Positions 1-60,250 of a stretch of 60,250 bases of DNA are shown here, piece by piece. Where the stretch lies: assembly GCA_018003015.1 (NCBI GenBank), contig JAGNEZ010000039.1, positions 1 to 60,250 on the forward strand, read 5' to 3'. How positions within the stretch are numbered: the stretch's first letter is position 1; each line of letters opens with the position of its first letter. The notes under the pieces were generated by a model. The model searched no databases, was not told the DNA's origin, and was given only the letters and a program-made list of their open reading frames with translations. The position numbers were made by a program, and so were the translations under genes. The stretch is from Phycisphaerae bacterium (GTDB taxonomy: Bacteria > Planctomycetota > Phycisphaerae > UBA1845 > PWPN01).

Positions 1-2
1 CC

Positions 3-77
3 GCCGCCGGATTCGCCAGCACCAACCTCCCCATCCCCTGGCTCGCCAACAAACGACTGGCCTTTACGTTCGGTTGA
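3..77 (+). CDS. C-terminal 24 codons of a protein starting before the window
   Basis: The frame beginning at base 3 is open from the window edge to TGA at 75-77. It ends in an alternating hydrophobic/aromatic stretch, LAFTFG. Such an end would fit an outer-membrane or secreted protein, but 24 residues cannot identify a family. The other two forward frames are also open here, so the choice rests only on residue composition and a clean stop. Confidence 0.3.
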   Translation, partial: AAGFASTNLPIPWLANKRLAFTFG

Positions 78-701
78 AAAACACCAAAATGTTAGTTGGC
101 AGAAGGTCCGTGGGAATCAAGGCTAGTCCACGTGTCTTGGGTCGAATCCGGCCACTTATCCGCGTCACCGAACACACTCCAGTCACAGCGGATGACCGCC
201 GTCCGCCGGGTTTCGAGCTTCTGCTTCGATCACGGCCGGACTCGTGACCTTGATGCAGCGTCAGGACATGCCGTGGCTTTGCATCCAGCCACGAGCCCAC
301 GAATGGGGAGGTATGGCGACCAAGACGCCCGAACGGCAAGTGTGGACGGCAACGTCGTTTGGACTACGCCGACACCGAGCCCCCCTCCCCCCCTCGGCCA
401 GAGGGCTCCGGACGATCCTTCGTGTAGACAACAGGAGCCGGCAGACGGCGTAGGGGATCCGCCCCCGCAGAAAGTCAAGTCGAGCGCGCGGCGGGACGGC
501 CCCTGCCCACCCAATGCCTGCCGTCTGCAATCGCGGAAGCATGCCTTGCTGGCCGATGTCGTGAAGCACTTCTGGAAGAAGCTCGACATCCGCGGTGTTC
601 GGCGAGCGGGTTACGGCTACAGGCAGTTCCCGGAAGGAGATCTTGCAGCTGATCAGCTTCAGGCGCATGCCTCGCTCTGACCGACCGGGCTACAGCCATC
701 T
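78..701. other. Gene-poor stretch around the DUF1638 remnant
   Basis: Apart from the remnant at 519-668, no reading frame here has a ribosome site plus a recognisable family. The long plus-strand frame from 96 to 680 is rich in Pro, Arg and Ser with no motif and looks like a GC-rich shadow frame. It may be decayed coding sequence. Confidence 0.4.
519..668 (-). pseudogene. DUF1638-like gene, N-terminal remnant
   Basis: An ATG at 668 sits behind a GAGG-type ribosome site. The first ~45 residues begin MRLKLISCKISFRELPVAV and continue with a RSPNT...LLPEVLHDIG...M pattern. This matches the characteristic start of DUF1638 proteins (MRLKLIACE-x-x-RE-x...ARSP...DVEFLPKGLHD-x-G), recognised from memory. 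After about base 519 the match stops: the frame stays open to 261 but becomes Arg/Pro-rich with no family resemblance, and other frames do not pick it up. DUF1638 genes are often neighbours of corrinoid methyltransferase genes, and the corrinoid protein lies just upstream on the same strand. I read it as a truncated or frameshifted remnant. Confidence 0.5.
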
Positions 702-735
702 CCAAAGAAAAGCCCCGGGATCAGCTCCCGGGGCT
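702..735 (-). terminator. Rho-independent terminator of the corrinoid-protein gene
   Basis: A perfect 10-bp stem (711-720 pairs with 726-735, loop TCAGC) is followed on the minus strand by a T-rich stretch, TTTCTTTGG. It lies about 120 bases beyond the stop of the gene at 858-1490. Confidence 0.75.
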
Positions 736-857
736 CTGGAATTTGCCTCCGCCCAGGCATTCGAGCGGAAGTGACTCACGGCTGGAGGCGACAAGCCGCC
801 CCCGCTACTCACCCGGCCGCGGCTGCGAACTCGCCGCAACCGGTCACCCATCGCCGG

Positions 858-1490
858 CTAGGCAACGAGCTTCCGTGCGATGGTCACGGCTCCGTTGGCG
901 TTATCGCTGTAGCCGTCGGCGCCGACCTCGTTGGCGTAGTCCTGGGTGACAGGAGCGCCGCCGACGATGACCTTGACCTTGTCCCGCAGTCCGGAGGACT
1001 TGAGGGCCTCAATCACGGTCTTGATAAATGGCATCGTCGTTGTCAGCAGGGCGGACAGAGCGATGACGTTGACGCTCTTCTCCTTGACCGCGGCGATGAA
1101 CTTTTCAGCACTGACGTCGACGCCCAGATCGACCACCTCGAACCCGCCGCCCTCGAGCATGGATGCGACCAGGTTCTTGCCGATGTCGTGCAGATCGCCC
1201 TTGACCGTGCCGATCGCCACCCGGCCGACAGGCTTAGCCCCGCTCTTGGCCAACAGCGGGCGGATGATCTCCATGGCGTTCTTCATCGCTCGAGCGATCA
1301 GAAGGAGTTCGGGCACGAACAGCTCGTTGGCCTCGAACTTAGCGCCGGCTTCGCTCAGAGCGGGGACCATGTGCTTGTACACCAGGTCGCCGGGGGCGAT
1401 CCCGCCTTCCAGGGCTTCCTTGGTGACGGCCACCACGGTCTTTGCGTCGCCGGCCAACAGGGCATCGTGCAGTTTCTTCAGATCGCTCAT
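858..1490 (-). CDS. Corrinoid (cobalamin-binding) protein of the MtbC/MttC type
   Basis: A 210-residue cytoplasmic protein with the two-part layout of methyltransferase corrinoid proteins. A helical cap covers about residues 1-85. A Rossmann-like B12-binding domain covers about 88-210 and carries the D-x-H-x-x-G motif (D99, H101, G104 in GDLHDIGKN), where the histidine becomes the lower cobalt ligand. Length matches MtbC/MtmC/MttC-type proteins that pass a methyl group between a substrate-specific methyltransferase and a second methyltransferase. No such partner enzyme lies in the window, so the methyl donor is unknown. A DUF1638 remnant, a common companion of these systems, lies downstream. 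It has its own promoter (1537-1565) and terminator (702-735), so it appears monocistronic. Confidence 0.9.
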   Translation of the reverse strand: MSDLKKLHDALLAGDAKTVVAVTKEALEGGIAPGDLVYKHMVPALSEAGAKFEANELFVPELLLIARAMKNAMEIIRPLLAKSGAKPVGRVAIGTVKGDLHDIGKNLVASMLEGGGFEVVDLGVDVSAEKFIAAVKEKSVNVIALSALLTTTMPFIKTVIEALKSSGLRDKVKVIVGGAPVTQDYANEVGADGYSDNANGAVTIARKLVA

Positions 1491-1536
1491 TCCTTAAGTC
1501 CTCGTCAACAACTCACCGGTCCCACCAGAGGGGGCG

Positions 1537-1565
1537 ATTATACTCCCCGCGGCGTCGGCTCCGCA
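1537..1565 (-). promoter_or_regulatory. Promoter of the corrinoid-protein gene
   Basis: A perfect minus-strand TATAAT lies at 1537-1542, about 47 bases before the start codon. The upstream -35 region is poor (TTGCGG at 18-bp spacing). The call rests on the -10 and its position. Confidence 0.5.
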
Positions 1566-1654
1566 ATGCCGCATGCGGAGGCTACCGCCCGCACCTCCCG
1601 AGGAGCCCGGGCGAACATAACATCATCATTCAAGGCAGGTTACGCATTCACCGG

Positions 1655-3289
1655 TCACTTGCGAACGCTGTCCTTAATGCGCTTGACATGCCCGCGGCCC
1701 AGGCCTTTGACTTCGCAGCCCAGTTCGAAGTAGCGACGGATCTTGGCATCGTCCAGGACGCCAAAGCAGTCCACGATAGCGGCCGGACCACCGACCATCC
1801 TGAGCACCTCGTCCGCCGACAACTTGAGGTAGGGATCGTGCCGGACCGCGAAAATGACCGCATCGGCCTCCTTGAGCACTTTGGCCAGATCCTGCTCGAT
1901 CCGGCTCTCTTTGAGGTGCTCCTGATTGCGGAAGAACCGGGCCCAGCTGTGGCCCGGCGCGGGGTAGTCGTCCTGTGACTCCAGCTCCCACCAATGGGAA
2001 ACGTAGGGATCGTGAATTCCCATCTCGGCGCCCATCTCGGTCAGCTTGCGGACGATGAGCTCACTGCCGCTGTAGCGGGTATCGCCGACATCTTCTCGGT
2101 AGGCCGCACCCAGGAGTACGCAGCGCGAGGCGGCGACGTACTTGCCCATATTGCGCAGGGCGTCGCGGACCAGTTCAGCCACGTGCAGAGCTCGGGTGTC
2201 GTTGGTGTTGATGGCCGCCTCGGTGATCTTGAAGATATCGTCCTCGAAACCCATGAGGTGGCGATACGCCCACATGCCCAGGCCACCGTCCTTGGGCAGG
2301 CAGTATCCGCCGATTCCCGGACCCGGGAAGATGATGTTGTTGTGCGTCGGGCGGACTTTGATCGCATTGACGACCTTGATGAGGTCCACGCCGTTCCGCT
2401 CGGCGAAGAGACTCCACTCGTGCAGGAAAGCCAGCATGGTCGCCCGGAAGCTGTTCTCGACGATCTTGGTGGTTTCGCTCTCGAGCGGCCGGTCCATCAC
2501 GGTCAGCGGGAACTTATCGACGTTGAGCACTTCGGAGAGGAATTTCACCACCCGCTTCCGGCTCTCCTCGTTGACGCCGCTGCAGACCCGCCAGAAGTCG
2601 CGGATGCTGCTCACATAGTTGCGGCCAGGCATGACTCGTTCGAAGCTGTGGGCGAGCAGCGGCTCGCTGGTGAGTCCGCGGCGTTCAAAAGCTTTCTTCA
2701 GAATCGGATAGGCGACGTACTCGGTCGTTCCCGGCGCTACCGTGGTCTCGATCAGGACCAGGCATTCCGGCGGGATCATCTCCCCGATCGTCGCGAGGCT
2801 CTTTTCCAGGGCGGCCATGTCGGCCGAGCCGGTGCGGAGGTTGCCCAGGTCCTTCTTGAGATAGTCGCACTGGACGTCGACCACCACCACGTCCGCCAGC
2901 TTCATCACCTCAGGCGTATAGGTGGCGATCAACGTCTTGTTGTCGTTGACGCACCGGGCGATCATCGGGTCGACTTCGGGGTCTTCCGCCTTGACCGGCG
3001 AGCAGCCCCGATTGAGTAACTCGATCTTCCAGTAGCTCCGCGTGCTGGGCCGCTGCATGCCGATGACGAACTTGTTATGCTTGCCCGTCTTCTTGTCGCG
3101 GCTGTCGGCCACCACCGCGGCCATAACCGCTCCGACGAAGCCGACACCCACGACCACGACGATCTCTCGGCCCTGAACGCGCTGCTCATCGGTGATCTTC
3201 TTGAGTCGGGCGAACTCGGCCGGATACTGGTCGCGGCTCGGCAGGACGAACTTCTCGCCTTCGGGACTGATGCTGAACTGCTCGGGCAT
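1655..3289 (-). CDS. UDP-glucose/GDP-mannose dehydrogenase family protein
   Basis: A 544-residue NAD-dependent nucleotide-sugar dehydrogenase, which oxidises a sugar C6 alcohol to the uronic acid through a cysteine thioester. An N-terminal Rossmann fold has GVGFVG at 48-53. The central domain follows, with the catalytic-cysteine motif GPGIGGYCLPKD (Cys330), then a C-terminal UDP-binding domain. The WecC-like GPGIGG form suggests a UDP-N-acetylhexosamine substrate, but substrate cannot be fixed by eye. It is longer than the usual ~430 residues, with an extra ~40-residue N-terminus and internal insertions. The start at 3289 is chosen because AAGGAG lies six bases before it. Probable role: polysaccharide precursor synthesis. 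No glycosyltransferases are adjacent. Confidence 0.85.
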   Translation of the reverse strand: MPEQFSISPEGEKFVLPSRDQYPAEFARLKKITDEQRVQGREIVVVVGVGFVGAVMAAVVADSRDKKTGKHNKFVIGMQRPSTRSYWKIELLNRGCSPVKAEDPEVDPMIARCVNDNKTLIATYTPEVMKLADVVVVDVQCDYLKKDLGNLRTGSADMAALEKSLATIGEMIPPECLVLIETTVAPGTTEYVAYPILKKAFERRGLTSEPLLAHSFERVMPGRNYVSSIRDFWRVCSGVNEESRKRVVKFLSEVLNVDKFPLTVMDRPLESETTKIVENSFRATMLAFLHEWSLFAERNGVDLIKVVNAIKVRPTHNNIIFPGPGIGGYCLPKDGGLGMWAYRHLMGFEDDIFKITEAAINTNDTRALHVAELVRDALRNMGKYVAASRCVLLGAAYREDVGDTRYSGSELIVRKLTEMGAEMGIHDPYVSHWWELESQDDYPAPGHSWARFFRNQEHLKESRIEQDLAKVLKEADAVIFAVRHDPYLKLSADEVLRMVGGPAAIVDCFGVLDDAKIRRYFELGCEVKGLGRGHVKRIKDSVRK

Positions 3290-3477
3290 TTTCATCTCCT
3301 TGAAAGGGTACGATGACGGAGGGACAGCGTATGTCGGAGCAACGGAATATGCAACCCGATGCCCAGACGCCAAGCTTGAGAGACGCGGACAACCTCATGG
3401 ACGGCGAGTCTTGATTCGATCCCCTGGCTTGCCCGTGGCGATCGCGGCCTGGACCGCCCGTTGTCCGGAGAAGGCGT

Positions 3478-3753
3478 TCAGAACAAAGACTGCACGGTGT
3501 CCGGCGTAATCCTGCCGGCGATCAGCGGGCGTTCGATCACCGCCGCCTGGAGTTCGTTGTTCACCTGCCGAGCCCCGGCCAAGACGGCCTCGTCAAAGGT
3601 GGCGAAGGCGTCGCTCTCAACCGGCGGAGCCTCGCACGACGCCCGCCACGTTTTGCCCTCGTGGATCAGCGTGATCGGAACGGGAGTGAGGATGGCCAAG
3701 CCATTGCCACGCTGCTCGACTTCGATGGTGAGGTTGACGCGAACCGGGGCCAT
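3478..3753 (-). CDS. Small hypothetical protein, 91 residues
   Basis: Unrecognised. From Met at 3753 the product is mostly predicted beta strand followed by a helix, in the pattern of a small immunity- or antitoxin-like fold: NLTIEVEQ, then ITLIHEGKTWRASC, then a helix with FDEAVLAGARQVNNELQ. The frame extends upstream to 3822, but the first 23 codons look non-coding and only a weak GGAAGA site precedes 3753. A perfect inverted repeat (CGCCCGGG...CCCGGGCG, about 3840-3878) lies upstream. Codon use and composition favour a real gene. No function assigned. Confidence 0.55.
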   Translation of the reverse strand: MAPVRVNLTIEVEQRGNGLAILTPVPITLIHEGKTWRASCEAPPVESDAFATFDEAVLAGARQVNNELQAAVIERPLIAGRITPDTVQSLF

Positions 3754-4089
3754 GTTCGTCTTCCGTACCAGTATCCCGCAAGCATCCTTGCTTGCACGCA
3801 TGGGATCGGCAAAGCGGAGCATCGTGATGTGCGAAAACGCCCGGGAATCGCGACGGTTGCCATGCCCGGGCGGCTATCGGACCCGGTTGGAGAAAGCGGG
3901 TCAAGACCGAGGGAAGGTGCGTCCCGGGGCCTCCCATGACTATCGGACGCGAATCGAGGATTCCTCTGCAGGCGGGGCCATAGCTACAGATCCGGACCCG
4001 GCCGACCGATTCAGGAGATGGCTTCGCGGAGTTGGAGGGGCCGGCTTGGTGCCTCTTCCACGAAACCCGCCCGGACCAGGAGTCCACAC

Positions 4090-5022
4090 ATGGATCACTC
4101 AATACTCGATCTGCTCAAACGGTCGGCCGCCATCCCCTCCATGCCTCAGGTGGCGGCACGATTTCTCGAGATCGTCCAGGACCCCGAGTTTGACTACAAC
4201 GAAGTGGTCGAAGTACTCTCCACCGACCCGGGCACGGCCAGCGAGCTTCTGCGGCTGGCCAACTCACCCTTGTTTGGCGTCACCCGCAAGATCACCTCGC
4301 TGACCCAGGCGCTGACTCTTCTCGGCCTCAAGCGGGTGCGTTCACTGGTCCTCGGTCGCTACATCGTGGACAGCATCGAGCGCAAAAACACCGTCACGAT
4401 CGAAACCTCGTATTATTGGCGTCGTTCGTTGACCAGCGCAGTCCTGTCCGCCCAGTTCGCCGACCCGCTCGAGCCGCAACTTCGAGAGGAAGCCTTCATC
4501 TCCGGTTTACTGGCGGATATCGGCGTCGTGGTGCTCGACGAGGCCCTGCCGGACCAGTACCGCCCCATTGCCGAACGCTACCGCCCCCATGGCAGCGTGG
4601 ACCTCAGTGAGACGGAACTGCAAGCCATCGGAGTCTCGCACGGCCAGGTCTCGGCCATGATTCTCGAGCACTGGCGGTTGCCGGAGGTCGTCTGCCTAGC
4701 CGTCCGTGACCACGCGCTGCCGCCCGAGGCTGACGGGAAAACCGCCAAGAACAAGCTCGCCCCCATCGTGGGGGCCGCCGACCGCATCGGCAAGTACCTG
4801 TGCGAGACACCCAACCAGGCGGACCAGGTGATTGAGCACTGCAGGCAGAACATGGTCTCGATTGGGCTGGAACCCCTGGTGCTGGGCAAATTGCTGGCGG
4901 AAATCGAGCCGCAGATCGCGGACTTCGCATCGGTGCTGAAAATCGACGTCATCAGTTCCAAGGTCTACGCACTCATCGCCCAGAAGCTGCAGGAAGAACT
5001 GAACACGGCCGCGACTGCTTGA
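4090..5022 (+). CDS. HDOD domain protein
   Basis: A 310-residue cytoplasmic protein. Residues ~12-210 form an HDOD domain: the opening LPSMPQ-type segment appears as AAIPSMPQVAARFLEIVQDP, then S-x-DP-x-x-x-LLRLANSP-x-FG (a hallmark), then SLTQALTLLGL. HDOD proteins resemble HD phosphohydrolases but usually lack the metal ligands, and are found in signalling. The C-terminal ~100 residues are helical without a catalytic signature. Start at 4090 has AGGAG eight bases upstream. The gene is convergent with the HEAT-repeat gene that follows. The target is unknown; in other bacteria HDOD proteins affect motility, stress or c-di-GMP signalling. Confidence 0.85.
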   Translation: MDHSILDLLKRSAAIPSMPQVAARFLEIVQDPEFDYNEVVEVLSTDPGTASELLRLANSPLFGVTRKITSLTQALTLLGLKRVRSLVLGRYIVDSIERKNTVTIETSYYWRRSLTSAVLSAQFADPLEPQLREEAFISGLLADIGVVVLDEALPDQYRPIAERYRPHGSVDLSETELQAIGVSHGQVSAMILEHWRLPEVVCLAVRDHALPPEADGKTAKNKLAPIVGAADRIGKYLCETPNQADQVIEHCRQNMVSIGLEPLVLGKLLAEIEPQIADFASVLKIDVISSKVYALIAQKLQEELNTAATA

Positions 5023-5169
5023 CGAACACGGCGTGCGAGGCCCGAAGGTGCCGAGGCTCGCCCGCTCGCCCTGGCGAGAACGACGAGGGGCTGGGGAAGA
5101 CTCCCTTGAAAGGCGGACCCGCGCTCGACAGAGGCTTCCAGGGGATATCCGGGAGGTTCCGGTTGACCG

Positions 5170-5188
5170 GCTGTCCGCACAGGACAGC
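5170..5188. terminator. Hairpin between convergent genes
   Basis: A 7-bp perfect stem (GCTGTCC/GGACAGC, loop GCACA) lies between the stops of the HDOD gene and the HEAT-repeat gene. There is no clear T-tract on either side, so terminator function is only inferred from position. Confidence 0.35.
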
Positions 5189-5193
5189 GAGCC

Positions 5194-7644
5194 CTATTTA
5201 CCGCCGACAAGCAGTTCGGCCACTTGGTCGGGCTTGAGGTTCAACGCCCCCGGGGCCTGGCTCGCAGCGGTGCGAAGCTCGAGATTGGGCTCGCCGAAGG
5301 CGACCTGGACCAGCCGCTGCAGCATGTCGGCATCGAGGTAGGAGCCGAACTGGCGGATCGAGTCGGCCAGAGCGGCGAAGGCGGCGCTCCGCAGAGCGGG
5401 CGTCTGGTCGCTGGCCAGGGCCACGCCGGCAACGGCCTGCTGGGCCTGCTTGCCGTCGAGCTTGCCGAGCACACCGGCCGCGGCAATCCGCAGCGGCTCG
5501 GATGGGTGCTTGAGCGTCTCGATCAGGTCCTGACGGGCGGCGCCGGGATCGAACACCGAACTGCGGTTGATGGTCATATCCCGCAGCGCCGCGGCAGCAC
5601 TCAGAGCCAGGGCAGTGCTTTCCTCGGCGTTCAATTCCTTGAAGCTGTACAGGGGAGCGATCTGGTCGCGCTTGGCCATCAACTGCTTGGCGAAGCCCGG
5701 AGCGGGAACACCCTTTTCGGCCACCATGAGCACCCGCCCGACACGACGATCGACGGCCGCGACCTGATCGAGCACCAGGATGTCGCTCTCCTTGGCGTAC
5801 ATGACGATGGGGACCAAAGCAAAGCGGTCATCCGCGGCCAGAAGCCGGATGGCGTCGGTCACGGCCGGAGACTTCACATCGCTGGCCAGGAAGACGCCGT
5901 CCAGGTAGGTCAGCTCCTGGTGGGCCTTGGCGAGCAACGGCCCCAGCCTGTCGCCCTTCAACACGGTCACGTCATCGCCGGCCAGCCCGTCGGCCACGGC
6001 CTTCAGCGATGCGGCATCCGGATCGACCACCAAGTAGTACTTGTGACCGGTCAGGTGCAGTGCGGAGGCAAGGATAGCGACCACCTGGTCGACGCCGGGG
6101 AACGGCTTCTGGGGCCGGACGCGGGCCAGAGCCGAGGCCGCCCGGATGCGTACCAGCAGGTCGGGGAAGTTCAGGCCCGCGGCCAGGGTCACGCCGGTTT
6201 CCGGCGCGCTATCCACCATCACGTTCGGCCCGGCCGTCACGTTCAGGGCCGCAATCGCACCGAGCGCGACATCGCGATCGCGGTCCTTGACGGCCCGCTG
6301 CAGCACCAAGCGGCAATACTTGGGACCGGCCATGCGCGCGAAGTAGACGCTGCGCGGATAGTCTTTCGGCCGCGTCTGGTCCACGCTCGCGACGGCTTCC
6401 TCGGTCTGCACGTCGAAACCCATGCGGGCCTCACGCCGGAAGTTGGCGGCCAGCCACAAGGCCACCACCTCGGGACAATCCTTCCGCTGTTTCAGCGATG
6501 CCTCACAGCACCGCATGGACATGATCAGCGGGAACAGGTTGGCCTGAACCTCGATCGGCGTGACCATGTCGCCGTCAACCACCCAGACGTTCACCGGCTC
6601 ACGAGCCAACTCGACACCCGAGGGCGCCGTCCCCGGCTTGGGTGCTTCCAGGTCTGGCAGAAGCGAATCCAGCTCGGCGTAGTACTGCTCGGCGAGAGCC
6701 TGAAACAGATCTGCCACGCTTCCCTTGAGCTGGTCCTTGTCGTCGATGGTCAGACGATCGATCGCCTCCACCGCCGCCTTGCGAACGGCATCGTTGGCCT
6801 TCGCATCGGTGGCGATCCGTTTGAGATAGGGAAGGCTCTGCGGGTATCCGACTTTCCCCAGCGTCTCGACGACGACGCGCTGCATGACCGGATGGTCGAT
6901 GTCCAGAGAAGCCAGCAGCGGATTAAGCGTCCTCTTGCCCAGCCTGGGCAAGGCACGCTCGATGTAGGGGCGGAGGTCTTTCTGAGCGGGGTCAACGAGT
7001 GCGGTCAGCAGCCAGGGCACGGCGTACTCGCCGGAGTCCAGCAGCCGCTCGATGGCGGTCTCCTGCTGATTGGGGGTGCCGGCCAGAAGCTTGAGGTTCT
7101 CGTTGATCCGGGCCGGATCTCGCCGCAGAGAACGGTGGGCTTGCCGAATGACATCGAGCACCTTGCGTCCGCTCTCCGCGATCGAGGTGTTCCTGATGAT
7201 CATCAGGAGGGTGTCGATCGCATTCCTGTTCTGATCGGTAAAGGCGATAATCGTCCGGGCCGCCTCGGGAGTCAGCGGTTCAATCTCCGGACTCTTGAGG
7301 AAGGCCTCACCATAACTCGCGGCGATGTCGAACTGCCCGATGAGGGCGAAGTGCAGGTACTGCGACAGGTGCTGCTCATAGGTTTGTTCGCCGGCAGGGG
7401 ACGTTGCCTTCTCGGCCGAGGCGGCCGCTTCGGGCTGCTCCGCGGGAGCCGTAGCGTTGGTCGTGTCGGCGGGCTCGGCGGGCTCGGGCTTTTCGGCGGG
7501 CTGGGCCGTTGTCTCTTCCGCCTCGGGCTTGGCAGGTGAGTCCTGGGCAAACGCCGGCCGATCCGCACTCACCACCAGCACGAGGCCCACCCATGCCAGA
7601 CAGAGAAGCGCCCTGCAACCGGCCTCAAAGCAGCACCGTCCCAT
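5194..7644 (-). CDS. Secreted HEAT-repeat protein with an internal receiver-like domain
   Basis: An 816-residue exported protein. A signal peptide (hydrophobic core ~12-27, cleavage near AFAQ) is followed by a Pro/Glu/Ala-rich linker (~35-85), HEAT-like helical repeats (~95-300), a middle segment, more HEAT repeats (~445-530), a Rossmann-like block (~535-645) and final HEAT repeats (~700-790). The Rossmann-like block has the beta/alpha rhythm of a CheY receiver (YYLVVDPDAASL, then DGVFLASD, then LVPIVMYAKESD), but the phosphorylation site is degenerate. HEAT solenoids are usually protein-binding scaffolds. The start at 7644 has GGAGG five bases before it; a GTG lies one codon upstream. A strong promoter precedes it (7720-7747). 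Confidence 0.8.
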   Translation of the reverse strand: MGRCCFEAGCRALLCLAWVGLVLVVSADRPAFAQDSPAKPEAEETTAQPAEKPEPAEPADTTNATAPAEQPEAAASAEKATSPAGEQTYEQHLSQYLHFALIGQFDIAASYGEAFLKSPEIEPLTPEAARTIIAFTDQNRNAIDTLLMIIRNTSIAESGRKVLDVIRQAHRSLRRDPARINENLKLLAGTPNQQETAIERLLDSGEYAVPWLLTALVDPAQKDLRPYIERALPRLGKRTLNPLLASLDIDHPVMQRVVVETLGKVGYPQSLPYLKRIATDAKANDAVRKAAVEAIDRLTIDDKDQLKGSVADLFQALAEQYYAELDSLLPDLEAPKPGTAPSGVELAREPVNVWVVDGDMVTPIEVQANLFPLIMSMRCCEASLKQRKDCPEVVALWLAANFRREARMGFDVQTEEAVASVDQTRPKDYPRSVYFARMAGPKYCRLVLQRAVKDRDRDVALGAIAALNVTAGPNVMVDSAPETGVTLAAGLNFPDLLVRIRAASALARVRPQKPFPGVDQVVAILASALHLTGHKYYLVVDPDAASLKAVADGLAGDDVTVLKGDRLGPLLAKAHQELTYLDGVFLASDVKSPAVTDAIRLLAADDRFALVPIVMYAKESDILVLDQVAAVDRRVGRVLMVAEKGVPAPGFAKQLMAKRDQIAPLYSFKELNAEESTALALSAAAALRDMTINRSSVFDPGAARQDLIETLKHPSEPLRIAAAGVLGKLDGKQAQQAVAGVALASDQTPALRSAAFAALADSIRQFGSYLDADMLQRLVQVAFGEPNLELRTAASQAPGALNLKPDQVAELLVGGK

Positions 7645-7719
7645 CACAACCTCCGATCAGAGAGCATACCGGGCCTGCGGGCAGACCCGGTCCGCGAAAC
7701 AACCTCCAGGCTGAATGGG

Positions 7720-7747
7720 ATTATAAGAGAAGCCCCCCTTGGGTCAA
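7720..7747 (-). promoter_or_regulatory. Sigma-70-type promoter of the HEAT-repeat gene
   Basis: On the minus strand TTGACC (7742-7747) is separated by 16 bp from a perfect TATAAT (7720-7725). Transcription would start about 65 bases before the ATG at 7644. Confidence 0.7.
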
Positions 7748-7780
7748 CCGCCGTGGGCCGGCAAGGGGGGACGCCGGAGG

Positions 7781-8536
7781 TCAGGTCTGAGGAGGGTCGA
7801 CGGCCGCCGGGATCTCCCAAGGACTCATGATCGACATCATGTCCTTGACACCCAGGGGACGCGGTAGGGCGTAGAGCTCCCCATAGGCGAAGCCGCACCG
7901 GAGCCCCTCCGCCCCGGCCGTACTCAGGACGTAGTGCCTGAGCCGCGCCCACCGCTCCCCGTCGAATTGGGACTGGTAGCACCGGATCGACTCCAGTTTC
8001 TGCTCCACGGTCGAGGAAATGTCCACCACAAACTGGGCGGGGAAGAGATGAGCCTCGGCCGACGAGGGAATTGGGCGGTAGACCAGATGGTCGATCCGGA
8101 AAGGTTCGGTACCCTCAAACCGGTCGTTCCATTTGGTCAGTTGGGCGTAGAAACGAGCCGCCTCGGCAATCAGCTGAGCTTGGTAATGATCCGGTGAGGC
8201 GGCGACGGTCCGGCCAGCGATGCCCACCAGCGCCCGTGGCCGATACTGCCGCAGAACCGTTGCCAGGGCATAGCGAGCCGTCGGAACATCCATCAATTCC
8301 CGGTTGGTCAGCGGGAGGACTTCAAGCACCTGGGCCCCGAGGACGTCCGCGGCGTTCCTGGCCTCGACCATCCGCTGCTCGACCGAGCCCCGCGGCGTGG
8401 GCTCGCCATTGGTCAGGTGAACCATTCCCACGCGGTAGCCCTGCTTGACCAGCAACGCAATGGTGCCCCCGCAGCCGATCTCCAAATCGTCGGGATGCGG
8501 GGCGGCAAACACGATATCCAGGCGTTCTGAACGCAT
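7781..8536 (-). CDS. PIG-L family deacetylase (BshB1-like)
   Basis: A 251-residue zinc-dependent amidohydrolase of the LmbE/PIG-L family, which removes an acetyl group from N-acetylglucosamine-linked substrates. The metal motif is APHPDDLEIG (His14, Asp16, Asp17), and a later histidine sits in ASPDHYQA. The order of motifs and the size match bacillithiol-synthesis deacetylase BshB1. No other bacillithiol gene is present, so the substrate is open; in planctomycetes such enzymes may also act on envelope sugars. The ATG at 8536 is chosen because families start about a dozen residues before HPDD. A TTG nine codons upstream with GAGGG is an alternative. Confidence 0.85.
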   Translation of the reverse strand: MRSERLDIVFAAPHPDDLEIGCGGTIALLVKQGYRVGMVHLTNGEPTPRGSVEQRMVEARNAADVLGAQVLEVLPLTNRELMDVPTARYALATVLRQYRPRALVGIAGRTVAASPDHYQAQLIAEAARFYAQLTKWNDRFEGTEPFRIDHLVYRPIPSSAEAHLFPAQFVVDISSTVEQKLESIRCYQSQFDGERWARLRHYVLSTAGAEGLRCGFAYGELYALPRPLGVKDMMSIMSPWEIPAAVDPPQT

Positions 8537-8768
8537 GCTCGATTTCCCGCTTGGCGTACGCAAGTCGCCCTCTGACAGACTTTTGCAGCAGCACTTCCGC
8601 GTCCGTCACTATAGGGGCACAAGTCCCGGCCAGCAAGATGGCCCCGATCGGCAGGACCGATAAACCGTCAGCCGCCGGGCTTCATTTTGTCCTGACACTT
8701 GGCCGATCAAATAGGAATGGAGTGGGCTGGCGGCTTGGGAATGCTCCCTTTGTCAAGGAGAACCGGTG

Positions 8769-9050
8769 ATGTTGCAGGATACCTCGGTCGCGGTCGGTTC
8801 GGCGTACCCTTGCAAGCACAGCCTCGGTCGCGCCTGCGCGGCGCTGCTGACTGCCCTGCTGGCGGTGGCTACGGCTGGCTGCCCCGAGCCAACCGCGAAT
8901 ATCCTCATCGACAGCAATGGCAACGCCATCCGAATGGATCAGATCACCCTGATCACGAGTGATACCACGACGACGACCGCCGAGAAACGACAGGCGCTCC
9001 GCGACCTGGGAATCACCGACGAGTTGCTCATCGATCTTCTGCTCAAGTGA
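8769..9050 (+). CDS. Small lipoprotein, 93 residues
   Basis: Unrecognised lipoprotein. An N-terminal region and hydrophobic core (LLTALLAVATAGC) end in a lipobox cysteine. Then comes a short beta-like segment (ILIDSNGNAI), a TTTTT run, and a C-terminal helix resembling half of a dimerising or calcium-independent EF-like unit (LRDLGITDELLIDLLL). AAGGAG lies eight bases before the ATG; an adjacent GTG at 8766 could be used. The next gene is a second small lipoprotein 34 bases downstream with a similar end, so the two are probably co-transcribed. Confidence 0.7.
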   Translation: MLQDTSVAVGSAYPCKHSLGRACAALLTALLAVATAGCPEPTANILIDSNGNAIRMDQITLITSDTTTTTAEKRQALRDLGITDELLIDLLLK

Positions 9051-9084
9051 GAATCGACGCCGACCGCAGACAAAGGAGACTCGG

Positions 9085-9450
9085 ATGCAAGCCAAACGCG
9101 AAATCGGGTTGTGCCTTGTTGCCTCAGTCCTACTGGCAACCATGTTGGGCTGCCCCACGACCTCAACGGAGCTCCCGGTCTCCATCACCGCACCGCTCAA
9201 ACTAGCCCAAGGTCTGATCGGCGATCTTACCGTCGAGGAATGGCTGTTCCTGGCCGAGGCCGGAAGTAGTATTCCTGGATTACCCCCCTTGCCCCCGTTA
9301 ACAGAGGCTCAGGCCCAAGCGATCGTCACGTTCCTCGATGACAACGGGATTGTGACGCTGACCGATCTCCAAACCAAGATGACTGCGGGAACACTAGTCA
9401 TCCCCCAGGACTTGATCTCGGTGTTCCTCGGCACGAACTCGGGCAGCTAG
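9085..9450 (+). CDS. Small lipoprotein, 121 residues
   Basis: Unrecognised lipoprotein following the one at 8769. A clean signal peptide ends LLATMLGC, and the mature part is acidic and helical. It has a Pro-rich turn (GLPPLPPLTEAQAQ) and then a helix-loop-helix (IVTFLDDNGIVTLTDLQTKM) that recalls dockerin- or EF-hand-like acidic loops but lacks a complete Ca-binding loop. AAGGAG lies seven bases before the start. Likely envelope-anchored. A perfect palindrome at 9526-9546 follows and might end the transcript. Confidence 0.7.
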   Translation: MQAKREIGLCLVASVLLATMLGCPTTSTELPVSITAPLKLAQGLIGDLTVEEWLFLAEAGSSIPGLPPLPPLTEAQAQAIVTFLDDNGIVTLTDLQTKMTAGTLVIPQDLISVFLGTNSGS

Positions 9451-9525
9451 GCTCAAACAGTCGCGGGCCAGTGTCGTAGCCTCGCAACCGGGCGAGCGGC
9501 TTGGATCCCATACCGCATGTGACAA

Positions 9526-9546
9526 ACGGGAGACAGTGTCTCCCGT
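9526..9546 (+). terminator. Perfect palindrome after the lipoprotein pair
   Basis: A 10-bp inverted repeat (ACGGGAGACA/TGTCTCCCGT) with one central base lies 75 bases after the lipoprotein stop. No T-tract follows, so it could equally be a protein-binding palindrome. Confidence 0.3.
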
Positions 9547-9701
9547 CCACGCCCCAACTACACGTCCTGGTCGGTGAGACACGGGATGCGATCACCCACC
9601 CCATTCCCCGCCACCGACCGGCGCGTTGCGGCCGGACCGTGCCTCTGCCGGACCGGGCCACAGGATGATGACGCGGGACTCGTCAGGAACGTTCACCGTG
9701 G

Positions 9702-9730
9702 GTGACTTTGACTCGGGCTTGGGGTATCAT
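9702..9730 (+). promoter_or_regulatory. Promoter positioned for a leaderless transcript
   Basis: GTGACT (9702-9707), a 17-bp spacer and TATCAT (9725-9730) fit a sigma-70 promoter. The ATG of the next gene is only ten bases after the -10, and no ribosome site precedes that ATG, so a leaderless or near-leaderless mRNA is predicted. Confidence 0.4.
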
Positions 9731-9740
9731 CCCCCCCAGT

Positions 9741-10277
9741 ATGGCGAACAGGTCGACGAGTCCACGCTTCCGAAACCTCGTCTTCGTCGCGGGCGTTCTG
9801 CTCCTGCCGGCCGCCTGTCAGTTCGATGGGCGCCCGACCGATCCTCCTCAGGCGGAAGACATTCCGATTCTGTGGCAAGCAAGTGGTGTTTACTCGCATC
9901 TCACCCAACGGATCCGGGTTGTGGCCAGGGATCCGGCGGTTCTTGCGCAATTGCCGCTGACCGAAGTACCGGTTGACTTCGAGACGCAGATGGTCCTGGT
10001 CGCCGGTCTTGGTCCTACTGTAACCAACGAGCTAGGCCTTCGCATCGAGCGTGTCTGGCGCGAAGGATCGACGATTAGGACCCAGGAACGTCGGATCCAC
10101 CCAGGACCCGAGCTGAAGGCCGGTGTGAACCCTGCCAGCCCCTGGACCGTGATCATCATCCCCAGAAGTGACCTCAATGTCGTAGGTTACACCGACTCGG
10201 TGCCGAGGGGAGCGGTCGGCGGCTCCGCAGGTGTCGAACGTTCGCCACTTCCTGTGAGGAGGCGTTCGGGGCGATAG
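9741..10277 (+). CDS. Lipoprotein with a PrcB C-terminal-like domain
   Basis: A 178-residue exported protein. A signal peptide ends LLLPAAC at a lipobox. From about residue 75 the sequence follows the PrcB_C pattern (protease-complex-inhibitor-like domain): VDFETQMVLVAGLG, then a strand pair around LGLRIERV...G, then PWTVIIIPRS. This small beta domain occurs in secreted proteins and takes its name from an inhibitor of the dentilisin-type protease complex in Treponema; the function here is unknown. The last ~25 residues are Arg/Ser-rich and atypical, so the real C-terminus may have shifted frame. No ribosome site precedes the ATG at 9741, in line with the leaderless promoter. Confidence 0.55.
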   Translation: MANRSTSPRFRNLVFVAGVLLLPAACQFDGRPTDPPQAEDIPILWQASGVYSHLTQRIRVVARDPAVLAQLPLTEVPVDFETQMVLVAGLGPTVTNELGLRIERVWREGSTIRTQERRIHPGPELKAGVNPASPWTVIIIPRSDLNVVGYTDSVPRGAVGGSAGVERSPLPVRRRSGR

Positions 10278-10299
10278 CCCCGCCACTTTAAGCGTCCCC

Positions 10300-11211
10300 A
10301 TGGCAATCTCGCGTCCAACAACCACGGCCGAACTCCACGAGGCCTTGGGCATGCTTCTGGAGCGCGAAGGGCTATCGGCTGGTGAGGTGCGCGATCATGT
10401 TCAAACGCTGGTCCGCTATACGCGACGACGGGGGCTGTCGCTGAATCAATGCATGGTCGCTCGAGAAGGCGGCCGATTAGTGACCAGTTGCCTGTTCATC
10501 GATGCTCCGGGGCGCATGTCGACGGTGTTCCTCCCCAGCCGAGCGCGGTTCCTGAAGCCGCCGGAAACGATAGCGCGGTTGCTCCGCCAGACCACGCCGA
10601 TGGCTCGCGACCGGGGCGTACGGGTCGTGCAGGGCCTGGTGGCACCCGCAGCGGCGATGGAACGGAGCGTCTTCGAACAAGCGGGCTACACGTTTCTGGC
10701 GGAGTTGATCTACCTGGAGAGCGACTTGGCCAAACCCGTCCTTACAGACAAGCATCCGCCAATCCTCGAATGGGAGACCTACGAACCCGGGAAACGCCAG
10801 AGATTCGGGCAGATACTCCAGGGAACGTACGTGGAAAGCCAGGACTGTGCGAAGCTGACCGGTGTTCGGCCGATCGATGAGATCCTGGACAGCCACTTTG
10901 CGGCCGGGGAGTTTGACCCCAACGACTGGCGGATTGGCGTGCTTGACGGCGAACCTGCCGGGATCCTCCTGCTTGCCTATCTTGCCGAACGCGCTGTGTT
11001 CGAAGTGGTGTACATGGGTGTCCTGCCGGTCTATCGGAGTCGCGGGGTCGGTACCGGCCTGCTGACGAAGGCGGTGGAGCTGGGCCGCGAGCGCGGGGTA
11101 ATGACGTTAACTCTCACTGTGGACGCGGTTAATGCGCCGGCGAGGAAGCTGTACGCCGCCTTCGGCTTCCATGAAACATCGCGCCGCGAAGTCTGGATCC
11201 AGGTCTTGTGA
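10300..11211 (+). CDS. GNAT family N-acetyltransferase (double-domain)
   Basis: A 303-residue cytoplasmic acetyl-CoA-dependent acetyltransferase. The C-terminal half carries a typical GNAT motif A (YMGVLPVYRSRGVGTGLLTKAV; R-x-x-G-x-G/A) and motif B (LTVDAVNAPARKLYAAFGF). The N-terminal ~140 residues look like a second, degenerate GNAT half (CLFIDAPGRMSTVFLPS), giving a tandem-domain protein like mycothiol synthase MshD or unnamed double GNATs. The acceptor cannot be told. The ATG at 10300 has a poor ribosome site but lies 22 bases after the upstream gene, so coupling is possible. A bacillithiol-type deacetylase lies 1.8 kb away; a thiol-biosynthesis link would be speculation. Confidence 0.85.
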   Translation: MAISRPTTTAELHEALGMLLEREGLSAGEVRDHVQTLVRYTRRRGLSLNQCMVAREGGRLVTSCLFIDAPGRMSTVFLPSRARFLKPPETIARLLRQTTPMARDRGVRVVQGLVAPAAAMERSVFEQAGYTFLAELIYLESDLAKPVLTDKHPPILEWETYEPGKRQRFGQILQGTYVESQDCAKLTGVRPIDEILDSHFAAGEFDPNDWRIGVLDGEPAGILLLAYLAERAVFEVVYMGVLPVYRSRGVGTGLLTKAVELGRERGVMTLTLTVDAVNAPARKLYAAFGFHETSRREVWIQVL

Positions 11212-11375
11212 AGCGGCTCCTCACACAAGGTTCGTGAGGGACGAGAGATAGGATTCGCGCCGATCGGGCCTGGTCGACAGACAACCCCGCCGGGCCGGAA
11301 AGAGCCCACAGCCTCCAGATACAGGTAAGACGACTTAGACAACCCGGAGAACAATAAGGTTGCGCGACAACTCAC

Positions 11376-11470
11376 GAGTTATCCACAGTTTCATGAAAAG
11401 CGGGTGGAAAACTATTTTTGGGACGGCGCAACTACTGTGGTTTCAAAACGCTGGGTTTTCCACATCGTCG
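11376..11470. other. DnaA-box cluster upstream of dnaA (candidate oriC or dnaA autoregulatory region)
   Basis: Within the 412-base gap before dnaA there is a perfect DnaA box TTATCCACA (11379-11387, plus). Near matches are TTTTCCACC (11403-11411, minus) and TTTTCCACA (11456-11464, plus), with a weaker GAAACCACA (11436-11444, minus). Short A/T-rich patches lie between (for example ACTATTTTTG). The cluster and its place next to dnaA suggest an origin or an autoregulatory site. The rest of the gap shows no gene. Confidence 0.6.
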
Positions 11471-11623
11471 ACACGAAGAATTCCTCAAGTTTTTGTGTTG
11501 ATTCCATGGGGGCGGGTGATAGGTTAGGCCCCAACGAACTGCAGCGAGTGGACGGGTCATCGCAACGCCATCTGTCTGCTGTGTGAACACCTTTACGCCT
11601 CAGGGCGCAGGAAGGAGCAAGCG

Positions 11624-13189
11624 GTGTTCGTTCCGCGTACGGATTTGGTGTCGTCGATTCAGTCAAGGATTGCCGGACGAATCGGGCCGCAGAAGTACAG
11701 AATCTGGTTCAAGAACGGCACGCAACTGACGGCGGCGGGCGGCCATCTGAAGGTCAGCACGCCAAACACGTTTATCTGCAACTGGATCGAACGGCACTAT
11801 GCTGAGGATATCGGGATCGCTGCCCGCGAGGCGGGAGGCCAGGACTTTGAGGTGTCCTTTGTCGTCGATCCCAAGCTGCAGCAGGATCTCAAGAAGCGGC
11901 AGCTAAACTCCCAGGCGGAGTTCATCGCTAAGAACCCCGAGCGAGCGGCCAGGGAGCATCGCCTGCAAGGCTTGCAGGCCCCGTCGCGTTCAAGATCGCT
12001 GCGTGGCAGGCTCAGCGACCTGGTTGTCGGCCCGGCGAACGAACTGGCCGTTTCGGTCGTACGCCGGATCGTCGATCGGACTGCCGACTACAGCCCGATT
12101 TTCGCCCACGGCGGATGCGGCCTGGGCAAGACACACCTGTTGCAGGCCCTGGCCAATGAGTTGACCGACAAGCACCCTGAGGTCCGGTGGGAGTATCTCA
12201 CCGGCGACGAGTTCACCAACAACTTCGTGCTCGCCGTGCGCTCCAACAAGGTCGACCTGTTCCGACAGCGATATCGCCACCTGGACGTGCTCATCATCGA
12301 TGACATCCACTTTCTGGCCAACAAGAAGGCCACCCAGGAGGAGTTTCTCCACACCTTCGATGCCATCGACGGGCAACGCAAGACGGTGGTCCTGGCGTCG
12401 GACACGCACCCGAAATTGATTGGCCACTTCAGCGAGCAACTGGTCAATCGGTTTCTGGCCGGAATGGTCGTTCGGCTGGAAGTCCCCGATTTCCAGATGC
12501 GCTGCGAGATCCTCCGCCGGCGAGTGGCGATCGTGGCCGCGCATCAAGTGCCGGAGGACGTGATTGCCTACATCGCCAACCACATGAAGGCCAACGTGCG
12601 TGAACTCGAAGGGGCGTTGCTGAAGCTGGTGATGTTCCACTCCGTGTCACACCAGCCCATCACGCTGGCGCTGGCCCGCCGGGCCCTGGCCGACCACATG
12701 GAACGTACCCAACGATCTCTCAGCCTCGACGAGATCGACCAGACCGTCGCGACGTATTTCGGCCTCACCCTGGCAGATTTGCACACGTCGCGCAAGACTC
12801 GGACTATTGCCCTTGCCCGCGGGGTGGCGATGCATCTGGCTCGCAAACACACTGACCTCAGCTTCCCGGAGATCGGACGTTTCATGGGCAACAAGAACCA
12901 CTCGACGGTCATCCTGGCGAACAGGCGAATCGCCAAAGACCTCGAGGAAGACAAGACCGTCACCCGACAGACGTCGGCCGGTGCGAAAGAAGAGCGGTTA
13001 CGGGAGATCGTCACCCGGCTCGAAGAGCAGCTCGGCCTGGCTTCCCGGGCCAATCGCGAGCCAAATGAAAGCCCGGCGGCGGGCGCGTCCCCCCTGACCA
13101 CGTCGGCTTATGGATCCTCCTTGATTTCGACATGTCGCCATGAGCCCTCGCCGAGCGGCTTGGGTGACGCCCGCGTTGCGGTGGGATGA
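11624..13189 (+). CDS. dnaA: Chromosomal replication initiator protein DnaA
   Basis: A 521-residue AAA+ initiator that binds DnaA boxes and melts the origin. Domain I spans ~1-85 (Q-x-x-I-x-x...KYRIWF). A short domain II follows. Domain III has Walker A GGCGLGKT (163-170), Walker B LIIDDIHF (223-230) and the NRF arginine-finger region. The helix-turn-helix domain IV (~365-460) ends in MGNKNHSTVI, matching the DnaA signature GGRDHTTV. The usual phenylalanine-rich 'F-x-x-FVVGPSN' entry is altered to LSDLVVGPANELA. About 60 extra residues after domain IV are Ser/Pro-rich and unlike other DnaA ends. The GTG start has AGGAG six bases upstream. dnaN, recF and gyrB are not adjacent. Confidence 0.95.
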   Translation: MFVPRTDLVSSIQSRIAGRIGPQKYRIWFKNGTQLTAAGGHLKVSTPNTFICNWIERHYAEDIGIAAREAGGQDFEVSFVVDPKLQQDLKKRQLNSQAEFIAKNPERAAREHRLQGLQAPSRSRSLRGRLSDLVVGPANELAVSVVRRIVDRTADYSPIFAHGGCGLGKTHLLQALANELTDKHPEVRWEYLTGDEFTNNFVLAVRSNKVDLFRQRYRHLDVLIIDDIHFLANKKATQEEFLHTFDAIDGQRKTVVLASDTHPKLIGHFSEQLVNRFLAGMVVRLEVPDFQMRCEILRRRVAIVAAHQVPEDVIAYIANHMKANVRELEGALLKLVMFHSVSHQPITLALARRALADHMERTQRSLSLDEIDQTVATYFGLTLADLHTSRKTRTIALARGVAMHLARKHTDLSFPEIGRFMGNKNHSTVILANRRIAKDLEEDKTVTRQTSAGAKEERLREIVTRLEEQLGLASRANREPNESPAAGASPLTTSAYGSSLISTCRHEPSPSGLGDARVAVG

Positions 13190-13492
13190 GCGAGGGTGCT
13201 GGCACGGATCACCCCATTCTGACCGCGGATGGCGCCTACAGCGTCGAGCCTGCTCCACACCGTCGAGTCAACAGGCCTGGCCCTTGGAACGAAAAGACCC
13301 CCCCGAGCCCCGCCCAGCCGATCATACCAAGAAGGGGAGGCCCTTGACACCCAGGGCTTGAAGGACGACCACAGGTGAGGTACGTTTCTGCTCCGGGTGC
13401 GGCCGCAGATCCAGGCGGCCAGGGTCTTCGCCGCACGTTACTGTCTGCCGCGGCGCGTGCCGTGGTGACGAGTCATTGAAAAGGAGTTCACG
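13190..13492. other. Intergenic, no gene seen
   Basis: Between dnaA and the 56-residue lipoprotein no frame has both a ribosome site and a recognisable product. A TTGACA occurs at about 13343 but lacks a matching -10. Confidence 0.4.
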
Positions 13493-13663
13493 ATGAAGCT
13501 GTTTTCCCGTATCCAGAGACTGGCGATGATGGCGGCCATGGGTTGCGTGTTCGCCTCCGGCGGCTGCCTGCCGGCGCACGCCTGGGCGGAGCTGGGCAAC
13601 AACGTCGTCAACCAGGTTGTGGCCGCGTTGGTGGCGTTCGGTTTGGCCCAGGCTGGGCTGTAA
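13493..13663 (+). CDS. Very short lipoprotein, 56 residues
   Basis: AAAGGAG precedes an ATG at 13493 and the frame runs to TAA at 13661. A basic N-terminus (MKLFSRIQR) and hydrophobic core end in a lipobox ASGGC at Cys25. The mature peptide is only ~31 residues: an amphipathic/hydrophobic helix with ELGNNVVNQVVAALVAFGL. It resembles another short product in this window (53452-53568). The stop codon is the first base triplet of a tandem hairpin repeat that carries the ribosome site of the porin-like gene, so the two genes are probably one mRNA. Function unknown. Confidence 0.65.
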   Translation: MKLFSRIQRLAMMAAMGCVFASGGCLPAHAWAELGNNVVNQVVAALVAFGLAQAGL

Positions 13664-13698
13664 CCTCCCGACAGGAGGATAACCTCCTGAAAGGAGGA
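13661..13698 (+). promoter_or_regulatory. Tandem Shine-Dalgarno-sequestering hairpins
   Basis: Two adjacent 19-base units, TAACCTCCCGACAGGAGGA (13661-13679) and TAACCTCCTGAAAGGAGGA (13680-13698), differ at two bases. Each pairs CCTCC with GGAGG around a small loop, so each hides a strong ribosome site against an anti-Shine-Dalgarno-like CCTCC. The second GGAGG ends four bases before the ATG at 13702. Confidence 0.6.
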
Positions 13699-13701
13699 CA
13701 C

Positions 13702-14781
13702 ATGCTGCGCGAACATCACGCACCGAAGGCCGGCGTGGCCTGGCTGGTGGCCCTGGCGGCGTTTCCGGTTGCCTCGTCGTTGGCCGCGGCCGGCCAGACC
13801 AAGGCCATCGAGCTCAACCCCGCCCAGCTCGTTTCCGATGAGTTCGCCAAGGACACGAGAGCCGCCCAGCCGGACGAACCGATCGCCACGCGAACCGAGG
13901 TCCAGAAGACCGAGGCTGCCGAGGAGGCGATCCCGATCGAGATCGGCATCACCTACTACCTGCTCAGCGATTACGTGTGGCGCGGATTCAATCTGTCCGA
14001 GCCGGCCCGCGAAGGACGCGAACGGCTCAACCACCAGGTGTCCGTCGAGATCACCTGGGATACCGGCAGCTTCGGCAAAATCGGTTTCGACACCTTCTTC
14101 GAATGGTTCGAGGCCCAGAAAGCCCTCAACCCCTTCGGCGGTGGCCAAAACCTGCAGGAAGCCGACTACACCGTCCGGTGGGGTTACGACCTCGAGCCCG
14201 TCAAGACGGAGGTGACCCTCGGGTATTCGTTTTACGCCTATCCGAACCTGGCCAGACTGTTGAGGTCGGACGACCGCGTCGGAAACGACAATGACGATCT
14301 CTACATGGAATGGTGGCTGAAGCTGGTCCACAATGACGCCTGGATGTGGAAATGGCTGCTGTCCCAGAACGAGGAGCCCGTGCTGACGCCCTCATTCTTC
14401 TTAGCCCAGGACGTAGGGGTCGGCTGTGGTGGTGTCTGGTTGGAGTTCGGCATCAGCCACGAGTTCGCCATTCCGGGCATCGACAACCTGACCATCACAC
14501 CGGGCTACACGCTGGGGGTGGATGGCGGCGTGGTCAAGCGGTACTTGTGGAAGGACAACGCCAACACGTTGCGGCTGGCCTGTCAGCAGTTCGCATTGGA
14601 CGTGACCTACGACCTCACTGCGGTGCTCAATCTCCCCAAATGGGCAGGGACCCTGAGCGTTTCCGGTCTGCTGTACTTCGCCGACGCCCTGGGGACCGCG
14701 GAGCGGTCCGACAGCGTTCACGGCGATATTCAGGACGAGTTCTACGGCGGCATGTCGGTGAACTGGGGCTGGGGCGGCTGA
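13702..14781 (+). CDS. Putative outer-membrane porin, TorF/Gcw_chp-like
   Basis: A 359-residue exported protein with a signal peptide (core LVALAAFPVASSLAAAG). From ~residue 75 there are alternating aromatic strands typical of a beta-barrel. The hallmark YYLLSDYVWRGFNLS is close to the SDYVFRGxS pattern of the Gcw_chp/TorF putative porin family. Glycine-rich turns and W/Y/F pairs continue to the C-terminus, which ends in VNWGWGG rather than a terminal Phe. Translation is likely governed by the tandem hairpins just before its ATG, and it is coupled to the small lipoprotein upstream. A terminator follows. What it transports is unknown. Confidence 0.75.
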   Translation: MLREHHAPKAGVAWLVALAAFPVASSLAAAGQTKAIELNPAQLVSDEFAKDTRAAQPDEPIATRTEVQKTEAAEEAIPIEIGITYYLLSDYVWRGFNLSEPAREGRERLNHQVSVEITWDTGSFGKIGFDTFFEWFEAQKALNPFGGGQNLQEADYTVRWGYDLEPVKTEVTLGYSFYAYPNLARLLRSDDRVGNDNDDLYMEWWLKLVHNDAWMWKWLLSQNEEPVLTPSFFLAQDVGVGCGGVWLEFGISHEFAIPGIDNLTITPGYTLGVDGGVVKRYLWKDNANTLRLACQQFALDVTYDLTAVLNLPKWAGTLSVSGLLYFADALGTAERSDSVHGDIQDEFYGGMSVNWGWGG

Positions 14782-14815
14782 TACGGTTTCGGCGATCGCA
14801 GGAGAGTGCTGGCCC

Positions 14816-14854
14816 AAGAGGCGCTCGTTCTGGCAGGAACGGCGCCTCTTTGTG
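14816..14854 (+). terminator. Terminator of the lipoprotein–porin unit
   Basis: A long stem (AAGAGGCGC at 14816-14824 with GCGCCTCTT at 14842-14850, extended by CGTTC/GAACG) followed by TTTGT lies 35 bases after the porin stop. Confidence 0.75.
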
Positions 14855-14864
14855 TGCGCTCGGG

Positions 14865-14870
14865 TATAAT
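14865..14870 (+). promoter_or_regulatory. -10 element before the HAD gene
   Basis: A perfect TATAAT within GGGTATAATACCCCC lies 25 bases before the ATG. No -35 is visible because the upstream bases belong to the terminator stem. Confidence 0.45.
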
Positions 14871-14895
14871 ACCCCCCTTGACGGCCGGAGAGACG

Positions 14896-15570
14896 ATGAC
14901 TGGACTTCAAGGTATCTTTCTGGATTTCTACGGGACGCTGGCGTCCGGCGACCGCCAGGCCGTCGAGTCGGTCTGCCAATCGGTGATTGACGATCACGGC
15001 CTGGCGATTCGTGCCCCGGAACTCGCGAGCACATGGGGTGACCACTACTTCCGAGCCATTGAGCGCATCGACAGGGGCCCGTTCCGATTGCTGGTCACGA
15101 TCGAGCGCGACACGCTGATCGACACGCTCGAGCCTTTGGTCGGGCGGATCGACGTCGCTCGCTACATCGACCAGTTCAACGCCTACCTGACGCGTCCCTC
15201 GCTGTTCGCGGAGACGCAGGAAGTCCTCTGCTCGTTGCGTCTACCGGTGTGCATCGTGAGCAACATTGACGATCATGAGTTGCGGGCCGCCCTGAACCAC
15301 CATCAGTTGCCGGTGGCTCATGTTGTGACGTCGGAATCGGCCCGCAGCTACAAGCCCGAGCCGCGCATCTTCCAGCATGCACTCGGATTGACCGGCTGGT
15401 CCGCCGATCGCGTCTTGCACGTCGGTGATTCGCTGCACAGCGATGTAGCCGGAGCCCACCGGGCCGGCATTCAGGCGGCCTGGGTCAACCGGGGCGATCG
15501 GATCAAAGACATCGGCACGGAGAAACCGGATTTCGCCTGGTACGATCTGCGGCCGCTGCTGCTGATGTGA
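14896..15570 (+). CDS. HAD-superfamily hydrolase (haloacid dehalogenase/phosphatase type)
   Basis: A 224-residue cytoplasmic enzyme with all four HAD motifs: LDFYGTL (nucleophile Asp10), VSN, SYKPEP (Lys) and VGDSLHSDVAGA (metal-binding Asp). The second motif-I position is Tyr (D-x-Y-G-T), as in L-2-haloacid dehalogenases and HAD-IA phosphatases such as YjjG/HDHD4 relatives, rather than the phosphatase D-x-D. A helical cap occupies ~residues 20-110. GGAG lies seven bases before the ATG. The gene is convergent with pyrD. Substrate unknown. Confidence 0.85.
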   Translation: MTGLQGIFLDFYGTLASGDRQAVESVCQSVIDDHGLAIRAPELASTWGDHYFRAIERIDRGPFRLLVTIERDTLIDTLEPLVGRIDVARYIDQFNAYLTRPSLFAETQEVLCSLRLPVCIVSNIDDHELRAALNHHQLPVAHVVTSESARSYKPEPRIFQHALGLTGWSADRVLHVGDSLHSDVAGAHRAGIQAAWVNRGDRIKDIGTEKPDFAWYDLRPLLLM

Positions 15571-15632
15571 GCAGGACTCGGTTCTCGGTTTGCGGCGCTC
15601 TCCGCCGTGCGAGGCGAATCGAGCGGCCCGCC

Positions 15633-16562
15633 TCAGAGCCGGAGTCCGCCGACCAGGTCGGTCACTGACGTCAGGCAGTGTTGTCGGAGATAGGCCTCGA
15701 GACCGTCCAGGACCTTCAGCGGTGTGGTCGGGTCGATGAACAGGGCGGTGCCGATTCCCACCGCGCTCGCGCCGGCCAGAAGAAACTCCACCGCATCCCG
15801 CCAACTGGCGATGCCGCCCATGCCAATGATGGGGATGCCGGCCGGACCAGCGACCTGGCGGTAGACGCGGTGGACGAGGTTCAACGCAAGCGGCTTGATG
15901 GCCGGTCCGCTCAGGCCTCCGGTCACGTTGGCAAGAATCGGCCGGCGTGTCTCGATATGGATGGCCATGCCGACGTAAGTGTTGATCATCGATAGACAAT
16001 CGGCCCCGGCGTCAATCGCGGCGGCGGCGGTACGGGTGATGTCGGTCACGTTGGGAGAGAGCTTGACGATGAGTAACGACCGCTTGACCGAGCTTCGGAC
16101 GGCCAGCACCAGATCGCGCAGGGCCTCCGGGCAGGTGCCGAAGGTCAGGCCGTCGGCCACGTTGGGGCAACTGACGTTCAGTTCCAGACCGGCGATCTCC
16201 GGACGAGCGTCCAACGCCTGGGCGACGGCGACATACTCATCGACGGTGTGGCCGGCCACATTGACCAGGACGGGGACGCCCAGCCGGACCAGGACGGGGA
16301 GTTTGTCGGCCAGGAAGCGGTCCAGGCCGACGTTGGCCAGGCCGATCGCGTTCAGCATGCCGGAAGCGGTCTCGACGACGCGCGGGGGGGGGGTCCCTCG
16401 CCGGGGGGCCAGCGTCACACTCTTGGTGGTGAATGCCCCGAGTCGGCTCAGGTCCATGAATGGCGCGTACTCGTCGCCGTAGCCGCAAGTGCCGGACAGG
16501 GTGACGACCGGGTTACGCAGGGTCAGTGAGCCGAGATGAGTGGTGAGATCAACGGCCGTCAT
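15633..16562 (-). CDS. pyrD: Dihydroorotate dehydrogenase, class 1B-type catalytic subunit
   Basis: A 309-residue FMN TIM-barrel enzyme that oxidises dihydroorotate to orotate in pyrimidine synthesis. The active-site base is Cys132 in LELNVSCPN, the class 1 signature (class 2 has Ser). The FMN/phosphate loop is GMGGI...AGASAVGIGTAL, and NTY...GGLSGPAIKP holds the glycine-rich substrate region. The start MTAVDLTTHLG at 16562 has CGGAG six bases upstream and matches family length; the frame could extend to 16691. The partner PyrK electron-transfer subunit is not next to it, so class 1B is inferred from the sequence alone. Divergent from the AI-2E-type gene. Confidence 0.9.
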   Translation of the reverse strand: MTAVDLTTHLGSLTLRNPVVTLSGTCGYGDEYAPFMDLSRLGAFTTKSVTLAPRRGTPPPRVVETASGMLNAIGLANVGLDRFLADKLPVLVRLGVPVLVNVAGHTVDEYVAVAQALDARPEIAGLELNVSCPNVADGLTFGTCPEALRDLVLAVRSSVKRSLLIVKLSPNVTDITRTAAAAIDAGADCLSMINTYVGMAIHIETRRPILANVTGGLSGPAIKPLALNLVHRVYRQVAGPAGIPIIGMGGIASWRDAVEFLLAGASAVGIGTALFIDPTTPLKVLDGLEAYLRQHCLTSVTDLVGGLRL

Positions 16563-16632
16563 CGGTTTCTCCGAAGACATGGCCCCAAGGATCGGGAAAG
16601 GGCGGTTGGCTGTCAAGACAAGTCCGGGGGCG

Positions 16633-16661
16633 CTGACGAACGGCGTCTGTCCGGGTATAGT
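16633..16661 (+). promoter_or_regulatory. Promoter of the AI-2E-type transporter
   Basis: CTGACG (16633-16638), 17 bp, TATAGT (16656-16661), 32 bases before the GTG start. Confidence 0.5.
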
Positions 16662-16693
16662 CTGCCTTTGCAGTATCTTGGGAGACCGCAACG

Positions 16694-17890
16694 GTGGAGC
16701 TGGACCTTCAGCGTTTCTACAACATCAACCGCAGGATCGTGATGTGGATCGTCTTCTTCGCGATGCTGCTGCTGCTCCGTGATTTCTTTGCCCTGGTCTT
16801 CATGGCCTTCATCTTCGGTTTCGTGATGCGCAAGGTGGCCAAGTTCCTGGTGAACACGACCCGCCTTCCCTACTGGGCGGCCGTCGTCTTCCCCTACTTG
16901 GGAACCGTAGCCCTGCTTGTCTTGCTCCTGCTCACGGCCATCCCCCGGCTTGTGGACGAAGGAGCCCAGTTCTCTCGGCGTGTTCCAAGGTTGTTCGAGA
17001 CGTTGGCGGATGAGGTCAAGAAGGCCGCGCCCCGCTACGGCATGGAGCAGGCCTTGATCAAGTACGTGGGCGCCGATCGGACCCAGGGGACGTCCTCCGA
17101 TTCTGGAGAGCACGAAACCGGCGATTCCGCCTCCTCTCCGTCCACGATCGACAAGGTGGACAAGCGGGTCCTGGCAGACAAGCTCCAGAACCTGCTGGTC
17201 AGCCTCATCCCCAGCGCCACGCGAGCCCAGGGTACTGCCTCGCCGGGCGACATGCTGAGGCAGTTCGTGACAGGTGTCTGGACCGGCACGTTGAGCTTCC
17301 TGCTGGCGATCCTGCTGTCATTCCTGATCGTGCTGGACTTTGACCGCATCGGGCACGAACTGCGCAACTGGCGGGAGACGCCAGTAGGACGATTCTTCCA
17401 CGAGGCCACGGCCAGCGTCGTTGAGTTCTCCGGGGTCGTGGGCACGGCCTTTCAATGCCAAATGCTCGTGGCCCTGTTCAATGCGACCGTGACCTGCCTG
17501 GGTCTTTTCGCGCTTCAGATCCAGCCCTTGCTCCTGCTGACCACGATCGTCTTTCTGTTCGGGCTGATCCCCGTCCTGGGGGTTTTTATCTCTTCGGTGC
17601 CGATCATCCTGATCGCCTTCAACAATGAGGGCATTTCATGGGCGCTACTTGCCCTGGGGATGATCGTCATCGTGCACTTGCTCGAAGCCTATGTTTTCAA
17701 CCCGCGGATCTACGCCGCGCGGTTCCATCTCAACCCGGTCATCGTGATCATCATTCTGCTCGTAGCCGAGAAGCTGTTCGGCGTGTGGGGCATGCTGCTG
17801 GGTATCCCGGTCACGCACTATGTACTGAACGTCGCCCAGATGCCCTCGACACCCCGCAAGCGGCGCGGTGAACGAGCGGAAACAGGGTAG
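16694..17890 (+). CDS. AI-2E family transporter
   Basis: A 398-residue inner-membrane protein of the AI-2E/PerM/UPF0118 family. There are about eight hydrophobic segments: two near the N-terminus (~20-55), one at ~65-85, then a soluble region (~90-190) with a Ser/Glu-rich insertion, and several between ~195 and 385. The family signature region FLFGLIPVLGVFISSVP and the P-x-x...GPWGMLLGIPV-like end (KLFGVWGMLLGIPVTHYVL) are present. Members export AI-2 or other small solutes, or act in Na+/H+ exchange; the substrate is not predictable. The start is GTG with GGGAG upstream. It ends near a hairpin shared with the convergent lysine-repeat gene. Confidence 0.85.
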   Translation: MELDLQRFYNINRRIVMWIVFFAMLLLLRDFFALVFMAFIFGFVMRKVAKFLVNTTRLPYWAAVVFPYLGTVALLVLLLLTAIPRLVDEGAQFSRRVPRLFETLADEVKKAAPRYGMEQALIKYVGADRTQGTSSDSGEHETGDSASSPSTIDKVDKRVLADKLQNLLVSLIPSATRAQGTASPGDMLRQFVTGVWTGTLSFLLAILLSFLIVLDFDRIGHELRNWRETPVGRFFHEATASVVEFSGVVGTAFQCQMLVALFNATVTCLGLFALQIQPLLLLTTIVFLFGLIPVLGVFISSVPIILIAFNNEGISWALLALGMIVIVHLLEAYVFNPRIYAARFHLNPVIVIIILLVAEKLFGVWGMLLGIPVTHYVLNVAQMPSTPRKRRGERAETG

Positions 17891-17910
17891 ACGGAATCCC
17901 GTCAAAAGAA

Positions 17911-17942
17911 CAAGGGCGTCCCGATTGTTCGGAACGCCCTTG
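17911..17942 (-). terminator. Terminator of the lysine-repeat gene, possibly bidirectional
   Basis: CAAGGGCGT (17911-17919) pairs with ACGCCCTTG (17934-17942). On the minus strand it is followed by TTCTTTTGAC. It also lies 20 bases after the AI-2E-type stop on the plus strand. Confidence 0.65.
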
Positions 17943-17969
17943 CATGGCTTTGAGTCACCAACGGTCGGG

Positions 17970-18071
17970 TTACTTCTTGGCTTTCTTCTTCGCGACTTTC
18001 TTCTTCGCGACTTTCTTCTTCGCGACCTTCTTCTTGGCGACTTTCTTCTTCGCGGCTTTCTTCTTAGCCAT
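17970..18071 (-). CDS. Histone H1-like AKKK-repeat peptide, 33 residues
   Basis: A complete micro-gene: AGGAG eight bases before ATG (18071) and TAA at 17970. The product is MAKKK, then AAKKK, then four VAKKK units, then AKK: 20 lysines in 33 residues and no acidic residue. Lysine/alanine pentapeptide repeats of this sort form the DNA-binding tails of bacterial histone H1-like proteins (Hc1/Hc2, AlgP-like, mycobacterial HupB tails). Here the whole protein is just the tail. The 15-base DNA repeats make length change by slippage likely. It has its own promoter (18133-18161) and terminator (17911-17942). Predicted role: electrostatic nucleoid or RNA binding. Confidence 0.75.
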   Translation of the reverse strand: MAKKKAAKKKVAKKKVAKKKVAKKKVAKKKAKK

Positions 18072-18132
18072 GACACGTTCTCCTACAAAACGAAACCTAC
18101 CATCCCGCGTGACGCAAACGGGATTCACGTGC

Positions 18133-18161
18133 AAATTAACGAGCGATCAGCGCCGAGTCAA
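18133..18161 (-). promoter_or_regulatory. Candidate promoter of the lysine-repeat gene
   Basis: Minus-strand TTGACT (18156-18161), 17-bp spacer, TAATTT (18133-18138), giving a leader of ~55 bases. The -10 is weak. Poly-T/A runs (18167-18190) lie just upstream and could act as an UP element. Confidence 0.4.
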
Positions 18162-18296
18162 CAACTTTTTTCCCCTACGGGCAACTTTTTTGACTTCAGC
18201 GTCGCGTTCATCCTCATTCGTGAGCGTGCGTATGACCACCAAGGGCACATTCACGACACTTGGATTCTCAAAGATCGGCATTTCATCCGTCGATCT

Positions 18297-19028
18297 TTAC
18301 ACGACATGGCGGTCGGCACCTTTCATCTCGCCGGTCGCGAACGCATGATGGACCGCTTCGACGCCAGGCACATCAGCCAGTTCGGCGAGCAGCAGGCGAT
18401 GTGTGTGGTGACGATCGCAGCATTGGATGCGTATCGCTTCGAGTCCGTTCTCCTTCTCGATCAGCCATGCGCGATCGGGAACACCAAACTCATCGAGGAT
18501 GCGTAGCAGACGAAGCCGTGTCTTGCCATCCGCGGGGTCATAGACCACGCGGCAGTGCTGATAGTGGCATGCTCCGAGCAGAAAACGCTCCAAGACGGTC
18601 ACTCCGCGGAGCATGGCGACCACGATCAACGTCAGAAACAGGCCACCGACGGCATAACCCGTGCCGATGAGTACGCCGATGGCCGACACGGTCCAGATGG
18701 TCGCCCCGGTGGTCAATCCGACGACGGTTCCATGCTCCCGAATGATGGCTCCGGCTCCGAGGAAGCCGATTCCAGTCACGATCTGGGCGGCGATTCGCCC
18801 CCTGTCGGCCGCTGAACCGGAAGCCATGAGGATTGACGCGAGGGTGAAGATCGTGCTGCCCACACAGATCAGGGAGACCGTGCGCAACCCGGCGGGCTTG
18901 TTCTTCGATTCACGTTCGAAGCCGACGATCACCCCGCACACAATGGCAACCAGGATAAGGACCGTGTCGTCCCAGGGCGGGGTAAGCACCCGATGGAGGT
19001 CGAACAGGTAGGGTCTGATCGCGTTCAT
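18297..19028 (-). CDS. MgtC/SapB family membrane protein
   Basis: A 243-residue protein. Four or five transmembrane helices in the first ~140 residues carry the MgtC signatures GFERE, PAGLRT...VGS, GIGFLGAGAII and GLTTGATIW. A soluble C-terminal ~100-residue domain has an ACT-like beta/alpha pattern (RVVYDPADGKTRLRLLRILDEFG). Family members are inner-membrane proteins linked to growth in low Mg2+ and to F-ATPase modulation; the role here is not known. ATG 19028 is chosen with GAGAGG upstream; a TTG directly after the previous stop is possible. It is the last gene of the MoxR operon, 12 bases after the preceding stop. Confidence 0.85.
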   Translation of the reverse strand: MNAIRPYLFDLHRVLTPPWDDTVLILVAIVCGVIVGFERESKNKPAGLRTVSLICVGSTIFTLASILMASGSAADRGRIAAQIVTGIGFLGAGAIIREHGTVVGLTTGATIWTVSAIGVLIGTGYAVGGLFLTLIVVAMLRGVTVLERFLLGACHYQHCRVVYDPADGKTRLRLLRILDEFGVPDRAWLIEKENGLEAIRIQCCDRHHTHRLLLAELADVPGVEAVHHAFATGEMKGADRHVV

Positions 19029-19040
19029 AGGGCCTCTCAA

Positions 19041-21281
19041 TCATCTTTCGGGTGACGGACGAGCCGGCTGACTCTGGGCGGGCCCACCGGACACCGCCTG
19101 CTCGATACGCTTGTCCGTTTCCTCGCTGACCTGACGCTGCATCTTCTGAACGTCGCGGAGCAAGGTCACTGCCTCCTGGAAGCCCTCCCACTTGACCATG
19201 CTGGCGAGGATGTTCTTCATTTCGGTCAGCACCGCCTGCAACGCAAGGCGGGCGGCCTGCTGAGAATCCTCCGTCCACGTCCTGGCCATTGTCTCCAGGC
19301 GGTCGGCAGCGAGGGGCATCTTCTCGCGATGGAGAACCTCCATGGGGGCCACGATACGCCGCCCGAGCCGTTCTTCGACCTCCGGTGTCGCCAGCTGGTT
19401 GATCCGCCATTCGGAGAGCACCTGTTCAAACTGGCCTCGCAGCGCGTTCGCCCTGGCCCCGTAATCGCGCTGCCGACGAGCCATCTGCAGCCAGACCTGG
19501 GCTTTGGCCGCATCGCGATCCCGACGGTCATCCACCGAGACGGCACCCAGCCATTCGTTGAGCAATTCTTCCTCGGTGCGAACCAGCCGCTCGAAGTCCT
19601 GGCGGTACTCCTGCTCGCGGCGACTGAGTTCGGCCAACACCTCTTCAGGACTGACCAAGCGGAGGGTCACCGAGGGCGATTGGCCGACATGAGGACCGGT
19701 GATATCGTCGGCATCGTGAGCCTCCGCGTGCAGAACCACGCGGTCGCCTTCCTTGAAACCATGTGCGGTTGGAGACCAGATCAGGTCGGCCTGGAATCGT
19801 CGCGGTCCGGGCTCAAAGCCAGGAATCGACTGGGGCGGGAGGGAGCCGACCTGCTCCGCGGCTCCGCAGACCAGTGACACCGCGGCCAGGCCGTAGTCGT
19901 CGGAGAAATCGGTGTCGATCGGCAACCTGGCGGCTGGGGTCACCATCTCCCCGACGCCCTTGATCTGCATTTTCACTCTGGGCGACCGATCGGCGACCAG
20001 TCTGACCGAGATCTGCACGGGGCGAACGCGCTCGCTCTCGTTGCTCAATCCATCGCCATCCACGAGCCGGAAATGGTAGACGGCGCTCTCCGTGGGCCGT
20101 TCGACCGCGATGAAGGCATCGGCCGCCGCTCGCTGGGCCGGCCTGACCTCAACGGATTGGCCTGCACCCGTGTCGCGCATGAGCATGGCCTCACGCACCG
20201 GCCGGTTGGCTCTGATCCGCACTTGGACGACGCTGCCCTTCAGCACCTCGGCGACGGTCTGACCCGCCCGCAGATCGTACGCCTCCATTCGGGTGTACGC
20301 GGGGGGGGTGACGTTCAGGTTCACGTCCACGACCTGAGGGCGATCCACGACCTCGATGGTGAACCACTCGGTCTGAGCGTCGCCGCCATGAACCTGGCAG
20401 CGGAGCGTCTCGGCAAGCCGCTCGAAGGTGTGGAGGAACTGATCGCCCGGTGACTCCGGCGTGTCCGCTCGAAGGGCATCGGCCGGTCCGCTGGCGGGGA
20501 CACCGCCGCGTGAGGCAGGCATCTGTTCCCGACCGATCTGGCCACTGGTGCTTTCATAGCGAATGAACACCTGCATCGGCGGTTCGAACCCGGGATCGAC
20601 GGTCGCCGTGATGGTAGCATCCTCACCGCGCGGCACACGCAAAACGCCGTCGGTGAGGCCCTGGATCGTCAGCCTGTTCCTTTGCGGCCACTCCACATCG
20701 CGTAGCAAGACATTCCGCTGAAACCACATCGCCATGGTTGGGCGGGCAGCCAGACACAGACCGGCCAACACCACAAGGCAGCCCAGGCCCAGGCTCAGGT
20801 TGCGCTGAGCGCGGGCATGAGCCAAACCCCGGTGGTAGCTCAGTTGGGCAGTGGCCTCTTCGGCCTGCCGGATCACCGCCTGGATCATGGCGGACGAACG
20901 TTTGACGTCTGTCCGCGGTGGGGATGCGGGGTCCGTGAACTCGACGGCGGTGATCAATCGACTTTGAAGCTGGGGATACCATTGCTCCAGCAGCAGGGCC
21001 AGACCGGTGAGGGGGATCGGGACCCGCATCGGATGGATCACGAGCCGCGACACGATGAGAATCAGCACTGCCGACAGGCTGGCCAGCTGGACCGTACGCA
21101 TGTCCCGGCCCAGATGGAACGTCCGGTCCATGAGCAGGGTGAGGAGAACCGCGCCAAGCAGAACCACACCCAGCCACATGAACCCGTCGATCACCAGATA
21201 CAGGCGCAGCCGTCGCCCCAGACCGCGCAGGTGGCTGAGAACACCCCGATCGAAATCTGTGGGTCTACTTTCGCCGGGCAT
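19041..21281 (-). CDS. Large membrane protein with a long coiled-coil C-terminus (DUF4175-like)
   Basis: A 746-residue protein with two N-terminal transmembrane helices (~35-55 and ~63-80), a third at ~140-160, then a periplasmic region with Ig/FN3-like beta segments (for example NRLTIQGLTDGVLRVPRGEDATITATVDPG, VNLNVTPPAYTRM). A highly charged helical C-terminus (~530-740; LSRREQEYRQDFERLVRTEEELLNEW) ends in a Gln/Pro tail. The layout matches DUF4175-type proteins found in MoxR operons of planctomycetes and other bacteria. The start follows the preceding stop by eight bases with no good ribosome site, so translation is probably coupled. Probable role: structural partner of the VWA proteins in the envelope. 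Confidence 0.7.
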   Translation of the reverse strand: MPGESRPTDFDRGVLSHLRGLGRRLRLYLVIDGFMWLGVVLLGAVLLTLLMDRTFHLGRDMRTVQLASLSAVLILIVSRLVIHPMRVPIPLTGLALLLEQWYPQLQSRLITAVEFTDPASPPRTDVKRSSAMIQAVIRQAEEATAQLSYHRGLAHARAQRNLSLGLGCLVVLAGLCLAARPTMAMWFQRNVLLRDVEWPQRNRLTIQGLTDGVLRVPRGEDATITATVDPGFEPPMQVFIRYESTSGQIGREQMPASRGGVPASGPADALRADTPESPGDQFLHTFERLAETLRCQVHGGDAQTEWFTIEVVDRPQVVDVNLNVTPPAYTRMEAYDLRAGQTVAEVLKGSVVQVRIRANRPVREAMLMRDTGAGQSVEVRPAQRAAADAFIAVERPTESAVYHFRLVDGDGLSNESERVRPVQISVRLVADRSPRVKMQIKGVGEMVTPAARLPIDTDFSDDYGLAAVSLVCGAAEQVGSLPPQSIPGFEPGPRRFQADLIWSPTAHGFKEGDRVVLHAEAHDADDITGPHVGQSPSVTLRLVSPEEVLAELSRREQEYRQDFERLVRTEEELLNEWLGAVSVDDRRDRDAAKAQVWLQMARRQRDYGARANALRGQFEQVLSEWRINQLATPEVEERLGRRIVAPMEVLHREKMPLAADRLETMARTWTEDSQQAARLALQAVLTEMKNILASMVKWEGFQEAVTLLRDVQKMQRQVSEETDKRIEQAVSGGPAQSQPARPSPER

Positions 21282-21289
21282 AGGATCGT

Positions 21290-23725
21290 TCAAAGCAGGC
21301 AAACGCGTTTGCGCACCAACCACTCCACGCTGAGCAGCACCACGAGTGCCGCCAACGTCCACCAGCGATCCCACAGCCTCATGGGTTCGCCGCTGAGAAC
21401 CATACTCACGGTCCTATTCGGGATGAGGTCGGCCAGCCGGCCAGCCTCGTCCACGTCAAAATACTCACCGCCGGCTGACTGCGACGCCAGGGTCCGCAGG
21501 GCTTCGCGATCGAGCGAGGTCTGGCGGAACTCGATGTCAGCCTGTCCGACACGCACCTCACCGCGCACCGAGGCTTCTCCAGCGTCCGTGCCGCCCGGCA
21601 GATCGACCTGAAGGCCGTGGATGCCGGGCCGGAGGGGCACGAACCGCCCGCGATACCAACCGGGACGATTCGGCTGAGGGGCCAGATTCGCGGTCCGGTC
21701 AGGCTCGCCTTCGTGCCGGATGGTCATGACCACCTCGGGTCGATCGAGCGGCAGATGATGCTCGTCAAGCAGGCGGGCTTCCAGGGTCACCGCCTCGCCC
21801 ACCGCGTAGGCGTCGCGGTCGGTCTGGATCATACCGCGCTTCTGGCCGCTGAGCAGTTTACCCTCAACCAGGTGGCGAAGAAGATGGACCCAGAACTTGT
21901 TGAAGTACTGCTCGCCGGACCGCCGCCATCGCCAGGTGCTATCGAACGCCATGAAGCCGACTCGGCCGGAGCCGACGAACTGAGTAGCGAGAAGGACATG
22001 CCCGCCCTCGTGGCCGCGCATCCGGGGATTGGAGTGCTGGAGGAGCACGGTAGCCACCGGCTTGGCCCGCCGCACCGGGTAGTGCCAATACACGCCTCCG
22101 AGACGCGACCACGTCTGGAGATTCTCACTCGGCTGATCGGACATCGCCAGGACCGGGTGATTGGCGACCGCGGCCGGTACGCCGGGTGGCCAGGCAGTGA
22201 CCTGGTAGGTACCCATCTCGTTGAACAACAGGTCCGCCTCCCCCGCATCGATCGAGACCGGCAGGAGGTCGATCAACGGCTTGAGCGACGCCTGGTGCAT
22301 GAGCCGAGGAGTATTCGCCCGGCCGGCAACGTAGAGCAAGCCGCTCCCGTTGTTGGCCACGATGGCCTCGACGGCCGCGATCCACTCCGCCGTGAGGTCT
22401 TCCGGATCCGGGTCCATCATGATGATGCAGTCGTACGGGGCGAGCTTCTCGGCCATCGCCGGCAGCTCGGTGATGATCGTCTTGCCGTCGCGAATAGCCG
22501 TCTCATCGGCGGACTGTAGCCAGCAGCTCACGTCGAAGGTGGCATCACGCACCAGGAGGTTGGTCACGTAGCGATACTCGTAGCTTGGGCCGCCCGCGAT
22601 GAGCAGGACGCGCATCTTGTTGTCCAGGGCCCTCACGGTGACTTCGCGTGTGTTGTCCACAACCAGCGTCTCGCCATCGACCGGGACCACACGAACCATG
22701 AAGCGGACTTGGGCCGCCTGGCTGAGCATCTGCTCGAAAACCACCGGCTCGACCTGTCCTGTGGCGTTCACGGTGGCCGTCCGGGTGGCGACTGGCTCGG
22801 TCGAGCCGGTACCGTCTCCGCCGCGCAGCAGACTGACATTCACCGTCTGCTCGGCGACACCCTGGGCGGTCAGTCGCGCGGTGACAGAGAAGGGGTCCTT
22901 CACGAACACGTTCGGCGGAGCATCCAGGGACACGACGGCCACATTCCGCGGCTCAGCGGGGTCACCCACGCCCACGGCATGGATCGGGATCCGGCGAGAC
23001 CTGGCGTACCGGCCGATGGTGTCCGGCGGCTCGCCATGATTGAAGCGACCGTCAGAACACACGACGATTGCGGCGACGGGAGCTCCCGCCTGGGCTTCGA
23101 CCGCTCCGCGCACCCCGCGACCCAAGTCGGTCATGGACATGTCCGCAGTCAGCGAGGAACCCTCCGCGGCGATTCGCTCGAGACAGTCGCCGAATCGATA
23201 CACCTGCAAAGGGTTATGGGCGGCCAAGCGGGCAAGAAGACCTTTCGCATGGTCACCCAGGATGCACTCGAGAATGTCCATGCGGCTCACCATCCCTTTT
23301 CTCGCCCCACGGGGTGCAGTCGCGGGCGGTGTCTGGGCCGGCGGCGAGGCAGCCGCAAGCAGGGTGTTCAGTCGCTGGGCATCTTCCGGTTCGGGATAGC
23401 GGTCGATGAGACTCATGCTGGCCGAGCCATCCACAAGCACGAGGGTATGTGCATCGATCCGGCGGTGGATGTAGACGGCAACGACTGGCTCGAGCCAGAT
23501 GAAAGCCAGGGTCGCCATGACCGAGCATCGCAGGGCGGTCAGAACGGCGCGAGCTCGGAATGATGCCCCGGCCCGCTGCTCGCGACGATAGAGCCAGATC
23601 ACTGCCAGCAGCAGGCCGACCAGCAGCGGCACGAACAACACCGCGAACCAGCCGTGCGGCAGGCCGGCCAACTCGATGCGATGCTCGATTGTCTCTGCGG
23701 CGAGCGGAGGCAGGGAAGCTGTCAT
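21290..23725 (-). CDS. Membrane-anchored VWA / class I glutamine-amidotransferase-like protein
   Basis: An 811-residue protein. Two N-terminal transmembrane helices (~27-45, ~62-82) are followed by a von Willebrand A domain with a MIDAS D-x-S-x-S (Asp99, Ser101, Ser103 in LVDGSASM). Then come a beta-sandwich segment, a Rossmann-like GATase1-type domain (MRVLLIAGGPSYEYRYVTNLL...YDCIIMMDPDPEDL) and a C-terminal helix (WWTLAALVVLLSVEWLVRKR). The order VWA–GATase-like–TM is typical of planctomycete proteins encoded after BatA. GGAGG lies six bases before ATG 23725, and that ATG overlaps the previous stop (ATGA). Confidence 0.85.
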   Translation of the reverse strand: MTASLPPLAAETIEHRIELAGLPHGWFAVLFVPLLVGLLLAVIWLYRREQRAGASFRARAVLTALRCSVMATLAFIWLEPVVAVYIHRRIDAHTLVLVDGSASMSLIDRYPEPEDAQRLNTLLAAASPPAQTPPATAPRGARKGMVSRMDILECILGDHAKGLLARLAAHNPLQVYRFGDCLERIAAEGSSLTADMSMTDLGRGVRGAVEAQAGAPVAAIVVCSDGRFNHGEPPDTIGRYARSRRIPIHAVGVGDPAEPRNVAVVSLDAPPNVFVKDPFSVTARLTAQGVAEQTVNVSLLRGGDGTGSTEPVATRTATVNATGQVEPVVFEQMLSQAAQVRFMVRVVPVDGETLVVDNTREVTVRALDNKMRVLLIAGGPSYEYRYVTNLLVRDATFDVSCWLQSADETAIRDGKTIITELPAMAEKLAPYDCIIMMDPDPEDLTAEWIAAVEAIVANNGSGLLYVAGRANTPRLMHQASLKPLIDLLPVSIDAGEADLLFNEMGTYQVTAWPPGVPAAVANHPVLAMSDQPSENLQTWSRLGGVYWHYPVRRAKPVATVLLQHSNPRMRGHEGGHVLLATQFVGSGRVGFMAFDSTWRWRRSGEQYFNKFWVHLLRHLVEGKLLSGQKRGMIQTDRDAYAVGEAVTLEARLLDEHHLPLDRPEVVMTIRHEGEPDRTANLAPQPNRPGWYRGRFVPLRPGIHGLQVDLPGGTDAGEASVRGEVRVGQADIEFRQTSLDREALRTLASQSAGGEYFDVDEAGRLADLIPNRTVSMVLSGEPMRLWDRWWTLAALVVLLSVEWLVRKRVCLL

Positions 23726-26103
23726 CGCGTTCCTCCCCGCCAAAGGGCACTCAGATTCCGACCCGCACCGAAGTACCAGGCCAGGAACTGCTCACTCATC
23801 AGGACGACCACGAGCAGCAGGAGCAGGCCGGGCCACAACTCGCGGCGAGCCTGCTCCTCCTGAAGCCGAGCCAGGTCGGCGGCCGAAATGTACTCCGCGG
23901 GCACGCCGGCAGCGAAAGCCATCAGTGAGGTGCGATCCGTGCACCGCAAATCACCCTCGCGGGGATCGACGTTGACCGCGATCGGCTCGACGGCGGTCTG
24001 GCCGGTGGTACTGGTAAGTTCAAACCTGTAGAGACCCGGCTGCTCCGTGTTGGGCCACAGGATGCCGGGGATACCGGTTTGCGGATCCGGCTGCATTTCC
24101 AGATGGATGGACGGCTCGGCGGGGAACAGGGGCGTCTGGACGATCATGCCGGGCTGAAACCGGTCGGGCTCGAATGGTCTTCGGATCGGCTCGCCCACCG
24201 AATGCTCCCTGATCCCGGCAGGGCGGCGGGCGAGATACTGGACGGTTTCCATGGCCAGGACGACGAAGACGGGGCGGTCGGCCAAATCGTTCCATTCCTT
24301 GTCGGCGGTGGACGTGCAGAGCATGACCCGCCCGTTCCCGAACGACCTTTCCATCAGCAGCGGATGCCTGTCGGCGTCCGCCAAGCGGATTAGCACGCGG
24401 GCAGGACCGGGCAACAGGTCAGACCCGGGCATGGTGGCCGGTCTGTCCGCGGCCATTGTGTCCGCGGTTGGCTGCGACGAGGTCGCGGGCTCGCAGGCGA
24501 CAAACTGGAACACCTGTGCCCCGACAAACAGGTCGACGTTCCGGCGAGCGAGGGGACGCACGACCGAATGGCTGGCGTCAAGTTCACCGACGGGCACGCC
24601 GGGCTGGTCGGCCACCGTGGTCACCCACTCGCCCAGCTTCGCGGGCAGCAGGCCGCTTCCGTCGTGATACAGCACCCGGTTATACGAGTCACCGTCGACC
24701 TGATCGCCAAGGAAGATCGCCAGACCACCGCCTGCGGCGACGTAGGACTTCAGTCGTTCGGCCGTGTCCTCGTTCAGCCGGTTCACGTTGGCCAGGATCA
24801 CCAGATGGAAAAGGGCGAGATCGGTCGCGTCCAGCTCGTCGGCGTCGACGGTAGTCAGTTCGTTGCCGCTAAACTGGGGGCCCTCGGGGCGAAGCGCAAC
24901 GCCCAGGAGGAAGACTTCGTCCGCGTAAGGATCGGCGGACGACTCGCCGTTGACCACGAGGATGCGCAAGGCCCGTGCGACCGGCTCGGCATGCCAGCGA
25001 GTGTTGTCCGCCGGAAGAGGATCCGAGGGCAACTCAACGGTCAGCGTGTCGGCGCCCTCGGAGGGGAAAGTGACGTCGAGGACAACGTCGGCCGATTGGG
25101 CCGGCTCGATTGCAGGAACAGCCGTCGGCGGCTGGGCAGCATCGCCGACATACACTTGCAGGGAAGTGGCCTCCGAACGGGCCGGGCCGTAGTTCGTCAC
25201 CTTGGCCGCATAGCGGGCCTCGATTCCGGCCACCGGCTGAGCTTGTTGAGGCTCGATGGCCGTTACCGCCAGATTGGCGTGAACGGCCGTCCTGACAGCG
25301 ACAAGAACGAAGCGCAGACCGCACTTTTCCTGAGGCCAGTCGGCAAATACCGCGAGGGGCCCGCGACGCGCCCCCGTCGCGACCGGGGCGGCCTCGTCGC
25401 CCGTAGCCCAGTCGATCCGCTGGAAATCACTGACCATGTACACCACGGCGGCAAGGTTCGACCGGCGCGTTTCAAGCAGTCGCCGGAGGGCACTCATGGA
25501 GGCCGGGACGTTGCCACCGTGGAAAGAAGCCCGGAGCGCGTCCAGTTCCTCACCAAATGCTCGCATGTCCATCCCCGCAAGGCTGGCTTCGCTCCGCACC
25601 GGCTTGTCGGGTCTGGACATCAAGACCAGGGTGAACGGATCGGAGGGCGAAATCTCCCTGAACGTGCGAACGAGGTTGGCGATCGCCGCCTTCCCGCGAG
25701 CGAAAACGGTAGCCCCCTCGCCCCCGGACCCAGCAGCAGCCGACGAGCCTTCGAGCAGCCGCATGCTGTAGGTGTCATCCAGCAGAACGATCCGCTCGGT
25801 GCGCGTGGACGTACCAAGCGCAGCGGTCAGGGCGGCGGGACGGATGAACCAGCGGGCAAGCATGAGTCCCACCAGGAGCATCGCCAGACAACGCAAGGCG
25901 AGCAGGATCAGCTCCTCGAACCGGACTCGGCGCCGATTCTTGCGCTGAGCCTCAACCACAAAGTCCATGGCTGCCCAGCGCACCCGTCGGAATCGCCGTC
26001 GGTTGAGCAGGTGGATCAGGATGGGCAGACCGACCGCGACCGCGCCCGCGGTGAAGAACGCGGGAGTCACCAAGGCGCCAAGCATGTAGCCGTACGCGGT
26101 CAC
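23722..26103 (-). CDS. BatA-domain / VWA-like membrane protein
   Basis: A 793-residue protein. The N-terminus is an aerotolerance-regulator BatA domain: PAFFTAGAVAVGLPILIHLLNRRRFRRVRWAAMDF, followed by RRVRFEELILLALRCLAMLL, giving two transmembrane helices. A VWA-type domain follows with a MIDAS variant D-x-T-x-S (Asp109, Thr111, Ser113). After that come a CARDB-like beta segment, a GATase-like segment (LRILVVNGESSADPYADEVFLLGVAL) and a C-terminal transmembrane helix (LLLLLVVVLMSEQFLAWYF). Bat proteins are associated with MoxR ATPases. The GTG at 26103 lacks a clear ribosome site; ATG 26085 is an alternative. Confidence 0.85.
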   Translation of the reverse strand: MTAYGYMLGALVTPAFFTAGAVAVGLPILIHLLNRRRFRRVRWAAMDFVVEAQRKNRRRVRFEELILLALRCLAMLLVGLMLARWFIRPAALTAALGTSTRTERIVLLDDTYSMRLLEGSSAAAGSGGEGATVFARGKAAIANLVRTFREISPSDPFTLVLMSRPDKPVRSEASLAGMDMRAFGEELDALRASFHGGNVPASMSALRRLLETRRSNLAAVVYMVSDFQRIDWATGDEAAPVATGARRGPLAVFADWPQEKCGLRFVLVAVRTAVHANLAVTAIEPQQAQPVAGIEARYAAKVTNYGPARSEATSLQVYVGDAAQPPTAVPAIEPAQSADVVLDVTFPSEGADTLTVELPSDPLPADNTRWHAEPVARALRILVVNGESSADPYADEVFLLGVALRPEGPQFSGNELTTVDADELDATDLALFHLVILANVNRLNEDTAERLKSYVAAGGGLAIFLGDQVDGDSYNRVLYHDGSGLLPAKLGEWVTTVADQPGVPVGELDASHSVVRPLARRNVDLFVGAQVFQFVACEPATSSQPTADTMAADRPATMPGSDLLPGPARVLIRLADADRHPLLMERSFGNGRVMLCTSTADKEWNDLADRPVFVVLAMETVQYLARRPAGIREHSVGEPIRRPFEPDRFQPGMIVQTPLFPAEPSIHLEMQPDPQTGIPGILWPNTEQPGLYRFELTSTTGQTAVEPIAVNVDPREGDLRCTDRTSLMAFAAGVPAEYISAADLARLQEEQARRELWPGLLLLLVVVLMSEQFLAWYFGAGRNLSALWRGGTR

Positions 26104-26215
26104 GATTGAACCACGCCCCAGTGAAGATGGACGGCAGGCTGTGCCCGAGACGCAGCCAGGCGTCTCCCGTCAGCAACCGCCCACGCTTCCGAATTCCTTT
26201 GCCGGCCCTCCTCCA

Positions 26216-27136
26216 TCACCACCTTCGTGTCCCTCTTCTCATCCGCGCCGCCAGGAACGCCGCCAGCCCCGCATCCAGCGGGTCGCGGGTGGACAGCAGA
26301 CAGTAGTCGACGCGGTTGTCCACGCAGGCGGAGCGAATCCGGCTGATGAACCGCTGGACGATCTCCAAGTAGCTCTCCCGCAAGGCCTGGGGATCGGCCA
26401 GGACCCGCCGGTCCGGCTGCTCGAGGCCGTCGAACAGGGTGTTTTCCCGAAACGGAAAGGCCAGCTCGTCGTGATCAAGCACGTGCAGCACGATCACGTC
26501 ATGCCCGGAATGCCGCAGACGCTGCAAGCCGGCCGTCAAGGCATCGATGTCGGCCAGCATATCGCTGATCAGAACCACCAGGCCGCGCTGGCGGAGTTGG
26601 CCCGCCAGATCGGCGAGCAGGATCTTGAGGTCGGTGGTGTCATCCGGCTGGTTGGCCTCGATCAGCTCGATCATGGAAAGCAGTTGGGCGGTGCGGCTGG
26701 TGGGCGGAATCTGGCGGCGGATGGCATGATCGAACAGCATCAGGCCGCATGCGTCCTGCTGATGCATGAGCAGGTACATGATCGCGGCCGCCAGGGTGGC
26801 CGCATAGTCGTACTTGTTGCGCCAGCCGGCCCGCTCGTTCTCCGGATAGGCCATGGATCGCGAGCAGTCCAGCAGTACTTGGGTGCGGAGATTGGTTTCC
26901 TCCTCGTATTGCTTGATGTAAAGCCGATCGCCGCGGCCGTAGAGCCGCCAGTCGATGTGCCGGATATCGTCGCCGGGAACATACTCGCGGTGGGCGGCGA
27001 ACTCAACGCTGAACCCGTGGTACGGGCTCTTGTGCAAGCCGGAGATGAAGCCCTCGACAATCACGCGAGCCCGGAGTTCGAGCCGCGAGATCTTGGCGAG
27101 AACCTCAGGATCCAAGTACTTTCTGTATTCTGCCAT
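26216..27136 (-). CDS. DUF58 domain protein (VWA-related)
   Basis: A 306-residue cytoplasmic protein. The N-terminal DUF58 hallmark is [21 protein letters not shown]...F[34 protein letters not shown]. A VWA-like fold follows with an intact [13 protein letters not shown] (Asp90, Ser92, Ser94). Such proteins are the usual partners of MoxR ATPases and probably bind its clients. The ATG overlaps the end of the MoxR gene by 32 bases, so the two are translationally coupled. Confidence 0.92.
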
Positions 27137-28187
27137 CCTGGGTCAACGCCGACTGATGGGGAGGGATCTGGGACAGCAACTCATCGATAATGCGATCCGT
27201 GGAGTAACCTTCGGCCTCGGCCGAGAACGTGGTGACGATCCGATGCCGCAGCACCGGATGGACGACCGCCCGGATGTCCTCGACCGAAACGTGGTATTGC
27301 CCGTGGAGGACGGCCCGGGCCTTGGCCGCCGACACCAGGAACTGTACCGCTCGCGGGCCGGCCCCCCACTTGATCATGCGAGCAGTGATCTCCGGGGCGC
27401 CGGGCTCGCCCGGCCGGGTGCGGCGCACGATGTCCAGGGCATGGGCGACCACATGCCGGGCGGCCGGCACGCGCCGGGCGACGTCTTGAAGCTCGAGCAC
27501 CTGCTCGGCGTCCAGCACCGCAGGGATCGAGTCGCGGGCGCCGGTGATGTCGGTCGCGGTCACCTCGGCGATTCGCAACTCCTCGTCGTAGGTTGGATAC
27601 CCGACGAACACCTTGAACATGAACCGGTCCTGCTGGGCCTCGGGCAGCGGGTAAGTGCCCTCCTGCTCGATTGGGTTCTGGGTCGCGAGCACGAAGAACG
27701 GCGGGGTAAGGACGTGGCGGCTGCCGCCGACCGTGACCTGGCGTTCCTGCATCGCCTCGAGCAGCGCCGCCTGGGTCTTGGGCGGCGTCCGGTTGATCTC
27801 GTCGGCCAGCACCACGTTGGCGAACACCGGCCCGCGGAGAAACTTGAACGCGCGGCTGCCGGTGGCCTTGTCCTCCTGGATCACCTCCGTGCCAGTGATG
27901 TCGGAAGGCATCAGGTCCGGCGTGAACTGGATCCGGGAGAAGGTCAGGTTCAATGACCTCGCCAGCGTCGAGATCATCAGTGTCTTGGCCAGACCGGGCA
28001 CGCCCTCGAGAATGCAGTGCCCGCCGGCGAAGAGCGCAATCAGCAGCTCCTCCAGCACGCGATCCTGCCCCACGATCACCTTGCCGAGCTCGGCCAGAAT
28101 GCGATCGTAGGCCGCCCGAAGCCGATGCACGGCGACTAAGTCGGCGTCCGCAGGCGCGTCGCTCGTCATCTTGGTTGGCTCATTCAT
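27105..28187 (-). CDS. MoxR family AAA+ ATPase
   Basis: A 360-residue AAA+ protein. Walker A is GVPGLAKT (62-69), Walker [23 protein letters not shown] (~125-146), sensor 1 [26 protein letters not shown], and the C-terminal lid carries the sensor-2 region. MoxR ATPases act as chaperones that load cofactors or assemble complexes together with VWA proteins. AAGGA lies about ten bases before the ATG. It drives the downstream DUF58–BatA–VWA set. Confidence 0.95.
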
Positions 28188-28311
28188 TCAGTGGTTCCTT
28201 CTCCGCGGAGCTGCCAGCGCTCCGCTTTCAGCTACTCCGTTGTCCCGCTACCGAAGGGGAACCAGGCGAGGCTTCCCATTCAGCACGATCAGCCCACCGC
28301 TCTGTTCCTTT

Positions 28312-29427
28312 CTACCGCTGCAGGATCGGCAGATACCCGTAAGGCATCTGCAGGATGATCAGGGCGATCGACGTCCCGTACACCTTGCCGACGTAGTCAC
28401 CATCCCAGGATCCATCAGGCCCTTGAGCGGCAAGCAGCCAGTCGCGCATCGAGGGAAAGTACCACTGCCAGTCGGCCTCGCCGCTCAGCCACATGACCTG
28501 GGCCATGTACAGATGAGCGTAGTAGTAATGACCCCAGCTGCCGCCGCGCTGTCCGCCACGGCCGATACTCTGCTTGACGAAGGCCAGGGATTTCTTGGCC
28601 ATGGCGTTCTCGTACTGCCCGGCGTTGTACCAGCAGGCGACCGCGGCGGCGGTGATCGGCGGTCGGGCTCCGCCCAGACGATCCGCCCGATAGGTGATGC
28701 CGCCGTCGGGCAGCCAGGATTTCTCGAGATAGCCCAGAGCCTTGTCGATGGTCGTCTTGGGCACGGAAAGCCCGGCATTGCGGACCGATCGCAGACCCTG
28801 CAGCTGGGTGATCGTCACCGAACCCTCGTCGGAGCGCGAGTCGGGCGTGTAGAGCCAGCCGCCAAGCGTACTCTGGCTTCGCGAGGTGAGGGTCACGGCG
28901 TTCCGCAAGACCTGGCTGATCCGGTCTCGTGTCTCCGTGCTTGCCTCCATACCGTAGACCTGCCCGAGGAAGAGCATACTGAAGCCGTGGCCGTACATCG
29001 AACGGCTCTCCTCCTCAACGCGGGAAATAAGCCCATCTTGGTCCTGACAGCGAAGCAGGAACTTGGTGGCCGAGTTGACCTGGACCGCATACTTGCCCTC
29101 GATCGGCGTGTTGCCGTTGGCCAGAAGGGCCAACGCGGCCAGGGCGGTCATGGCTACGGGGAACTGACCCATCGATCCCTGATCGCGCCACGAGCCTTCG
29201 CGACTCTGGGTCCGGGCGAGGTACTCCAGGCCTCGGTCAATGGCCTTCTGGGTGTCGGGCGTCACCAAGGGAGGTAGAGGCGGGGGCAACGCGGCGCGCG
29301 CGATCGGTGTCAGAACCACGACCACGGCCGCGAGCGTCCGCAGGGCGGGCGTTCGGTGGAAACAGCGGCAAGACGCCGGTGCCCCACTTTCCGCACGGCA
29401 CCGCCCCGGAGGCAATGCCGGTTTCAT
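28312..29427 (-). CDS. Secreted prenyltransferase/squalene-cyclase-fold repeat protein
   Basis: A 371-residue protein with an N-terminal signal segment (~residues 28-47, LRTLAAVVVVLTPIARA) and then (alpha/alpha)6-barrel repeats: DKALGYLEKSWLPDGGITY, QGPDGSWDG and TQSREGSWRDQG show the QxxDGSW-type repeat of squalene cyclases and prenyltransferase beta subunits. There is no DxDD or zinc-site motif, so it is probably a binding barrel rather than a cyclase. Such proteins commonly accompany MoxR operons of planctomycetes. GAGGTGAGGA precedes the ATG, which overlaps the previous stop by four bases (ATGA). Confidence 0.8.
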   Translation of the reverse strand: MKPALPPGRCRAESGAPASCRCFHRTPALRTLAAVVVVLTPIARAALPPPLPPLVTPDTQKAIDRGLEYLARTQSREGSWRDQGSMGQFPVAMTALAALALLANGNTPIEGKYAVQVNSATKFLLRCQDQDGLISRVEEESRSMYGHGFSMLFLGQVYGMEASTETRDRISQVLRNAVTLTSRSQSTLGGWLYTPDSRSDEGSVTITQLQGLRSVRNAGLSVPKTTIDKALGYLEKSWLPDGGITYRADRLGGARPPITAAAVACWYNAGQYENAMAKKSLAFVKQSIGRGGQRGGSWGHYYYAHLYMAQVMWLSGEADWQWYFPSMRDWLLAAQGPDGSWDGDYVGKVYGTSIALIILQMPYGYLPILQR

Positions 29428-30062
29428 TCCTCACCTCGCAGTTTGCGCCTGCCGCTCCCTCCAGCCTGCAGGGGCAAGCCGGACCGCAGATCGATCAGCC
29501 GGTCTCGAACGAAGAGCGCCGGCCGTTCCATGAACTGCCGCCAGGAATCCTCGCTGAAAAACGCCTCGCGCGGGGGCAGATCGTTGTCCTCCAGATAGAA
29601 TGCCAGAGCCTCGTCGAGGCACTGCCCGGCCTGGATCTGCAGCTGCCGGACCACCGCCCGCTCACGAACCTTGGTCGCCTGACGCGCGATCTCGCGGGCC
29701 TTCTCACGGAGCACCCCAAATAGTGTAAGCCAACCGGCCACATCGATCACGCGCGAGGCTTCGTCTGTTGGATTCACCGGGGGCACCGCCGGCTGACTGC
29801 CCGGCTTCTCCCAGGCGGCAAAATCGCTCGGCCGTATCGATTCCGGATCGACGCGACGGGTATCTAATTGGAAGAGCCCGGCCCGGCCGCAAGCCCGGCA
29901 CGCGAAGACGGCGGATACCATGCCACGCTCCGGGTCCTGGCTGACACGGGTCCAGTCGATCGCCAAGGTACCCCCATCGCACCCGGGGCAGCGGTTCAGC
30001 AACAGATAGAGGTACGCCTCAGCGAAACTGTGCAAAATCAACTCACAACGATCCGCATCCAT
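29424..30062 (-). CDS. Zinc-ribbon protein, 212 residues
   Basis: First gene of the operon. From ATG 30062 (CGGAG five bases upstream) the product has a helix, then a zinc ribbon: C-P-G-C (NRCPGCDGG) and, about 30 residues later, C-R-A-C-G (FACRACGRAG). A helical C-terminal half follows (LREKAREIARQATKVRERAVVRQLQIQAGQCLDEALAFYL). No enzymatic motif is seen. It overlaps the next gene by four bases, which suggests a structural or adaptor role in the MoxR operon. The frame could extend upstream to 30200, but that part is Arg/Pro/Ser-rich and probably untranslated. Confidence 0.7.
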   Translation of the reverse strand: MDADRCELILHSFAEAYLYLLLNRCPGCDGGTLAIDWTRVSQDPERGMVSAVFACRACGRAGLFQLDTRRVDPESIRPSDFAAWEKPGSQPAVPPVNPTDEASRVIDVAGWLTLFGVLREKAREIARQATKVRERAVVRQLQIQAGQCLDEALAFYLEDNDLPPREAFFSEDSWRQFMERPALFVRDRLIDLRSGLPLQAGGSGRRKLRGEE

Positions 30063-30250
30063 GCTCCGTGATCGTACCTCCGAGGATGACGGCCGGGAAG
30101 GGGGCGAAGCCGCCCGCGGAAGCCATCCGGGCGTGCCGGCGGCCGTGAGAACAAAATGGCACCCTCCGGCCGGTGTCTCTTCCCAACCTCGTCGAGCCAT
30201 CCTAACATACTGGGCCTTCTTCGTTTTTACGCCGGGGAGAAGCGAAAGCG

Positions 30251-32275
30251 ATGAACATACCGGGGCCGGCAGAGCCCAGTGTCTTCCGAATGAACTTCAA
30301 GCGTCCCGGACCGCGGGCCTGGGTGCGGGTCGGAGCGGCCGCCACCGAGGCCGTGGTGCGGGTGAATGGCCTCGAGGTCGGGCGGCACCTGGGGGCCTGG
30401 ACACCGTTCGAGTTCGAGATCACCGCCCCACTGCGCGAACAGAACTTACTGGAGATTCACTGCCAAGACCGCGATCACCTGACCAACGGCTTTCTGCCGT
30501 GGCTGCAGGTACGCTGGAGCGGGGCGAGAGATGTCGAAATCCGCACCGAACCGACGTCCCAGCGGCCCGCGGCCCGGTCACGCGCCCGAGCGGATGGCAC
30601 CACACTGGTGGTTGACGGCACGCCATTCAACGTCCGGGGAATACTGCATTGGGGTTACTACCCGGAGCTCCGGCAACCCAATCCCTCCGAAGAGCAGATC
30701 CGCCGGGAAATCGCGGACGTCAAATCCCTGGGATTCAACCTGATCAAGTTCTGTTTGTGGATCCCGCCGGAGCGTTACTACCAGCTCTGTGAAGAGCTGG
30801 GGATGTGGATGTGGCAGGAGTACCCCGTCTGGGCCCAGCCGCTCGAGGACCGGTCGGTGGTTCGCGAATACGAGGAGTACTTCCGGCACGACCGCCCCTA
30901 TTCGCGAATCATCCTGCGGTCGTTGACCTGCGAAAACGACCACGTGGACCCAGTGTTGGGTCGGGAGTTGGTGGATCTGGCCCACAAGATGATCCCCGGC
31001 TGCCTGATTGTGGACAACAGCGGCTGGCTGTGTTCGGAGCGACACGGCGATTTCCAGGACGAGCACGTCTACCTGAACAACATGCAGATGCAGTTCTACG
31101 GGCGGCGGATCAAGGACAAGCTCACCAAGCCGTTCGTCGTGGGCGAAGGCTTCCAGGCTCAGACGGCATGCGCGGGCCCGCACGAGCTTGGCGTGGAAGT
31201 GCGCCGGCAGCAGATCGAGTTGCTGCTTCGCGACCTTCCAAACGCCGGATACGTCATCACCGCCATGCGTGAGCCGCCGCCTTGCCACAATGCGCTGTAT
31301 GACCGCGATGGGCGACTCAAGTGCACACCGGAGCAGTGGGCCTGGCAAACCGGCCCGCCGGGAACACCGCGACCGATGCCCCCGCCCGGGAAGGTCGTCG
31401 TCGAACACGGAGTGGACCGGGGCGGGGGACAAGAGAACACTGCGAGCTCGAGCCGACTCAACCGCCTTCAGCCGGACCAGGTTCCGGTTCAGCGGAGAGG
31501 AGTCGACCAAGATCCCGTGACTCCGCCGGCTATCATCGGCCCGCGGAAGGGTGAATGGAAATGCCCGGACCACACCTGGCATTCGACGCACGTGGCGGTG
31601 CTCGACCCGGCCCTGCCCGCCAGGCTCATCCGGGAAGAAGCCCACTTTGATCTGCTGTCTGGACGCGTTCTGAGCCACTGCGAGGGCACCCGGGTGCTGG
31701 TGGAAGTCCAGGAGACGTGGTGGGGCAAGCCACGCCGCTTTCCAGTCGTGATCGAGTTCATGAGCCAGGGCCAGCGGATGGTCGTATCGGCGTTTCGGCA
31801 TGATACGCCGGCCGGCCGCGAGCTGGGGAGGGTGCTTCAGGACCGAGACGACGATGCCCCGGAGATCGGCCCGCTTGTGGGCACCTCGATCGTGCTCGAG
31901 GACTGGGAGATGTCGCTGGACGAGCGGGAGTGGCATCGGGTCAAGTGCGATACGCCGTTGGTCAACCGCGGCCGGAACATCTTCGAGGGCTGGGCGACCT
32001 TTCGTACCTGCGTGGACTATCCCGGCGGCAAACGGATGCTGCACTGCGACTCGGTAGGCGACTACTACGAGGTCTTCATCGACGGCCAGCGGATCGGCGA
32101 GGCCGGGCCGCGACATGGAACCTGGGACGGCACGCGCGACATTCCCCGTGATTTCGAGGTGAGTATGCCGGCCGGGCGGTGTGAGGTGGTGTTTCGAGTC
32201 CGCGACTGGCGCGGCGCCGGGGGAATGATCGGGCCGGTGTTCTTTGCCACGGATCTGGCCGAGCGGATCCTGTAG
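30251..32275 (+). CDS. Glycoside hydrolase family 2-like protein
   Basis: A 674-residue protein, apparently cytoplasmic (no signal peptide). A jelly-roll sugar-binding domain (~20-100; VRVNGLEVGRHLGAWTPFEFEI) and an Ig-like linker precede a TIM barrel (~125-350) that starts with the GH2 hallmark FNVRGILHWGYYPE. The acid/base position reads LTCENDH (Glu228) instead of the usual NE, and a possible nucleophile is Glu299 in VVGEGFQ. A second beta-sandwich ends the protein (DYYEVFIDGQRIGEAG). Residues ~365-435 are Pro/Gly/Arg-rich and unlike the rest; a +1 frame there has better codon bias. It diverges from the MoxR operon and shares a terminator with the flagellin gene. Confidence 0.75.
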   Translation: MNIPGPAEPSVFRMNFKRPGPRAWVRVGAAATEAVVRVNGLEVGRHLGAWTPFEFEITAPLREQNLLEIHCQDRDHLTNGFLPWLQVRWSGARDVEIRTEPTSQRPAARSRARADGTTLVVDGTPFNVRGILHWGYYPELRQPNPSEEQIRREIADVKSLGFNLIKFCLWIPPERYYQLCEELGMWMWQEYPVWAQPLEDRSVVREYEEYFRHDRPYSRIILRSLTCENDHVDPVLGRELVDLAHKMIPGCLIVDNSGWLCSERHGDFQDEHVYLNNMQMQFYGRRIKDKLTKPFVVGEGFQAQTACAGPHELGVEVRRQQIELLLRDLPNAGYVITAMREPPPCHNALYDRDGRLKCTPEQWAWQTGPPGTPRPMPPPGKVVVEHGVDRGGGQENTASSSRLNRLQPDQVPVQRRGVDQDPVTPPAIIGPRKGEWKCPDHTWHSTHVAVLDPALPARLIREEAHFDLLSGRVLSHCEGTRVLVEVQETWWGKPRRFPVVIEFMSQGQRMVVSAFRHDTPAGRELGRVLQDRDDDAPEIGPLVGTSIVLEDWEMSLDEREWHRVKCDTPLVNRGRNIFEGWATFRTCVDYPGGKRMLHCDSVGDYYEVFIDGQRIGEAGPRHGTWDGTRDIPRDFEVSMPAGRCEVVFRVRDWRGAGGMIGPVFFATDLAERIL

Positions 32276-32304
32276 AACCCGGACCTCTCGGCATCACGGT
32301 TCGC

Positions 32305-32345
32305 CTAAAATAAACCCGGCCTCGCCCCGAGAGCGAGACCGGGTT
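32305..32345. terminator. Bidirectional terminator between the GH2-like gene and flagellin 1
   Basis: AACCCGG (32313-32319) and CTCGC pair with GCGAG and CCGGGTT (32339-32345). The minus strand continues TTTATTTTAGG, a proper T-tract for the flagellin transcript. The plus side also lies 37 bases after the GH2-like stop. Confidence 0.75.
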
Positions 32346-32412
32346 CGGGAGAACCCCTCGATCCATTCACAACCATCCGTGGCTTCGAGCCTTGCCGTCC
32401 GTGGCCAGGGGT

Positions 32413-33822
32413 TTACTGCAAGAGCGACAGGGCGGTCTGCGGGATCTGGTTGGCGATCCCGAGGATCGAGGTCGTGCTCTGGACCAGCACCTGGGCCCGA
32501 GTCATGGCCGCAACCTCGACCGCGATGTCGGCATCCCGAATGGCGGACTCCGCCGCCGTCACGTTCTCCAAAGCGACATTCTGGCTGTTGATATTGGTTT
32601 CGATCTGGTTCTTCTGCAGACCGCCGAGCCGACCGCGAATAATCGCCACCTGGTTAATGGCTTCGGAGACGATCTTCTCGGCCTGCATCATGTGATTGCC
32701 GGTCAGGGAGCTGCTGCTGCCATCCTTGATGGTGTAGAGGAAGCCGACGTTGGCGTTGCCGAGGTTGCTGCTGCCCATGTTGGGAATCCCGATCGAGACC
32801 TGGCCGTTGGGATTGACCTCCGGCCCAATCTGGAACGTGGCTCCGCCGCCGGTGATGGCAAAGGAGGTGGTTCCGAGGTTGGTGCCGCGGTCAGCGGTGA
32901 GCAGGAGGTTCAGGTCGAGGCCGTTGGCCCGGATGGACGCATCCAGTCCGCTCACGGAGGCGGCCTGTCCGTTGATGAGCACACCCGCATCGCGTCCCTC
33001 GTCGACCGCGGTCGATCCGGTCGAGACGATGAAGGTGCCATCGATCGGTTTGACGGAGACGAAGGCATCGGAGCCGTAGTCCTGGCTGTTCAGATAGAGG
33101 TGGCCGGCACTGGCGATGGCCGAAACGCCGGTCGTATAGGTGGACTTGTTGATGGCCGACGCGATGTTGGCGATGGTCGAACCGCTGGTCAGCGAGATGA
33201 CCTCCATGCCGTTGACGCCCTTCACCTCGATGGTGACATTCTCGGCGATGGCTGCACCAGAGAAGACCACCTGGGCCGTCTGGGCGGACTGGTTCACCTC
33301 GACGGTGACCGTCTGGAAGGAACCCTGCGGCACCCGGGCGCCGAAGACGGTCACCGTGGTGATGGCCGACGCGGCGATGCCCGACACCGAGTACTCGTAG
33401 TGGCCGTTGATCAGCTTCTGGCCACCAAACTGGGTGGTATTGGCAATCCGGTCGATGGACTCGATGATCGAATCCACCTGCAGCTGATCGGCTTTGAGCT
33501 CGTCGGGGCTGATGGCCCCGGTGTTGGCCGCGTGGTTGGTGAGAGCGCGGACATCCAGCAACAGCGATGATATCTCGTTGAGGGCGCCCTCGGCGGTTGA
33601 GATGACGTTCAGAGCCCGCTGAGAGTTGTCCACCGCCTGGGTGATTCCGCGGATTTCGTTCCGCAGGGTCTCCGAGGCAATGAGACCGGCGGGGTCGTCG
33701 CGACCGCGATTGATCCTCAAGCCCGTACTCAACCGTTCGAGGCGGGTGGTGAGGTCGTTCTGGTTCGCGGCCAGTTTGTGAACCGCCTGGATCGAGGGGA
33801 TGTTCGTGTTGATACGACTCAT
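32413..33822 (-). CDS. fliC: Flagellin 1
   Basis: A 469-residue filament subunit. The N-terminal D0/D1 begins MSRINTNIPSIQAVHKLAANQ and has LERLSTGLRINRGRDDPAGLIASETLRNEI. The C-terminal D0/D1 ends SAIRDADIAVEVAAMTRAQVLVQ...ANQIPQTALSLLQ. The central ~200 residues are Ser/Thr/Val-rich and include flagellin-hook-IN-like segments (SGSTIANIASAINKST). AGGAGG lies seven bases before the ATG. A hairpin with ACGGA in its loop sits just upstream (33844-33861), and an AGGA overlaps the ribosome site, so CsrA control is predicted. A terminator follows at 32305-32345. It is the most distal of three flagellin genes. Confidence 0.95.
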   Translation of the reverse strand: MSRINTNIPSIQAVHKLAANQNDLTTRLERLSTGLRINRGRDDPAGLIASETLRNEIRGITQAVDNSQRALNVISTAEGALNEISSLLLDVRALTNHAANTGAISPDELKADQLQVDSIIESIDRIANTTQFGGQKLINGHYEYSVSGIAASAITTVTVFGARVPQGSFQTVTVEVNQSAQTAQVVFSGAAIAENVTIEVKGVNGMEVISLTSGSTIANIASAINKSTYTTGVSAIASAGHLYLNSQDYGSDAFVSVKPIDGTFIVSTGSTAVDEGRDAGVLINGQAASVSGLDASIRANGLDLNLLLTADRGTNLGTTSFAITGGGATFQIGPEVNPNGQVSIGIPNMGSSNLGNANVGFLYTIKDGSSSSLTGNHMMQAEKIVSEAINQVAIIRGRLGGLQKNQIETNINSQNVALENVTAAESAIRDADIAVEVAAMTRAQVLVQSTTSILGIANQIPQTALSLLQ

Positions 33823-34304
33823 GGTATCCTCCCTGACAGTCGGGCAAGTATCCGTTCTTGCACCGGAGGGAACACAGCCGTGTGTCCCATTGATCGGATT
33901 CAGGACCCGATCCACACCCGACCCGCCAGCAGCGGATTCCACCGCACTTCTTGCGGGATGCCCCGGCGGTCATGACCCTTCGGTCCACACCACCCGGGCC
34001 AAGGCACTCAGGCTGATGCTCCCAATCAGCCCCCGCCACTCCCTGGCGGGCTGCGGCCGGCAACGCCCACGAACGCCGCCGACGGCCTTGACTCGTCCTT
34101 GCCCCCCCTACCCCGTCCCTTCCACCGTTCCCGTCGCGGGTTTGGCGGCGGGTCCGATTATGCCATTCGGGATGTCGACTACTTGCCCGGATGGCCTTTA
34201 GTTATTAATTCCTGCTCCCAACGACCCACCTTCCCGAACCCTGCTGACAGGCCGCCGGTTATCCGTTTCTTCGGCAGCCAACCCGCGTGACTCCACCTAA
34301 ATTC
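33823..34304 (-). promoter_or_regulatory. Leader/intergenic region of flagellin 1
   Basis: 482 bases without a gene. The last 40 contain the GCAAG-AACGGATA-CTTGC hairpin. An AT-rich patch with CTAAAG (34194-34210, minus) followed 18-19 bases on by CGACAT is a weak candidate for a flagellar sigma-28 promoter. Nothing else is recognisable. Confidence 0.4.
33844..33861 (-). promoter_or_regulatory. Predicted CsrA-binding hairpin in the flagellin 1 leader
   Basis: On the minus strand a 5-bp stem GCAAG/CTTGC encloses AACGGATA, presenting A-C-G-G-A in the loop, the form CsrA prefers. It ends 22 bases before the ATG, and a second AGGA lies in the ribosome site. Confidence 0.5.
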
Positions 34305-35735
34305 TTACTGAAGCAGCGTCAAAACGTTCTGCGGAGCCTGGTTAGCCATCTGCAAAACCGAGGTGGACGACTGGACCAGGATCTGGGCCCGGGTCAGCCG
34401 GCTCGTCTCGGTGGCGAAATCGGCATCGCGAATCGCGCTTTCGGCAGAGGTCGTGTTCTCGAGAGCGATCGCCAAGGCATTGAGCGTCGACCCGAGCGTG
34501 TTCTTCTGGAACGCCCCGAGCCGTCCGCGGAGGGCCGAAATCTGCTGGTTGGCCGCACGAATCACACGCTGAGCGGTCTCGAAATTGCCGGAGGTCAACT
34601 GGTTGGTCTGGCCGCTGCCCAGCGACGAGAGATAGCCGATGTCGCCGCGTCCAAGACCACCGGAGTAGACGCTCTGGATGCCCAGACTGGCCATCGAATT
34701 GATACCCAGCCGCGGGGAGATGCTGAAGTCCGCGCCGCCGCCCGTAATATAGAAGGTCTTGGTCGCCGCGGTCTGCGTGGCGAAACCCCCGGCCAGGACC
34801 ATGTCCATACTCAGGGCCGTGGTGCGGAGCGACGCATCCAGCCCCTGGGTAATCGCATCCACGCCATTCACGCGCACCCCAACATCCACGCCGTGGTCCA
34901 TGTTGCCGCTGTCGCCACCGGTCACCGTGTAGGTCCCGTAGACAGCTTCCACCGAAATGAAGATGTCAGAGCCGTACCCCGTGCTGCTGAACACCACGTT
35001 GGAGCCGCTCAGAATGGCCGAAAGGCCGGTCAGGGACGTGGACTGATTGATCGCAGCGATCACCGCGGACCCCGCGGTCCCGCTCGCCAGACTGATCTGC
35101 TCCGAACCCAGCGTACCGGTGATCTGAAGCGTGACCCCGCCGGCGCCAATCGCCGAACCGGCATGCACCAGTCGCGCCGTCTGAGCCGACTGGGTGACTT
35201 CCAGAACGACGTTGCGATAACCGCCGTTGGGCAGGCGAGCCGAGTTGATCTGGAGGCTGGTGATCGCGGAAGCTGTCGCCCCGGTGGAGATGCCGGAAGT
35301 CGTGTAATCCAGACTTCCGTCCAGCAGTTTCTTGCCCTGGAACTCGGTCGAGCCGGCGATGCGGTTGATGGTATCCAGAATGGAGTCGATCTGGAGTTGG
35401 TTGGCCGCGATTTCCTGGGTGCTCAAGCCGGCCTCGTTGGCGCTGTGGTCAACAAGGCTCTCCAACTCGATGAGCAGCGAACTGACCTCCTGGAGGGCCC
35501 CTTCCCCGACGGAGATGATGTTATCGGCCCTTCGGGCGTTGTCCATCGCGGCGCTGATCGCGGTCATCTCGGAACGTAGCGTCTCGGAAGCAATCAGACC
35601 GGCGGGGTCATCTTTGCCCGAATTGATGCGCAGACCGGTGCTCAGTCGCTCCAGGGCCTGGTTCATCGCCTGGTTGTTGCGTCCCAAGATCCGTGCAGAC
35701 ACGATCGAAGGAACATTGGTATTGATACGACTCAT
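34305..35735 (-). CDS. fliC: Flagellin 2
   Basis: A 476-residue flagellin that differs from its neighbours mainly in the centre. N-terminus: MSRINTNVPSIVSARILGRN and LERLSTGLRINSGKDDPAGLIASETLRSEM. C-terminus: SAIRDADFATETSRLTRAQILVQSSTSVLQMANQAPQNVLTLLQ. The central part is again Ser/Thr/Gly-rich with an IN-like element (GTAGSAVIAAINQST). GGAGG lies nine bases before the ATG, and ATGGA overlaps this ribosome site. Together with flagellins 1 and 3 it suggests a composite filament. The gene sits 570 bases before flagellin 1 and 1.05 kb after flagellin 3, so it probably has its own promoter. Confidence 0.95.
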   Translation of the reverse strand: MSRINTNVPSIVSARILGRNNQAMNQALERLSTGLRINSGKDDPAGLIASETLRSEMTAISAAMDNARRADNIISVGEGALQEVSSLLIELESLVDHSANEAGLSTQEIAANQLQIDSILDTINRIAGSTEFQGKKLLDGSLDYTTSGISTGATASAITSLQINSARLPNGGYRNVVLEVTQSAQTARLVHAGSAIGAGGVTLQITGTLGSEQISLASGTAGSAVIAAINQSTSLTGLSAILSGSNVVFSSTGYGSDIFISVEAVYGTYTVTGGDSGNMDHGVDVGVRVNGVDAITQGLDASLRTTALSMDMVLAGGFATQTAATKTFYITGGGADFSISPRLGINSMASLGIQSVYSGGLGRGDIGYLSSLGSGQTNQLTSGNFETAQRVIRAANQQISALRGRLGAFQKNTLGSTLNALAIALENTTSAESAIRDADFATETSRLTRAQILVQSSTSVLQMANQAPQNVLTLLQ

Positions 35736-36467
35736 GTTCGCGTGCCTCCATACTACCGCGGTCCCGCCGTCCCCTGGAATCGACCCCCTGGGCAAAAGCG
35801 AAACCGTAGTCAACTCACGACCATCGGCATGCGGCCGGGGCGGCTCAAGTCAACCGCCGCAACCGCGGGCTCGCTCGGTATTCGGTTGTCCCGCGATCGG
35901 GCGTCGCGTGGCCGCCACCCAGGAAGCCCGATCACACACCCGATCGCTTTCGATCCCCCGGAGTCTCCCGTCGCAGCCCGCGAATGGACATCTTCGATTC
36001 CCGCGGACCCGCCAGGAAACTCCAGCGGCGTTCGTGGGATCGTCATGCGAATATCGGTGCTTTAGCTTTCTTGGGACGGTCCGAATGAAGGCCGCCACAG
36101 GCCGCGACAGGTTCCCGGACATTGACTCGGTCTCACCCAACCGAAGGCCGGGCTCTCGCGCGGCACCAACCGGTATTACCGGACAAGCCGAGCCAAGGAC
36201 CGATCATCTCAAGGCACAAAAAAAAAGCGAGCATCCGAGAAAAAAGTGGCCAGAACAACGAGAGAAAATGATTAGCGGGCAGCATCAAACCGCCCAAGAG
36301 GGGAGTTCACGCGGGTCGCATTCAAACGCAAACAGGGGGCTGCAGCCGCGGCCCCGAACCATCCGCCAGCTCTGCCGCTTACCTCCATTTTAACCCCAAA
36401 AACCAGCTCGGCAACCGGTCTTCCCGATTCCACCAGGCAGCACACCCACGGGTATATTGAGGGTGAA
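35736..36467 (-). other. Long leader/intergenic region before flagellin 2
   Basis: About 730 bases without a gene on the minus strand. There are poly-A patches around 36216-36250 and, on the minus strand at ~36038-36065, CTAAAGCACCGATAT, which holds both CTAAAG and CCGATAT, the two halves of a sigma-28 promoter, but overlapping instead of correctly spaced. The last ~80 bases before flagellin 2 carry several GGA triplets. Confidence 0.35.
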
Positions 36468-36590
36468 ATGGCCTTCGACCCCTCGAAGATGAGCAAGGAA
36501 ACCGCCGTCGAGGCCGTCGCCTGTTTGGGAATCAGGCTTCTCAAGCAGCGTTACCCCAACCCGCTTCCAATCCTGGCTCGCTTCGGATGA
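36468..36590 (+). CDS. Possible 40-residue protein between flagellin genes
   Basis: ATG 36468 to TGA 36588-36590 on the strand opposite the flagellins. The product starts MAFDPSKMSKETAVEAVACL and continues as one helix ending in PLPILARFG; composition is balanced with no low complexity. TATATT (36453-36458) in a GGGTATnnT context lies ten bases before the ATG, and GAGGG overlaps that space. A perfect 11-bp hairpin (36618-36652) follows the stop by 27 bases. No family recognised. Confidence 0.4.
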   Translation: MAFDPSKMSKETAVEAVACLGIRLLKQRYPNPLPILARFG

Positions 36591-36617
36591 GCCCCTTTCG
36601 GCGGGACCGACGAAGAG

Positions 36618-36652
36618 CGGGGAACGGCCATCTGCACGACAGCCGTTCCCCG
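36618..36652. terminator. Perfect 11-bp hairpin between flagellin 3 and the small plus-strand gene
   Basis: CGGGGAACGGC (36618-36628) pairs with GCCGTTCCCCG (36642-36652). There is no strong T-tract on either strand. By position it could end the plus-strand small gene and, 135 bases beyond its stop, flagellin 3. Confidence 0.5.
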
Positions 36653-36786
36653 TTGGCCCGCAGACCCATGGCGCCGTGTGGCAGATGCGCCTCAGGGACT
36701 CCCGGGGCAAGCCCGTAGGCTCGCGAGACGCCCGCCCGCCGGTAACTCATGTCCCGATTCGGCGAGCGGCTATTGCGGCCCATCAC

Positions 36787-38229
36787 CTACTGCTGCAGCA
36801 GAGAGAGGACACTCTGCGGCGTCGTGTTGGCGATGGACAACACGCTGGTGCCGGCGTTGACCAGGATTTGAGACCGGGTCAACCGCGAAGTCTCCGCCGC
36901 GAAGTCGGTATCGCGGATGGTCGACTCGCTCGAACTCAGGTTCTCCATGGTGATGGAGAGCGAACTGATGTTGGTCTGCAGCGTGTTGCGTTCGAAAGCA
37001 CCGAGCCGTCCGCGGAGCACGGCCACCTGGCGAATCGCCTGGTTGAGAATGAGGGAGGCCTGATGGGCGTTGCTGGTGCTCCGAGAGACCTCGAATTCAC
37101 CACCCTGCTGGATCTGGCTGAGGAAGCCGACATTGGCGTCGCCGAGCATGGCCGCTGCGATCGACTGGATGCCAATGTTCACCTGCTGGTTCGGGCTCAC
37201 GTCAGGTCCCAGTTGGAACAGCGCTCCCCCGCCGGTGATGGCGAAGCTGGTGGATCCCAGACCCATGGTTTCGTTGAGGGTGATCTGCATGTCCAGGGTC
37301 CGGGTATTCAGGAAAAGGTCCAGGCCCCGGCCGGTAACGGTCGCGCCGTTGATCATGCCAACGGCATCGCGGCCCTCGTCGCGCTGCACCAAGGAGCCGG
37401 CGGAGTCGGTGACGATAAAGGGGCCCCCCGTCAAGAGTGGCTTGATCTCAACGAACTGGTCGTTGCCGTAGCCAACGCTACGGAAGGCGATGCCGCTGGC
37501 GGGGTTGGCCGAGTTGATGTAGATGGCCTCGACCCCGGTGGCCTGACTGTCGAGATTGACGGCCTTGAGCATCTGGTCGACGCCCTGGCCGGCCTGGAAC
37601 TCGATCGTGGTGGTGCCTTTGTTCCCAGCGATCACCAGGGAGGTGTCGTTGAGAGTCGCACTGCCGCGGAACTGGAGTTCGGCCTTCTGAGCGGAGGTGG
37701 TCACGGCCACATCGACCGGAATGTAGGCATAGGAGCCGAACTGCACGCCGTTAATGCTCACCGAAGCCAGCGCGCTGGTATGCACGCCGCTGGTGACGTA
37801 ATCAAGCGATCCGTTCAGCAATTTCCGCCCGGCAAAACTGGTCGTGTTGGCGATGCGGGTGATCGATTCGATAGCCGAGTCGATCTGCAACTGGTTGGCG
37901 GACTTCTCGTCGTCGGACATCGCCGCGTCGTTGGCGATCTCCACGATCAGTCCCTGAATGTCGATGAGCAGAGACGCCACCTCGTTGAGCGCCCCTTCAC
38001 TCGTCGCAATGATGTTGATCGCCCGTTGGGAGTTGCTGATCGCTTTCTCCGTTCCGGCGATCTCGGCTCGCAAGCTCTCCGAGTTGATCAGACCGGCGGG
38101 ATCGTCTGCACCGCGGTTGATTCTCAAACCGCTGGACAACCGCTCGAGCGAGACCTGAAGATCCCGCTGTGTCGAACGCAAAGTGCGCTGGGCGACGATG
38201 GCCGGTACGTTAGTGTTGATTCTAGCCAT
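36787..38229 (-). CDS. fliC: Flagellin 3
   Basis: A 480-residue flagellin and the first of the three in transcription order. N-terminus: MARINTNVPAIVAQRTLRST, LERLSSGLRINRGADDPAGLINSESLRAEI. C-terminus: STIRDTDFAAETSRLTRSQILVNAGTSVLSIANTTPQSVLSLLQQ. The start at 38229 has AAGGAGG seven bases upstream; that ribosome site lies in the loop and stem of a hairpin (38233-38248), so CsrA would block it directly. Only 90 bases separate it from csrA, and the two are likely co-transcribed. Confidence 0.95.
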   Translation of the reverse strand: MARINTNVPAIVAQRTLRSTQRDLQVSLERLSSGLRINRGADDPAGLINSESLRAEIAGTEKAISNSQRAINIIATSEGALNEVASLLIDIQGLIVEIANDAAMSDDEKSANQLQIDSAIESITRIANTTSFAGRKLLNGSLDYVTSGVHTSALASVSINGVQFGSYAYIPVDVAVTTSAQKAELQFRGSATLNDTSLVIAGNKGTTTIEFQAGQGVDQMLKAVNLDSQATGVEAIYINSANPASGIAFRSVGYGNDQFVEIKPLLTGGPFIVTDSAGSLVQRDEGRDAVGMINGATVTGRGLDLFLNTRTLDMQITLNETMGLGSTSFAITGGGALFQLGPDVSPNQQVNIGIQSIAAAMLGDANVGFLSQIQQGGEFEVSRSTSNAHQASLILNQAIRQVAVLRGRLGAFERNTLQTNISSLSITMENLSSSESTIRDTDFAAETSRLTRSQILVNAGTSVLSIANTTPQSVLSLLQQ

Positions 38230-38232
38230 TTG

Positions 38233-38248
38233 CAATCCTCCTTGATTG
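38233..38248 (-). promoter_or_regulatory. Predicted CsrA site on the flagellin 3 ribosome-binding site
   Basis: On the minus strand CAATC-AAGGAG-GATTG folds as a 5-bp stem with AAGGAG in the loop. The loop is both the Shine-Dalgarno core and a canonical A-N-GGA CsrA motif. An additional 6-bp hairpin (38265-38281) lies 16 bases upstream. Confidence 0.55.
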
Positions 38249-38319
38249 AATCTTGGCTACGAAACCCGTCATCTTGACGGGCGTTCCCGGGGCGTTCTGG
38301 CCCCCGGGCTGGCCGGCGC

Positions 38320-38571
38320 CTAACCCTTCTTGGCGGCTCCCGCCGTGTCCTTATGAGCTCCTGCCACAGCGGCGATGTCTTCCGGTTTGACCGATGCCGC
38401 CGCACGATTCTCCCGCTTGATCGCCTCGTATACTTCCTTGCGATGAACGGGTACTTCATTGGGAGCGTTGATACCCAGTCGAACCTTGTCGCCGCGAATA
38501 TCCACAACCGTGATCTCGATATCGTCGCCGATCATGATTGTCTGATCGCGTTGTCTGGATAGCACCAACAT
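38320..38571 (-). CDS. csrA: Carbon storage regulator CsrA (translational repressor)
   Basis: An 83-residue RNA-binding protein with the family start MLVLSRQRDQTIMIGDDIEITVVDI. RLGI-x-AP-x-EVPVHRKEVYEAI follows, with the conserved Arg pair that binds GGA. The tail after residue ~60 (AAASVKPEDIAAVAG...) is longer than the usual ~61-residue protein and Ala/Lys-rich. CsrA represses translation by binding GGA loops near ribosome sites; flagellin mRNA is the classic target where fliW is present. Its own leader has three GGA triplets in the 20 bases before ATG (AAGGAAGGAGCCGAGG), suggesting autorepression. It lies between fliW and flagellin 3. Confidence 0.95.
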   Translation of the reverse strand: MLVLSRQRDQTIMIGDDIEITVVDIRGDKVRLGINAPNEVPVHRKEVYEAIKRENRAAASVKPEDIAAVAGAHKDTAGAAKKG

Positions 38572-38752
38572 CCTCGGCTCCTTCCTTGGCCATGCCGATG
38601 CTTCATGGATCTATGCCCGGACCGCACACCGAGGCGAACGTTGACTCGGCAAAACAACTCGTGGCAACGATCAGCGAACGTTCACCACTCGCCTCGCGGT
38701 CAGGCAACCGATGACGACGCGGCACGCCGGCCTCTACGGTATATGATACCAC

Positions 38753-38769
38753 GCCCGCCTCCGGCGGGC
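38753..38769. terminator. GC hairpin between fliW and csrA
   Basis: GCCCGCC (38753-38759) pairs with GGCGGGC (38763-38769) around TCC. There is no T-tract. It sits next to a palindromic GGTATATGATACC (38738-38750) that could be a minus-strand -10 for csrA. Confidence 0.35.
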
Positions 38770-38805
38770 CGGGGCATTAGCCCGTTTAGGCCGTAAGTGC
38801 CGCAT

Positions 38806-39258
38806 CTAGGCGGTCTTACTGACGGCTCCCTGGCGCGAGGTCAATTGCATCAGGGGATGACGCGTGGAGTATCTGCGATCGGATAGGACCAGTTGCCTGG
38901 CCGTCCGGGTCTCCACGTTCACCACCAGAGGCCCCTGGAGGTTACCAGTCAGGATGTTGTCAACCTTGTTCACAATGATGAACACCTGGGCGGCCGACGG
39001 ATCCGAAAGCCCGATCTGGCTGAGTTCGTCGAGCTTGACGGGCACGACGTAATCAGGCACGAACAGGCGCGGGTCGCAGACCACGAACGCCAAATCCGGC
39101 CGATCCACCGCCTGCAGCCAGTAGAAGCCACTCTCCTCGGCGGTCTGGATCAGAGCGTAGGCCTGCTGATCCGGAAACCCGAGGACACCCTTGGGGAACT
39201 GGATCAGCCGGCGCTCGTCGACCTCCAACGGTCCAAAGCGCGACGTCTGAATAATCAT
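38806..39258 (-). CDS. fliW: Flagellar assembly factor FliW
   Basis: A 150-residue protein that binds CsrA and, alternatively, free flagellin, so that flagellin export controls CsrA activity. It has the FliW pattern: MIIQTSRFGPLEVDERRLIQFPKGVLGFPDQQAYALI, then FYWLQAVDRPDLAFVV, then a central SDPSAAQVFIIVNKV and NLQGPLVVN at the end of the beta-barrel. GAGGAG lies eight bases before ATG 39258. It is placed directly before csrA and flagellin 3 on the same strand, the arrangement expected for the partner switch. Reading frame could extend to 39351 but without a ribosome site. Confidence 0.95.
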   Translation of the reverse strand: MIIQTSRFGPLEVDERRLIQFPKGVLGFPDQQAYALIQTAEESGFYWLQAVDRPDLAFVVCDPRLFVPDYVVPVKLDELSQIGLSDPSAAQVFIIVNKVDNILTGNLQGPLVVNVETRTARQLVLSDRRYSTRHPLMQLTSRQGAVSKTA

Positions 39259-39566
39259 CGCGACACTCCTCGTAGACCCTTCCATGGCCGATTGACTGGT
39301 CCCGTGCACCCCGGCTCCGCCGGCCGGCGTCATCCTTAACGTCCGGACCACCGGCGATCCCGGTCACCTCCATCCGCGCGGGACCCGCCTGCGTCATCCC
39401 GATCGCAACCCGGCACACCCCGCGCCGGGCAATCCTTCCTCGCCACCGCCGGGTCAAGCGCGGCCGCAAGGACCCTCTTCGCCCGCCCACCGCGCTTCGC
39501 GGCGGGCATCTCTCCTGCTCACTCTCCGCCCGTCTTCCCCCGGTCTGTTCTGAACCGCCGCAACGA
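39259..39566. other. Gap between flgL and fliW
   Basis: 308 bases. A hairpin at 39481-39507 (GCCCGC...GCGGGC with an inner CGCG/CGCG) follows the flgL stop and could end the flgF-flgL transcript, although no T-tract is seen. No gene is visible. A promoter for fliW–csrA–flagellin 3 should lie here but I cannot place it. Confidence 0.4.
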
Positions 39567-41519
39567 CTATTCGAGATAGTCGAGCAGCGAAAGCTGCATC
39601 AACTGCGCGCCGGTCATCAGGTTGGCCTGCAGAGTCGTCTGGGCCAGCTGAAACTGGGTGACCGCCTCGGTGTAGTCGAGATCCTTCGCCTGGCTGAGCA
39701 GCGACTGGGTGGCGACCACCGCGTCCTCGGTGTACTGCTGCCGGATGTCCATCGCCTGGGCTCGGGCCCCGACCTCCCCCTGGATCCGGCTGGCTTGCTC
39801 GATGAAGGACTCAAGCTTGGCCGAAGCCGCGCTGATCCTCACCGTATCATCGTGCATCAACCCCTCGTACAGCATGTGCAGGGCCGTGAAAACGCTGTCT
39901 GGAACGATGCCGTTGGTATCATCGCTGACGATCTCGGTTCCGCTGGTGGACTTCAGGATGCCGAGGTGGTCACCGGCGGCGGAGAGGTTCTCCTTCGAGA
40001 TCACCAGATCCTGGGCTCCACCCGTGCTGTCCGCGATCCGAATGCCGTTGCCGTTGACGGCCAGGGAAGCGGTCACCGCCACGCCGGCCGCCGCCGCCGC
40101 AGCGTTGATCTTGTCGAGCACATCCTGGACGGTGCGGGCCCCGGTCAGACTCACCTCGAAGGTGACATCGTTCTTGGCCCGAATGCTGAAATCGGCCCGG
40201 CCCTCGCGAACAGTCACCCCCGCGCCCTGGTTCATGTCGGAGAGCAGCGTGCCGGCGTAGTAGGATCGAATACCGAGAGTGGTCGCGGTCGTCCCGCCGG
40301 CCTCACCGATCTTCAGCTCCGAACCGGAGACCAGATTGACCACCTCGATCGCGGTCCCGGCGGCGTTGATCTGAGCGGTCACGTCCAGGCCCGAGGAGTT
40401 GATCAGGTTGAGCACATCCTGGACCGTCGTCGCTCCGGACAGGTCGACGTCCGCCTCGCGCCCGCTGCTGTTGATGTGGATCGATTCGAGAGCGGCGCCC
40501 GCGCCGCCGAAGAGGGATGTGATCTCGGTCATCGTGGTCACGCGGCATCTTAGATCACTGCCGGTCATCGTGGCGGCGCCGCTCCCGAGGATGCCGAGAC
40601 TCCGGGCGGTGGTCCCGCTTCCGGATTCGGCTACCGTGACCTCTCCCGCGGTAGCCACGATCTCGAGCCCGTCGCCCGCCGCACTGAGGGCGGCATGGAA
40701 CTGGCCGCCAGGGCCAACGGTCAGGCCGGCATCGGCAGCCGCCGCGTTGATCGACTCGAGCACATCGCCGATCGTATCGGCGGTGGTGAGGTCAACCTGA
40801 AACGAGGTCGCCGGGGCGGTCACCGAGATACGAATGACGCCGCCCTGGATGCCGGTGCGGGTGGCGCCATCACAATCGACAAGCCGGGTACCTTCCGTCA
40901 GGGCGGGATCGAGATCGAGGTAACCCCCAACCTTGGAGGACAGAGCTCCGAAGAGGTCCGCACCGTTGAGGTTGATCGCGGGATCCTGGCCGGCATCGAC
41001 GGTGGTCCGCACCGAAGCCGTGTCGCCGCGGTACTCGGCCACCCCGTGATCCTGGGTGAAAGGCGTTGAACGAGTCTGCTGACCACCGAAGAGGTACATG
41101 CCGTTATACTGGCGGTTGCCGACAGTGGCAAGTTGATCGATGATCCCGAGGATGAGTTGGGCTTCAGAGACCCGTTCCTCGTGGCTGACCGACCCGTTGT
41201 TGACCATGGTCAAGCCGATGTTGTGGGCGTCGATGAGCAGCGAGCTGACCTCGCCAACGGCGGTATCGGTCGCGGAAAGGAAGCTGCTGGCATGCTGAAT
41301 GTTGGTCAGCAACTGGTTCTGACGTTCCAGGACTTCACTGAGCTGGGTGGCCCTGGCCGCGCCGACCGGATCCTCGCTCGGCGCGTTGAGCTTGCGGCCG
41401 CTGGCGATGCGGTTCTGTTCGAGGAACAGGTTCAGCGTGTTCGCCCGCAACGACTCGAGCAAAGAGTACGATCGCAGGTTATTGCTGACCCGGTTGATGC
41501 TGATCGCCGTCACGGCCAT
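39567..41519 (-). CDS. flgL: Flagellar hook-associated protein 3 (FlgL), extended
   Basis: A 650-residue hook–filament junction protein, about twice the usual ~300-320 residues. Flagellin-like ends: N-terminal INRVSNNLRSYSLLESLRANTLNLFLEQNRIASGRKLNAPSEDPVGAARATQLSE; C-terminal QQYTEDAVVATQSLLSQAKDLDYTEAVTQFQLAQTTLQANL...LSLLDYLE. The extra middle contains three flagellin-hook-IN repeats with a (T-x-x-DVL-x-x-IN) core: ADTIGDVLESIN, TTVQDVLNLIN and RTVQDVLDKIN. This suggests an added outer domain. The gene starts eight bases after the flgK stop. Confidence 0.95.
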   Translation of the reverse strand: MAVTAISINRVSNNLRSYSLLESLRANTLNLFLEQNRIASGRKLNAPSEDPVGAARATQLSEVLERQNQLLTNIQHASSFLSATDTAVGEVSSLLIDAHNIGLTMVNNGSVSHEERVSEAQLILGIIDQLATVGNRQYNGMYLFGGQQTRSTPFTQDHGVAEYRGDTASVRTTVDAGQDPAINLNGADLFGALSSKVGGYLDLDPALTEGTRLVDCDGATRTGIQGGVIRISVTAPATSFQVDLTTADTIGDVLESINAAAADAGLTVGPGGQFHAALSAAGDGLEIVATAGEVTVAESGSGTTARSLGILGSGAATMTGSDLRCRVTTMTEITSLFGGAGAALESIHINSSGREADVDLSGATTVQDVLNLINSSGLDVTAQINAAGTAIEVVNLVSGSELKIGEAGGTTATTLGIRSYYAGTLLSDMNQGAGVTVREGRADFSIRAKNDVTFEVSLTGARTVQDVLDKINAAAAAAGVAVTASLAVNGNGIRIADSTGGAQDLVISKENLSAAGDHLGILKSTSGTEIVSDDTNGIVPDSVFTALHMLYEGLMHDDTVRISAASAKLESFIEQASRIQGEVGARAQAMDIRQQYTEDAVVATQSLLSQAKDLDYTEAVTQFQLAQTTLQANLMTGAQLMQLSLLDYLE

Positions 41520-41527
41520 GATCGCAC

Positions 41528-43240
41528 CTAGCTCACAATCGCCAGAGTTTCCTGAATCATCTGGTCCACGACCGTCGTGTACCTCGCCGCGGCCTGAAAA
41601 GCCCGCTCGAACCTCAGCATCGAGATCGCCTCTTCATCAAGGCTCACGCCGCTGATCGACTCGCGCTGGGCGGTGAGCGATGAGACAATCGTGTTCGCCG
41701 ACTTCACCCCGGCCTGGGCGGCGTTGCTACGGGTGGCGACGTCGGAGGCGATCGCATTGAAGAACTCGGTCATGCTCTGGCCGCGCAAGCCACTGAGCGA
41801 CTTGCTCGCCAGCTCCGCGATGGAGGCGGCGTTACCGCCGTCGCCGACGGCGTGGCGGGTGGCCGCCGCCAGCAGCGACGAATCGTCTGCCAGGTCCGCA
41901 TTGACCGCGAGATCCTCGGAGTTGGAGCCGGTGAAGAACACGTTCACGCCGAGGGCGGCCAGGACATTGGACGTGTCCTCTCCAAACGTGACCTCGTAAC
42001 CGCTGTCGGCGATGATGCGGAGCCGGCCGTCGGCGGTGGCCTCGGCCCGGACGTTCGCGGCCGCGTCGATCTTCCCGGCCAGGGTGCGCAGAGAATCGTC
42101 CGCTCCGATCCCGTCAAGATCGACCTCGATGGTCATCGCGACCCGGGTCACCGGATCGGTATTGGTGTCGGTCACGTAGAGTATGAAAGTTCCATTCTGT
42201 GGTACCAGATCCAGGTTGGCCTCGGCACTGTTGAGCGCGGCGTCGAGGTCGGATACGTCGAAGGCCCCGGTCAGGTCGGTGTACCCCCGGATTCCCTGGC
42301 CGGAGGCATGCACCTTGTTGACCTCATGGATCAAAGCCTGGGACAGACTGTTCAGGGCCTGGACATGCCCGAGTACATCACCGTCCCGGGCTTCGACCAG
42401 GCCCGCCATCTCGCCGCCAATCAGGGAGACCTCGCGCATGTTGTCCGCGAACCGAACCACGACTCGCGGCTCGTTGTCGGTGGTCTCCAGGGTGGTGGTC
42501 ATGCCGCGACTGATCCCGCCGGAGATGAATAACTCATTGCCGATGTAGACGTTGACGGAACCGTCCGGCTGATCGCGAACCTGAATCTGGACGATCTCGC
42601 TCATCTGGCGAAGCAGGTCGTCACGCTGGTCGCGGAGCACACCCGAGCTGCCTTTGCTCGAGCTTTCGAGAGCCGTGATCCGGATATTCAGATCCGCAAC
42701 CTGCCTGGACAGCAGATCGACCCCCTCCGCGTCGTTCTGCAACTGGGTATTCAGTTCGTCACGCATGCCAAGTACGTCCACCCGCTGCCGCTGAATCTCG
42801 CGGATCAGCGAGTCCGCCGCGGTGATGACCATCCCTCGGGCGGCCGTGTCGTGCGGCGTGTTCTGCAGCGTGCTGAACGAGTTGAAGAAGTTCTGGAGCA
42901 GGCTCGACAGATCGGAATCGCTGAGCTCGTTCATCACCGACTCGATCCGGCTCAAGGTCGCCTCCTCGGCGAGCGCTCCGGCTTGATCGCCGGTGGCAAT
43001 CCGCAGACGACTCTCCAGCGACGCATCCACGTTGCGACGAAGAGCGGTCAGGGCGACGCCGCCTCCGGCCATGAAGCCCTCGGGCAGGTTCGCACCCACC
43101 AGGCCGGACAGCTCGGGCGTCTGACGCGTGTAGTTGGCGCTGCCGGCGTTCGACACATTGTTGCCGACCACTTGCAGGGCGCTCTGGTACGCCAGAAGCG
43201 CGCTTCGGCCAATCTGTAGTGCGCCTGTCACGAGACCCAT
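41528..43240 (-). CDS. flgK: Flagellar hook-associated protein 1 (FlgK)
   Basis: A 570-residue junction protein. N-terminal rod/hook signature: ALQIGRSALLAYQSALQVVGNNVSNAGSANYTRQTPEL. C-terminal D0/D1: SGVSLDEEAISMLRFERAFQAAARYTTVVDQMIQETLAIVS, a typical FlgK end. The central part has NYTR...SDLSSLLQNFFNSFSTLQNTP and helical DGVDLLSRQVADLN-like coiled-coil. It starts two bases after the flgN stop. Confidence 0.95.
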   Translation of the reverse strand: MGLVTGALQIGRSALLAYQSALQVVGNNVSNAGSANYTRQTPELSGLVGANLPEGFMAGGGVALTALRRNVDASLESRLRIATGDQAGALAEEATLSRIESVMNELSDSDLSSLLQNFFNSFSTLQNTPHDTAARGMVITAADSLIREIQRQRVDVLGMRDELNTQLQNDAEGVDLLSRQVADLNIRITALESSSKGSSGVLRDQRDDLLRQMSEIVQIQVRDQPDGSVNVYIGNELFISGGISRGMTTTLETTDNEPRVVVRFADNMREVSLIGGEMAGLVEARDGDVLGHVQALNSLSQALIHEVNKVHASGQGIRGYTDLTGAFDVSDLDAALNSAEANLDLVPQNGTFILYVTDTNTDPVTRVAMTIEVDLDGIGADDSLRTLAGKIDAAANVRAEATADGRLRIIADSGYEVTFGEDTSNVLAALGVNVFFTGSNSEDLAVNADLADDSSLLAAATRHAVGDGGNAASIAELASKSLSGLRGQSMTEFFNAIASDVATRSNAAQAGVKSANTIVSSLTAQRESISGVSLDEEAISMLRFERAFQAAARYTTVVDQMIQETLAIVS

Positions 43241-43242
43241 GG

Positions 43243-43782
43243 CTACCCTACCGCCTCAAAAACGTGGGCCACATTCGACCGCTGCTTCTGACCCGTGCGA
43301 CCGTACACATCGTTGCCCGGACCGCCGCTGGTCATCGACGCCAGCACCGCTCCCAGGTGTTTGAGCATCTCCTGACTGACCAGGGTCGTCACCACCCGGA
43401 CCTTCTCCATGTCCTGGAGAACAACCTTGAGCCCCTCGGCGGCACTGAGCAACTGACTGCGCCGCGGCTCGGAAAGCCGGTCGGCCAGCTCGGACAACCG
43501 GATCCGGGCACCCGACGACTCGACCAAGCCGAGCCCTTCGACCATCTTCTGGGTAATCTGGCGGCGCAGGCCGTCACGTTCCCGCAATCGGGATGCCAGG
43601 GTCGCTTCCTGGGCGGTGATGGCGGAGATCCGCTCAGTCTCGGCGGCTCGGATCGCCTCGAGCTTCTCGCTCATCATCGTGGCCAACTCGCCGTACATGG
43701 CCGTCAGGTCGTGCAGCAGCCGGGCGAGGTCGCGCGCCAGAATGTCAACGCTGGGCCGTGTCACGGTTGATCTCTTTCGCAT
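43243..43782 (-). CDS. flgN: FlgN-like export chaperone for FlgK/FlgL
   Basis: A 179-residue helical protein with a long coiled coil: LARLLHDLTAMYGELATMMSEKLEAIRAAETERISAITAQEATLASRL, typical of FlgN (LxxLLxxE...L...KxxAL...D), plus a C-terminal helix. It lies directly upstream of flgK and flgL, its expected clients. The ATG at 43782 overlaps the preceding gene by 38 bases and lacks a ribosome site; a GTG at 43764 with AGAGA upstream is an alternative start. Confidence 0.75.
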   Translation of the reverse strand: MRKRSTVTRPSVDILARDLARLLHDLTAMYGELATMMSEKLEAIRAAETERISAITAQEATLASRLRERDGLRRQITQKMVEGLGLVESSGARIRLSELADRLSEPRRSQLLSAAEGLKVVLQDMEKVRVVTTLVSQEMLKHLGAVLASMTSGGPGNDVYGRTGQKQRSNVAHVFEAVG

Positions 43783-44056
43783 ACCGTTTACAGATCACAT
43801 CGCTGAGATCGGTCTTCAGCGAACTCGACGCCCGCTTGGCCAACGCCATGTCAAGCTGGGCCCCGAACATGTCCTCGCCTCGACCGCCATGCCCGATCCT
43901 GCCCTTGAAGGGGTTGTCGCGGGCCATCTTCATCATCGGGCCGAAGAACGTCGCACCCACCAATTCGTCCGCCACCTGCCGGAGCATCCGCTGCCGGAGT
44001 CCCGGCGTGGCCGTCGCCACGGCGGCCGAAGTCATGTGTGTGGGGTCCATACGCAT
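43745..44056 (-). CDS. flgJ: Rod-binding domain protein (FlgJ N-terminal-like)
   Basis: A 103-residue protein equal to the rod-capping domain of FlgJ without the peptidoglycan hydrolase half. Features are ELVGATFFGPMMKMARDN (like FEQMLLKSMRDA) and GRGEDMFGAQLDMALAKRAS...LSDVICKRY (like ...M-x-x-YDQQ-x-x-x-x-A...G-x-GLA). Single-domain versions are common outside gamma-proteobacteria. AGGAG lies seven bases before the ATG. The gene sits between flgI and flgN. Confidence 0.8.
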   Translation of the reverse strand: MRMDPTHMTSAAVATATPGLRQRMLRQVADELVGATFFGPMMKMARDNPFKGRIGHGGRGEDMFGAQLDMALAKRASSSLKTDLSDVICKRYAKEINRDTAQR

Positions 44057-44072
44057 CGGTTCTCTCCTGCTC

Positions 44073-45233
44073 TCACTTGTCCACGATCACGGTCGCGTGC
44101 AGTCGGCCGGTCTCATGCAGCTTCTGGATGATCGTGATCCGGTCCTGCGGAGGCACGCGAAGCAGATTCAGAGCATCGACCAGGTCCTGCAAACTGGCCC
44201 CGCCCTTGTTCTTGGGATCCAGGGCCACGAAGTTCTGTTCAACCACCTGCGACTGGCCTGGCACGGGCTTGGCCTTCGGCACCGTCGTGGTGATGGTCAG
44301 GCCCTTGTGGCTGATCACCGTGGGTGATATCTCCACGTCGCCGCTGATGATCACTGTCCCCGTCGCTTGGTTGATGTTCACCCGGGCCTCAGTGGCTGGC
44401 ATGACCAGTGGGCAGTTCTCGAGGTCGTACAGGAATCGGGCGGGATTGTCGCGATCGACCGGCGGTATCCGAACCACCACCGTCCGCGGGTCGACGGCCA
44501 GGGCGACATCATCGGGTCCGTCCTCCGAACCCACTTTCGAGGCACTGTTGATGGCAAAGGCAATCGCGTGAGCGACACCCCACTCATCGTGGCCCTGGGC
44601 GATAACCAGCGTGGCGTAGGTCTCATCCGGCTGGATGCCCGGCTTCGAGCGGATCGCCGGCGGCAACTCGCGGCCGAGGGCGACATAGTGATGAATCCAG
44701 TCCTGCTCGAGCGTCGCTCCCTGGCTGATGTGCGCCACGGTGAGCATCTCGGGGGCATTCACCTGAAGCGGTCCGCTGGCCAGGGCCATCACGCCGCGGG
44801 TGTCGTCCGGATTCGGGCCGAGCAACGGCGTGATCATGAGCCGCCCACCTTTGAGGCTCTTGGCCGGTCCCAGGCTGCTCACGACCACGTCGATTCGATC
44901 GCCTTCCCGAGCACCGTTCTCCGGCAGAGTGGCCTCGACCTGAACGATGGCGACATTCTTGGCATCCTTGAGGTCGTCCAGGGAGACAACCGGGTTGGCG
45001 AACTTCTTCTGCAACTCGGCCAGGGCCCGAATGGTGGGCGCGTACTTGCCGCCATCACCCGTGCCCTGCAGACCGATGACCAGCCCCAGACCCATCACCT
45101 TGTTGGAGCGCGCACCCTGGAGATGGGTGATGTCCCCGACTCTGGGGTTCGCCGCCGCAGCGCTCGCGACAGCCAGCACGGCCAGCACGGCCGGTGGCCA
45201 CGGCATCCAAGATGTCCTGCCAGAACAACGCAT
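44073..45233 (-). CDS. flgI: Flagellar P-ring protein FlgI
   Basis: A 386-residue periplasmic P-ring subunit with a signal peptide (core AVLAVLAVASAAAA). Family hallmarks: VGDITHLQGARSNKVMGLGLVIGLQGTGD, then KNVAIVQVEATLP...GDRIDVVVSSLGPAKSLKGG-x-L-x-x-TPLLG, and a C-terminal LQDLVDALNLLRVPPQDRITIIQKLHETGRLHATVI. FlgI implies a peptidoglycan layer and, with FlgH, an outer membrane. It follows flgH by ten bases. Confidence 0.97.
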   Translation of the reverse strand: MRCSGRTSWMPWPPAVLAVLAVASAAAANPRVGDITHLQGARSNKVMGLGLVIGLQGTGDGGKYAPTIRALAELQKKFANPVVSLDDLKDAKNVAIVQVEATLPENGAREGDRIDVVVSSLGPAKSLKGGRLMITPLLGPNPDDTRGVMALASGPLQVNAPEMLTVAHISQGATLEQDWIHHYVALGRELPPAIRSKPGIQPDETYATLVIAQGHDEWGVAHAIAFAINSASKVGSEDGPDDVALAVDPRTVVVRIPPVDRDNPARFLYDLENCPLVMPATEARVNINQATGTVIISGDVEISPTVISHKGLTITTTVPKAKPVPGQSQVVEQNFVALDPKNKGGASLQDLVDALNLLRVPPQDRITIIQKLHETGRLHATVIVDK

Positions 45234-45243
45234 CCACGGCTCC

Positions 45244-46020
45244 TTAGAACGGGCGCACCCAATCCAGAATCTTGGGAATCCAGCCTCGCCGCGTCGAATC
45301 GCTCACCGCCCCCTCGGTCTTCTCGATCAGCTCCATCTCCGCAATCTGGGTGCTGAAGACCGAATTGTCCGCGGTCACGTCCTCGCTCCGGCACACACCG
45401 GTCAGCGTGATGTCGAATCCCTCTTCTCCGTGGAGTTCCCTGATCCTGGCCTCGAGGACCAGGTTGCCGTTGGGCTTGATGTCCACGATCGTGGCCTGGA
45501 TCTTGGTTGTGAACTTGTCCTCGCGCTCGCTGGAGGCGTCACTCTTGAGCTGGTTGTCGTAGGTGAAATCGAAACCGGGCTTGCCGTTGCTGAGCTTGTC
45601 CTGCCCGAGCTTGGTGCCCGGATAAAAGCGGAACCAGTCGTTCAGCTTGCCCTTGATATCCCACTGCTTCTTGGCGTCGAGCTTGCCGTCGGCTTCGTAC
45701 TTCTTCTGCTGGCGGACGACAATCGTGACCAGATCGTGCACCTTGAACTTGCGGGCCGGTGTCGTAGGAACGGCGATCAGGCTCACCCGCTCAACGGCCG
45801 TCGTCACCGCCCGGGAAGGTTCGCGCGGCGGAGCCGACACGAAGCCGACCAGCGGCCCTTGGGCGGAAGCGGAAGCCGGATCCCGATCGGCACGAGGAGC
45901 GTTGCTTTCGATTGGGCGGATGGGCGGCGTCTGCCAGAGCGAGGAACTCTGAGCTACGGCGGCGTCCAACGACACGAACATCGTCGCGATAAGGATCAGG
46001 AAGATGGCAGGACGATTCAA
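45244..46020 (-). CDS. flgH: Flagellar L-ring protein FlgH
   Basis: A 258-residue outer-membrane ring subunit. Family hallmarks: KFKVHDLVTIVVRQQKKYEADGKLDAKKQWD, then a beta-rich FTTKIQATIVDIKPNGNLVLEARIRE and the C-terminal CRSEDVTADNSVFSTQIAEMELI (like G-x-VRP-x-DI...N-x-x-S-x-x-IAD). The signal peptide ends in AVAQ and has no lipobox cysteine, whereas classical FlgH is a lipoprotein. The start is TTG with GGAGG seven bases before it, overlapping the flgA stop by a TTGA. Confidence 0.95.
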   Translation of the reverse strand: MNRPAIFLILIATMFVSLDAAVAQSSSLWQTPPIRPIESNAPRADRDPASASAQGPLVGFVSAPPREPSRAVTTAVERVSLIAVPTTPARKFKVHDLVTIVVRQQKKYEADGKLDAKKQWDIKGKLNDWFRFYPGTKLGQDKLSNGKPGFDFTYDNQLKSDASSEREDKFTTKIQATIVDIKPNGNLVLEARIRELHGEEGFDITLTGVCRSEDVTADNSVFSTQIAEMELIEKTEGAVSDSTRRGWIPKILDWVRPF

Positions 46021-47228
46021 GGCCGTTCCTCCTTACCCAGGGCGACCGCGTCGGAAGGAGCCGTCTCGAAACCGGACACCTCCGCGGTGCGCGGACCGGT
46101 GACGACGGCAGCGAACTTGAGCCGCGAAGCCTCGTTCTGAAGCATGACCGTCTCCCCGTAGCCTCCCGCCGTCATCGCCTTGGCCACACCCTTGATCTGC
46201 ACGCCACCACGGTTCACCAGAACGGTCACCAGGTCGTTACGGTTGACCAGGGGCAGGGGCTCGATGTCTCGGGGAGATAGTCGCTCGCCGCGCGTGATGA
46301 ACCTCTTGACCCGCTGCCCGACGAACGGGGCGGTGTCATCCACGCCCATGTCGGCCACCTGCTCGACGGTCTGCTCGACCAACGCGATATCGCCGAGCGC
46401 AATGGTCTCACCACGATTGAGCGGGCGGCTGGATACGACCATGGACTTGCGAAGGGCGACCTGAGCGATCACCGGGACCACCTGCTTGATGGCCTTGCCT
46501 TCACGAATCGTCACTTCCAGAGTCACCATGCCCAGAAGACGGTCGGTGCGATCGGTGATCTCGAAGCGGTACGTCGGCTGGGACAGCGGCAGCAAGCGGG
46601 CAACCGCCGGACTGAACTGGATCACCGGCGTGCCACCCAGCTTGCCAAACCGGTTCGTCAGGTGAGTTCTCAGGTGGGCTTCGAGCGTATTCATGGACGG
46701 GGCCGGTCGAGTGGCCGGGACCGAGGCCGCCGAACCGCCCGTGGTGTCGGCCGGCTTCGTGGCGACGGTGTCCTCGCCTTGGACCCGGCTGACCACACAC
46801 TGGCTGGGACCACGGAAGATCCACTGGGAGAGATTGGCACCCCGCTCGGACAGGGCGGCCTGAACCTGGGCGAGATCGATGGCCACCGCCTGCCCCCCCG
46901 CGGGTGATGAGGCGACGATCCAACGCCCGGCCAGACTGGCGGCCTCACCCTGAAGCTCGGAGATGTCGGCGAGGGTGATCTGCGCTCCGTCAACGACCGC
47001 CTTGGGATAGAGGCAAACGACGCTGGCACGATCATCGGCCAGCGCGAGCGAAGGAAACAGGCAAGAGACCACCAGGCACCAGCCGAGACCACGACGGAAC
47101 GCCGCTCCGTCGGGCTGGGCATGGTGTATTCCACGATCGCAGGTCATCCTGACCCGGACGGGCGGCTTCTTGCCGCCCGAAGACCACCACCCCCTGATCT
47201 CATTCATCCTGTCGGCTGCATCCTGCAT
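46017..47228 (-). CDS. flgA: Flagellar P-ring assembly chaperone FlgA
   Basis: A 403-residue exported chaperone for FlgI. A signal-like core (LGWCLVVSCLFPSLALA, ~residues 48-64) is preceded by ~45 atypical residues. A domain with VVCLYPKAVVDGAQITLADI (SAF-like) follows, then a Pro/Thr linker. The conserved C-terminal SAF/FlgA domain reads VVVSSRPLNRGETIALGDIALVEQ...GQRVKRFITRGERLSPRDIEPLPLVNRNDLVTVLV, continuing with GVQIKGVAKAMTAGGYGE. It is longer than usual. ATG 47228 with GGAGG six bases upstream is preferred; a shorter start nearer the signal core is possible. Confidence 0.9.
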   Translation of the reverse strand: MQDAADRMNEIRGWWSSGGKKPPVRVRMTCDRGIHHAQPDGAAFRRGLGWCLVVSCLFPSLALADDRASVVCLYPKAVVDGAQITLADISELQGEAASLAGRWIVASSPAGGQAVAIDLAQVQAALSERGANLSQWIFRGPSQCVVSRVQGEDTVATKPADTTGGSAASVPATRPAPSMNTLEAHLRTHLTNRFGKLGGTPVIQFSPAVARLLPLSQPTYRFEITDRTDRLLGMVTLEVTIREGKAIKQVVPVIAQVALRKSMVVSSRPLNRGETIALGDIALVEQTVEQVADMGVDDTAPFVGQRVKRFITRGERLSPRDIEPLPLVNRNDLVTVLVNRGGVQIKGVAKAMTAGGYGETVMLQNEASRLKFAAVVTGPRTAEVSGFETAPSDAVALGKEERP

Positions 47229-47369
47229 CGACGACCTCCGCGTCGCTCCAATTCCTACGCGACCCGCACGACTCCTCGTGTCTGCTGCACCCTCAATCCC
47301 TGTCTCGACTCGTTTCCGTACGTTCGTTTCCCCCACCCCTCAGATCGACTGCCGGCGACCGTCGCCGTT

Positions 47370-48182
47370 CTACTGACGCAAGTTGGTCACCACCCGCAGA
47401 GCCTCGTCGGCACTCTTGATCGATTGCGAGTTCAGCTCGAAACCCCGCTGAGTGAAGATCAGGTCCACCAGCTCGCGGACCGGTTCGACATTGCTGCCCT
47501 CCAGCGACCCTTGCCGCAGATTGCCCATGCCATCCTGCATGGGATTCGCGGTAACCGGCGTGCCCGACGCGTCCGTCTCGACGAACAGGTTCTTGCCGAT
47601 CGACAGCAGGCCCTCCGGATTCACGAACCGGGCGAGTTCGATCTGGCCCACCTGAGTCAACTGGCTGTTGCCCTGCTGGCGAACGGAAACCATGCCGTTG
47701 TTGGCAATCGTGATGCTGTCCTCTGCGGCACTCTCGGGAATGTTGATCGCCGGTTCGAGGATTGAGCCCTCGCTGTTGGACAACACCAGGTCCCCATTGG
47801 CATTGCGGACCAAGTTGCCGTCGCGGGTGTAGGCGATGATCTCCTGCCCGTTGTACAACGTCCGCACCTGCAAGAAGCCCTCGCCCTCGATGGCCACGTC
47901 CAGCTTGCGCGTCGTGGGGTCGACTGGACCGGTATCGAACATCAATTGCGTTCCGGAGACATCGACGCCGAGTCCGACCTCGATCCCATGAGGGATGGGG
48001 CGATCATTGAAATCGCGGATGCCCGGCTCCCGCCGGATCTGGTACATCACATCCTCAAAATTGGTCCGTGACCGCTTGAAACCGGTTGTGTTGATGTTCG
48101 CCAGGTTGTTGGCCACGACGTTGAGCTTTGTGTCGAGGGCCTTCATCCCTGTGGCAGCGGCATGCATTGCGGCAATCGCCAT
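47370..48182 (-). CDS. flgG: Flagellar distal rod protein FlgG
   Basis: A 270-residue rod protein. It has the signature MHAAATGMKALDTKLNVVANNLANINTTGFKRSRTNFEDVMYQ, the middle DVAIEGEGFLQVRTLYNGQEIIAYTRDGNLVRNANGDLV, and the end GSLEGSNVEPVRELVDLIFTQRGFELNSQSIKSADEALRVVTNLRQ, all diagnostic of FlgG. It follows flgF by 21 bases. Confidence 0.97.
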   Translation of the reverse strand: MAIAAMHAAATGMKALDTKLNVVANNLANINTTGFKRSRTNFEDVMYQIRREPGIRDFNDRPIPHGIEVGLGVDVSGTQLMFDTGPVDPTTRKLDVAIEGEGFLQVRTLYNGQEIIAYTRDGNLVRNANGDLVLSNSEGSILEPAINIPESAAEDSITIANNGMVSVRQQGNSQLTQVGQIELARFVNPEGLLSIGKNLFVETDASGTPVTANPMQDGMGNLRQGSLEGSNVEPVRELVDLIFTQRGFELNSQSIKSADEALRVVTNLRQ

Positions 48183-48203
48183 CTGTTACCTCACCCGGCT
48201 GAT

Positions 48204-48971
48204 TCAACTGATCCGGCCGATGTCATTCACCGCCCGGCTTAATGTCTGGTCCGCCAAACCCACCATGGTCGCATTGAGCTGATACGCCCGGGTCACTTCG
48301 ATCATGGAAACCATGGACTGGATGGGATCCACGGTCGACTTTTCCAATGTCCCCGCCATCAACGATGCCCTGATGTCACGCGGCGTCGCCCCCAGCGATT
48401 CGAACAGGTTGCCGCCAGTCTTCCGCAGTAACGACTTGTCGTCGAAGTCGACCACCCCGATCCTCCCATAGGAGGTCTTCGCTCTTCCCGCTCGAACTTC
48501 ACCGCCGCCGTCGATCATCACGTCGCTGGCAGCGGCCGCCGGAACGGTGATCGGCTGTCCGGTCGCGTCCAGTACCGCGTGGCCACCCGCTGCGGTGACC
48601 AGCTCACCAGCCTGGTTGAGCAGGAAACGGCCGTCCCGGGTGTAACGCTCGCCGTCGGCCAGCTGCACCCGGAAGAAGCCGTCGCGACGGATGGCCACAT
48701 CCAGCGGCCGCCCGGTATGCTCCGGGGCACCGTCCTCGAACGAGGTCATCGTGGGCCCAACCAGAGAGCCGCCGGTCATCCCTGACAGCGACGGCTGGCT
48801 GGCAGCGGGATCGCCCGCCCCCTCCCGCGACTCCGCCCGCCGCTCCCGCATCACGGTCAGATCGTGCTTGAATCCAACCGTGTCCGCGTTGGCCAGGTTG
48901 TTGGCCAGAACCTCCATTCGGTACTGGTTGGCCTGCAGCCCCGCGGCGGATAGATAGATCCCGTACACCAT
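48204..48971 (-). CDS. flgF: Flagellar rod protein FlgF (FlgF/FlgG family)
   Basis: A 255-residue basal-body rod protein. N-terminus: GIYLSAAGLQANQYRMEVLANNLANADTVGFKHDL. Middle: LDVAIRRDGFFRVQLADGERYTRDGRFLLNQAGELV. C-terminus: GTLEKSTVDPIQSMVSMIEVTRAYQLNATMVGLADQTL. The middle matches FlgF more than FlgG, and it precedes flgG. A ribosome site is weak (GAGG about 18 bases upstream). Confidence 0.92.
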   Translation of the reverse strand: MVYGIYLSAAGLQANQYRMEVLANNLANADTVGFKHDLTVMRERRAESREGAGDPAASQPSLSGMTGGSLVGPTMTSFEDGAPEHTGRPLDVAIRRDGFFRVQLADGERYTRDGRFLLNQAGELVTAAGGHAVLDATGQPITVPAAAASDVMIDGGGEVRAGRAKTSYGRIGVVDFDDKSLLRKTGGNLFESLGATPRDIRASLMAGTLEKSTVDPIQSMVSMIEVTRAYQLNATMVGLADQTLSRAVNDIGRIS

Positions 48972-48993
48972 GACAGACGCTGACCTCGCTACC

Positions 48994-49197
48994 CTACTCG
49001 TGGCTCAGTGGTTTGCGCGACTCCGGGATCCGGGCGTCGTCACCGACCACATCCGACTTGTCGAGCCTCGACCCGAACACGCCGACATGCACGGCACTCG
49101 CCATGGCCGCCGCCCGGGCAATTCGCCTGCCCAGGGTTGGCAGATCTACCGATCCCGTGGGGCACTCCATTGCCCCGCTAAAGGAAGCCACGTCCAT
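48994..49197 (-). CDS. Possible small protein leading the flagellar operon, 67 residues
   Basis: Not recognised. GGGAG lies seven bases before ATG 49197, and the frame ends 22 bases before flgF. About three-quarters of third codon positions are G or C, as in its neighbours. It has an Ala-rich helix (GRRIARAAAMASAVHVGVFG) and a charged tail. No flagellar family matches. It could be an unusual rod or switch accessory protein, or a chance frame. Confidence 0.4.
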   Translation of the reverse strand: MDVASFSGAMECPTGSVDLPTLGRRIARAAAMASAVHVGVFGSRLDKSDVVGDDARIPESRKPLSHE

Positions 49198-49489
49198 TGA
49201 GCCACTCCCGGCCGCCCGCCCGGTGCATCCTTACACCCGGAACGGCGGCACAATGGTCCGACGGCTGGCCATCGCAAACCGCGTGCCAGAGGCGCGCGGC
49301 ACAAGAATTGCTAGCCCCCCAAGAGGCCCCGGGAATCCCGCAACTCACGCCCTCATTGGAAGTTACAACGAATGATAATCTGGGCAATCTTAGCCCGCGA
49401 CACCATCAGGCACTCTGGGCGGTAGGCGCAAGTCTTGCCCATGAACGGCAACTTCTGCAGACCCCGAATGGCTCGGTCGTCCAGACGAT

Positions 49490-50839
49490 TCAGGACGACA
49501 AGGCGTGAACCAGGCGCCGGAACTCCTCACCCCGCTGTTCATAGTTGGCAAACAGATCGTAGCTGGTACAGGCTGGAGACAAGACCACCACGTCGCCGGG
49601 AACGCTCAGATCGCGAGCCGCCTGGACCGCAGCCTCCAGGGTCGGGGCCTCCACCACCGCGGTCTTGCCCGCCACCGCGTTGACACACGCCCGCACGCCC
49701 TCATGGAGCGAGTGACCCATCTCCCCGTAACACACCACGCCCTTGGCGTGGGCGGCCAGGTGAGCATGCATCTCGTCAAACGGCATGCCTTTGTCGCGCC
49801 CGCCGATCAACACGATGACCGGACGATCGAACGAGTCCACGGCAAGGCATGTAGAGGCAGGAGTAGTTGATTTAGAGTCATTGTAATAGCCCACCCCGCG
49901 AGATTTCCCCACGTATTCAAGGCGATGGGGCAGGCCGGCAAAACCGGAAAGCCCTCGGCGGATGAGCGGCTCCTCAACGCCCAGAGAACGGCAGACGGCC
50001 ACTGCCAGAGCGGCGTTGTCCTCATTGTGCCGGCCCGGCAGCCGCAGACTGCTCGCTAGGGACGAATCGAAACGCACGCTTCGCAACCGCTCCGCCGCGC
50101 CGGCCTCGGCAACCCAGCGAGCCACGCGTTCGTCGGCCTCGTGCACGAAAACCAATCCGTCGGGGCCCTGAAAACGCACCAGGTTGAGCTTGGCCGCCGC
50201 GTACGCCTCCAGCGTGCCGTGGCGGTCCAAGTGGTTCGGCTCGATGTTGGTGATCACCGCCAACGGGGGACTCCAACGCAGGCTCTCGAGATCCTCTAAC
50301 TGAAAACTCGACAATTCCAGTACCACGACGTCCTCGGCGGTCATGACCGGCAGATCGGCCAGCAGCGAACGGCCAATGTTGCCGCCAACCCAGATCCGAG
50401 GTCCGCGACCGGCAGCATAGGCCGTCTCCAGCACCGCCCCGATCATCGCAGTCGTGGTGCTCTTGCCGGCCGAACCGGTCACCCCAACCATCCGGCGCGC
50501 CGGGCAGCGCTCAATGAACAGGTTCATCTCGCTGGTCACTGGAATCCCGCGCCCGCGAGCCTCCCGAATGTAATCGGACCGGTCCTTGGGAACCGCCGGA
50601 CTGACCACCAGAAGACGGCAGTCGTCCAGATCGCTCACCGCATGCTCGCCAATACGCAGCGTGACCGACAAATCCGCAATCTGGCGCAGGCCATCGGCCA
50701 GCTTATCGGGCTTGGCAGTGTCGGTAACCGTCACCAGGGCCCCTTGCGCGACGAGCCACCGGGTCACCGCTATGCCCCCACCGAAATGCCCTAGCCCCAT
50801 GACCACCACCCGCTGGCCCGTCAGACCGCCCGCTGTCAT
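49490..50839 (-). CDS. murD: UDP-N-acetylmuramoyl-L-alanine–D-glutamate ligase (MurD)
   Basis: A 449-residue ATP-dependent Mur ligase that adds D-glutamate to UDP-MurNAc-Ala in peptidoglycan synthesis. N-terminal Rossmann domain with VVVMGLGHFGGGIA; central ATPase with GVTGSAGKST (119-128), ELSSFQLE and NIEPNHLDRHGTLEAYAAAKLNLV; C-terminal domain with PHRLEYVG...YYNDSKSTTPASTCLA and GGRDKG, all MurD-specific. ATG 50839 has AAGGAGG ten bases upstream. It is isolated from other mur genes. It confirms that this organism makes peptidoglycan, in agreement with FlgI. Confidence 0.95.
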   Translation of the reverse strand: MTAGGLTGQRVVVMGLGHFGGGIAVTRWLVAQGALVTVTDTAKPDKLADGLRQIADLSVTLRIGEHAVSDLDDCRLLVVSPAVPKDRSDYIREARGRGIPVTSEMNLFIERCPARRMVGVTGSAGKSTTTAMIGAVLETAYAAGRGPRIWVGGNIGRSLLADLPVMTAEDVVVLELSSFQLEDLESLRWSPPLAVITNIEPNHLDRHGTLEAYAAAKLNLVRFQGPDGLVFVHEADERVARWVAEAGAAERLRSVRFDSSLASSLRLPGRHNEDNAALAVAVCRSLGVEEPLIRRGLSGFAGLPHRLEYVGKSRGVGYYNDSKSTTPASTCLAVDSFDRPVIVLIGGRDKGMPFDEMHAHLAAHAKGVVCYGEMGHSLHEGVRACVNAVAGKTAVVEAPTLEAAVQAARDLSVPGDVVVLSPACTSYDLFANYEQRGEEFRRLVHALSS

Positions 50840-50954
50840 CGAAACCGTCCTCCTTGTCCGCGCGACCGCCACACCCGACCGCCCTATGATCGGGGCTTGT
50901 CGCTTTTTTTTCCAGACCATGATGAAACGCGCACCAGCGTGGGGCGTCTACCTA

Positions 50955-50983
50955 TTGAGAATGAAATGACGCGATTATATAAT
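50955..50983 (+). promoter_or_regulatory. Strong promoter of the regulator gene
   Basis: TTGAGA (50955-50960), 17-bp spacer, perfect TATAAT (50978-50983). Transcription should begin near 50990, at the edge of the operator. Confidence 0.75.
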
Positions 50984-50993
50984 CAGAGCATAC

Positions 50994-51013
50994 AACGTTG
51001 CATGGACAACGTT
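50994..51013 (+). promoter_or_regulatory. Operator: inverted repeat AACGTTG-N6-CAACGTT
   Basis: A perfect 7-bp inverted repeat, AACGTTG (50994-51000) and CAACGTT (51007-51013), lies just after the predicted start of transcription and 36 bases before the regulator's start codon. Placement suggests that the regulator represses itself by blocking initiation. Confidence 0.65.
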
Positions 51014-51048
51014 TTACGGTACACCCGCGCCGGTGGAGATGTACGCCG

Positions 51049-52167
51049 TTGAGTGAACGCCCCACAGTCAGTCTGGCAAAGGTCGACCTGGATTCACCGG
51101 TTCCTCGCTACGTCCAGGCCAAGACAATCTTGGCGGAGGCCATCAATCGGGGTGATTTCCCCCCCGGTTCCAAGCTGCCAAATACTGGGGAAATCAGCGT
51201 CCAGGTCAATGTCAGCCTGATTACCGCCCACAAGGCTATTCAGTGCTTAGCCCAGGAAGGATGGGTTCGCAGGGAACGCGGACGAGGCACCTTCGTTCGA
51301 GACGACTTCCGGCTTTCCGTCGCGGTCAAGCCCCAGTTCCGTGTCGGGCTGGTCCTCCATCCCAGCAACTCCCTGGGTGACTTCTACCACGGCACCCTGA
51401 TCACCGCCATCCGGGAGGCCGCCGAACGCATCGAGCCGGTCGGCGAGCTGGTCATTCAACGCTGCCAGAGCGTCCGCGACCTCCCCGCCCAGGACGCCGA
51501 CGGCCTGCTCTGCTTCCACCCCGACCGCGAACAGTTGCGCGAGTTGGCTCAGATCGCCGACCGCAAGGCGATCCTCGTTCTGGGAGCCTCGATCGAAGGG
51601 GCGCCGCTGAACTGCGTCGATTCCCAAAACGCCGAGGGCACGCGAGCTGCCGTCCGGCATTTGGCTGAACTCGGCCACCGGCGCATCGCGATCGTCAACG
51701 GCCCGCTGGACTCAACCAACTGCCTCCACCGATTCGAGGGCTACCTCACCGCGCTTCAGGAGGCCGGCATCCCGCCCCAAGAGGACTGCATCTTCAATGC
51801 CGAACTGGCCAAAGCCGCAGGAGCAGCCATGGGACGGCTGGCGGACGCCCTGAGAAGTCGTCGGCGTCCGACGGCAATTATCGCCGCCGGATACTACCTG
51901 GCACTCGAGGTCCTGGCTCTTCTTCGCCAACTTCGGATCCGGGTCCCCGAGGAGATCTCGCTGGTCGGTTTCGATGACACCCCATCGGCGCCGCTTCTCG
52001 ATCCGCCGCTGACAACGATCCGACAGCCCCTGGAGGAAATGGGAATGCAGGCCTACGCTCGACTGGCCCGCATGATCAATGGCGAAAACGGCCGCCCACG
52101 TGTCGAACTGCTGCCTACCACGCTGGTCAAGCGCCTCTCCACCGGCCCGGCCACCCGACAGGTCTGA
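51049..52167 (+). CDS. Transcriptional regulator, GntR-type HTH with LacI-type sugar-binding domain
   Basis: A 372-residue protein. The N-terminal ~75 residues are a GntR-type winged helix (VPRYVQAKTILAEAINRGDFPPGSKLPNTGEISVQVNVSLITAHKAIQCLAQEGWVRRERGRGTFV). From ~85 to the end is a periplasmic-binding-protein-like effector domain as in LacI/GalR (HLAELGHRRIAIVNGP, LVGFDDTPSAPLLDPPLTTIRQPLEEMG). This is the AraR-type domain combination. The effector is probably a sugar. TTG 51049 is chosen, with GGAG ten bases upstream; the frame is open from 50998. It has its own promoter and operator and no adjacent sugar genes, so targets are elsewhere. Divergent from murD. Confidence 0.88.
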   Translation: MSERPTVSLAKVDLDSPVPRYVQAKTILAEAINRGDFPPGSKLPNTGEISVQVNVSLITAHKAIQCLAQEGWVRRERGRGTFVRDDFRLSVAVKPQFRVGLVLHPSNSLGDFYHGTLITAIREAAERIEPVGELVIQRCQSVRDLPAQDADGLLCFHPDREQLRELAQIADRKAILVLGASIEGAPLNCVDSQNAEGTRAAVRHLAELGHRRIAIVNGPLDSTNCLHRFEGYLTALQEAGIPPQEDCIFNAELAKAAGAAMGRLADALRSRRRPTAIIAAGYYLALEVLALLRQLRIRVPEEISLVGFDDTPSAPLLDPPLTTIRQPLEEMGMQAYARLARMINGENGRPRVELLPTTLVKRLSTGPATRQV

Positions 52168-52418
52168 CCGAACACTCGCCTGCTCAGCTCATCCGCACCG
52201 CAACACCGATTGACAGACAAGATGGCAGGGGGCGGCCAGGCACGACGCCCGCGTCAGCCTCCGCTCGCGAGAGAAAATCGGTGAGCATGGAGGGGCCACC
52301 CAACCTCCCGCCCGGAACCAGCGTCGTCAGCCAACCCTTGTATGCGGGCAGGGATCCCCCCCCCAGAAAGAGTCAACCACGCTCAGCCCCAAGCAATCGC
52401 GCCCCTGGGCCGGTGACA
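52168..52418. other. Intergenic between convergent genes
   Basis: 251 bases with no gene and no convincing terminator seen. Confidence 0.35.
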
Positions 52419-52748
52419 TCAGTTCAGATTCGTGTTGGTGTTGATGTTCGTGTTTGTGTTTGTGTTCGTGTTGCTCGTGCCACCCCCGTTGAGCGGGAAG
52501 GGACCACCACACAGACCCGGGATCGTGCATGAGGGATCCTTGGAGTAGTCGGGCCAAGTCGTGGTCAGAAGGTCATACTCAAACGGGTCGCAGTTCAGGA
52601 TCGTCCCGCAGGGATTGATGTAATGGGCCAGCTTGCCAGTGCTGTTGACGGCCATCTCAAAACAGCCCGTACCCATCATCAAACCGGTCAACGTGGTGGC
52701 GAGAACCATGGACAACACCAATCGCCACTTGCACCATCTGGTCGTCAT
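52419..52748 (-). CDS. Small lipoprotein with an Asn-Thr dipeptide tail
   Basis: A 109-residue exported protein. Signal peptide with core VLSMVLATTLTGLMMGTGC and a lipobox at Cys29; mature part Cys-rich with HYINPCGTILNCDPFEYDLL and PSCTIPGLCGGP. The tail is TSNTNTNTNTNINTNTNLN, encoded by a six-base DNA repeat at 52430-52482. AGGAG lies eight bases before ATG 52748. The cysteine pattern (NPCG...CDP) is shared in outline with the neighbour at 52819-53154 (QPCGDPSTTLDD). Function unknown. The repeat can change length by slippage. Confidence 0.7.
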   Translation of the reverse strand: MTTRWCKWRLVLSMVLATTLTGLMMGTGCFEMAVNSTGKLAHYINPCGTILNCDPFEYDLLTTTWPDYSKDPSCTIPGLCGGPFPLNGGGTSNTNTNTNTNINTNTNLN

Positions 52749-52818
52749 AGCACTTCTCCTGGCCCCAAAAGACCGGGCGGGCCCGATCTCCGATACGCAA
52801 AAGACAACCGCGTCCGAC

Positions 52819-53154
52819 TCAGCCCCCTGCGCCGGTGGAACCTGTCGTGGTCGTTGTTCCCGTCGTAGTCGTCGTGGTCGTCGTCGTGGCAATCGTCGAG
52901 CAATCGACGAGCAGATCGTCTAAGGTTGTGCTGGGATCACCACAAGGCTGAACTAGGCCGCCGAAGAAACCACTGCGGCAGTCGAGGAGGTAGCAGAAAT
53001 CAACAGAAGTGGAGATGCCGTTGGTCCAGAACCGGCTGCAGCTGCTGATTGCGCCGTTCTGCGTGGTGAAGCCGCCCGTCACCTGGAACAAACTCGTGCC
53101 GCCCAGCACCATCGCCAGCCAAGTCCAGTATCGCTTGGATCTACGCCGCATCAT
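52819..53154 (-). CDS. Small secreted protein with a Thr-rich tail
   Basis: A 111-residue exported protein. N-terminus RRRSKRYWTWLAMVLGGTSLFQ is a signal sequence without a lipobox; the mature part has several Cys (SSCSRFW, FCYLLDCRSGFFGGLVQPCGDP). The tail is a run of nine Thr, then G, five Thr and a GSTGAGG end, encoded by a low-complexity GT/GTC-rich stretch (52822-52890). GGAGG lies seven bases before ATG 53154. Related in architecture to the next gene downstream; probably one transcript. Function unknown. Confidence 0.7.
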   Translation of the reverse strand: MMRRRSKRYWTWLAMVLGGTSLFQVTGGFTTQNGAISSCSRFWTNGISTSVDFCYLLDCRSGFFGGLVQPCGDPSTTLDDLLVDCSTIATTTTTTTTTGTTTTTGSTGAGG

Positions 53155-53354
53155 CGCTTGACCTCCACGCCGATCCTCAGGCCCAGCTCCGGTACCGCCG
53201 CCCTTGTGCGCACACTCCGCCACCCACGGCGTCCCGAAGTCGTGACCAGTATAGAGCCCACCACGAGTCTACGCAACCCGCCAAGTGACCGAAATCGCCC
53301 TTGCTCACCAGCTTCGGCAGATGACCAGGAAACCACCCCCGACCCTCAAGCCCC

Positions 53355-53391
53355 AAACGAAAGAGCAGCTCTCCATTTCGGAAAGCTGCTC
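53355..53391 (-). terminator. Terminator of the 38-residue lipoprotein gene
   Basis: On the minus strand GAGCAGCTTTCC and GGAGAGCTGCTC form a 12-bp stem with one G-T pair (53363-53374 with 53380-53391), followed by TTTCGTTTG, 60 bases past the stop. Confidence 0.7.
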
Positions 53392-53451
53392 CCCAATCCT
53401 GACACATCTGAGCCGGCCAATCCGCCGCCGGTCCTCAGGACGGCCCGCTTC

Positions 53452-53568
53452 TCACCCCAAAACAAACCTCTGGAGAACGAAATCCGCGATGCAGGCGCCC
53501 AAACCCAACGCAATCACCGTAGATCCCGCCAGAAACAACCCCCACTTCACGAGAATCTTCTTGGACAT
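53452..53568 (-). CDS. Very short lipoprotein, 38 residues
   Basis: GAGGAGG precedes ATG 53568 by eight bases; stop at 53452-53454. A basic N-terminus (MSKKILVKW), a hydrophobic core and a lipobox-like LGLGAC at Cys26 leave a mature part of 13 residues (ADFVLQRFVLG). It resembles the 56-residue lipoprotein at 13493 in layout. It could be a single-membrane-span peptide instead. Its own terminator follows, which supports a real gene. No function assigned. Confidence 0.6.
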   Translation of the reverse strand: MSKKILVKWGLFLAGSTVIALGLGACIADFVLQRFVLG

Positions 53569-53915
53569 CGTCAGACCTCCTCAAAGATGGCTTGCGAGCA
53601 CACACAACGCTCGCCAAGCGACACATTGGTGTCTCCCGGCAACCGCTGCGCCCCCTTCCCCACACACCCATCGCTCCGGTCAACGATTACCCGGCCGGCA
53701 GCCGAAACGCGCTGCCCGCCTCCACGAACCTGGTGGCCGCAAACCTCCTACAGAAGCACGCCGGCTCGCCCCGCGCCTGGAACCCCGCCGGCCAATCGGT
53801 CCGCAACTCCGCTACGAACCACCCAGTTCACAAGTGGAACATCGAGCCTTCAGGTCGAGCCGCGCCGACCCAACGCAAAGGCTCCTTCACTCGGATCGAT
53901 ATCTTAACGCCATTC
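53569..53915. other. Gap between mtnA and the 38-residue gene
   Basis: 347 bases. No gene with a ribosome site is visible. A promoter for the small gene must lie here; a TTGACC occurs on the minus strand (about 53687) without a good -10. Confidence 0.3.
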
Positions 53916-54986
53916 TCACCGCTGGCAAGTCCGATCTCTAAACAAACCCGCAATGCCATCAGCCGAAACCGGGCTTACCAGCCCCCGCTCGGTGATGATT
54001 CCGGTAATAAGGCCCGCCGGGGTCACATCAAACGCGGGGTTGTAACACTTTACCCCGTCCGGTACGGTAGTTACCCCAAAGCCCTTGGCGATCTCCTCCC
54101 GCGCCCGTTCCTCGATCGGGATGGCCTTCCCATCTGGGATCGAACGATCGAACGTCGAGCGGGGCGCAGCCACGTAAAACGGTATGCCGTGGGCATTTGC
54201 GATCACGGCGACCCCGTAGGTGCCAATCTTGTTGGCGGTGTCTCCGTTGGCCGCTATCCGATCAGCACCTACCACCACCAGGTCCACCTTCCGATCACGC
54301 ATCACGTGGGCGACCATGTTGTCGCAGATCACGGTCACATCCAGGCCGGCCCGAGCCAATTCCCAAGCCGTTAGCCGGGCCCCTTGGAGGAGCGGCCGAG
54401 TCTCATCTGCGTAGACGGAAAACCGTCTTCGACGATCGTGGGCGGCATACAGTACGGCCAGGGCCGTGCCGTATTCGGCCGTGGCCAGCCCACCCGCATT
54501 GCAGTGGGTTAGGACCGTCGAGCCCTCCACAATCAGATGCTGGCCAGCCTCGCCGATGGCCCGACAAATGGACGCGTCTTCGTCCCGTATGGCCCGCGCT
54601 TCGGCCAGCAGGGCGCCCTTGAGCTGCTCCAAGCCGGCATTTCGAAGGCCTTCGGCTCGTCGTTTCATGCGGTTCAAGGCCCAGAAGAGATTGACCGCCG
54701 TCGGCCTGCTGCCAGCCAGGTAGTCGCAGGACTTCGCCAGGTTTTCAAAGAACTCATCCCGGTTCCGGGCATTCCGAACACCGAGTACAACGCCCATTGC
54801 GGCGGCGACTCCAATGGCCGGGGCGCCGCGAACCCGGAGACTCCGGATCGCCTCCCAGAGGGTCTCGACATCCCGGCAGGTCAGGATCTTCAGCTCACCG
54901 GGCAGAAGCGTCTGATCGATCATCTCGACCGCGCCGTCGAGCTCCCCCGCCCAGGCGATGGTTCGGCAAGACCGGGGATCAGCCAC
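53916..54986 (-). CDS. mtnA: S-methyl-5-thioribose-1-phosphate isomerase (MtnA)
   Basis: A 356-residue enzyme that converts methylthioribose-1-phosphate to methylthioribulose-1-phosphate in methionine salvage. Conserved RVRGAPAIGVAAAMG near residue 51, catalytic Cys162 in THCNAGGLATAEYGTAL, catalytic Asp242 in VVVGADRIAANGDTANKIGTY, and TFD-x-x-x-x-DG with the C-terminal NPAFDVTPAGLITGIITERG, all typical of MtnA rather than eIF2B. GTG start overlaps the purE stop by eight bases with AGGAG ten bases upstream. No other mtn gene is adjacent. Confidence 0.95.
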   Translation of the reverse strand: MADPRSCRTIAWAGELDGAVEMIDQTLLPGELKILTCRDVETLWEAIRSLRVRGAPAIGVAAAMGVVLGVRNARNRDEFFENLAKSCDYLAGSRPTAVNLFWALNRMKRRAEGLRNAGLEQLKGALLAEARAIRDEDASICRAIGEAGQHLIVEGSTVLTHCNAGGLATAEYGTALAVLYAAHDRRRRFSVYADETRPLLQGARLTAWELARAGLDVTVICDNMVAHVMRDRKVDLVVVGADRIAANGDTANKIGTYGVAVIANAHGIPFYVAAPRSTFDRSIPDGKAIPIEERAREEIAKGFGVTTVPDGVKCYNPAFDVTPAGLITGIITERGLVSPVSADGIAGLFRDRTCQR

Positions 54987-55488
54987 GAGCGATGCGCTCC
55001 TGTAATGATCTATTCTTGTTATCGACCGTTTCCGATTGGGCAGTCTTGGACTTGCGCAGGGCCTGCTTCAGGCCATCATCCGCCACAGACAGAATCTGTA
55101 GCGCGAGCATGGCAGCGTTCTTAGCCCCGGCTGAGCCGATCGCCACGGTGGCGACGGGCACACCGGGCGGCATCTGCACGATGCTGAGGAGACTGTCAAC
55201 GCCCTGAAGAGGACCGCAGGCCAGGGGCACGCCAATCACCGGGCAAATCGTATAGGCGGCCACGGCCCCGGGCAGAGCGGCGGCCATGCCGGCGGCCGCA
55301 ATGAAGACCTCCACGCCCCGCGCCTCGGCCTCGGTCACGTACGCTCGGAGCTGCTCTGGCGTGCGATGCGCAGAGAGAATCTGAGCTTCAGCGTACACGC
55401 CCCACGCGGTCAACTCCTGGTAGCACGTTTCCAGGATCGGCCAGTCGGAGTCACTACCCATGATAATGGCAACCTGGGCTCGTTTCAT
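54979..55488 (-). CDS. purE: N5-carboxyaminoimidazole ribonucleotide mutase (PurE)
   Basis: A 169-residue purine-synthesis enzyme that moves the carboxyl group of N5-CAIR to make CAIR. Signature motifs MGSDSDWPILETCYQELTAWG, ILSAHRTPEQL and AAAGMAAALPGAVAAYTICPVIGVPLACG...GVDSLLSIVQMPPGVPVATVAIG are all present. ATG 55488 gives family length but has no clear ribosome site. purK is absent here. The end overlaps mtnA, so both are made from one mRNA. Confidence 0.95.
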   Translation of the reverse strand: MKRAQVAIIMGSDSDWPILETCYQELTAWGVYAEAQILSAHRTPEQLRAYVTEAEARGVEVFIAAAGMAAALPGAVAAYTICPVIGVPLACGPLQGVDSLLSIVQMPPGVPVATVAIGSAGAKNAAMLALQILSVADDGLKQALRKSKTAQSETVDNKNRSLQERIARG

Positions 55489-55570
55489 GAGAGGTATTGT
55501 ACGCGGTCGACTCGAGGTGTGAAGCCCCCGGGTTGTGGGCAAGACGGGTGAGCGTTAACATCCGGACACT

Positions 55571-56200
55571 ATGGCGATCCAGTTCTCTTGTCCGTCCTGT
55601 CGGCAACCCATCGAGGTTGATGATACCTGGGGCGGGCAGTCTGTAGGCTGCCCCTATTGCCGCCACGTCGTCACCGCACCGCAATCGACCGAATGGCCCG
55701 GTGCCCAGATCCCGATGGCCAACCCCGCGCAGAGCGCTGTCCTGCCGCCTCCTCCGCCGCCGGGAATGCCCCCGCCGCCACCCTCACTGGCCTCATCGGC
55801 TCCTGTCAGCACCGGTAACGCGGTCTGGTCACTGGGGCTCGCGGTGTGCGGTGCCGGGCTCTCCATCCTCGGCTGGATCATCTGCTTCGGGCAGATCGCG
55901 TCCCAGGTCATGGCCAAGCTGGGTCCCAATGCCACGCAGCAGCAGTTTCAGCAGACCTACATGGACATGCTGGCCAGCGGCAAGCTGAGCTTGGTGTCGC
56001 CCGCAGGTACGGTCATCTTCCTCGCGGGCACCGTCTGTGGCATCTGTGCGATCTGGCTTGCGGTCCGGGCGCTCCTTCGCCAAGAGCGCGGCCGCGGCAT
56101 GGCCATCGCCAGCTGCGTGATCGCCGCGTGCTTCACCTTCTGCCAGGTCATGTCCATGCTCGCAGGTGCTGTGACCGTCCAAGCCGGCACGTTCCGCTGA
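55571..56200 (+). CDS. Zinc-ribbon membrane protein
   Basis: A 209-residue protein. N-terminal zinc ribbon: FSCPSCRQPIEVDDTWGGQSVGCPYCRHVV (CxxC...CxxC). A proline-rich linker (VLPPPPPPGMPPPPPS) follows, then three or four transmembrane helices (~82-105, ~140-160, ~175-200). This is a common planctomycete layout with a cytosolic zinc ribbon tethered to the membrane; partners unknown. A DUF4190-like glycine-rich helix (GLAVCGAGLSILGW) is suggestive. Ribosome site is weak. Divergent from purE. Confidence 0.75.
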   Translation: MAIQFSCPSCRQPIEVDDTWGGQSVGCPYCRHVVTAPQSTEWPGAQIPMANPAQSAVLPPPPPPGMPPPPPSLASSAPVSTGNAVWSLGLAVCGAGLSILGWIICFGQIASQVMAKLGPNATQQQFQQTYMDMLASGKLSLVSPAGTVIFLAGTVCGICAIWLAVRALLRQERGRGMAIASCVIAACFTFCQVMSMLAGAVTVQAGTFR

Positions 56201-56323
56201 GAAGACAGCACCTGGACAGCTGCGCGCGGCGAATCCAGTACACGCTAACCTCATGAAGAACATTAGGTTGAGACTGGCAACCGCCAGGAGAGTTCGCCCC
56301 GGTGGCCTCGGCGGTGGTTTGCA

Positions 56324-56352
56324 TTGACTTGCCCATGGGCATTTGGTAGGTT
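56324..56352 (+). promoter_or_regulatory. Possible promoter of the DUF2203 gene
   Basis: TTGACT (56324-56329), 17-bp spacer, weak TAGGTT (56347-56352), 127 bases before the chosen start. The weak -10 keeps confidence low. Confidence 0.3.
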
Positions 56353-56478
56353 CACAGATAGCGAGAGCAGCGTGGGCCAACACAGCATGCGGACGGGGAC
56401 CTGGGCGCGGGTCGATCCCGCGTCTGTGTGGTCCGGCTTCAGCGGATTGTGCCCGTCGCGAAGAAAGGGGTCTACCTG

Positions 56479-56916
56479 ATGGACGCCTTCGAGGCCATTT
56501 CAGCACCGGAACCTTCATCCTTTGCTGGCAAAAAGTTCTTCTCGCTATCAGAAGCCAACCGGTCGCTGATCCTGGTCAAGCGAGTCGTTCGCGACGTGGT
56601 TGAGCATTACCGCCGGCTTCGCGAGTTGCACGAGAGCTATCAATCCCTCGATCAGATCGGCGACGTCTCCGCGGCGGACAGGACTCGCCAGCAGTACGTC
56701 GTAACGACCGAACACCTGGCGGCCCTCCGCGAGGAGTTGGAGGACATCGGCTGCGAGCTCCGGGATTTCGAGATCGGCCTGGTGGACTTCCCGGCCCTCC
56801 GCGACCAACGCGAAATCTACCTCTGCTGGAGGCTGGGCGAAGACCAGGTTCAGTACTGGCACGAGGTCAGCGGCGGCTTCAGCGAACGGCATCCTGCCGA
56901 CGCACAGACCTGCTGA
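56479..56916 (+). CDS. DUF2203 family protein
   Basis: A 145-residue cytoplasmic protein. FFSLSEANRSLILVKRVVRDVVEHYRRLRELHESY is the helical N-terminus. The conserved DUF2203 end follows: ELEDIGCELRDFEIGLVDFPALRDQREIYLCWRLGEDQVQYWHEVSGGFSERHP. The ATG at 56479 is chosen by family length; a GTG-proximal start 17 codons upstream is less likely. The function of the family is not known. Confidence 0.85.
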   Translation: MDAFEAISAPEPSSFAGKKFFSLSEANRSLILVKRVVRDVVEHYRRLRELHESYQSLDQIGDVSAADRTRQQYVVTTEHLAALREELEDIGCELRDFEIGLVDFPALRDQREIYLCWRLGEDQVQYWHEVSGGFSERHPADAQTC

Positions 56917-57180
56917 CCCGCCTCTCCGGATCATCGACTCACCCGGCAGACAGCATGCGATGGCCGCCCGGCGAACAGGCAGGTCAAGCCCGGTCGTGTT
57001 CCTTCTCGCCAGACCTCAGCCCATCCTATCCGATCTCCCCCGTGCACCCCGGCTCCGGAAACCCAGAGCATCGGCTGCCGACGGCATGTGTCCGGCTTGA
57101 CGGGCAGGTATGACCTAGCCGATAACAGCAATGGCGCGTGCCATCCGGAGGGATGCGGACAGCGGTCCGAAGGAGACTCC

Positions 57181-59820
57181 ATGCGACTGTGGCAATGGCT
57201 GATCGGAACGATGCTGGCAATGGCGGGCCAGGCCGCCGCAGAGCCGCTGACCACCGGAGAATGGCTCGTCGACCTGGAGCGCGATTATCGACTCTCTTCG
57301 CCAACGAGCGGATCGGACATCGACGAGGAAATGTGCCTGCTCTTCGTGCAGGCAGCCGGCCGCCTGCAGACGGCTCCACCCGAAGCGTGGCGGTCCCAGG
57401 CCCGGCTCCTTGAGCTCCTGGGCCAGCCGGCAGCCGCTTGCCAGGCGCTGAATCGGTACCTGCCGCTCGCCCAGGACGACGTGCGGGCGCGACTCTGGCA
57501 ACTCGGCTTGAGCTCAGAACTGCTCCAGACCGCAGAAGAGCGTCGAGCCTTCTACGTCGAACAACTCAAGAAGCCCGGACTCCCTGCGCCCGTCTCCAGC
57601 GAGCTCCACCGTCTGCTCGCGGAATACCACTGGAACCGAAATGAGAAAGGGCCTGCGGCCGAGCAGGCTCATGCGGCGATCAAGGACGATCCCCACAACC
57701 TCCAGGCCCGCCAGCTCCTCGCCGTACTCCAGGGCAAGGGTAACACGCCTCAGGCCCGGATCGGCCTGCAGCTGGCCCAGTTGGAGCTCAACCCCGGGCG
57801 GCTCGACTGGATTCTGACCTTGGCCGACGATCTGATGGCCATAGGCCTGCCCGACGAGGCCATCCCCTGGTACCGCCACGCCATGGCCGTGATCGAAGCC
57901 CGCGAAGGGGGGGATGTCCCGGCTCCGCTGCTGATGTCGCTGGCCTGGGCACTGATTGAGCAGGGGGCGGAGACTCTTCTGACAGCGGCCGGGAAGCAGC
58001 CGGCCACCATGCCTGGCGACAAGCCCCCGCCCCTGCCACCGCCACCCCAGTTCATCGAGGCCTGGCAGCTGACCGAGGCATCCTTGAACAAGAACCGCGT
58101 GCAATTGGCCCCCTACCAGGCGCGGATCATGATGGCCGCGCTGCGGGGCGACGGCCAGCAGGAATTCGACCAGATCAGAATCGCGCGCGGCATCTGGTTC
58201 CTGCTCATCCAACACGACGATAGGGGGCAACCGGAGGAAGAATATACCGCGAAAGAAGACGGGGGGGCCGTCGTTAGGAAGTGGTCGCCAGACATCCTGG
58301 CGAACTTCGCCTGGTTCCTGGCCCATTACGGCTCCAAGGCAGGCAAGTTCAAACTGCCTGGTAAATTCACAGACAAGGAAACCGGCGATCAGTATACCGG
58401 AACCTGGGAGTTGAGCCCGCTGAGTCAGGCGGAACGCGTGGCGGAAATGGCTCGCGGGCGAGATCCGGATTCTCTGCTCGCGAAACGCGTGCTTGGCTCC
58501 GTCCGGCGCCAAGAAAACGATCATGCCGAGGCCGAGAATCGTCTCCGCGGCATCGCCGACCAGGATATCTGGGCCAGAGTTGAACTCGCCCAGCTCCTCT
58601 ACGACGTGGCCATGCGTCTGGCCGACGCCGGGAAGCGAGAGGAGGCCATCGCCCAGCTCGTTGCCGCCGGCCGGGAAGCCACAAGCCCGGAACTGCGGTT
58701 GACGATCCGCCGGATCTGGGCAAGCTGGGAATTCCGCGATTCTGCTTCCCATGACCAGACAAAGCCGTCAACTAGTGAGTGGCTGAAACCGGCGTCACCT
58801 GCCGTCACCGAGGAAATCCGAGCCGCGACTGCGCTCTTCCCAAAGGAAGTCCTGCCATTCCCGCTGCAGGTAAACAAGCACCTCACCCTGAACATCAGGC
58901 TCCTGGCCAACGGCCTGAGAATCGGAGAACCCTGGAGATGCGCCTTCGAGATCCGCAACATCGGCAGCCTCCCCATCACCATCGGCCCGGGCCTGATGCT
59001 GGAACCGGCCCTGCTCTGCATCGTCACCCTTCGCGGCGACCGCGAGCGAACAGAGACCGTGTCAATTCCCCTTGACCAGAGACTCCAACTGACCACCGGC
59101 CAATCGCTCTCCATGGTCAGAACGCTGGATATCGGACGGATTCGAGCAGGGCTGATCGGGACACCCCAAGTGGCATACGACGCCGAAATCGAGGCTATGC
59201 TGAACCCGATCGAAGAGCCGTCGATCATGGCCGGCGCCCCGCCAATATGGAAGCCGGGGCCCGCAGGTATCAGGGCCAGGTCACTGAAGCTGCGACGGGA
59301 ACCGTTCAGGGTCTTTCCCGACTCCATTCGCAGCCTGCTGACCGAGACCAAGGCTCCCGTCATCAGCGCCCGCATCGCCGCCATGGAAACCCTGGCCTCC
59401 CTCTTGGCCGAGCATCAGCACCTGGCTTCCGGCCGTCTCCGCTATGCGGCCCAGCCGATCGATCCGGCGACGGTCCAAACCGTGATCCTGGCCCGCGCCG
59501 AGGACACCGACTGGGAAGTCCGGGCCCGCCTGGCAGAGTGCCTCAGGTGGTTCGTTCTGGACAGCGCCGCAACACAGCAGAGCGTCAAGCTGCTCAACGA
59601 CCCCCACTGGCTGGTCCGTGGACTCGCCATGCGCGCCATGGCGGAACATCAAGGCGCGCGATTCCAGGGCGTGCTCCAGGTGGTCACGCAACAAGACCCG
59701 GATGAATGGGTACGGCGGATGAGCCGGACACTCCTTGCCCGCATGACCGCGGCTCGCCCCAACGCAGCGGCCCAGGCCATCAGTCCGCCACCCGCCGCCA
59801 AGCCTGAGACCGGTCTGTGA
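57181..59820 (+). CDS. Large secreted TPR/HEAT repeat protein
   Basis: An 879-residue exported protein. A signal peptide (MRLWQWLIGTMLAMAGQAAA) is followed by tetratricopeptide-like helical pairs (~30-300; LLELLGQPAAACQALNRYL, AEQAHAAIKDDPHNLQARQLLAVLQGKG), a Pro-rich break (~295), more helical repeats, a beta-sandwich segment (~590-720; NIRLLANGLRIGEPWRCAFEIRNIGSLPITIGPG) and C-terminal HEAT repeats (~740-860; DTDWEVRARLAECLRWF, DPHWLVRGLAMRAMAEHQG). AAGGAG lies five bases before ATG 57181. It could be a periplasmic scaffold; partners unknown. It resembles the HEAT protein at 5194 in using HEAT units and a signal peptide. Confidence 0.8.
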   Translation: MRLWQWLIGTMLAMAGQAAAEPLTTGEWLVDLERDYRLSSPTSGSDIDEEMCLLFVQAAGRLQTAPPEAWRSQARLLELLGQPAAACQALNRYLPLAQDDVRARLWQLGLSSELLQTAEERRAFYVEQLKKPGLPAPVSSELHRLLAEYHWNRNEKGPAAEQAHAAIKDDPHNLQARQLLAVLQGKGNTPQARIGLQLAQLELNPGRLDWILTLADDLMAIGLPDEAIPWYRHAMAVIEAREGGDVPAPLLMSLAWALIEQGAETLLTAAGKQPATMPGDKPPPLPPPPQFIEAWQLTEASLNKNRVQLAPYQARIMMAALRGDGQQEFDQIRIARGIWFLLIQHDDRGQPEEEYTAKEDGGAVVRKWSPDILANFAWFLAHYGSKAGKFKLPGKFTDKETGDQYTGTWELSPLSQAERVAEMARGRDPDSLLAKRVLGSVRRQENDHAEAENRLRGIADQDIWARVELAQLLYDVAMRLADAGKREEAIAQLVAAGREATSPELRLTIRRIWASWEFRDSASHDQTKPSTSEWLKPASPAVTEEIRAATALFPKEVLPFPLQVNKHLTLNIRLLANGLRIGEPWRCAFEIRNIGSLPITIGPGLMLEPALLCIVTLRGDRERTETVSIPLDQRLQLTTGQSLSMVRTLDIGRIRAGLIGTPQVAYDAEIEAMLNPIEEPSIMAGAPPIWKPGPAGIRARSLKLRREPFRVFPDSIRSLLTETKAPVISARIAAMETLASLLAEHQHLASGRLRYAAQPIDPATVQTVILARAEDTDWEVRARLAECLRWFVLDSAATQQSVKLLNDPHWLVRGLAMRAMAEHQGARFQGVLQVVTQQDPDEWVRRMSRTLLARMTAARPNAAAQAISPPPAAKPETGL

Positions 59821-60086
59821 TGCGACCGGGGGAGACCCCTGCCTCCGCTCGATGTGGCCCCCCCACATCAGAACGCAACACGCAAAGTGCCGACGAATAT
59901 CGCCCGGCACCGACAAGCCAGACCGTCCCTCGACCGCGGCCATGCTCGAACCCACGTCGGCAAACCGCGTGGAGCGCCTACACGCCCACCCACCAGGGTC
60001 CACTGAGGCAATCCCCCCCGGCCGCAACGCCAATGGCTCCCTCCCGAGCCGGCAGGGAACTGCGGGGGGCGATGCACTCCGGCAGA
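59821..60086. other. Intergenic, no gene seen
   Basis: 266 bases between the TPR/HEAT gene and the convergent flavoprotein gene. No promoter, terminator or gene identified. Confidence 0.35.
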
Positions 60087-60250
60087 TCAGGGCACGCCGA
60101 ACATGGACCGCAGCCCGGCACCGGCGACCGCAGCCCTCGACCAGGCCCACTGGAAGTTGAAGCCGCCGATCCGGCCGTCCACGTCGAGAATCTCCCCTGC
60201 CAGGAACAATCCTGGACAGAGGCGCGACTGCATCGTGGCCGGTTGGATCT
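60087..60250 (-). CDS. BaiN/HI0933-type NAD(P)/FAD-dependent oxidoreductase, C-terminal 53 residues
   Basis: The minus-strand frame is open from the window edge to a stop at 60087-60089. It contains [21 protein letters not shown] followed by [18 protein letters not shown]. This is the signature end of the HI0933/BaiN flavoprotein family (T-M-x-S-x-x-x-PGLFFAGE-x-LD-x-DG-x-x-GGFN-x-QWA-x-x-SG), where the last FAD-binding segment lies. The N-terminus is outside the window. Confidence 0.85.

Follow-up and report, generated by a model that had tools for sequence, protein, structure and literature searches.

What does a doubled hairpin do between a small open reading frame (ORF) and a porin-like gene, when each of its units holds both a Shine-Dalgarno (SD) sequence and the complement of that sequence? 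The first-pass annotation of this locus proposed that the element makes translation of the porin depend on translation of the small ORF. We have examined this proposal by computation, using as the window a stretch of 60,250 nucleotides from a Phycisphaerae bacterium (contig JAGNEZ010000039.1, assembly GCA_018003015.1) and the corresponding loci of related genomes. Both genes of the pair and the element between them lie on the forward (+) strand.

Anatomy of the doubled hairpin

The element occupies 44 bases (13661–13704), which read TAACCTCCCGACAGGAGGA TAACCTCCTGAAAGGAGGA CAC ATG. It is built from two tandem 19-nt units, each of the form CCTCC-N5-GGAGG and identical at 17 of 19 positions, in agreement with the first description of the site. 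Unit 1 (13661–13679) comprises the TAA stop codon of the small ORF (13661–13663), which also provides the first bases of the unit, followed by CCTCC (13664–13668, segment 1), a loop and GGAGG (13674–13678, segment 2). Unit 2 (13680–13698) carries CCTCC (13683–13687, segment 3), the loop TGAAA and GGAGG (13693–13697, segment 4). The repeat thus opens with the stop codon of the 56-codon ORF and ends at 13698, just 5' of the porin ATG at 13702, as had been noted. Segment 4 is the porin SD and lies 4 nt 5' of this ATG; the stop-to-start spacer measures 38 nt.

The doubled hairpin is a local element. The pattern CCTCCN5GGAGG was found twice in the window compared with 0.15 expected, a count of two being reached in 0 of 100 shuffles. 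The 6.86-Mb genome as a whole has 11 occurrences, two of them at 13661–13704, compared with six for a reversed control. A dispersed, REP-like repeat is ruled out by these counts and by the tandem unit, which is present at the window site only. Of the 11 genomic places, this is also the only one where the pattern overlies an SD at normal distance from a plausible start. None of the Rfam covariance models matched the window at its gathering score. Elsewhere in the genome of the window (G000), a gene candidate with a perfect 7-bp SD hairpin (GCCTCC...GGAGGC) was observed at C3 (L124 7601–9070), with an uncertain TTG start.

A conserved small ORF and barrel gene pair

The upstream member of the pair is a small ORF of 56 codons (13493–13663), with an SD of its own, AGGAG within AAAAGGAGTTCACG (13482–13486), that lies outside the repeat units. 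Its product has a signal-like N-terminus and an invariant Cys25. The homologues (~55–68 codons) share a charged hydrophobic N-terminus and the invariant cysteine, which sits in the sequence C-(L/V)-P-(D/N)-N-F-W or a close variant of it. The designation of this product as a tiny lipoprotein stands in part: every one of 20 homologues has the cysteine, yet that residue does not lie in a strict lipobox, and 11 of the 20 fit a relaxed one. The small protein is probably a lipoprotein, and no Pfam or NCBIfam model matches it. Since the small ORFs of G000 and of its same-genus sister genome, G001, differ by eight nucleotides but by one amino acid, the ORF is, judged by this pattern, under constraint at the protein level, and it looks more like a conserved secreted protein than a stall peptide. 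Within the family there are one or two copies of the small protein per genome.

The downstream gene (13702–14781) encodes a protein of 359 amino acids. Its AlphaFold model, with a mean pLDDT of 70 and poor before residue 74, resembles outer-membrane barrels with Z scores of about 15–16 (FapF, KdgM and others). This fold comparison supports its identification as a porin-like outer-membrane β barrel, which upholds the original porin call at the level of the fold. No specific porin family is claimed, because many outer-membrane barrels give near-tied Z scores; the window barrel has no match in Pfam or NCBIfam. Of the 114 genomes of the order, 24 have a homologue of the barrel, and a species-level genome set has homologues at 14 loci, mostly in MAGs of Planctomycetota or Phycisphaerae. 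Most of the homologues have a small ORF 5' of them on the same strand. On this distribution of homologues, the pairing of a small Cys-containing protein with a barrel gene is old and order-wide.

In the window's genus, dnaA (11624–13189 in the window) lies directly 5' of the pair; in G007 (C24, L020), the slot after dnaA holds a small ORF and a different barrel-like gene. The window's genome has another member of the small-ORF family (G000:C43:36783–36947, L018), which precedes a different, probably outer-membrane barrel gene. By inspection, the C43 copy and the G007 copy are each followed by a large ORF resembling an outer-membrane protein of another family. In G053 (C229, L039), the ORF 5' of the barrel homologue has no signal-like N-terminus and is similar to the small protein in its mature part only (MFPEDFFAGLADNW...).

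The hairpin in related genomes

A stem score of at least 5 over the SD was obtained for 9 of the module's 11 barrel genes in the family and for 9 of ~169 other SD-bearing genes (Fisher p ~5e-9; ~4e-7 when the sister genome and one GU-rich case are left out), the background being drawn from ~0.8 Mb of family genomes with a simple ORF picker, such that some of its genes or starts may be spurious. The pattern CCTCCN5GGAGG itself covers the SD of the module genes of G000, G001, G004, G006 and G008. Elsewhere in the family the hairpin is single: CCTCCTGAAAGGAGG in G008, CCTCCGGAAAGGAGG in G006, CCTCCAGGAAGGAGG in G004, AGATCTTCTGAAAGGAGGTCT with two G-U pairs in G003, and CCCTCGAAAGGAGGG in a shifted register in G002. 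The SD stem of G005 is different and G-U-rich, and among the 11 family barrel genes those of G009 and G007 showed no SD hairpin. Outside the family, a comparable SD stem was found for 1 of 13 SD-bearing homologues, and this one is G-U-rich. The non-orthologous barrel-like gene on C43 has an unrelated 8-bp stem over AGGAG, CTCCTTTG CTT CAGAGGAG; here a different sequence gives the same folding outcome, which suggests that the structure matters and not the sequence. Covariation in the family hairpin did not go beyond shuffles (covariation score, 134/500), as is expected when one arm has to remain an SD and the other alone is free to vary. Taken as sequence comparisons, these data show that a predicted SD hairpin on the gene pair is conserved within the family and specific to the module.

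The arrangement seen in the window is more recent. In relatives the SD lies 81–117 nt past the small-ORF stop, in a family spacer of 91–127 nt versus 38 nt in the window's genus. The alignments show the shortened spacer, the hairpin abutting the stop codon and the doubling to be specific, as far as the two genomes indicate, to this genus. Spacer shortening likely came before tandem duplication, since unit 2 has its own TAA in G000. Both units are kept in G001, where a 41-nt stretch differs from G000 at four positions (one loop base, two between the units and one before the ATG) and all 20 CCTCC/GGAGG arm positions are unchanged; this invariance is weak evidence (~0.08 by chance), because two genomes are compared whose neutral divergence is about 9–19% at silent and noncoding sites. 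The first-pass annotation had named absence of the repeat in relatives as a refutation; the repeat is present in the sister genome, the one relative of the same genus that was compared, and elsewhere in the family there is one SD hairpin.

Predicted folding of the element

The RNA of 13640–13730 folds with −35.9 kcal/mol (z −3.2 versus dinucleotide shuffles). By computed energies, the four segments can pair as 1:2 plus 3:4, as 2:3, or as 1:4 plus 2:3. The last of these, a single nested hairpin (13664–13697) with CCUCC1:GGAGG2 as the outer and GGAGG1:CCUCC2 as the inner stem, is the predicted minimum-free-energy fold and ground state of the RNA. For the 44-nt core, the nested form was computed at −21.0 kcal/mol versus −15.9 kcal/mol for two hairpins in G000, and at −24.0 versus −16.8 kcal/mol in G001. 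The two units were originally described as folding independently; they can, but in both same-genus genomes the nested hairpin is favoured by 5–7 kcal/mol. The alternate pairing between units, mentioned there as a possible switch, is in fact this predicted ground state.

In the minimum-energy fold the porin SD is buried, with a predicted opening cost of 8.2–10.3 kcal/mol. This cost does not by itself single out the module, because other pairing also hides SDs and genes without a local stem score high as well (8.0 kcal/mol in G009, and several background genes); the discriminating measure is the local stem score. An RNA thermometer was considered and rejected: at 60 °C the fused hairpin was still computed at about −13 to −15 kcal/mol (−3.8 kcal/mol for a single hairpin), so that melting by an ordinary temperature change is unlikely and none is predicted in the physiological range. 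The folds and ribosome effects refer to 25–37 °C and standard parameters, which may not correspond to the growth temperature of the organism.

A modelled ribosome at the stop codon

To model a ribosome whose A site holds the TAA, we kept unpaired the bases from 16 upstream of the first base of the stop to 9–13 after it. Under this mask the computed cost of opening the porin SD falls from 8.2 to 1.6–2.1 kcal/mol in G000 and from 10.3 to 2.7–2.9 kcal/mol in G001, and in the remaining structure segments 2 and 3 form a hairpin and segment 4 is left open. In this thermodynamic model, the claim that a terminating ribosome would open the hairpins is sustained in its outcome, with a drop of 6–8 kcal/mol, but not in its proposed manner: two independent hairpins would leave the one over the true SD closed, and only hairpin 1 would be opened. 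Opening is predicted to work through the nested, relay-like pairing, because CCUCC2 stays paired with GGAGG1 as long as the ribosome sits on CCUCC1. The earlier remark on a switch is closer to the mark than the picture of independent hairpins.

The outcome depends on the footprint. The relay is obtained with a mask extending to +8 to +12, but beyond +13 segment 3 is released, hairpin 2 re-forms and the SD is recaptured. With a mask to +9, no comparable fall was computed for the relatives with orthologous barrels: five shifted by less than 1 kcal/mol, G005 went from 7.3 to 6.0 kcal/mol and G002 from 2.1 to 3.8 kcal/mol, and the masked cost in these relatives, G002 excepted, is 5.3–7.3 kcal/mol. 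The paralogous C43 gene fell from 3.3 to 0.8 kcal/mol, from a low starting cost. When one unit was removed in silico, the cost fell from 8.6 to 1.1 kcal/mol, with the SD at +13, beside or under the terminating ribosome.

Proposed mechanism and alternatives

Based on the above data, we propose that a family-conserved SD-sequestering hairpin was moved to the stop codon and doubled in the window's genus, where its relay would tie the porin to translation of the small ORF, a proposal to which we give about an even chance. In RNA free of ribosomes, the porin SD (segment 4) would be buried against segment 1 in the long nested hairpin. A ribosome terminating on the small ORF would cover segment 1 (about 13661–13673), and the 2:3 pairing would persist, leaving segment 3 unable to recapture segment 4. 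The porin SD would then be open to a fresh 30S subunit with the first ribosome still on the stop codon, and synthesis of the porin would depend on translation of its small partner. With the duplication, the SD lies at +32 and the ATG at +41 (counting from the stop's first base), which would give room for two ribosomes; with one unit (SD at +13) both would hardly fit. It is plausible on this modelling that translation of the small ORF helps to switch on the porin in the window's genus. A more specific reading, which we offer tentatively and would not favour, is that the doubling made a stand-alone brake into a four-segment relay sensing ordinary upstream termination, with one copy acting as spacer and decoy so that two ribosomes find room, an evolutionary path to translational coupling.

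Termination-reinitiation is unlikely as a route, there being no overlap or very short gap but 38 nt between stop and start. A gap of about 20 nt nearly abolishes reinitiation (PMC10666635), so that unfolding would be the sole workable route at this distance. Coupling through RNA unfolding by upstream translation is established in other systems (review PMC12548453); however, strong structure just 3' of a stop is reported to correlate with poorer coupling (PMC12548453), which counts against the relay, as does the short distance of 4 nt between SD and ATG.

A broader form of the first-pass proposal is that coupling of the two genes is what the hairpin is for. On our modelling this cannot be its ancestral role, because the SD of relatives lies at least 81 nt past the stop, beyond the reach of a terminating ribosome, which leaves their single hairpin untouched, and no such drop was computed; there the hairpin presumably does no more than tune or regulate initiation of the porin. 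This is the ground for the alternative we take most seriously, possible though on the whole unlikely, in which the hairpin alone limits or regulates porin initiation (by tuning, a small RNA or a protein), translation of the small ORF is irrelevant and the duplication simply makes the hold tighter. Relatives do keep an SD hairpin where coupling is neither expected nor computed. In the window's genus, however, the fused hairpin is, at −21 to −24 kcal/mol, so stable that hardly any porin would be produced unless something opened it, and the stop codon is part of the element in both genomes.

It is improbable that the role of the fused hairpin is instead to shield or define the 3' end of the small-ORF mRNA, through processing or stability, thereby setting unequal amounts of the two proteins, with the SD overlap being secondary. 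In favour of this reading, the genus has lost the longer, often GC-rich spacer of most relatives, although folds of the pre-SD spacer in relatives showed no excess over shuffles; the part conserved in the family is the SD hairpin and not a stop-codon hairpin. A chance tandem duplication by slippage, functionless in itself, would suit the two genomes and modest divergence at hand, but the parent hairpin is apparently selected in the family. Neutrality of the duplication is very improbable, because it is retained in both genomes with intact arms and occludes the start of a conserved gene. Least credible is that the palindromes, 15 bp long and repeated at a 19-bp spacing, are DNA operators bound by a regulator of barrel-gene transcription, as they sit on the SD across the family, the G003, G002 and C43 variants keep the RNA pairing (by G-U pairs or a shifted register) and not the DNA word, and 38 nt leaves little room for a promoter.

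Relation to known systems

The doubled hairpin varies a type of translational control that is already known; its placement and copy number are new at the level of the genus and the SD hairpin is old. Short stems over an SD near a start are known from SD-occluding hairpins and RNA thermometers; the window shares the short SD stem, but its stem is GC-rich and stable in the fused form at 60 °C. In attenuation of the ermC type, a ribosome masks segment 1, the 2:3 hairpin forms and the SD in segment 4 is freed. The proposed relay shares these three steps but has no stalling peptide, drug or known inducer (background on ermC-type translational attenuation is given in PMC5118997).

The closest topology is that demonstrated for the intergenic control of mgtQ-mgtB in Salmonella, 1:2/3:4 versus 2:3 (PMC8092293). 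Shared are four segments with exclusive 1:2 plus 3:4 or 2:3 pairing, which our computed energies also give for the window, a segment 4 that is the downstream SD, and a short upstream ORF. In mgtQ-mgtB, however, this ORF is a very short regulatory one and the signal is ribosome destabilisation, whereas the upstream ORF of the window encodes a conserved protein, and ordinary termination would serve as the signal. The four segments of the window, in addition, come from one repeat present twice and have a nested 1:4 pairing open to them.

Among examples of RNA-unfolding coupling are M13 gene VII-IX, rpmI-rplT and MS2 coat-lysis (review PMC12548453). With these the window shares close, co-oriented genes and a downstream SD in a structure that, as predicted here, a ribosome on the upstream gene can open: by computation the SD is buried, and the upstream ribosome, represented by its footprint, reaches and opens the structure. 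It differs in that the ribosome would be at the stop and the SD, as computed, would be freed indirectly through the pairing of two tandem copies.

If the relay is real, coupling could arise by a simple evolutionary step, the shortening of a spacer followed by doubling of an existing SD hairpin. It would also tie an uncharacterised, order-wide small protein to outer-membrane barrels of planctomycetes, and would allow unfolding-type coupling to be tested in a compact system at 38 nt, where reinitiation should fail.

Elsewhere in the window, a short ORF on the reverse strand (17970–18134, −) ends in AKKKV repeats, similar to the lysine-rich tails of the histone H1 type.
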